Assembly (NCBI GenBank): GCA_021787335.1
Contig: JAJYMC010000023.1
Span: 1-32,742 of the forward strand
Reading direction: 5' to 3'
Source of the DNA: Bacillota bacterium
GTDB lineage: Bacteria > Bacillota > Sulfobacillia > JAJYWN01 > JAJZPE01
DNA: 32,742 bases
Shown: positions 1-32,742 of the stretch, piece after piece
How positions within the stretch are numbered: position 1 is the stretch's first letter
How the letters are laid out: each line of letters begins with the position of its first letter
Position numbers and translations under genes: made by a program
Notes under the pieces: generated by a model
Database searches by the model: none
Told to the model about the DNA's origin: nothing
What the model saw: only the letters and a program-made list of their open reading frames with translations

Positions 1-1841
1 GAGGTCAGGTAGAGGCGCCGGCGGGCCCGGGTGATGCCGACGTAACAGAGCCGCCGCTCCTCTTCCAGCTCGTCCTCGTCCTCGAGGGCCCGGGAGTGCG
101 GGAACATCCCCTCCTCCAGGCCGACCAAGAAGACCACCGGAAACTCCAGGCCCTTGGCTGAGTGGAGGGTCATGAAGACCGTCGCGTCGGCCGCCTTATC
201 GAAGCTATCAACGTCGGTGATGAGGGCGATGCTCTCGAGGAAGATCTCCAGTGAGTTCTCGTTGCCGGCGTCGAGGAAGTCCTCGGCCACCGACGAGAGT
301 TCCTGGATGTTCTCGATGCGGCTCTGGGCCTCGATCGAGCGCTCAGCCTTCAGCTCGCCCATGATCCCGCTGCCCTCGGCGACGGCCTGGATGAACTTCG
401 GCAGGGGCGTGCCCTCGCGCTTCCGCCCCAGCTCGTCCAGGAGGGCGACGAACTTCCCGAACTCCTTGCGGGCCCGCGGGGCGATCTCCTCGCCCTGCCC
501 CTCGGCCGCCAGCATGCAGGCCTGAAAGAGCGGCAGCCGCTCGGCCTCGGCGTAGGCCGTCAGGGCGGCCACGGCCGCGTCGCCCAGGCCGCGCTTGGGG
601 ACGTTGATGATTCTCTCGAAGGACAGCGAGTCCGACGGGTTGGCGATGAGCCGGAGGTAGGCGAGGACGTCCTTGATCTCCTTGCGCTCGTAGAAGCGGA
701 CGCCGCCGACGATGCGGTAGGCGATGCCCATCCGCATGAAGACATCCTCGAACACGCGGGACTGCGCGTTCATCCGGTAGAGGACGGCGAAGTCCCGATC
801 GTCCAGCCCTTCCTGGACCTTCAGTCGCTTGATTTCGTAGGCCACGAAGGCGGCCTCGTCGAACTCACTCTCGCCGTTGTAGTAATGGACCGGGTCGCCG
901 GCCGGATTGGCCGTCCAAAGGGTCTTGGCCTTGCGCCCGTAGTTGTTCTTGACCACCGCGTTGGCGGCATCGAGGATGCGGCCGGTGGACCGGTAGTTCT
1001 GTTCGAGCTTGATCACCTTGACCTCGGGGTAGTCCTTCTCGAACTCGAGGATGTTGCGGAGGTCGGCCCCGCGCCAGCGATAGATGCTCTGGTCGTCGTC
1101 GCCGACCACCGAGAGGTTGCGGTGCTTGTTGGCCAGGAGGTTAACCAGGATGTATTGAGCTCGGTTGGTGTCCTGGTACTCGTCAACGAGGATGTGACGG
1201 AAGCGCTCCTGGTAGTATTCCAGGACATCCGGTCGGCTCTCGAGGAGTTTGACGGTGAGCATGATCAGGTCGTCGAAGTCCAGGGCGTTGTTCTCCTGGA
1301 GCTTCTTCTGGTACAGCTCGTAGACCTCGGCCGCCTTCTCCGAGAAGAAGTCGTCGGCCCGCCGCCGGTACTCCTGCCACGACACCAGGTTGTTCTTGGC
1401 CCGGTCTATGGCGGCGTGGACGGCCTGCGGAGCGAAGCGTCGCTCGTCCAGGTTAAGGTCCTTGAGGCAGGCCTTGACCACGGTCATCTGGTCGCTGTGG
1501 TCATAGATGTTGAAGCGGCGGCTATAACCCATCTCCAGCCGCTCGATGTCCCGCCGGAGGATGCGGACGCAGGCGGCGTGGAAGGTGAGCACCCACATGT
1601 GCTCGGCCTCCGGGCCGACCAGACCGGCCACGCGCCCGCGCATCTCCTCGGCGGCCTTGTTGGTGAAGGTGATGGCCAAGATCTCGTGGGGCCGGAACCC
1701 GCGTTCGCGGATGAGGTAGGCGATGCGGTGGGTCAGGGCCCTGGTCTTGCCCGACCCCGCCCCGGCCAGAATGAGAAGCGGGCCGTCGCCGTAAGTGACC
1801 GCCTCGCGCTGAGCTGCGTTGAGGTTCTCGAGGATCTCCAT
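1..1841 (-). CDS. pcrA: PcrA/UvrD-family ATP-dependent DNA helicase, C-terminus cut by window edge
   Basis: Superfamily 1A 3'-5' DNA helicase, expected to act in repair and in clearing replication blocks. Reading the minus strand from the ATG at 1841 gives 613 codons with no stop before the window edge. Visible motifs are the Q-motif-like start LNAAQREAV, Walker A AGAGSGKT (residues 26-33), TFTNKAAEEM, motif II DEYQD (220-224), GDDDQSIYRWRGA, EQNYRST, and near the edge TLHSAKGLEFPVVFLVGLEEG and YVGITRARR. PcrA proteins are usually about 720-750 residues, so roughly the last 100 residues (a less conserved tail) are missing. An AAGGGAG Shine-Dalgarno sits about 6 bases before the ATG. Family assignment is very firm; PcrA rather than UvrD or Rep rests on the Gram-positive-like context. 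Confidence 0.95.
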   Translation of the reverse strand, partial: MEILENLNAAQREAVTYGDGPLLILAGAGSGKTRALTHRIAYLIRERGFRPHEILAITFTNKAAEEMRGRVAGLVGPEAEHMWVLTFHAACVRILRRDIERLEMGYSRRFNIYDHSDQMTVVKACLKDLNLDERRFAPQAVHAAIDRAKNNLVSWQEYRRRADDFFSEKAAEVYELYQKKLQENNALDFDDLIMLTVKLLESRPDVLEYYQERFRHILVDEYQDTNRAQYILVNLLANKHRNLSVVGDDDQSIYRWRGADLRNILEFEKDYPEVKVIKLEQNYRSTGRILDAANAVVKNNYGRKAKTLWTANPAGDPVHYYNGESEFDEAAFVAYEIKRLKVQEGLDDRDFAVLYRMNAQSRVFEDVFMRMGIAYRIVGGVRFYERKEIKDVLAYLRLIANPSDSLSFERIINVPKRGLGDAAVAALTAYAEAERLPLFQACMLAAEGQGEEIAPRARKEFGKFVALLDELGRKREGTPLPKFIQAVAEGSGIMGELKAERSIEAQSRIENIQELSSVAEDFLDAGNENSLEIFLESIALITDVDSFDKAADATVFMTLHSAKGLEFPVVFLVGLEEGMFPHSRALEDEDELEEERRLCYVGITRARRRLYLT

Positions 1842-1936
1842 GGATTCTCCCTTTCGACGGTAGCCTGTCCGACCGCTTCATGGGCATTCGCCCGGAGGGC
1901 GGGCAAAACCTGCTGCCCGGGTCGACGGCATGAACA

Positions 1937-1961
1937 AAGCCCCGCGGTTCCCGCGGGGCTT
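1937..1961 (-). terminator. Intrinsic terminator-like hairpin after the histidine kinase gene
   Basis: An 11-bp perfect inverted repeat, AAGCCCCGCGG and CCGCGGGGCTT, with a 3-base loop lies 28 bases beyond the kinase stop codon. On the minus strand it is followed by a short CTTTGTT run. It separates the kinase transcript from pcrA. The T-tract is short, so efficiency is uncertain. Confidence 0.7.
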
Positions 1962-1989
1962 ACGTCGTCGGGGTCCGTGGGGCCGCGCC

Positions 1990-4860
<2,871 letters not shown>

Positions 4861-4909
4861 AGCCAACCCCCCAAGGGCAAAAAAATGTGGCCCGGACGGT
4901 TTTGTGTGT

Positions 4910-4990
4910 TTACCAGGGCCAGTTGATCCACGCCCCACCAGCCAAAGCCAACAGGGCCAGGGTCACGAGAGCGCGGAGGAGATTCTTCAC
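4910..4990 (-). CDS. 26-residue hydrophobic micropeptide
   Basis: GTG at 4990 opens a 26-codon frame ending 49 bases before the histidine kinase start. An unusually strong Shine-Dalgarno, AAAGGAGGGG (4996-5005), lies 5 bases upstream, which is the main reason to believe it is translated. The product starts VKNLLRALVTL, continues with a Leu/Ala-rich stretch that would form one membrane-spanning helix, and ends with three Trp residues (AWINWPW). I do not recognise the family. It may be a small membrane protein partnering the kinase, or a leader peptide whose translation affects kinase expression. Its position between the riboswitch/terminator and the kinase suggests co-transcription with the kinase. 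Confidence 0.55.
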   Translation of the reverse strand: MKNLLRALVTLALLALAGGAWINWPW

Positions 4991-5009
4991 GGTATCCCCT
5001 CCTTTCCTG

Positions 5010-5018
5010 ATTATACCA
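5010..5018 (-). promoter_or_regulatory. Extended -10 promoter element before the micropeptide
   Basis: The minus strand reads TGGTATAAT, a perfect extended -10 (TGnTATAAT). No good -35 is visible 17 bases further upstream. Transcription would begin near 5003-5004, at the start of the AAAGGAGGGG Shine-Dalgarno. If real, it gives a riboswitch-independent start for the micropeptide and kinase. Confidence 0.4.
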
Positions 5019-5034
5019 CGGACGACCCGCCTGC

Positions 5035-5083
5035 CGGGGCTGTTCTTCCCCGGGGCTCGTCCAATGGGCCGGCTTTCGCCGGC
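5035..5083 (-). other. Two hairpins in the leader between riboswitch terminator and micropeptide
   Basis: The 165 bases between the terminator and the micropeptide hold two hairpins. One is GCCGGC-GAAA-GCCGGC at 5068-5083 on the minus strand, a 6-bp stem closed by a GNRA tetraloop. The other is CCGGGG/CCCCGG at 5035-5054. Neither has a T-tract. No known riboswitch class was recognised here, and no other gene is seen. Confidence 0.4.
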
Positions 5084-5157
5084 TGCTCCCGCGCCCACAC
5101 GGATGAATCCCAGTTTTACCGTCCGGGCCTTGCTTATGGAGTTGTCAAAGTAGGGAC

Positions 5158-5189
5158 AAAAAGCCCACCGGCGGAATGCCCGGTGGGCT
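5158..5189 (-). terminator. Intrinsic terminator, probable expression platform of the cyclic-di-GMP riboswitch
   Basis: On the minus strand AGCCCACCGG (5189-5180) pairs perfectly with CCGGTGGGCT (5171-5162), 10 bp around an 8-base loop, followed by a TTTTT run and TG. It begins 16 bases after the riboswitch aptamer ends. The segment GGGTAGGCT just after the aptamer is partly complementary to the first terminator arm, which would allow a terminator/antiterminator switch. The pairing is by eye, and whether ligand turns expression on or off is not determined. Confidence 0.8.
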
Positions 5190-5204
5190 CGAAAGACTGG
5201 AGCC

Positions 5205-5300
5205 TACCCAGGGCGACCCGGCCATCCTAATGCCCGTTTTGGCGCATCTTAGACCCGTGGCTTTGCGTCCCCGGCTTTCGCCGGGTTTGCCTTTTTCCGT
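5205..5300 (-). ncRNA. Cyclic-di-GMP-I (GEMM) riboswitch aptamer
   Basis: The minus strand matches the GEMM-I consensus closely. In order it shows AAAAAGGCAAACC, a stem CCGGC closed by a GAAA tetraloop, GGGACGCAAAGCCACGGG, TCTAAG (tetraloop receptor side), a variable P2 hairpin GCGCCAAAACGGGC, then TTAGGATGGCCGGGTCGCC. These blocks line up one for one with the Vibrio cholerae Vc2 aptamer as known from the literature. An intrinsic terminator follows at once. Downstream on the same strand are the micropeptide and then the membrane histidine kinase with an HD-GYP-like domain, so these are the likely controlled genes. The upstream genes (tldD-tldE) end about 130 bases before it. Confidence 0.9.
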
Positions 5301-5431
5301 GGTGTGTGTGAACTTGGTCCTTTGCCTTGCCAAGGCGAAACTTCGACAGGCCCTCCCCAGTCCCTTCTAATATCTGCTATTATCTCCCAAATTTCTCGGG
5401 AAATGAGCTGAAGGCCAGCTAGAATGGCTGT
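5301..5431. other. AT-richer spacer between tldE and the riboswitch; no gene seen
   Basis: This stretch is clearly more AT-rich than its surroundings (around 5370-5400) and should hold the riboswitch promoter. On the minus strand GATAAT and TATTAG are possible -10 boxes, but I see no convincing -35 partner. The small palindrome GCCTTGGCAAGGC lies at 5327-5339. No clear terminator for tldE was found, so some readthrough into the riboswitch is possible. Confidence 0.3.
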
Positions 5432-6775
5432 CTAGAATTCGGTCACCCCGGTGAAGTTGAACTTGCCCACCTTCAGAGCCGGGACCGACATCCCGCCGAA
5501 GAACCCGCCGATGAGCTTCGGCGTCTTCCCGATGAGTTCGACGTTGGAGAAGGCCTCGAGGACGCTCTGGGTGAAGCGGAAGTTCTTGACCGCTCCCTTG
5601 ACCTTGCCGTCCTCGATGAGGAAGGTGCCGTCGCGGGTCATCCCGGTGATGATCGTCTTCACCGGGTGGATGGGGTTGGTGTAGTGGAAGCGGGTCACCA
5701 GGATGCCGCGCTTGGTCGATTTGATCATGTCCTCGATGGTGGCGTCACCGGGCTTGAGGAAGAGGTTCATCGGGGCCGGGCCGAAGTTACCGAAGAAACC
5801 CGGGGTGGCGTGGCCGGTCGACCGCTTGCCGGGCTCGCGCCCAGCGGTGTAGCTGTCGTAGACGACGTTCTTGGCCACGCCGTCCTCGATCAGGGTCAGC
5901 TTCTCCTTGGGCACGCCCTCGAAGTCGAAGGGCATGACGATCCCGGTCGGGTCGAGGCCGTCGTCCCAGAGGGTGATGTTCTCGCCGACGATCTTCTGGC
6001 CCAGCTTGCCCACGAGGAAGCTGCGCCCCTCCTGGAGGCCCAGGGCCGAGAAACCCAGTCGGGCCAGGTAGCCGACGAGGTTGGCGACGGCCAGCTCCTC
6101 CAGGATGACCTCGTACTCGCCGGGCTCGACCTTGACCGACTCGACGCTCTCGGCGCACTTCCTGACGGCGGTGTCGGCCACCGCGCCCGGGTCGATCCGG
6201 GCCGCGTCGACCTCCGACTGCTCGGCATAGCCGGAGCTGGTCGGGGACATGGCCACGGTGACCAGGTCGGCCCCCGTGCTGGCGTGGTAGGCGCGGACCC
6301 CGAGGGAGTTGCCGATAGCCAGCTCACGGGCCCTTGTCGAGTACGCCCCGGCCGCCTCGAAGCCCTTGGCCTTGGCCTTGGCGATGACCGCCCCGACGGC
6401 CTTGGCCCGGTCCTCCGGGCTGATCTCGGCCGTGCGACGGCTGAACCCATCGGTCTCCGGGACCGGTGACGGGTCCGGCAGGGACTTGAAGTCGGGGTTC
6501 TCCCGCTGCAGGCGGGCGATCTCGGCGGCCTTCTCGACCGTCCGCCGGACCGAGCCCTCGTCGAGGGTGTTGGTCGAGGCGCTGCCGATCTTCTTCCCGA
6601 AGATGACCCTGACCGCCAGGGTCGCGTCCTTCTCGCCGACGTTCTGATGGATGTGGTTGGTGGCGAAACGGGTCAGGTAGCTGTCCTCACCTCTCAGGAG
6701 AACCTCGGTCTGATCCCCCTGGGAGTGCTTCAGGGCGAGGTCGATGAGGCTGAGGGCGTTCTCGCGGCCTACCAT
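5432..6775 (-). CDS. pmbA: TldE/PmbA-type metalloprotease subunit
   Basis: Second subunit of the TldD/TldE protease, which in studied bacteria forms a heterodimer that cleaves unfolded or modified peptides (microcin B17 maturation, CcdA degradation). The product is 447 residues from the ATG at 6775, the usual PmbA length. Recognisable blocks are FATNHIHQNVG near the N-terminus, SPTSSGYAEQS in the middle, and GNFGPAPMNLFLKPGD and TRFHYTNPIHPVKTIITGMT toward the C-terminus. It lacks the HExxxH zinc motif, as expected for TldE, so the catalytic site is in TldD. A longer in-frame reading to 6889 lies inside tldD and is not supported. The start overlaps the tldD stop by 7 bases, indicating translational coupling. 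Confidence 0.9.
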   Translation of the reverse strand: MVGRENALSLIDLALKHSQGDQTEVLLRGEDSYLTRFATNHIHQNVGEKDATLAVRVIFGKKIGSASTNTLDEGSVRRTVEKAAEIARLQRENPDFKSLPDPSPVPETDGFSRRTAEISPEDRAKAVGAVIAKAKAKGFEAAGAYSTRARELAIGNSLGVRAYHASTGADLVTVAMSPTSSGYAEQSEVDAARIDPGAVADTAVRKCAESVESVKVEPGEYEVILEELAVANLVGYLARLGFSALGLQEGRSFLVGKLGQKIVGENITLWDDGLDPTGIVMPFDFEGVPKEKLTLIEDGVAKNVVYDSYTAGREPGKRSTGHATPGFFGNFGPAPMNLFLKPGDATIEDMIKSTKRGILVTRFHYTNPIHPVKTIITGMTRDGTFLIEDGKVKGAVKNFRFTQSVLEAFSNVELIGKTPKLIGGFFGGMSVPALKVGKFNFTGVTEF

Positions 6776-8217
6776 TTGCCGACACCTACCCTCACGTTGC
6801 GGAAGCGGCTCGGGGCGGCGCCGTGCCCGACGTGGGCCGTCTGCGGGGGCTCGCCCTTGCCGCAGTTCGGCAGGCCCCAGAGGTGCCACTCCCGTTTCCC
6901 CGCGACGGCGTCGAGGGAACCCCAGAACTGCGGGGTGATGCCGGTGTAGGTCGGGTTCTTGAGCATGGCCCCCAGCGCGCCGTCCTTGATCTCCCAGGCG
7001 ACCTCCGTCCCGAACTGGAAGTTCAGGCGCTTGTCGTCGATCGACCAGGACCGGTTGGTGGACATGTAGATGCCGTCCTTGGTGTCCTTTATCATCTCGT
7101 CCAGGGTCCAGTCGCCCGGCTCGAGGTTGATGTTGGTCATCCGGATGATGGGCAGGCGGTTCCAGCCGTCGGCCCGCATCGTCCCGTTGGACTCCTGGCC
7201 GAGCTCGGCCGCGGTCTCCCGGGAAGTCAGGTAGTTCTTGAAGAGGCCGTGGTCCATGATCACCGTGCGCCGTCCGGCGACCCCCTCGTCGTCGTACTTG
7301 AAGCTGCCGAGTCCGCCCGGGATGGTCGCGTCGGCGACGATGTTGACCTTGTCCGAGCCGTAGCGGAAGTTGCCCAGCTTCTCGGTGGTGAGGAAGCTGG
7401 TCCCGGCGTAACTGGCCTCGGTCCCGAAGACCCGGTCCAGCTCGATGGGGTGGCCGCAGGACTCGTGAATCTGCAGGCCCAGTTGCGAGCTCTCCAGAAT
7501 CAGGTCAGTGGTCCCGCTCGGGCACTGCTTGGCGGAGAGCAGGGCGACGGCTTCCCGGGCCGTCCGCTCGGCCTGGCCGGCCAGGTCGAGTCCCTCGATC
7601 CATTCATAGCCGGCCTGGCTGACGTCGCCGCCGAAGGCCGCCGGGTACGATCGGCGCTGCAACTCGCCCTGATCGACGGCGGTGGCCGAGACGCCGCCGC
7701 CGCTCTCGGTGATCTCCTGTTCGATGAAGGAGCCCTCGGTGCTGGCAAAGGTCGTCTTCTCGCGCCAGAAGCCCATCTCGCTGTCGGCCACGCGGACCTT
7801 CGGGTCCGTCCGCAGCAACCGGTCACTCTCGAGAAGCGTGGCGATCTTGTCCTCCAGCTTGACCTCGAAGGGGTCCTTGACGACCTTGCTCGTCCAGGAG
7901 TCCCTGACCGCTGGCAGCGGGGTCAACTCCACCGGCCGTTCCTTGCGGGCCAGGGTGCTGGCCTTTGCAATCTTCACGGCCATCTCCGCCACCGACTTGA
8001 CCTCGTCCTCCTCGAACCGGGAACTCGAGGCGAAGCCCCAGGCCCCCTGGTAGAGGACGCGGATGCCGAAGCCCTTGGACTCTGAGGACCGCAGGGCCGA
8101 CACGATTCCGTTCTTGACGTGGATCGACTCGCTCTTGTCCTCGACGACCCGGATGTCGGCGTAGTCGGCACCGCTCTCCCTGGCCCGTTCGAGGGCCAGG
8201 CGGGTGAGGTCGGGCAT
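6769..8217 (-). CDS. tldD: TldD zinc metalloprotease subunit
   Basis: Catalytic subunit of the TldD/TldE cytoplasmic metalloprotease. From the ATG at 8217 the product is 482 residues. HESCGHPIE (251-259) supplies the HExxxH zinc ligands, and the third ligand expected from E. coli TldD is the Cys in LPNCGKGEP (C452). The conserved DEGVAGRRTVIMDHGLFKNYLTSRETA and GTMRADGWNRLPIIRMTNI regions are present. The ATG at 8223 abuts the AAGGAGGG Shine-Dalgarno, while the one at 8217 is 6 bases from it, so 8217 is preferred. It is followed with overlap by tldE. No peptide substrate or modification enzyme is visible next to it. Confidence 0.93.
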   Translation of the reverse strand: MPDLTRLALERARESGADYADIRVVEDKSESIHVKNGIVSALRSSESKGFGIRVLYQGAWGFASSSRFEEDEVKSVAEMAVKIAKASTLARKERPVELTPLPAVRDSWTSKVVKDPFEVKLEDKIATLLESDRLLRTDPKVRVADSEMGFWREKTTFASTEGSFIEQEITESGGGVSATAVDQGELQRRSYPAAFGGDVSQAGYEWIEGLDLAGQAERTAREAVALLSAKQCPSGTTDLILESSQLGLQIHESCGHPIELDRVFGTEASYAGTSFLTTEKLGNFRYGSDKVNIVADATIPGGLGSFKYDDEGVAGRRTVIMDHGLFKNYLTSRETAAELGQESNGTMRADGWNRLPIIRMTNINLEPGDWTLDEMIKDTKDGIYMSTNRSWSIDDKRLNFQFGTEVAWEIKDGALGAMLKNPTYTGITPQFWGSLDAVAGKREWHLWGLPNCGKGEPPQTAHVGHGAAPSRFRNVRVGVGKW

Positions 8218-8585
8218 GCCCATCCCTCCTTCGTATCAGCGCTTGCCATTCAAGGCGCCATGAGATTAGCTTTTAGACCAACCGCCTTTATTTCCTGCGC
8301 CCGTGGGAAAAGTTTTTTACGGTTGGCGAAATAACTCCAGGTCGACTCGCCGCCCGCGGAGGAAGCCCTGCCGTCGGGGCGCTCCTCAGCGCCCAAAGAC
8401 CAGGCGCCCGTAACGAAACCGGTGAGCGAACCTCGTCAGGAGGGCCGCCCCGCCCAGGGCCACGGACCACTCGATCAGAAAGCGGAGGCTTGTCGACGGC
8501 ACCCCCACCGATCTCCTGCCGGCAGGTATTGGCCGGTGCCCGTTGTATTCCGTCAAGGGACCCCGATGAAAGGGAGGAGTGCCCC
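8218..8585. other. Spacer between divergent tldD and acyl-CoA dehydrogenase genes
   Basis: This 368-base region should hold the divergent control signals. It contains a 7-bp inverted repeat CCAACCG (8278-8284) / CGGTTGG (8320-8326) flanking an AT-rich core with TTTTTT, a possible operator or loop near the tldD promoter. It also has a GGGCGCT/AGCGCCC hairpin at 8377-8394 and a possible 38-codon frame listed separately. An AAGGGAGGAG Shine-Dalgarno for the plus-strand dehydrogenase lies at 8570-8579. No clear -35/-10 pair was identified. Confidence 0.35.
8386..8502 (-). CDS. Possible 38-residue small protein
   Basis: GTG at 8502 (or the in-frame GTG at 8508) opens a frame of 38 codons ending in TGA inside a GC-rich hairpin. 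AGGAG at 8513-8517 is a plausible Shine-Dalgarno. The product has one short amphipathic or hydrophobic segment ([17 protein letters not shown]) followed by an Arg-rich tail ([13 protein letters not shown]), a membrane-then-basic pattern often seen in small proteins. It is divergent from the acyl-CoA dehydrogenase. I do not recognise it, and in DNA this GC-rich a frame of this length can occur by chance. Confidence 0.3.
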
Positions 8586-9854
8586 ATGATTGAAGCCTAC
8601 CTTACCGAGACGGGCCGCCAGTTGCGCGAGGAGGTCCGCGGCTTCGTCCGCGAGGACGTCCCGAAGGACCTCATCCTGGCCATGGACGGCGAGAAGATCC
8701 ATTACCCGCGGGAGTTCCTGGAGCGGGCGGCCGCCCGGCACCTCCTGGGGCTGCGCTTCCCGGCCGAGTATGGCGGCCGCGGCCTGCCCTGGACGGAAGA
8801 GGTCGTCGCCATCGAGGAGGTCGGCGTCCTCGGCACCGCCCTGGCCTGCCTGTATTCCCTGCCGAGCATCGTCGGCGAGGCCCTGAACGTCTTCGGCACG
8901 CCGGAGCAGAAGGCCCGGTTCCTACGGCCGACCCTGGAGGGCCGGCTGACCACGGCCGAGGGCCTGACCGAGCCGCGCGGCGGCTCGGACTTCTTCGGGA
9001 CGACGATGACCGCCCGGCGCGACGGCGACGCCTGGGTGCTCGACGGCCAGAAGCGGTTCGTCGTCGGGGCCGAGGGGGCCGCCTACTTTCTCGCCTACGC
9101 CCGGACCGACCCGAGCGCGCCGCCCCACAAGGGGATCAGCGCTTTCATCGTCGAAAGAGGCCCGGGGGTCACCGTCGAGTACCTCTATGGGCTTTTGGGG
9201 ACGCGCGGCGGCGGGACCGGCCGACTCCTCTTCCGCGGGGCGCGGGTGCCCGCCGAGAACCTGGTCGGGCGGGTGAACGGCGCGGCCGAGATCTTCTACC
9301 GGATGATGATCCCGGAGCGCCTGACCACCGCGGCCGGGTCTCTGGGGCTGGCCCGGGCGGCCTTCGACGTGGCCGCCAGGTACGCCACCAAGCGCAAGGC
9401 CTTCGGGCGCCGGATCAAGGACTTCCAGGCGGTCAGCTTCAAGGTCGCCGATTGCCTGACGAAGCTCGACGCGGCCTCGGCGATGGTCCACGCGGCGGCC
9501 TCCTCGGCCGACACCGACCCGGACGCCTCGCGGGTCCGTCGCCTCGTCTCCGAGGCCAAGAAGTTCGCCAGCGAGTCGGCTTGGGACGTGGTCAACCTGG
9601 CGATGCAGATATTGGCCGGGATCGGCTACACGACCGTCTTCCCGGTCGAGCGCTACCTGCGCGACGCCCGGATCATGATGATCTGGACGGGGACCAACGA
9701 GGTCATGGACCTCATCATTCAGCACGAGTTCTTCTCCGGGCTCGAGGGTAAGGCCGGGCCGGCCGGGGTGGCGGCGACGCGGCCGGGCGGGCCGGTGCGC
9801 GACGTCGAGGCCGACGCGCGGGACGCCCGGGACGAGGAGAAGATCTTCGAGTGA
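8586..9854 (+). CDS. Acyl-CoA dehydrogenase
   Basis: FAD-dependent acyl-CoA dehydrogenase that would oxidise an acyl-CoA to its enoyl-CoA and pass electrons to ETF. It has 422 residues from the ATG at 8586, preceded by AAGGGAGGAG. The N-terminal helical domain is followed by the FAD/substrate block ([13 protein letters not shown] 128-140, [14 protein letters not shown]), the middle beta domain with KGISAFIVE, and the C-terminal helices with [15 protein letters not shown] (269-283) and [23 protein letters not shown] (341-363). The site that holds the catalytic Glu in medium-chain enzymes reads WTGTNE (T368), so the base is probably E244 in PERLTTAAG, as in isovaleryl-CoA and long-chain enzymes. 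Residues ~389-422 are an unusual Gly/Ala then acidic tail. No ETF or thiolase gene is nearby, so the substrate is unknown. Confidence 0.9.
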
Positions 9855-10110
9855 CAGTCGCGACTCGGGAAATGAATGCGGATGTGGTCAGCGTCCTCCA
9901 TGTGGTCCCAAAGGGCAACAAGCACCTGATGGACACAATAACCTCCCCGGGGCTGCGAGCAGCCCAGCTCGGCAATAACGTCCACGATGTCTGGTCATCT
10001 CTCATCCCCGATAGGTTCAAAGGGATCTGCACGGAACGGCACGCACCGAACACATGGTGCGTCCCAGTTAATCGGCTCGCAGGCCTAAAGGCGTTGGTCA
10101 AAGAGTTTCG
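9855..10110. other. Lower-GC spacer; no gene assigned
   Basis: Base composition drops here relative to the acyl-CoA dehydrogenase. A 7-bp hairpin ACGCACC/GGTGCGT (10041-10062) lies between convergent genes but lacks a T-tract. Open frames cross it on both strands: a plus frame entering at 9851 and running antisense into the lipoprotein gene, and minus frames running antisense into the dehydrogenase. None has a good ribosome binding site or a recognised domain. It may be a decayed remnant of the same transferred segment as the next gene. Confidence 0.3.
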
Positions 10111-11403
10111 CTATTTCTTGGACCCGTTTGTAGGATTCTTGAGGTTTACACGCCCGACACAGAACGCTAACCTGTTATTGACAACAACGATTGCTTCTCC
10201 GTTCACCACGTCAAGCACCCGTACACTCTCCACCTTGGTGCCGAGCTCCTCGGCAAATTCGAGGCTCCAGGCCATGCTGCCATCCTCCCTAATCGATGTT
10301 AAGGTGCCATCTAGGGTACCGAAGGTGAACTGCGTCTTGTCCATGACGATCAAGGAGAAAGGATTGGGTCCGACGGGGATGTCTCCTTCGGAGAGCACTT
10401 TGCCATCAAAGGAGATGACATAGAGGTGATAGAGGGGGTCAATCGAACCAGTCGGGCCGGGACGCGTTCCGACGACAATGATCCTCCGGCTAACCTCGTC
10501 CACCGCCGATGTCACTCTGCCATGACGCTGTGGTAGCTGGAGCTTCCACAAGGTGGCCCCTCGGTCGTCGATTGCGCTCACGTCAAAGACGCGCCAGAAC
10601 CAGTCGAATGAGGCAGTGTCGTCAACAGACTGGGCCTTTACGTCATGCTGATAAGTGACCAACGCGGACGAATCATCCATTCTGCTGATCGTGAATTCCG
10701 TCATCCCAGGGAAGCCCAGAGTCCACTTCTGGTTCCCATCTAATCGGTCATAAGCGTCTATGGTGTCCCCAGAATGCCAACTCGCCAGAACCACCGCACC
10801 TAGGACCGCGAGTCTTGGAGTGCCAAGCCGTGGCTCGTTAGCCTGCTCCCACCGGATGACTCCTTCGTCGTCAAAGGCGATGACCTGGCCCACATTGGGG
10901 CCGACGTAATGGAGGGCTGGGGAGGCGGAATTCATTCCGGTCGCAGCGCCCCCGTAATCGCGAACGGCTCTCAAGCGTCCACGATTGTCGAAGTTCATGA
11001 TCAGTTTGGAGCCGGAGTCTACCACAAGCACTCCGGAATCGAACGCCGGTATTAGGTCAGAGATGTACCCAACCCCAGACGCCGTAGGTCTTGCTGCTTT
11101 CAACTCCACACTCATGTCTCGAGTCCAGAGGACCTTACCACTGTGATAGTCAACGCCCATAAGGGTGGCGTTCTGATCGCCCGCCGCGATGTAAAGTACA
11201 CGCTTATGTCCGTCAACGCCGATGAGCGGTGCCTGCGATTTTAGAGCGAAGTCCTTTCCGGCCAGCCAGGTGATGCCACTGTCGGCTCGCGCGCTGCACC
11301 CGCCCAAGGCAACAATTATACTGATAATGACTGCACAGGCGACGGCCTTTGCGGATACCTGCCCTAGCCGGTTTTTGTGTCGCTCAGAGGGAGAATGGAT
11401 CAC
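10111..11403 (-). CDS. PQQ-repeat-like beta-propeller lipoprotein, function unknown
   Basis: About 430 residues from a GTG at 11403, chosen because GAAGGAAG lies just upstream; an in-frame GTG at 11424 is the alternative. The N-terminus has basic residues, then a hydrophobic segment and a lipobox L-G-G-C (C36, in VALGGCSARAD), so export and lipid attachment are predicted. The rest contains repeated blades typical of PQQ/WD-like outer-surface propellers: LMGVDYHSGKVLWTRDM, IAFDDEGVIRWEQ, IDAYDRLDGNQKWTLGF, IDDRGATLWKLQL, LYVISFDGKVLSEG and LTSIREDGSMAWSLEF. BamB-like assembly proteins share this fold, but there is no other support for that role. The gene is noticeably less GC-rich than its neighbours, suggesting transfer. 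lgt, whose product would lipidate it, is divergent next door. Confidence 0.75.
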   Translation of the reverse strand: MIHSPSERHKNRLGQVSAKAVACAVIISIIVALGGCSARADSGITWLAGKDFALKSQAPLIGVDGHKRVLYIAAGDQNATLMGVDYHSGKVLWTRDMSVELKAARPTASGVGYISDLIPAFDSGVLVVDSGSKLIMNFDNRGRLRAVRDYGGAATGMNSASPALHYVGPNVGQVIAFDDEGVIRWEQANEPRLGTPRLAVLGAVVLASWHSGDTIDAYDRLDGNQKWTLGFPGMTEFTISRMDDSSALVTYQHDVKAQSVDDTASFDWFWRVFDVSAIDDRGATLWKLQLPQRHGRVTSAVDEVSRRIIVVGTRPGPTGSIDPLYHLYVISFDGKVLSEGDIPVGPNPFSLIVMDKTQFTFGTLDGTLTSIREDGSMAWSLEFAEELGTKVESVRVLDVVNGEAIVVVNNRLAFCVGRVNLKNPTNGSKK

Positions 11404-11654
11404 TTTTTCTTCCTTCTTTCCCACATTCAGGCTACATCAAGGTGTTTTCGACAAGGGGCCGCGTTTTCTTCTAACCGCAGTTGTAGGGGCTTCCGCTCGT
11501 TCTACGGTCGACCGAGTCTTCTCGGCGCCGGGTCGCCTAAGACATTGAAGGGCGGCTTGCCGCGGGCGAAGGGCCGTGCTACACTGGTCGTGTCTGTTTC
11601 CACCGGCCTGCGTGGAATACTAAAGCAAGCCCGAGCGAGAAGGGAGTCTGAGCT
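11404..11654. other. Divergent control region between lipoprotein gene and lgt
   Basis: The lipoprotein-side half is of lower GC, and the lgt-side half returns to high GC. It contains the lgt promoter, listed separately. No clear -35/-10 pair for the lipoprotein gene and no other gene was seen. Confidence 0.4.
11557..11585 (+). promoter_or_regulatory. Sigma-A-type promoter of lgt
   Basis: TTGCCG (11557-11562), a 17-base spacer, and TACACT (11580-11585) with TG one base before the -10 hexamer (extended -10). It lies 69 bases before the lgt start codon on the correct strand. Confidence 0.6.
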
Positions 11655-12461
11655 TTGAACCCGATCATGTTCCAGATCGGTCCCGTCGCCGTCCGTTGGT
11701 ACGGCGTGCTGATGGCGGCCTCCGTGGGTATCGGCACGTGGTTGGCCTACCGCCAGGGTCCGAAGGTGGGCATCAGCGAGGACGACGTCCTGACGGTCGT
11801 CCCTCTGGCCGTCATCCTCGGCCTCATCGGCGCCCGCGTCGGCTACGTCATCACCAACTGGGGTTACTACGCGACCGACCCCCGCGAGATCATCGCCACC
11901 TGGCACGGGGGGCTGTCCTTCCACGGGGCCATCGTCGGCGGCATCGTCGCCATCCTCCTGTACGGCCGCTTCGCCAAGATCGGGTTCTACAAGTTCGCCG
12001 ACATGTTCGTCCCCGGGGTGGCCGTGGGCATCATCCTCGTCCGCATCGCCAACCTCATCAACGGCGAGTCCATGGGCCGGACCTTCGGCTCGTCGATGAC
12101 CGCCCACCCGACCCAGATCTACGGCTCCCTCATCGGCGTCGTCCTCCTCATCATCGCCCTCCGCCAGGAGGCGAGGCCGCACCTGCCGGGCTACATCTTC
12201 TGGTCCTTCGTCCTCTGGTACTCAGTCCTGCGGGCCGGCATCGAGGAGACCTTCCGCGACAACCCGCTGTACCTTTGGGGTTATGTCAACCCCACCCTGG
12301 GCATCGGACTCTTCACCCTGACCCAGATCGTCAGCGTGCCCCTGATCATCATCGCCGCTTACATGGTCCTGCGTTGGCGGGACCGGGAGCGGGCCGAGGG
12401 GATCGGCGCCGAGACGGCCGGAGGGCCGGTCGCGAACGAGGAGAAACCGCAGGAGCCCTGA
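11655..12461 (+). CDS. lgt: Phosphatidylglycerol-prolipoprotein diacylglyceryl transferase
   Basis: Integral membrane enzyme that moves a diacylglyceryl group from phosphatidylglycerol to the lipobox Cys of preprolipoproteins, the first step of lipoprotein maturation. It has 268 residues starting at TTG 11655, with AAGGGAG 9 bases upstream. Conserved features are FQIGPVAVRWYGVLMA at the N-terminus, LGARxGYV-like LIGARVGYVITN (57-68), WHGGLSFHGAIVGG (83-96), the family signature ANLINGESMGR (132-142) with the essential Arg, and HPTQIYGS (151-158). About seven hydrophobic segments are present. The C-terminal ~20 residues are charged and variable. It is monocistronic: a promoter precedes it and a terminator follows 18 bases after the stop. 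Confidence 0.95.
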   Translation: MNPIMFQIGPVAVRWYGVLMAASVGIGTWLAYRQGPKVGISEDDVLTVVPLAVILGLIGARVGYVITNWGYYATDPREIIATWHGGLSFHGAIVGGIVAILLYGRFAKIGFYKFADMFVPGVAVGIILVRIANLINGESMGRTFGSSMTAHPTQIYGSLIGVVLLIIALRQEARPHLPGYIFWSFVLWYSVLRAGIEETFRDNPLYLWGYVNPTLGIGLFTLTQIVSVPLIIIAAYMVLRWRDRERAEGIGAETAGGPVANEEKPQEP

Positions 12462-12479
12462 CCGCTTTACATAATGTCA

Positions 12480-12518
12480 AAACCGCCCCGGGCCGACCCG
12501 AGGCGGTTTCTTTGTTTG
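12480..12518 (+). terminator. Intrinsic terminator of lgt
   Basis: AAACCGCC (12480-12487) pairs with GGCGGTTT (12502-12509), with an inner CGGG/CCCG extension, followed by CTTTGTTTG. The convergent GNAT gene ends 14 bases beyond it, and on the minus strand the arm reads into AAACCGCC then TTTTGAC, so it may stop both transcripts. Confidence 0.8.
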
Positions 12519-12531
12519 CCGCGTTGCCGTG

Positions 12532-13110
12532 TTACCGTTCGACGAAGCGATACATCAAGACCTCGTCGTCGTACCGGTCGGGCCCGACCTTGATCCCCTT
12601 CGGCCGCCGGCCCTCCTCGGCGAAGCCCAACCGCTCATAGAGCCGGATGGCCCGGCCGTTCGAGGCGAAGACGGATAGGCAGACCTTCTCGATGACGCCG
12701 CTCTCCGCGGCCCACTTCAGGGCGGTGTCGATGAGGACGGTGCCGACGCCCTTCCCCCGCCACTCCCTATTGACGATGACGCCGAGGGTGGCCGTGTGCG
12801 CCAGGCGGCGACGGCCGGCCCGGTCGAGGCTGAGCGACCCGATGATGGCCCCGTCGATCTCCGGCACCAGGAGCAGGCCGCCGGGGTCGTTCAGCTTGCG
12901 TTCGATCCAGGCCCTCTCCTGCTCCTCGGTGACCTGGAACTCGTCGGGCTCGGTGACCGTGTTCCCGAGTTCGGCAAAGACGGCCGTGGTCGACGCCAGA
13001 AGCCCGGCCGCGTCCTCCGGCCGGGCGACCCGGACCACGATTCTCTTCCCCCCCGGGAGGGTGGACTCAACCGTCGGGACCTGCCCCATCGTCATCATCC
13101 CCCGAACCAT
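12532..13110 (-). CDS. GNAT-family N-acetyltransferase
   Basis: Acetyl-CoA-dependent acetyltransferase of the GNAT fold, about 190 residues. The acetyl-CoA pyrophosphate loop is REWRGKGVGTVLIDTAL, preceded by the beta-strand ATLGVIVN and followed by CLSVFASNGRAIRLYERLGFAEEGRRPKG, the classic motif A/B order. The closest general pattern is RimI/ribosomal-protein or amine acetyltransferases with an YDDEVLMYRFV end, but the substrate cannot be told. The start is uncertain: GTG 13125, ATG 13110, or one of the clustered ATGs at 13098-13089 behind a GGGGG run. It converges on lgt. Confidence 0.85.
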   Translation of the reverse strand: MVRGMMTMGQVPTVESTLPGGKRIVVRVARPEDAAGLLASTTAVFAELGNTVTEPDEFQVTEEQERAWIERKLNDPGGLLLVPEIDGAIIGSLSLDRAGRRRLAHTATLGVIVNREWRGKGVGTVLIDTALKWAAESGVIEKVCLSVFASNGRAIRLYERLGFAEEGRRPKGIKVGPDRYDDEVLMYRFVER

Positions 13111-13169
13111 GTGTCTCGCGTTCACCTCTGGGATTCGGCCGCTCGGAAAAAATCCCTGCGACCGGGCAC

Positions 13170-13199
13170 TGACAATCGGCCCGACCGTTGTGCTATACT
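13170..13199 (+). promoter_or_regulatory. Promoter of the RibD-C-like reductase gene
   Basis: TGACAA (13170-13175), an 18-base spacer, and TATACT (13194-13199) preceded by TGC (extended -10). It is 55 bases before the ATG, which has GGGGAGG 8 bases upstream. Confidence 0.6.
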
Positions 13200-13253
13200 C
13201 TTCGACATGAGACCGGCCCGCCGCCAGCGGGCCGCGTTCGGGGAGGCGGTTCG

Positions 13254-13937
13254 ATGGAACGGCCGGCGGTGGTCCTTAATGTCTTTTCGTCCGTGGACGG
13301 ACGGATAACGACGGCCCCGGGACTGAACGTCAACGAGTGGACGGCCCAGGGGCTCGACGGTGGCGCGGACTACGAGTGCCACCGGTTGTTCGACGAACTG
13401 GGCTGCGACGGTATCATCTCGGGCAGTGAGACCATCATGGTCTGGGGCCGCCACCCGGTGCGCTCCGGTAAGCCCGGCTACTGGCCCCGGAAGTCGAAGG
13501 GCTTCATCGTCTTCGACGGCCGCGGGCGGGTCACCTGGACCCAGACGACGGGCCTCATCGTCGTCACCAGAGAGGACGTCTCCCCGGACTACGTCGAGCA
13601 ACTGAAGGCCAAGGGCGTCCCGCACATCCTCGCCGGCCGCGAACCGCACATCGACCTTGGGGTGGCCCTGGAGGGTCTCTACGCGATGGGCTTCCGGCGG
13701 CTCGGCCTGAGCGGCGGGGGCGGCATCAATGGCGCCTTCCTGCGAGCCGGGCTGATTGACGAGATGAGTCTGGTCATCGCCCCGCTGGCCGTCGGCGGGC
13801 TGAACACACCGTCGATCCTCGACGCCCCGGACCTGGAGTCGGTGAGCGGGGTCACCCGCCTGGAGTTGATCGAGACCCGGCCGGTTGGCCAGGGTTCGGT
13901 CTGGGTCCACTACCGGGTCGTGAGGGCGCCGGCGTGA
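13254..13937 (+). CDS. RibD C-terminal-domain / DHFR-like reductase
   Basis: Stand-alone protein of 227 residues with the dihydrofolate-reductase fold of the RibD C-terminal domain, an NADPH-dependent pyrimidine reductase in riboflavin synthesis. Visible features are the N-terminal VVLNVFSSVDGRITTAPG, the ISGSETIMVWGRHPV loop, the nucleotide-binding glycine-rich LGLSGGGGINGAFLRAGLIDE, and SLVIAPLAVGG. The deaminase domain of bifunctional RibD is absent and no other rib genes are close, so it could be a general RibD-C family reductase rather than a riboflavin enzyme. The ATG at 13254 is supported by GGGGAGG; a longer frame from 13188 has no ribosome binding site and would overlap the promoter. 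Confidence 0.85.
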   Translation: MERPAVVLNVFSSVDGRITTAPGLNVNEWTAQGLDGGADYECHRLFDELGCDGIISGSETIMVWGRHPVRSGKPGYWPRKSKGFIVFDGRGRVTWTQTTGLIVVTREDVSPDYVEQLKAKGVPHILAGREPHIDLGVALEGLYAMGFRRLGLSGGGGINGAFLRAGLIDEMSLVIAPLAVGGLNTPSILDAPDLESVSGVTRLELIETRPVGQGSVWVHYRVVRAPA

Positions 13938-13972
13938 CCGACGCCGGCAGACGGTCGAGATGAGGCACAAGA

Positions 13973-14007
13973 AAAGGCCGGGCCTCCGTGAGGGACGCCC
14001 GGCCTTT
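13973..14007. terminator. Bidirectional intrinsic terminator between reductase and queT
   Basis: AAAGGCCGGGC (13973-13983) and GCCCGGCCTTT (13997-14007) form an 11-bp stem with a 13-base loop between convergent genes. Both ends carry A/T runs (TTTCTACTT on plus, TTTTCTTG on minus), so it can end both the reductase transcript and the long purine/queT transcript. Confidence 0.8.
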
Positions 14008-14020
14008 CTACTTGCTGTGC

Positions 14021-14500
14021 TTACTTCAACCTGGCGGCCAGGTCCGGTCTCTTGAGAAGGAAGAGTAGGAGCGGATAACCGAGCAAGTATCCGGCCACCG
14101 CCTCGCCAAGTCCAATGTAGAGGGCGGTGGACCAGTAGGGCAGATTCGACAGCAGGCTGACATAGGCCCCGACCACCAGCCCGTTGATGATGATCGGCGG
14201 CAGGGGCGCCAGGATGGGCCGCGGCATCTTCGAGGTCAGCCAGGCGGCCAGGAGGGTGGCCAGGCTGCCGAAGACCACGTCATACCAGCCGAGCCCGGTG
14301 AAGAAGGTCCCGAAGATGTTGGCCACCAGGCAGCCCACGAAGAGGCCGGGGATACTGAGGGCCGAGAGGAACGGCAGGACGGTCAGGGCTTCGGCCACGC
14401 GGACCTGGATGGCCGAGTAGCTGATGGGGGCCAGGGCCAAAGTGAGGGCGGCATAGATGGCAGCGACGAAGGCCGCGCGGGTCAGCTTGCGTGTGTCCAT
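14021..14500 (-). CDS. queT: QueT-family transporter (queuosine-precursor uptake, ECF S component)
   Basis: Small integral membrane protein of 159 residues with five to six hydrophobic segments. It carries the QueT-family blocks RAAFVAAIYAALTLALAPISY, SAIQVRVAEALTVLPFLSAL and GLFVGCLVANIF. The family is thought to be the substrate-binding S component of an energy-coupling-factor transporter for queuosine precursors such as preQ1. GAGGAG lies 10 bases before the ATG. It starts 46 bases after the purD stop with no terminator between, so it appears to be the last gene of the purine operon. I see no preQ1 riboswitch in the short gap. Confidence 0.88.
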   Translation of the reverse strand: MDTRKLTRAAFVAAIYAALTLALAPISYSAIQVRVAEALTVLPFLSALSIPGLFVGCLVANIFGTFFTGLGWYDVVFGSLATLLAAWLTSKMPRPILAPLPPIIINGLVVGAYVSLLSNLPYWSTALYIGLGEAVAGYLLGYPLLLFLLKRPDLAARLK

Positions 14501-14546
14501 GGGGTCATCGCTCCTCGCACATCATCAGGAGTGCCTCGATTAGGAG

Positions 14547-15818
14547 TCATGCCCACCGGCGGTTCCCGATGTCCCGGCGGTAGTGGGTGCCTTTGAAACT
14601 TATCTTCCCCACCGCCGAGTATGCCCGGGCCCGAGCCGCGGCAACATCTGCGCCGAAGGCCATGACCCCGAGGACGCGCCCGCCCGAGGTCACCAGCTGT
14701 CCCGCCGCGTCACGGGCCGTCCCGGCGTGGAAGACCGTGGCCCCAGCGGCTGCGGCCTCCACGAGCCCCTCGATGGGCAGGCCCTTCTCGTACGGACCGG
14801 GGTAGCCCGACGAGGCCATGATGACACAGACGGCCGCCTCCGAAGAGACCACCACCCGCAGCCCGGTGAGCGAACCATGGGCGGCGGCCAGGAGCAGCGG
14901 CACGAGGTCGCAGCGCAGCCGGGGCAGGACGACCTGGGTCTCGGGGTCGCCGAAGCGAGCGTTGAATTCGAGGACCTTCGGGCCGTCGGCCGTCAGCATC
15001 AGGCCGGCGAAGAGGGTGCCGCGGAAGGGCCGCCCGGCGGCGGCCATGGCCCGCACGGCCGGTCGCAGGATGCGCTCCTCGACCGCCCTGGCGACCTCCG
15101 GGGTGTAGGCGGGGACCGGGGAGAAGGCGCCCATACCGCCCGTGTTCGGGCCGCGGTCGCCATCGTAGACCTGCTTGTGGTCCTGGGCCGCGCCGAGGAC
15201 CAGGACGTCCTGGCCGTCGGCCAGGGCCAGGACGGAAAGCTCCTCGCCGGTCAGGAACTCCTCGACGACGACCCGGCGCCCGGACGTGCCGAAGGTCTTG
15301 AGGACCATGATCTCCTCGATGGCCGCCAGGGCCTCGGCCTTGCCGGGGGCGACGGCCACGCCCTTGCCGGCCGACAGCCCGTCGGCCTTGACGACCACGG
15401 GTCCCTCGGGACGCGCGGCCACGAAGGCCCGGGCCTCCTCCGGCGTCTCGAAGACGCGGTAGTCGGCGGTCGGCAAGCCGTGCTCGCGCATCAGGTCCTT
15501 GGCGAAGACCTTGCTGCTCTCCAGGGCGGCGGCGGCCGCCGTCGGCCCGAAGATGGTCAGCCCGCGACCGGTGAAAGTGTCGACGACGCCCAGGGCCAGC
15601 GGGTCCTCGGGCCCGATGACGGTCAGGTCGATGGCCCTGTCCTCGGCCGCGTGCACCAGTGAGGCGATGTCCTTGGGGTCCCCCGGCAGGCGCGTGGCGA
15701 CGGCCTCCATGCCCGGGTTGCCGGGCAGGACGAAGACCTCGCTGACCAGCGGGCTCTGCCTTATCTTCCAGGCCAGGGCGTGCTCACGGCCCCCCGACCC
15801 GACGACCATGACCTTCAT
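14547..15818 (-). CDS. purD: Phosphoribosylamine-glycine ligase
   Basis: Joins phosphoribosylamine and glycine with ATP to give GAR, the second step of purine synthesis. It has 423 residues from ATG 15818, chosen because GAGGTGG sits about 5 bases before it; an in-frame GTG at 15827 is inside that Shine-Dalgarno. The ATP-grasp ligase features are VMVVGSGGREHALAWKI at the start, VVKADGLSAGKGVAVA, VVEEFLTGEELSVLALADG, DHKQVYDGDRGPNTGGMGAFSP and EFNARFGDPETQVVLPRL. Length is normal. It lies 10 bases after the purH stop. Confidence 0.96.
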   Translation of the reverse strand: MKVMVVGSGGREHALAWKIRQSPLVSEVFVLPGNPGMEAVATRLPGDPKDIASLVHAAEDRAIDLTVIGPEDPLALGVVDTFTGRGLTIFGPTAAAAALESSKVFAKDLMREHGLPTADYRVFETPEEARAFVAARPEGPVVVKADGLSAGKGVAVAPGKAEALAAIEEIMVLKTFGTSGRRVVVEEFLTGEELSVLALADGQDVLVLGAAQDHKQVYDGDRGPNTGGMGAFSPVPAYTPEVARAVEERILRPAVRAMAAAGRPFRGTLFAGLMLTADGPKVLEFNARFGDPETQVVLPRLRCDLVPLLLAAAHGSLTGLRVVVSSEAAVCVIMASSGYPGPYEKGLPIEGLVEAAAAGATVFHAGTARDAAGQLVTSGGRVLGVMAFGADVAAARARAYSAVGKISFKGTHYRRDIGNRRWA

Positions 15819-15828
15819 TCGGTCCACC

Positions 15829-17397
15829 TCAATGCCGGAAGTGCCGGACCTCGGTGAAGAGCATCGTGATGCCGGCCTTGTTACAGGCTTCGATGGATTC
15901 GGCGTCGCGGATGGAGCCGCCCGGCTGGAGGATGACGCCGATGCCGGCCTTGGCCGCGGCCTCGACGACGTCCGGGAAGGGGAAGAAGGCGTCCGAGGCT
16001 AGGACCGCCCCGCGGGCCCGCTCGCCGGCGCGTTCCAGGGCGATGCGGGCGGAGTCGATCCGGTTCATCTGCCCAGCCCCCACGCCGAGGGTCACGCCGC
16101 CCCGGGCGACGACGATGGCGTTGGACTTGACGTGCTTGACGACCTTCCAGGCGAAATCGAACTCGGCCAGACGCGCTTGGTCCGGGGCCGGTCCGGCCGC
16201 GTGCTTCCAGAAGACGGCCCGTTCTTCGAGGGCGTCGGGGGTCTGGACCAGGAGGCCGCCGCTGACCCGCCGCACGTCATAGGACGGGACCCGAGGGTCA
16301 CGGGCCGCGCCCTCAGGGGCGGCCGGCTCGGCCACCTCCAGGAGGCGCAGGTCCTTCTTGGCCGCCAGCACCTCCAGGGCCGCCGGCTCGAAGCTCGGGG
16401 CGATGACGACCTCGAGGAAGGTTTTGACCATGGCCTCGGCGGTCGCCCGGTCGCACGGGCGGTTGAGGGCGACGATGCCGCCGAAGATGGACACCGGGTC
16501 GGCGTCGTGGGCCGCCCTGTAGGCCTCGGTCAGGTCACCGGCCACGGCCACGCCGCAGGGGTTGCTGTGCTTGATGGCCACCGCCGCCGGCCATTCGAAC
16601 TCGGCAGCGGTCTCCAGGGCGGCCTGGGCGTCCATCAGGTTGTTGTAGGACAGCTCCTTGCCCTGGAGTTGCCTGGCCCCGGCCAAGGTCGCCGGGCCGG
16701 ACCACGGCTCGGCGTAGAAGGCCGCCCGTTGATGCGGGTTCTCGCCGTAGCGAAGGTCCTGTACTTTGTCATAGTAAAGCAGGAGCGGGTTCGGCAGGTC
16801 GGCCGGCGAACGGCCGAGCCGCCTGAGCAACCACTCGGAGATGACCGCGTCATAGATGGCCGTGTGCCGGAAGGCGGTGACCGCCAGCCGGTAGCGGGTG
16901 GCCGAGCCGACCTTGCCGTCGGCCTTCAGTTCCTCGATGACCGGGCCGTAGTCGGCGGGGTCGACGATGACCGTCACGTAGCGGTGGTTCTTGGCCGCCG
17001 CCCGGATCAGGGTCACGCCGCCGATGTCGATGTTCTCGATGGCCTCGTCGAAGGTCACCCCGGGCTTGTCGACCGTCGCCCGGAAGGGGTAGAGGTTGCA
17101 GACGACCATATCGACGGGCTCGATGCCCAGGTCCTTCAGCTGCTGCAGGTGCTCGGGCTTGTCTCGGACGGCCAGGATGCCGGCGTGGACGCCGGGCAGC
17201 AGCGTCTTCACGCGGCCGTCGAGGATCTCAGGGAACCCGGTGACGTCGGAGAGCTGCCTGACGGCCAGCCCCGATTGGGTCAGAAGCTGGGCCGTGCCGC
17301 CGGTGGAGACGATCTCGAACCCCAGATTGATGAGTTCCTGGACGAAGCCCTTGATCCCCGTCTTGTCGGAGACGCTGATCAGCACTCGCCTGGGCAT
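15829..17397 (-). CDS. purH: Bifunctional AICAR formyltransferase / IMP cyclohydrolase
   Basis: Carries out the last two steps to IMP: formylation of AICAR with 10-formyl-THF, then ring closure. It has 522 residues, the normal length. The N-terminal MGS-like cyclohydrolase domain (~1-145) shows LISVSDKTGI, GFEIVSTGGTAQLL, VTGFPEILDGRVKTLLPGVHAGIL and NIDIGGVTLIRAAAKNH. The transformylase domain shows DLRYGENPHQRAAFY, AAIKHSNPCGVA (catalytic Lys-His pair) and ASDAFFPFPDVVEAAAKAG. The ATG overlaps the purN stop as TAATG, and AGGAGAGGGG lies upstream within purN. Confidence 0.97.
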   Translation of the reverse strand: MPRRVLISVSDKTGIKGFVQELINLGFEIVSTGGTAQLLTQSGLAVRQLSDVTGFPEILDGRVKTLLPGVHAGILAVRDKPEHLQQLKDLGIEPVDMVVCNLYPFRATVDKPGVTFDEAIENIDIGGVTLIRAAAKNHRYVTVIVDPADYGPVIEELKADGKVGSATRYRLAVTAFRHTAIYDAVISEWLLRRLGRSPADLPNPLLLYYDKVQDLRYGENPHQRAAFYAEPWSGPATLAGARQLQGKELSYNNLMDAQAALETAAEFEWPAAVAIKHSNPCGVAVAGDLTEAYRAAHDADPVSIFGGIVALNRPCDRATAEAMVKTFLEVVIAPSFEPAALEVLAAKKDLRLLEVAEPAAPEGAARDPRVPSYDVRRVSGGLLVQTPDALEERAVFWKHAAGPAPDQARLAEFDFAWKVVKHVKSNAIVVARGGVTLGVGAGQMNRIDSARIALERAGERARGAVLASDAFFPFPDVVEAAAKAGIGVILQPGGSIRDAESIEACNKAGITMLFTEVRHFRH

Positions 17398-18023
17398 TAT
17401 TGCTCTTTCCCCTCTCCTAGGATGTGCACGCGCCGGCCGGTGACCACGAGCAGCCCGCTCGCGTGAAGGGCGATGGCTTCCACGTAGGCTCGGTGCTCTT
17501 CTTCCAGGATGCGCGCGGACAGGCTGTCGACGTCGTCATCCTCGCGGACGGGGACGGCCCGCTGCAGGATGATGGGACCGGAGTCGGTCCCCTCGTCGAC
17601 GAAGTGGACGGTGCAGCCGCTCACCTTGGCCCCGTGTTCCAGGGCCTGGCGCTGGGCCTCGAGCCCCGGGAAGGACGGCAGCAGGGCCGGGTGGATGTTG
17701 ATGACCCGGCCCGGGAAGGCCTCCAAGAGCACGCGGCCGACCAGCCGCATGTAGCCGGCCAGGCAGACCAGGTCCACACCACGTTCGCGGAGGGCGGCGA
17801 CGATGGCCTGTTCATAGGCCTCGCGGCCCTTGTGAGCCCGGCGCTCGACGACCACGGCCGGCACGCCATGCCGGGCGGCCCGCCCCAGGGCCCGGGCTTC
17901 CGGGTTGTCGCTGACGACGGCGGCCACGCGGGCCTGTCCGTGAAGAGGGCCGCCCTCGCAGGCGTCGATGATCGCCTGCAGGTTCGACCCGCGCCCCGAG
18001 GCCAGCACGCCCAGGTTGATCAA
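17397..18023 (-). CDS. purN: Phosphoribosylglycinamide formyltransferase
   Basis: Formylates GAR with 10-formyl-THF. It has 208 residues from TTG 18023, which overlaps the purM stop as TTGA; GTG 18032 is an in-frame alternative but directly abuts the GGAGGG site. The typical start INLGVLASGRGSNLQAI is followed by LAGYMRLVG and the active-site region VINIHPALLPSFPG (N109 and H111 in this numbering) and DEGTDSGPIILQ (D147), matching the Asn/His/Asp triad of characterised PurN. Normal family length. Confidence 0.95.
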   Translation of the reverse strand: MINLGVLASGRGSNLQAIIDACEGGPLHGQARVAAVVSDNPEARALGRAARHGVPAVVVERRAHKGREAYEQAIVAALRERGVDLVCLAGYMRLVGRVLLEAFPGRVINIHPALLPSFPGLEAQRQALEHGAKVSGCTVHFVDEGTDSGPIILQRAVPVREDDDVDSLSARILEEEHRAYVEAIALHASGLLVVTGRRVHILGEGKEQ

Positions 18024-19102
18024 AGCCCGCACCCCTCCACCAAGCTCAGGCGCTCATCGGTGCCCTCGGCGGTCACGACCTCGCCGACGACCCAGGCCTT
18101 CTCGCCCAGTTCGCGCAGGCGCCCGACGAGCCCGTCGGCGTCGTCGCGGTCGGCGACGAGGACCATCCCGAGGCCCATGTTCCAGGTCCGGAAACACTCG
18201 TCCTCATCGACCCCGCCCAGGTGGGCCAGGTACTCGAAGACCGGCGGGCGGTCCCAGGAGCCCTTCAGGCAACAGGCCCTAAGGCCCGCCGGCATGATCC
18301 GCGGGAGGTTACGGACAAGGCCGCCCCCGGTGATGTGGGCGGCCGCGGCCACCTTGAAGTCGCCGGCCACGGCCTGCAGGGTCCGGGCGTAGATGCGGGT
18401 CGGCTCGAGGAGTTCCTCGCCAAGGGTCCGCCCGAACTCGTCGACGTACTTCCCGAGCCGCAGCCCGGATCGCTCGACGATGCCCCGGACCAGCGAGTAG
18501 CCGTTGGAGTGGAGCCCGGAGGAGGCCAGGCCGACGAGGACCTGCCCGGCGCGGACCCGGTCCCGACCCCACAGCCGGTCCTTCTCGGCCGAGCCGACGC
18601 AGAAGCCGACGAGGTCGTACTCGTTCTCGGGGTACATCCCCGGCATCTCCGCCGTCTCGCCGCCGATGAGGGCGCACCCGGCCTGGCGGCAACCGCTGGC
18701 CACCCCGCTGACGATGGACTCCAGGCGACCAGCGTTCAGCTTGCCGACGGCCACGTAGTCGAGGAAGAAGAGCGGCTCGGCCCCGGCCGCGGCCACGTCG
18801 TCGGCGCTCATGGCCACGCAGTCGAGGCCGATGGTGTCGTGTTTGTCGAGGGCGAAGGCGATCTTCAGCTTGGTCCCGACGCCGTCGGTGCCGGACACGA
18901 AGACGGGCTGACGCCAGCCGGTTGGATTCAGCTCAAAGCGGTTGCCGAACCCCCCGCCGGCGCTGAGGACGCCGGGCCGGGCCGTCCCGCGGACGTGGTC
19001 GGCCAGCCGGGCCACGGCCATCTCGGCCAGGTTCACGTCGACGCCGGTCTGGCGATAGGTCAGGCGCCCCCGGCCCTCCGGCCGGCCCTTGTCATCTGGC
19101 AT
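18020..19102 (-). CDS. purM: Phosphoribosylformylglycinamidine cyclo-ligase (AIR synthetase)
   Basis: Closes the imidazole ring of FGAM with ATP to give AIR. It has 360 residues. Conserved features are LTYRQTGVDVNLAEMAV, FVSGTDGVGTKLKIAFAL, MSADDVAAAGAEPLFFLDYVAVG, CALIGGETAEMPGMY, GLASSGLHSNGYSLVR, HITGGGLVRNLPR and FRTWNMGLGM. The sugar-fold ATP-binding core is complete. The ATG at 19102 overlaps the purF end by 11 bases and has GGGGGG 7 bases upstream. Confidence 0.96.
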   Translation of the reverse strand: MPDDKGRPEGRGRLTYRQTGVDVNLAEMAVARLADHVRGTARPGVLSAGGGFGNRFELNPTGWRQPVFVSGTDGVGTKLKIAFALDKHDTIGLDCVAMSADDVAAAGAEPLFFLDYVAVGKLNAGRLESIVSGVASGCRQAGCALIGGETAEMPGMYPENEYDLVGFCVGSAEKDRLWGRDRVRAGQVLVGLASSGLHSNGYSLVRGIVERSGLRLGKYVDEFGRTLGEELLEPTRIYARTLQAVAGDFKVAAAAHITGGGLVRNLPRIMPAGLRACCLKGSWDRPPVFEYLAHLGGVDEDECFRTWNMGLGMVLVADRDDADGLVGRLRELGEKAWVVGEVVTAEGTDERLSLVEGCGL

Positions 19103-20555
19103 GCGGACGCCCCCCGACGATCTCGGCGCTGGCCGGAGTGGCCGTCTCGAGATCGAACTTGCGGAACTGCTCGTCCACGGAGACCGGGTAGTCGCGGTTG
19201 AAACAGGCCAGGCAGAGGCCCTTAGGCGGCAGGTTCGTGGCCTCGGCCAGACCCTCGACGCTGAGGAACCTCAGGCTGTCGGCGCCGATGAACTCCCGCA
19301 TCTGCTCGACGGCCTTCTCCGCGGCGATGAGCTCGCCGCTGGCCGACGTGTCGATGCCGAAGAAGCACGGGTTCATGTACGGCGGCGATCCGATGCGCAG
19401 GTGGACCTCCTTCGCCCCGGCCTCGCGGAGCAGCTTGACCAGGTGCTTGGAGGTGGTCCCACGGACGATGGAGTCGTCGACGAGGACGACCCGCTTCCCG
19501 TCGACCACCTTGCGGAGCGGGTTGAGCTTGACCCGCACGCCGAACTGCCGCGTCGTCTGGCTCGGCTGGATGAACGTGCGGCCGATGTAACGGTTTTTGA
19601 CCAACCCCATCTCGTACGGGATGCCGGCCTCCTCGGCGTAGCCGCTGGCCGCCGAGATGCTCGAGTCGGGTACGCCGACGACGATGTCGGCGGCCACCGG
19701 GTGCTCGCGGGCGAGGATCCGCCCGAACTCCTTGCGGACGGCGTGGATGCTCAGGCCGTTCAGGATGGAGTCGGGGCGGGCCAGGTAGATGAACTCGAAG
19801 GAACACAGGGCGTCGCGGCCGCGGGGCATGATCTGGCGGCTGCGCATGCCCTCGTCGTCGAGGACGATCATCTCGCCGGGGGCCACCTCGCGGACGAACT
19901 CGCCGCCGATGGTGTCGAAGGCGCAGCTCTCGGAGGCCAGGACCCAAGCCTCGCCGAGCCGGCCGAGGGCCAGCGGGCGGATGCCGTTGGGGTCGCGGAC
20001 CCCGATGATCTGCTTCTCGGTCATGAAGATCAGGGCGAAGCCGCCGCGGACGAGCATCAGGCTGGCGGCGATGGCCGACTCGAGGCCGTTGTTGCCCATC
20101 CGGGCGACCAGGTGGGCGATGACCTCGGTGTCGACGGAGGTCTGGAAGATGGACCCGCCGTCCTCGAGCTGCTCGCGGAGGCGCCCGGCGTTGACCAGGT
20201 TGCCGTTGTGGGCCAGGGCCATCATGCCCTTGCGATAACGGACGAGGAGCGGCTGGGCGTTGCCGATGAGGCTCGAACCGGTGGTCGAGTAGCGGACGTG
20301 ACCGATCGCCCGGTCACCGTGGAGTTGGGCGATGTCGTTGTCGTCGAAGACCTCGGAGACGAGGCCCATCCCCTTGTGGATCCAGACCCGGTTGCCGTCG
20401 GCGGAGACGATGCCGGCCGACTCCTGGCCGCGGTGCTGGAGGGCATAGAGCCCGTAAAGAGCGACCCGGGCCGCGGCGGGGTGGCCATAGATGGCGAAGA
20501 CCCCGCAGGCGTCGTGGACCTTGTCCTCCTCGGGCCGCTTTATCTCATCAGCCAC
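19092..20555 (-). CDS. purF: Glutamine PRPP amidotransferase, Fe-S-type
   Basis: First committed step of purine synthesis, making phosphoribosylamine from PRPP and glutamine. It has 487 residues from GTG 20555, with AAGGAGAC 6 bases upstream; the same frame stays open to 21296 but that part lies inside purL. The nucleophile is Cys17 in [12 protein letters not shown], so about 16 residues would be removed as a propeptide, as in Bacillus subtilis PurF. Four cysteines (C251, C397, C448, C451, the last two in CLACFN) fit the [4Fe-4S] ligands of the B. subtilis enzyme. The glutaminase domain shows RYSTTG and NGNLVN, and the PRPP-binding loop is [13 protein letters not shown] (357-369). It overlaps purL by 16 bases. 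Confidence 0.97.
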
Positions 20556-22817
20556 GGAATCGTCTCCTTCCAGATCGTTCGCAGGGCGGCCACGGGCCGC
20601 TGGATGACCGGGCGCCGACCCACCAAGATTCTCAGATCGCTCCCGCCGACCAGGCCGATGAAGGCCAGGGGCACCCGCTCGGCCTCGCAGATGGCCTTCA
20701 GGCGGCCCTCCGCGGCCGAGGCCAGGCTGACGACGACGCGGGACTGCTCCTCGCCAAAGAGGAGGGCGTCGAGGCGCAGGGACGGGCCGCTTGAGGACTC
20801 GGCCGCAGTCGCGTCGGCCGGCAGATCGACCGACGCCCCGATGGGGACCGCCGGGCCGGGCCCGCCGAAGCAACTCTCGGCCAGGGTCACAGCCAAGCCG
20901 CCGTCGCTGACGTCGTGGGCCGACCGGATGAGCCCCTCGCGGATGGCCTTCAGGCAAGCCCGCTGGACGCGGGCTTCGAGGTCCAGGTCCAGGGCCGGCG
21001 GCCGCCCGGCCGTCTTCCCGTGGACGACCTTGAGGTACTCGCTGCCGCCGAGACCGGCCACCGGGTCCCCACCCAGCGGACCGAGGATGGCGACCAGGTC
21101 CCCCTCGTCCTTGAACCATTGCGTCGTCTGGTCCCGCTCGACATCCTCGAGCGCGCCGACCAGGCCGATGACCGGGGTCGGGTGGATGTTCTCGCCCAGG
21201 GTCTCGTTGTAGAAGCTGACGTTGCCGCCGGTGACCGGGGTGCCCAGGGCCTGACAGGCCTCGGTCATCCCCTCGATAGCCCGGCGGAACTGCCACATGA
21301 CCTCGGGCCGCTCGGGGTTGCCGAAGTTGAGGCAGTTGGTGACGGCCAGGGGCTCAGCCCCCGAGCAGACCACGTTGCGGGCAGCCTCGGCGACGGCGAT
21401 GGCCGCCCCCGCCCGCGGGTCGAGATAGACGTAACGGCCGTTGCCGTCGGTGGTCACGGCCAGACCTCGCCGCGTCCCCTTGAGGCGCAGGACGGCGGCG
21501 TCGGAGCCCGGCCGGACCACGGTGTTGTCGAGGATGAAGTGGTCGTACTGCTCGAAAACCCAGGCCTTGTCGGCGATGTCCGGCGTGGCCAGGAGCCGTT
21601 CAAGGACGGCGGCCGGGTCGCCCACAGGCGGCAGGGTCGCCGGGTTGAAGGCCCGCGTCTCTTTCAGGTAGGCCGGCTCGGCCTCGGGACGCTCGTAGAC
21701 CGGCGCGTCCTTGGCCAGGGCGGCGGCCGGCACGTCGGCCACGACCCGCCCATTCTCGAGGACCCGCAGGCGCCCGCCGGCCGTCACCCGGCCGATCACC
21801 GCCGCGTCCAGGTCCCACTTGGCGAAGACCCGTCGCACCTCGTCCTCGCGCCCGGCCCGGGCCACCAGGAGCATCCGCTCCTGCGACTCGGAGAGCATCA
21901 GTTCATATGGCGTCATCCCGGTCTCGCGCCGGGGGACCTTGTCGAGGTCGATCTCCAGGCCGTACCCGCCGCGGCTGGCCATCTCGCTGGCGGCCGAGGT
22001 CAGGCCGGCCGCCCCGAGGTCGTTGAGGCCGACCACGGCCCCCGAATCGAGCAGCTCCAGACAGGCCTCGAGGAGCAACTTCTCGAGGAACGGGTCGCCG
22101 ACCTGGACGGCCGGGCGCCGCTCCTCGGCCCGCTCGTCGAACTCCTTCGAGGCCAGGAGGCTGGCCCCGTGGATACCGTCGCGGCCTGTCTTCGAGCCGA
22201 CGAGGATGAGCGGGTTGCCCTCGCCCTCGGCCCGCCCGTAGAAGACGCGGCCGCGGTCGACCAGGCCGACGCACATCGCGTTGACCAGAGGGTTACCGCG
22301 GTAGGACCGGTCGAAGTGAACCTCGCCGCCCACCGTCGGGCAGCCAAAGCAGTTGCCATAGGCGCCGATGCCCCCGACCACGCCGCCGAAGAGCCAGCGC
22401 TGCTTGGCGTCGTCCAACTCCCCGAAACGGAGCGAGTCGAGGATGGCGATGGGCCGGGCGCCCATGGCGAAGATGTCGCGGAGGATGCCCCCGACCCCGG
22501 TGGCCGCGCCCTGGTAGGGTTCGATGAACGACGGGTGGTTATGGCTCTCGATCTTGAAGGCCACGGCGACCCCGTCGCCGATGTCGATGACCCCGGCGTT
22601 CTCGCCGGGTCCCTGGACGACCCGCGGGCCGCGCGTCGGCAGCCGCTTCAGGGACGACTTGGAGGTCTTGTAGCTGCAGTGCTCCGACCACATCAGGCCG
22701 AAGAGGCCGAGCTCCACCGGGTTCGGCGAGCGCCCGAGGATGCGCTCGATGTCGCCGTACTCCTCGCTGGTCAGGCCGACCTCTTCCCAGGGACGGGCCG
22801 AGGCCGAAGCCCCGTGC

Positions 22818-22828
<11 letters not shown>
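20540..22828 (-). CDS. purL: FGAM synthetase, large subunit
   Basis: Converts FGAR to FGAM using ATP and ammonia delivered by PurQ. It has 762 residues, the small-type PurL that works with PurS and PurQ. Features are the N-terminal [121 protein letters not shown] and [16 protein letters not shown]. An Ala/Ser-rich stretch ([16 protein letters not shown]) near the C-terminus looks like a small variable loop. GGAGGG lies 6 bases before the ATG, and the start overlaps purQ by 11 bases. Confidence 0.97.
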
Positions 22829-23872
<1,044 letters not shown>

Positions 23873-23876
23873 GTCG

Positions 23877-24596
23877 TCATCGTCCTCCGGTCGCCGTCGT
23901 TATCCGCTTCAGCACTTCCTGGTAGGCCTCCTCGACCCCGCCCAGGTCGCGACGGAAGCGATCCTTGTCCAGTTTCTCCTTGGTCGTGCGGTCCCAGAAG
24001 CGACAGGTGTCCGGGGAGATCTCGTCGCCCAGGAGGACCTGCCCGTGGTGCAGTCCGAACTCGAGCTTGAAGTCGATGAGGTCGATGCCGCGCGGGGACA
24101 GGAACTCGCCGAGGTACTCGTTGACCGCCAGGGCCTGCCGTTCGACCTCACGGACCTGGTCCGGCTCGGCCAAACCGACGGCCTTGATGTGATACTCGTT
24201 GATCAGCGGGTCGCCGAGGGCGTCGTTCTTGTAGTACAGTTCGAGGACCGTGGACCGCAGCGGCGTCCCCTCGTCCAGCCCGAGGCGCTTGGCCAGGCTG
24301 CCGGCGGCGACGTTGCGGACGACGACCTCGATGGGCAGGATCCTCAACCGCTTGACCAGCATCTCGCGGTCGTTGAGGGTCTTCACGTAATGGGTCTTCA
24401 GCCCGCGCCCCTCCAGGTACTCAAAGAAGACGGCCGACATCCGGTTGTTGTAGATGCCCTTGTTGTGGATGGTTCCCTTTTTCGCGCCGTTGAAGGCCGT
24501 GGCCGAGTCCTTGTACTCGACGACGAGCAGGTCGTGGTCGGGCGTCTCGTGGACGATCTTGGCCTTGCCTTCGTAAAGCTTGTTGGTCTTTTCCAC
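23877..24596 (-). CDS. purC: SAICAR synthetase
   Basis: Condenses CAIR with aspartate using ATP to give SAICAR. It has 239 residues from GTG 24596, with AAGGGAG 7 bases upstream; a longer frame to 24908 lies inside purB and is not supported. The features are [48 protein letters not shown], the family signature [18 protein letters not shown] (87-104), LIDFKLEFG and [14 protein letters not shown]. Normal length for the Gram-positive form. Confidence 0.96.
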
Positions 24597-24660
24597 CGGC
24601 TCACTCCCTTTCAGGGTCGGCCGCGGCACGCGGCCACGTCGGCCCGCGCCGGGCCGCGCT

Positions 24661-25953
24661 CTAAAGCCCCACGCGGGCGAAGATCTCGTCGACGTGCGCC
24701 AGATGGTCGCGGTAGTCGAAGCAGGCGGCCAGCTCCTCCGGGCGGAGGTGGCGGCGGACGCCTTCGTCGGCGGCGACCCGCTCCTTGAAGCTCGGCCCGC
24801 CCCGCCAGGCCTCCATGGCCAGGCCCTGGACGATGGCGTAGGCCTCCTCGCGCTTGAGCCCCTTCTGGACGAGGGCCAAGAGGACGCGCTGGGAGAAGAT
24901 GAGCCCACCGGTCAGCTCGAGGTTCTGGCTCATCCGTTCGGGGTAGACGAGCAGCTTGTCCAGCAGCACGGTGAACTTCTCGATGAGGTAATCGAGGAGG
25001 ATGGTCGCGTCGGGCAGGACGACCCGCTCGACCGACGAGTTCGAGATGTCCCGCTCGTTCCACAGAAGCTCGTTCTCCATGGCCGTGACGGCGTAGCCGC
25101 GGATGACCCGGGCCAGGCCGCTGACCTGTTCGAGGCCGACCGGGTTGCGCTTGTGGGGCATCGCCGATGAGCCCTTCTGGCCCGGCCTGAAGTACTCCTC
25201 GACCTCGCGGATCTCGGTCCGCTGCAGGGTCCGCAGTTCGGCGGCCATCTTGTCGAGGGACGTGGCGATGATGGCCATCGTCGTCACGTACTCAGCGTGC
25301 CGGTCGCGTTGCAGGACCTGGGTCGAGGCCTCGGCCGGCTTCAGGTGCAGCTTCCCGCAGACGTACTTCTCCACGAACGGGTCGATGTTGGCGAAGGTGC
25401 CGACGGCCCCGGACAGGCGTCCGACGCTGACCGTCTCGCGGGCCCGCTTGAGGCGGTCCCAGTTCCGGTTCATCTCGGCGGACCAGACCGCCAGCTTCAG
25501 GCCGAAGGTGATGGGCTCGGCGTGGACCCCGTGGGTCCGCCCGATCATCACCGCGTCCTTGAACTCGCGCGCCCGCCGGGCGAGCACGGAGAGCAGGCGG
25601 TCGAGGTCCGAAAGGAGGACCTCGGCCGCCTCGCGCATGATCAGGGAGAGGGCCGTGTCGACCACGTCATAGGAGGTCAGGCCGTAGTGGAGGTATTTCC
25701 CGGCGTCGCCCACCGTCTCGGCCACGCCGCTGACGAAGGCGATGACGTCGTGCCCGACCTCGGCCTCGATGGCCAGGATGCGGTCGACGTCGATCCTGGC
25801 CTTCTGGCGGATCTCCTCCACCGCTTCCCGCGGGATCTTCCCGAGCTCGGCCCAGGCCTCGCAGGCCAGGATCTCGACCTCGAGCATCCGGCGGTAGCGG
25901 TTCTGCAGTTCCCACAGGCCCTTCATCTTGGGCCGCGAGTAGCGATCGATCAT
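24661..25953 (-). CDS. purB: Adenylosuccinate lyase
   Basis: Cleaves SAICAR to AICAR plus fumarate, and adenylosuccinate to AMP plus fumarate. It has 430 residues, normal length. The fumarase/aspartase superfamily blocks are [13 protein letters not shown] (92-104), [14 protein letters not shown] with H141 as acid/base candidate, and the signature [11 protein letters not shown] (261-271) with the catalytic Ser. GGAGAGG lies about 10 bases before the ATG. It is separated from purC by 64 bases and from purE by 18. purA is not in the window. Confidence 0.97.
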
Positions 25954-25971
25954 CCCTCAGCGCCCTCTCCT

Positions 25972-26619
25972 TCACACCATCGACGGCTGCGGTTGCCCGT
26001 TGGGCTTGCGACGGCGTCCCGACCGGCGGTTGCGCCGGCGCGGCTGAGGCGCCTCCTCCTTGACGAAGGCCGGCTGGGCCGGCCCGCCCGGTCCACCCGT
26101 CTGTCCCGGCGGAAGGGTCTGGCCGACCAGTTCACCCTCGAGCCGTTGCGACTTCTCGGCCACGCCCTCGGCCAGACGGCGCTTGTAGTTGCCCAGCCGT
26201 TCGCGCAGGGACTGGTACTTCAGGGAGAGGACCTGGACCGCCAGGATGGCGGCGTTCCGCGCGGCGTCGATACCGACCGTGGCCACCGGGACGCCCGGCG
26301 GCATCTGGACGGTCGAGTAGAGGGCGTCGACGCCCCCCATCGGCGAACCGGAGAGGGGCACCCCGATGACCGGCAGGGTCGTCCAGGAGGCGAGGACCCC
26401 GGCGAGGTGGGCCGCGCCGCCCGCGGCGGCGATGATGACGTCGTAGCCCTCCTCGGCCGCCCCAGCCGCGAAGTCGGAGGCCCGTTGCGGACTGCGGTGG
26501 GCCGAGACGACGTGGACCCGGAAGCCGATGGCCATCTCGGTCAGCGTGGTCAGGCATTCCTTCATTTTAGGAAAGTCAGAGTCGCTGCCCAAAACAACAG
26601 CGACGAGCCCGCTTGGCAT
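25972..26619 (-). CDS. purE: N5-CAIR mutase with unusual basic C-terminal extension
   Basis: Carboxy-transfer step giving CAIR. The PurE core is residues 1-~158: VVLGSDSDFPKMKECL, VVSAHRSPQRASDF (catalytic H41), IIAAAGGAAHLAGVLASWT, PVIGVPLSGSPMGGVDALYSTVQMP and DAARNAAILAVQVL. This is the class I pattern, which elsewhere works with PurK, but purK is absent here. PurE is normally about 160-170 residues; this one has 215. The extra ~50 residues are Pro/Gly/Gln-rich and then strongly basic (PRRRNRRSGRRRKPNG), unlike any PurE domain I know. AAGGAG lies 7 bases before the ATG. Confidence 0.95.
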   Translation of the reverse strand: MPSGLVAVVLGSDSDFPKMKECLTTLTEMAIGFRVHVVSAHRSPQRASDFAAGAAEEGYDVIIAAAGGAAHLAGVLASWTTLPVIGVPLSGSPMGGVDALYSTVQMPPGVPVATVGIDAARNAAILAVQVLSLKYQSLRERLGNYKRRLAEGVAEKSQRLEGELVGQTLPPGQTGGPGGPAQPAFVKEEAPQPRRRNRRSGRRRKPNGQPQPSMV

Positions 26620-26637
26620 GGAATCACTCCTTTATCG

Positions 26638-26683
26638 TGGGGCCCCGGGAACGGCGGCGCGTCGCCGCGCCCCCGAGGCCCCA
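26638..26683 (-). other. GC-rich hairpin between permease gene and purE
   Basis: The outer arms TGGGGCC (26638-26644) and GGCCCCA (26677-26683) enclose an inner stem GCGGCG/CGCCGC at 26654-26668. There is no T-tract, and the purE Shine-Dalgarno follows about 10 bases later on the minus strand. It could slow readthrough or protect RNA ends between the permease gene and purE. Confidence 0.45.
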
Positions 26684-26704
26684 TCGCCAGGCGCTGGTTT
26701 CGTT

Positions 26705-27997
26705 CTAGAGCAGGAAGCTCAAAGCAAAGAGGGCGGCCACCACGTACAGCAGCCAGTGAACGTCCTTGACCTTGCCGGTGAACAGCTTGATCAGGGCGTA
26801 GGCGATGAAGCCGTAGCCAATGCCACGGGCGATGCTGTAGGTGAGGGGGATGGTCAGGATGGTCAGGAAGGCCGGAAGGGCCTCATCGAACCGGTCGAAC
26901 GGGATGTCCTTGACCACCGTCATCATCAGGAAGCCGACGATGATCAGGGCCGGAGCCACCGCGGCGCCGGGAACGATGCCGATGACCGGGGCGAAGAAGA
27001 TGGACAGGAGGAACAGGATGCCCACGACGACCGAGGTCAGGCCGGTCCGGCCGCCCTCGGAGACGCCGGCCGCGCTCTCGATGTAGGTCGTGATGGAGCT
27101 GGCGCCGAACATACCGCCGGTGACGGCGGCCAGCGAGTCGACCAGCAGGATGCGGTTCAGGCCGGGCATCTTACCCTTCTCATCGAGGAAGCCGGCCTCG
27201 CCGCCGATGGCCACGACGGTGCCCATCGTGTCGAAGAAGTCGGTGATGAGGAAGGCGAAGATGACCGCCCAGAGGGCCGGCACGGCCAGGGAACTCAGGT
27301 TGAACTTGAACATCGTCTCGAAGGACGCGGCCGACGGGATGTCGATGACGTTCGTCGGCAGCGGGGCGACCTTCAGGATGACCGCCAGGATGGTCGAGAA
27401 GACGATGCCCAGGAGGATGGAGCCCTTGACCCGGCGGGCCATCATCAGGGCCGTGACGGCGAGGCCGAAGACGGCGACGACGGCCGTGGCGCTCTTGAAG
27501 GAGCCGAAGGTGACCAGGGTGGCCGGGCTCTTGACGACGAAGCCGGCACCCTGCAGGCCGATGAAGGCGATGAAGAGGCCGATGCCGACGCCGATGGCCC
27601 GCTTGAGGGCGACCGGGATGGCGTCCATGATCATCTCGCGGACGCGGGTGAGGACGAAGATGGTGACGATGACGCCCTCGATGACGACCATGCCCATGGC
27701 TTCCTGCCACGAAAGATTGAGGCCGAGGACGACGGAATAGGTCAGGAAGGCGTTCAGGCCCATGCCGGAAGCCAGGGCGAACGGGTAGTTCGTGTAGAAG
27801 CCCATGGCCAGGGTGACCAGACCGGCGCCGAGCGCCGTGGCAAAGATCGCTCCGGCCTGCGGAACCCCGGCGTCCTTGAGGATCAGCGGGTTGACGAAGA
27901 TGATGTAGGCCATGGTCATGAAGGTGGCCAGGCCGGCGATGACTTCCGTCCGGACGTCGGTCTTGCGTTCATTCAGATGAAACAAGCGTTCAAGCAC
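26705..27997 (-). CDS. pbuG: NCS2-family purine permease (PbuG/AzgA-like)
   Basis: Proton-coupled uptake of hypoxanthine, guanine or adenine. It has 430 residues with about 12-14 membrane segments. Features typical of the AzgA-like branch are an N-terminal FHLNERKTDVRTEVIAGLATFMTMAYI, IFVNPLIL, GFYTNYPFALASGMGLNAFL, GLQGAGFVVKS, FLITDFFDTMGTVVAIG and GASSITTYIESAAGVSEGGRTG. The start is GTG 27997 with GGGAGGAG 8 bases upstream. It is the first gene after the operon promoter and PurBox-like operator, so salvage uptake and de novo synthesis are under shared control. The exact base transported cannot be told. Confidence 0.93.
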   Translation of the reverse strand: MLERLFHLNERKTDVRTEVIAGLATFMTMAYIIFVNPLILKDAGVPQAGAIFATALGAGLVTLAMGFYTNYPFALASGMGLNAFLTYSVVLGLNLSWQEAMGMVVIEGVIVTIFVLTRVREMIMDAIPVALKRAIGVGIGLFIAFIGLQGAGFVVKSPATLVTFGSFKSATAVVAVFGLAVTALMMARRVKGSILLGIVFSTILAVILKVAPLPTNVIDIPSAASFETMFKFNLSSLAVPALWAVIFAFLITDFFDTMGTVVAIGGEAGFLDEKGKMPGLNRILLVDSLAAVTGGMFGASSITTYIESAAGVSEGGRTGLTSVVVGILFLLSIFFAPVIGIVPGAAVAPALIIVGFLMMTVVKDIPFDRFDEALPAFLTILTIPLTYSIARGIGYGFIAYALIKLFTGKVKDVHWLLYVVAALFALSFLL

Positions 27998-28163
27998 TCG
28001 CGGTTCTCCTCCCTTCGAGTTCTTGCTCCCACCGGGATATGTTGCCCAAGCCCGCCGGGCATATTTCCCCGGCCCTCACCCCCTCGGCGAGCGGGCTGAC
28101 GGACATTCGTCGGCGGTAGCGACTGGAATATTCGTTACTACCCCGACGATAGCCCGTCCACCC
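27998..28163 (-). other. Long structured leader of the permease/pur operon
   Basis: About 165 bases are transcribed before the permease start. A long hairpin is visible: GGGCT pairs with AGCCC, then CGTCGG with CCGACG, then GGTAG with CTACC around an AT-rich loop (28090-28155). A second stem, GCCGGG/CCCGGC, follows at 28045-28075. Neither has a T-tract. I looked for the purine, PRPP/guanidine and related riboswitch cores and did not find them. It may be an undescribed regulatory leader or simply a stable 5' untranslated region. Confidence 0.45.
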
Positions 28164-28169
28164 GCCCTA

Positions 28170-28199
28170 ATCATACCAACAGATGGCTCTGACTGTCAA
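28170..28199 (-). promoter_or_regulatory. Strong sigma-A promoter of the permease/purE-queT operon
   Basis: On the minus strand TTGACA (28199-28194), an 18-base spacer and TATGAT (28175-28170), with TGG directly before the -10 (extended -10). It is the best promoter in the window, oriented into the permease and the purine genes. Transcription should begin near 28163. Confidence 0.85.
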
Positions 28200-28202
28200 C
28201 GA

Positions 28203-28246
28203 AAACACGAATATTGCAGCCGAGCCACCTAAAATTATTCGCCTTT
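28203..28246 (-). promoter_or_regulatory. PurBox-like operator pair upstream of the -35
   Basis: On the minus strand CGAATAAT (28241-28234) and the inverted AATATTCG (28215-28208) form two arms whose central CGAA cores are 26 bases apart. This matches the Bacillus subtilis PurR arrangement of two inverted 14-bp PurBoxes with central CGAA and 16-17 bp between them. The promoter-proximal arm ends 8 bases before the -35. A further CGAATATT (28134-28127) lies in the leader. A PurR gene is not in the window. Confidence 0.6.
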
Positions 28247-28279
28247 CCTTATGTGAACTTCCGCCGGCCCGCGGGGTCC

Positions 28280-29848
28280 TTACTCCCACTCGACGGTCGC
28301 CGGCGGCTTCGTCGTGACGTCGTAGACCAGGCGGTTGACCCCCTTGACCTCGTTGACGATGCGGCTCGAGATGCGTTCGATGAGTTCGTAGGGCAGCCGG
28401 GCCCAGTCGACGGTCATGAAGTCCTGCCCGGTGACGGCCCTGAGGACGACGGTGTGGCCGTAGGTCCGCTCGTCGCCCATCACGCCCACACTACGCACCG
28501 GGAGCAGGACCACGAAGGCCTGCAGGAGCCGGTCGTACCAGCCGGCCTTCCTGATCTCCTCGATGGCGATGGCCTCGGCCTGGCGGAGGGTGTCCAGCCG
28601 CTCGCGGGTGATCTCGCCGAGGACCCGCACGGCCAGCCCCGGGCCGGGGAACGGGTGGCGCCAGACCAGTTCCGGCGGTAGGCCGAGCTCGATCCCCACC
28701 TGTCGGACCTCGTCCTTGAACAGCTGTCGCAGGGGCTCGATGAGCTTGAACCGCATGTCGGCCGGGAGCCCGCCGACGTTATGGTGGCTCTTGATGACCG
28801 AGGCCGGCCCGCCGCCGGGCGCGCCGCCCGACTCGATGACGTCCGGGTAGATGGTTCCCTGGGCGAGAAAGTCGATCCGGCCGGAGAGCTTGGCCGCCTC
28901 CTCTTCGAAGACACGGATGAACTCCGTCCCGATGATCTTTCGCTTTTGTTCGGGGTCGGTCACCCCGGCGAGGCGACCGAGGAAACGGTCCGCCGCGTCG
29001 ACGTGGATGAGGCGCATCCCGAAGTGGCCGCCGAAGGTGGCCACGACCTGCTTCGCCTCACCCTGGCGGAGGAGCCCGTTGTCCACGAAGAGGCAGGTCA
29101 GGCGGTCGCCGATGGCCCGCTGGACCAGGGCGGCGGTGACCGACGAGTCGACCCCGCCGGACAGGGCGCACAGGACCTGCCCGTCACCGACGGCCGCCCG
29201 GATGCGGCCGACAGCCTCGTCGACGAACGAGCCCGCGCTCCAGTCACCCTTGCAGCCGGCCACGCCGAAGAGGAAGCCCTTGAGGATGTCGAGGCCCTTC
29301 GGCGTGTGGACGACCTCGGGGTGGAACTGCACGCCATAGAGGCGCCGGTCCGGCGCAGATCGGGCCGCCACCGCCGTGTGGTCCGTCCGCCCGATGACCG
29401 AAAAGCCCGGCGGCGGCTGCTGGACCAGGACGCCGTGGCTCATCCAGGCGTCGATGACGGGATCGAAGTCCCGGAAGATGGCGGCCTTCGTATCCACCTT
29501 CACCTTGACCGGACCGTACTCGCGGATCTCGGCCCTGGTCACATCGCCGCCCATCAGGAAGGCCATCAGCTGCATACCGTAGCAGATGCCGAAGACGGGG
29601 ACGCCGCTCTCGAAAAGGGCCGGGTCGTACCGCGGGGCGCCGTCCTCGAAGACGCTGGCCGGCCCGCCGGACAGGATGACCGCCTTGGGCTTCATCGCCA
29701 GGAGCTTGTCCAGGGGCGTCGAGGCCGAGACGACCTCGCTGTAGACCCCGCACTCGCGGATCCGCCTGGCGATGAGCTGATTGTACTGGGCGCCGAAGTC
29801 GATGACGGCCACGGTCTCGCGGGGCCCATGGGGCTCTCTGGTGGTCAC
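28280..29848 (-). CDS. guaA: GMP synthase (glutamine-hydrolysing)
   Basis: Aminates XMP to GMP with glutamine and ATP. It has 522 residues from GTG 29848, with GAGAGG 9 bases upstream; the frame stays open to 29911 without a site. The glutamine amidotransferase domain shows [30 protein letters not shown] (C89) and [12 protein letters not shown] (H176, E178). The ATP-pyrophosphatase domain shows [19 protein letters not shown] (SGGVDSS 230-236). The C-terminal dimerisation domain shows [19 protein letters not shown]-type residues ([17 protein letters not shown]) and ends in [13 protein letters not shown]. It lies upstream of the pur promoter and downstream of hpt. Confidence 0.97.
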
Positions 29849-29875
29849 AGTGAGGGACCTCTCTCGTCTAAGATT

Positions 29876-29903
29876 AGCGGCCGGGCGAAAAGGCCCGACC
29901 GCT
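29876..29903 (-). terminator. Terminator-like hairpin between hpt and guaA
   Basis: AGCGGTCGGGC and GCCCGGCCGCT on the minus strand form an 11-bp stem with one G-U pair and a 6-base loop, 4 bases after the hpt stop. The following bases (AATCTTAG) are not a good T-tract, so it may only attenuate transcription into guaA. Confidence 0.4.
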
Positions 29904-29907
29904 GAAA

Positions 29908-30468
29908 TCAATTGCCGTTATTCTCGCCCGAATAGACCTCGGGCTTGAGGACGCCGATGAGCGGGAGGTTGCGGTACAGCTCGCGGTAGTCGAGGCCGTA
30001 GCCGACGACGAATTCGTTAGGGATGGAGAAGCCGCGGTAGTCCGGCTCGACCGGGACCTGGCGCCGTTCCTTCTTGTCCAGCAGGGTGCAGATCTTCAGG
30101 CTTCGCGGGTTTCGGGCCTTGAAGTTCTCCTGCAGGTAGTTCAGGGTCAGGCCGGTGTCGACGATGTCCTCGACGATGATGACGTCACGGCCCTCCACCG
30201 GCTGGTCGATGTCCTTGATGATGCGGACCACGCCTGACGACTTGGTGGCCGCCCCGTATGACGACACGGCCATGAAGTCGAAGCTGGCCGGGAGTTCGAT
30301 GTTTCGGGCCAGGTCGGCCAGGAAGATGGCTGCCCCCTTCAGGATGCCGACCATGAAGAGGTTCCGGTCCTGATAGTCACGGGTGATCTGGCGGCCCAGC
30401 TCCTTGACCCGTTCCTGAATCCGCGCCTCGGGAATGAGGATTTCCTTCAGGTCCTTGTCCAAGGCCAA
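29908..30468 (-). CDS. hpt: Hypoxanthine(-guanine) phosphoribosyltransferase
   Basis: Purine salvage enzyme joining hypoxanthine or guanine to PRPP. It has 186 residues from TTG 30468, with GGAGG 9 bases upstream; TTG 30462 is also possible. Features are [49 protein letters not shown], the PRPP loop [14 protein letters not shown] (97-110), [11 protein letters not shown] and [19 protein letters not shown]. Normal length. It sits between the molybdenum-cofactor genes and guaA, so it feeds the same GMP pool. Confidence 0.94.
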
Positions 30469-30542
30469 CGCGACATTCCTCCACGTGTGGACTGCTATCG
30501 GGAATTGGTAGAGGGTTCGCGTCCCAGCCTGGGTTCTCCTGC

Positions 30543-31658
30543 CTACTTCCCCTCCGGCCGGGCGCACTCCCCGCCCTCCCCGCGAAGCAGGTCCAGGGCG
30601 TGCCCCAGGACTGGGAGGACGACCTCCAGGCACTCGCGGACGGCCCGGGGGCTGCCGGGCAGATTGATGATGAGGGAGCGGCCACGGGTGCCGGCGACGG
30701 CCCGCGAGAGCATCGCCCGGGGCGTCTTCCTCAGGCTCTCCTGGCGGATGGCCTCGGCGATGCCGGGGATCTGGCGGTCGATGACGGCCAGGGTCGCCTC
30801 GGGGGTGTGGTCGCGCGGGGCCAGACCGGTCCCGCCCGTGGTCAGGATGAGGTCCAGGCCCTGCTGGTCGGCCATGACGATGAGCCGTTCCTTGATCAGC
30901 CACTCGTCGTCGGGGATGACCTCGTAGGCCCTTACCTTGCCGCCGGCGGCCTCGACGATCTCGGTGATGACCTGGCCGCTGCGGTCCTCCCGCTCACCGC
31001 GCGAACCCTTGTCGCTGGCGGTGATGATGCCGGCGGTGAACGGGTGGGGGACGACGGCGTCCTCGGAGGCGGCTACCGACTGCGGCCCCGCGGCGGCGGA
31101 CTCCTTGGCCGCGATCTGGTGGGCGCCCGCGCCGGCCCCGGACGATTCGGCCGACTGGCTCAGGACTTTCAGGCGGTCGCCGACCTTGATCGGACCGCCC
31201 CTGAGGACACGGACGAAGATCCCCTCGCGGGGCATCACGCAGTCACCCGCCTGCTCGTAGATGGCGCAGTGGGTGTGGCACTCCTTGCCGATCTGGGTCA
31301 CCTCGAGGAGCGGCCCGCCCGCGGCGCCGTCCTCGCCCGCCGCTCCGTCGCCCGCCGCCCCGTCACCGACGACCACCCGCGTCCCGATGGGCAGGGCCGG
31401 CAGGTCGATGCCGACGACGGTCAGGTTCTCGGCGAACGCGCCCGGCCCGACGTTCAGGCCGGCGGCCCGCATCTTCTCGACGCTCTCCAGGGCCAGCAGG
31501 CTCACCTGGCGGTGCCACGGCCCGGCGTGGGCGTCGCCCTCCAGGCCGTGCTCCTCGACTAGCCTGCCCAGCCCGATGTTCTTCTTCCGCATGCCCTTCT
31601 TCTCGCTGATGCAGACGGCCACCACGTGGCCTACCGCGGTCAAGCCCTCGACGACCAT
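30543..31658 (-). CDS. Fused MOSC-domain and MogA/MoaB-type molybdenum cofactor protein
   Basis: A 371-residue two-domain protein from ATG 31658, preceded by GGGAGGGGG. Residues ~8-165 are a MOSC domain (molybdenum cofactor sulfurase C-terminal type): [35 protein letters not shown] and [25 protein letters not shown] with a Cys-rich stretch, interrupted by a Gly/Ala/Asp insert (98-115). A Ser/Ala-rich linker (~166-205) leads to a MogA/MoaB domain (206-358): [40 protein letters not shown] and [18 protein letters not shown]. MogA/MoaB adenylates molybdopterin before molybdate insertion; the MOSC part may bind or move a sulfur or metal-cofactor intermediate. The start overlaps the moaC end by 19 bases, so the two are made together. 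Confidence 0.9.
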
Positions 31659-32275
31659 TCCTCTTCCCCCTCCCGGCGCCATTCGCCGCTCTTCCCCCCG
31701 GACTTCTCGACCAGCCGGACCGGGCCGATGACCATCCCCCGGTCGATGGCCTTGCACATGTCATAGACGGTGAGCGCCCCGACGCTGACCGCGGTCAGGG
31801 CCTCCATCTCGGCGCCGGTGCGGCCGGTGGTCCGCACGGCGGCTTCGATGAGGACGCGGCCGCCGGGGCCGCCGTCGTTCGCGACCGCCTCCAGGCGCAC
31901 GTCCACGCCGGTCAACTCGATGCTATGGCACAGCGGGATCAGGTCCGGCATCCGCTTGGCCCCCATGATCGCCGCCAGCTGGGCCACGGCCAGGACGTCG
32001 CCCTTCTTGCCGGTCCCCTGCCTGATGGCCGCCAGGGCCTCCGGGCCCACCCGGACCTCGCCGCGGGCCACCGCCCGGCGCTGGGTCACCGCCTTTGCCC
32101 CGACGTCGACCATCCGCGCCCGGCCGGCCGGGTCGAAGTGGGTCAGCCCGTCCTTCCTTGCGGCGGCCTTCCTTGCGGCGGCCTTCCTTGTGGCGGTCTT
32201 CCTTGTGGCGGTCTTCCTTGTGGCGGTCTTCCTTGTGGCGGTCTTCCTTGTTCTGGCTGTCCTTGTTCCGACCAT
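31640..32275 (-). CDS. moaC: Cyclic pyranopterin monophosphate synthase with repeat-built basic N-terminus
   Basis: Works with MoaA in the first step of molybdenum cofactor synthesis. The MoaC core begins at about residue 43: [43 protein letters not shown] (H117), [20 protein letters not shown] and [12 protein letters not shown] (D172 and K175, matching the E. coli catalytic Asp/Lys). Known MoaC proteins are about 160 residues; this one has 211 from ATG 32275. The first ~42 residues are Lys/Arg/Thr/Ala pentapeptide repeats (RKTAT, then RKAAA). No ATG, GTG or TTG occurs between the repeats and the core, so the tail seems to be translated. The ribosome site (GGGTGG) is weak. A frame extending to 32689 crosses the tnpB-like gene and is rejected. 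Confidence 0.9.
32159..32248. repeat. Six 15-base tandem repeats inside moaC
   Basis: Two copies of TGCGGCGGCCTTCCT (32159-32188) are followed by four copies of TGTGGCGGTCTTCCT (32189-32248), head to tail and perfect within each type. On the minus strand they encode RKAAA x2 and RKTAT x4. The unit length keeps frame, so copy-number change would lengthen or shorten the tail without breaking moaC. Confidence 0.95.
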
Positions 32276-32383
32276 GCTTGCCACCCGCTTACACCAAGAA
32301 TCCGCCGCCCGGAAGCCCTTGGAATTCATTCCGGGGAGGAAGGGCAGCGTTTCTTTTTTCCAGTTTTGTGGTATAATGGATCC
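32276..32383. other. Spacer between divergent moaC and tnpB-like gene
   Basis: Short region that must hold promoters for both genes. It is locally AT-rich (TTTCTTTTTTC at 32350-32360). A near-palindrome GGAATTCATTCC lies at 32324-32335. No clear moaC promoter was resolved. It should include the left end of the element that carries the tnpB-like gene, but I cannot define that end. Confidence 0.3.
32369..32377 (+). promoter_or_regulatory. Extended -10 promoter of the tnpB-like gene, possibly leaderless
   Basis: TGGTATAAT is a perfect extended -10. The ATG of the tnpB-like gene is at 32384, just 7 bases after the -10, so transcription would begin at or next to the A of ATG. There is no Shine-Dalgarno in the gap. 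Confidence 0.6.
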
Positions 32384-32742
32384 ATGAAGCGAACAAACGT
32401 TCTCCTCCTTCTGCCGACAAGAACTCAGACCGTAATCCTCGCCACCGTGGCTGACCGCGCCGCCGCCCTTTGGAACAGCGCCAACTACCGCTGCCGGCAG
32501 GCGTTCGTCATGGGTGGGCACGTCCCCGGCTATGAAGCCCTGTGCCGCGAGTTCGTCTCGCACTCGGCGTACAGAGCGCTGCCGTCGGACGTGGCCCAGG
32601 AGACGCTCAAGAAGGTGGCCGCCGCGTGGCGGTCGTTCTTCGCCCTTCGCCGTGCCTTTGGCCAGGGGAAACTGGAGCGCAAGCCTCACCCGCCCCGCTA
32701 CTGGAAGGACCGGAAGACCGGCCAGCGTCTTTCCCGCGGCGT
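32384..32742 (+). CDS. tnpB: TnpB-like (IS200/IS605 OrfB) protein, N-terminal part only
   Basis: The frame runs open from the ATG at 32384 to the window end (119 complete codons). The N-terminus resembles TnpB/OrfB, the RNA-guided nuclease of IS200/IS605 elements: a short beta-strand start ([11 protein letters not shown]), [17 protein letters not shown], a GYEALCREF segment, [31 protein letters not shown] and [14 protein letters not shown], the usual order before the RuvC domain. The RuvC motifs and zinc ribbon lie beyond the window, so activity and intactness cannot be judged. No tnpA (Y1 transposase) is seen on the visible side. Confidence 0.75.

What the first reader, a model, noticed from the sequence alone, without database searches (positions are those of the whole stretch)
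4860..5300. Cyclic-di-GMP-I riboswitch with terminator upstream of a micropeptide and an HD-domain histidine kinase
The aptamer matches the GEMM-I consensus block for block and is followed by a 10-bp terminator with a T5 run. The controlled genes appear to be a 26-residue hydrophobic peptide and a membrane kinase carrying a degenerate HD-GYP-like domain. A cyclic-di-GMP sensor RNA controlling a kinase with a cyclic-di-GMP-phosphodiesterase-like fold suggests a feedback circuit linking cyclic-di-GMP to phosphorelay signalling. The riboswitch class is established knowledge; the circuit is inference.
Basis: partly seen in the sequence, partly recalled or inferred. Interest (0 to 1): 0.75.

Follow-up and report, generated by a model that had tools for sequence, protein, structure and literature searches.

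The report
c-di-GMP riboswitch before micropeptide-wrapping leader RNA
A standard RNA sensor for the bacterial messenger cyclic-di-GMP sits in front of a second, apparently undescribed RNA element that folds around a tiny 26-residue peptide gene and is shared by many bacteria just upstream of genes for cyclic-di-GMP-degrading enzymes, so the messenger's own control genes seem to be regulated in two RNA layers.

Summary
A c-di-GMP-I aptamer (5300-5208, minus strand; 78 bits against RF01051, 72 against RF03167) is followed by an 11-bp terminator, a 26-aa ORF and a membrane histidine kinase with a degenerate HD-GYP domain. The ligand-contact nucleotides G20/A47/C92 are canonical, so it is not the GGC variant despite that model's lower E-value. 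The arrangement recurs in both family relatives held. Four other aptamers in the genome precede fliF/fliG, a type IV pilin, a MASE9-GGDEF-HD-GYP protein and an actin-like protein.

The unexpected part lies downstream. The micropeptide belongs to a family found in 85 of 398 phylum genomes. In all 30 loci fetched from that search it lies directly upstream of a membrane HD-GYP gene. Its ORF is enclosed by a long-range helix whose arms covary (at least 9 bp in 71 of 75 loci). The 3' arm starts a median 13 nt after the stop codon and is U-tract-flanked in 24 of 71 loci. No Rfam 15 match was found.

Best reading: a c-di-GMP OFF switch in tandem with a uORF-controlled attenuator, driving a pseudo-HD-GYP sensor kinase. 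A conserved extended -10 (TGGTATAAT) between terminator and ORF could bypass both. Nothing was tested at the bench.

The parts
5208..5300 (-). c-di-GMP-I riboswitch aptamer with canonical G20, A47, C92
   Evidence: Vc2 numbering from PMC3764141; conserved in G001 and G002
5182..5208 (-). candidate antiterminator (GGUAGGCUC/GAGCCCACC) overlapping the P1 3' strand and the terminator 5' arm
   Evidence: -14.1, -14.8 and -17.4 kcal/mol in window, G001 and G002; functional role inferred
5158..5190 (-). intrinsic terminator, 11 bp stem and T5
   Evidence: stem sequence replaced but structure kept in G002
5118..5129 (-). 5' arm of the long-range helix enclosing the micropeptide ORF (GGCCCGGACGGU)
5010..5018 (-). 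extended -10 TGGTATAAT, candidate internal promoter
   Evidence: 0.01 expected by chance in the window; identical in G001 and G002
4998..5005 (-). ribosome binding site of the micropeptide (AAAGGAGG)
4910..4990 (-). 26-aa micropeptide ORF MKNLLRALVTLALLALAGGAWINWPW
4889..4900 (-). 3' arm of the long-range helix (ACCGUCCGGGCC), 9 nt after the stop codon
4879..4885 (-). T7 tract after the 3' arm (possible second, long-range terminator)
1990..4860 (-). membrane sensor histidine kinase with degenerate HD-GYP, GAF, PAS, HisKA, HATPase_c; 956 aa
5342..5348 (-). TGTCGAA, resembles a Spo0A box, upstream of the aptamer
   Evidence: weak: 7 in the window against 3.0 expected; G002 has TGTCGAG

Best explanation
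A two-layer leader mRNA drives an orphan pseudo-HD-GYP sensor kinase. Layer 1: c-di-GMP binds the class I aptamer and stabilises P1, whose 3' strand would otherwise start an antiterminator. The terminator then forms and the transcript stops (OFF switch). Without c-di-GMP, transcription continues. Layer 2: the transcript folds into a long-range helix around the micropeptide ORF, next to a U-tract here. A ribosome finishing the peptide (stop codon about 9 nt before the 3' arm) opens this helix, so downstream transcription or translation depends on peptide translation. Net result: kinase made when c-di-GMP is low and the micropeptide is translated. Shown: sequence, predicted structure, conservation and covariation. 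Inferred: ligand binding, sign of control, ribosome coupling, kinase output (perhaps Spo0A).
For: Aptamer significance with canonical G20, A47 and C92. Other aptamers precede fliF/fliG, a type IV pilin, a MASE9-GGDEF-HD-GYP protein and an actin-like protein. Antiterminator and terminator are conserved by structure in three genomes. The micropeptide profile hits 85 of 398 phylum genomes, 30 of 30 fetched loci lie directly upstream of HD-GYP genes, and it also occurs in Atribacteria MAGs. Closing helix matched score 33.8 against 21.8 (sd 4.1) for mismatched arms in 52 class loci; at least 9 bp in 71 of 75 loci. Stop-to-3'-arm distance median 13 nt, IQR 10-18; U-tract in 24 of 71 against 5.4% control. 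HD-GYP intact in homologs and in the own-genome paralog, lost in the window kinase.
Against: The conserved extended -10 at 5018-5010 could start a transcript that skips the aptamer and lacks the 5' arm. In the window family the U-tract is separated from the 3' arm by ACA. Two thirds of loci have no U-tract, so the second layer cannot be transcription termination everywhere. The peptide's strong conservation, including in other phyla, could instead mean that the peptide itself works in trans. Only three genomes carry the tandem arrangement.
Confidence: 0.5

Rival explanations
1. The micropeptide is a functional small membrane protein, a partner or regulator of the MASE9-type membrane domain of the HD-GYP protein or kinase. 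The surrounding helix only sets mRNA stability or translational coupling.
For: Peptide conserved across phyla with a charged N-terminus, a hydrophobic core LALLALVLAGGA and an aromatic tail; synonymous changes dominate; always next to a membrane HD-GYP gene in the loci fetched.
Against: The ORF is enclosed by the covarying helix in nearly all loci and the stop-to-arm distance is tight, which a trans-acting protein would not need. At 24-28 aa the chain would still be largely inside the ribosome tunnel at termination (general knowledge).
Confidence: 0.25
2. Micropeptide and kinase are transcribed mainly from the internal extended -10 promoter at 5018-5010. The riboswitch then makes only a short terminated RNA or a minor transcript.
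For: TGGTATAAT is expected 0.01 times in the window and a 22-nt block around it is identical in three genomes that differ elsewhere.
Against: Aptamer, terminator and 5' arm are also conserved and would be pointless for such a transcript. No -35 was found by the scan.
Confidence: 0.15
3. The aptamer is a c-di-GMP-I-GGC variant with altered ligand preference.
For: RF03167 gives the lower E-value.
Against: Position 47, G in the RF03167 consensus, is A in all five aptamers of the genome; RF01051 gives more bits; the regulon is typical of c-di-GMP.
Confidence: 0.05

Closest known systems
c-di-GMP-I (GEMM-I) riboswitch, RF01051
   Same: Aptamer fold, conserved P2/P3 blocks, G20/A47/C92, terminator expression platform
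   Different: Placed before a uORF leader and a pseudo-HD-GYP histidine kinase rather than directly before the regulated gene
c-di-GMP-I-GGC, RF03167
   Same: AAAGGCAAACC-type J1-2 and overall sequence; better E-value
   Different: A at position 47 where the family consensus has G
uORF / leader-peptide attenuators (e.g. TnaC-, ErmC- or ilvB-uORF-type; the uORF candidates of PMC8632094 and PMC11109978)
   Same: Short conserved peptide ORF inside a conserved RNA structure upstream of a main ORF, stop codon close to a regulatory stem, U-tract in a third of loci
   Different: A single long-range helix encloses the whole ORF; no run of one amino-acid codon; the downstream genes are HD-GYP c-di-GMP phosphodiesterase homologs; no HD-GYP-linked motif found in the main text of those two papers or in Rfam 15
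MASE9-HD-GYP phosphodiesterases
   Same: The kinase's membrane and HD regions are homologous to these
   Different: Window family lost metal ligands and gained GAF-PAS-HisKA-HATPase

Membership tests
c-di-GMP-I riboswitch (RF01051) | Covariance-model score above gathering cut-off | tested here: met
   78.2 bits against a cut-off of 35
c-di-GMP-I riboswitch (RF01051) | Ligand-contact nucleotides G20, A47, C92 | tested here: met
   Gap-free numbering from GGCAAACC to GCAAAGCC and J3-1 GC against the positions listed in PMC3764141
c-di-GMP-I riboswitch (RF01051) | Binds c-di-GMP and controls expression | not testable with these tools
   Needs in-line probing and transcription assays
c-di-GMP-I-GGC (RF03167) | Score above gathering cut-off | tested here: met
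   72 bits against 59
c-di-GMP-I-GGC (RF03167) | G at position 47 (my reading of the consensus and of the name) | tested here: not met
   A47 in the window and in the other four aptamers of the genome
HD-GYP phosphodiesterase | Metal-ligand set H...HD...H..HH..D and GYP motif | tested here: not met
   HDVAM, no HxxxG histidine, RHQGERFDGKGGP, AAEWFD in the window; intact in the homologs of A2
uORF/leader-peptide attenuator | Conserved ORF in a conserved RNA structure upstream of the main ORF | tested here: met
   translation itself not measured
uORF/leader-peptide attenuator | Translation of the ORF changes expression of the main ORF | not testable with these tools
   Needs reporter fusions
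Any Rfam 15 leader family for the micropeptide element | Match at gathering score, or by E-value | tested here: not met
   No gathering-score match in 40 related loci; no significant E-value match in the window region or two loci

The most novel reading that the evidence does not exclude
A previously undescribed, trans-phylum leader RNA family (a long-range helix closing around a conserved 24-28 aa ORF, with an AGCGGAG/UAGCG domain in most members) senses translation of its peptide, or a ligand, to set expression of membrane HD-GYP phosphodiesterases. In the window's family it has been placed under a c-di-GMP riboswitch and now drives a pseudo-HD-GYP kinase.
Probability: 0.5. Interest if true: 0.8.

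Novelty: new variant of a known kind. Interest (0 to 1): 0.63.

Why it matters
c-di-GMP turnover enzymes are many per cell and it is often unknown how their expression is set. A micropeptide and RNA structure conserved in front of membrane HD-GYP genes across the phylum, and in Atribacteria MAGs, would be a general, testable control point. The window family would add a direct c-di-GMP input and a phosphorelay output. In C. difficile c-di-GMP inhibits early sporulation by an unidentified route (PMC8653836); an orphan kinase switched off by c-di-GMP in a genome with Spo0A is one concrete model, though only by analogy here.

Tried and rejected
1) GGC variant: rejected because position 47 is A. 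2) MITE or repeat for the inverted repeat around the ORF: rejected, no second full-length copy in the genome, and the helix covaries in many lineages. 3) Aptamer as a general partner of the micropeptide/HD-GYP pair: rejected, none in 40 other loci. 4) Known Rfam family for the leader: none. 5) TRAP- or CsrA-like sites in the AGCGGAG repeats: considered from the sequences only, not pursued. 6) Plasmid-borne copies of the micropeptide: none found. 8) The first three-genome alignment used the wrong strand for G002; redone. 9) One Pfam call failed on a bad frame. 10) The two papers I took to be the source of RF03167 are not in the held library, so the meaning of 'GGC' is my reading of the model consensus.

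Full report
Observation. The minus strand of 5300-5208 matches the c-di-GMP-I clan: RF03167 (GGC variant) 72 bits, E 2.2e-15, and RF01051 78.2 bits. Using the conserved positions of the c-di-GMP riboswitch listed in PMC3764141, the window numbers without a gap from G20-G21-C22-A23 (GGCAAACC) through G32AAA35 and G42-A43-C44-G45 to A47-A48-A49, and J3-1 ends in C92. The RF03167 consensus has G at 47, so by its diagnostic base this is an ordinary c-di-GMP-I aptamer. The terminator 5190-5158 is real, though the generic scan missed it.

Conservation of the switch. The genome holds five aptamers. The other four precede a fliF/fliG operon, a type IV prepilin, an actin-like protein and an 818-aa MASE9-GAF-GGDEF-HD-GYP protein (fliF/fliG and prepilin named from their sequences). 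Most of these are typical c-di-GMP outputs and support c-di-GMP as ligand. The order aptamer-terminator-ORF-kinase is kept in G001 and G002. In G002 the terminator stem has a different sequence but the same form. In all three a candidate antiterminator overlaps the 3' strand of P1 and the terminator 5' arm. I read this as a c-di-GMP OFF switch (inference).

The kinase. Pfam finds HD_5, GAF, PAS, HisKA and HATPase_c. An alignment with 18 homologs from other genera shows that most carry the HD-GYP residues (HDVGK, HxxxG, HHERxDGxGYP, VADAFDAM). The window, G001 and G002 proteins read HDVAM or HDVAH, lack the HxxxG histidine, have RHQGE or RQMGE, and AEWFD or AERID. The next gene on the strand is a UvrD/PcrA-type helicase (named from its sequence), so no response regulator follows directly. 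Spo0A is present. A TGTCGAA site lies upstream of the aptamer in two of the three genomes, TGTCGAG in the third, but the motif is common in the window.

The micropeptide is a conserved family. A tblastn with the 26-aa peptide gave weak hits that repeatedly lay just upstream of homologs of the kinase's N-terminal half. With a profile, small ORFs of 24-32 aa were found at such sites in 52 class loci, including loci not used to build the profile. A phylum-wide profile search found it in 85 of 398 genomes. All 30 loci fetched from that search have an HD-GYP membrane protein directly downstream. It also lies upstream of such genes in Atribacteria MAGs and, more weakly, in an Actinobacteria MAG. Between the window and G002 the ORF shows 8 synonymous and 1 nonsynonymous codon changes.

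The RNA that encloses it. In the window, GGCCCGGACGGU (5129-5118) pairs with ACCGUCCGGGCC (4900-4889) across the ORF; the region folds with z = -4.5. The same kind of helix is found in other loci with arms of quite different sequence, for example CAAUAACCUGAACCAC/GUGGUUCAGGUUAUUG. Scoring each 5' flank against its own and against other loci's 3' flanks gave 33.8 against 21.8 (sd 4.1) in 52 class loci. In 75 loci, 71 have at least 9 bp and 80% exceed the 95th percentile of the mismatched pairs. The control is conservative, because it includes close relatives with the same arms. The 3' arm starts a median 13 nt after the stop codon (IQR 10-18). In 24 of 71 loci it is next to a U-tract, against 5.4% at control positions. 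The spacing fits a ribosome at the stop codon touching the 3' arm (inference). Most non-kinase members also carry AGCGGAG/AGCGAAG copies and a hairpin with a UAGCG loop before the RBS. The window family and other kinase-type loci mostly lack these. The own-genome paralog on C55 has the full non-kinase form, with an intact HD-GYP protein and no aptamer in its locus.

Is it known? No Rfam 15 family matches at gathering score in 40 related loci, and none by E-value in two loci. Full-text searches found no description; the main texts of two large open ncRNA screens that list uORF motifs hold no HD-GYP-linked one. The library lacks most subscription papers, so absence there is weak evidence.

Judgement. 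The riboswitch is a new member of a known class. Its position before a conserved uORF leader and a pseudo-HD-GYP kinase is a new arrangement. The leader itself looks like an undescribed, widespread regulatory element. The main open issues are the conserved extended -10 at 5018-5010 and whether the peptide acts in cis or in trans.

Noticed in passing
G000:C55:84677-86082 (L132, L199): Own-genome paralog pair: micropeptide MSKIIKAVVVLFALLLAGGAMFQFG with a full AGCGGAG/UAGCG leader and an intact membrane HD-GYP protein, no aptamer in the locus.
   Followed up: partly
L200, L209, L212 and other leaders: Tandem AGCGGAGCGG/AGCGAAGCGG copies upstream of the micropeptide RBS, two to several per leader; may be a protein or ligand site.
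   Followed up: partly
window 5342-5348 (-): TGTCGAA, a Spo0A-box-like site upstream of the aptamer, kept in G001 and with one change in G002; statistically weak.
   Followed up: partly
L129:2739-5192 (-), G000:C18:45739-45829: A c-di-GMP-I aptamer precedes a MASE9-GAF-GGDEF-HD-GYP protein, i.e. the riboswitch apparently controls an enzyme of its own ligand.
   Followed up: partly
L128, G000:C23:93134-93218, and G001:C33, G002:C35: A c-di-GMP-I aptamer precedes an actin-like (ALP/MreB-like) gene, conserved in three genomes.
   Followed up: partly
L112, L114, L127 and many other leaders: The gene upstream of the leader often ends in a conserved ...KATLDAxNRR... segment; conserved synteny, identity not determined.
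   Followed up: no
window 32369-32377 (+): A second TGGTATAAT in the window; 0.01 expected by chance.
   Followed up: no
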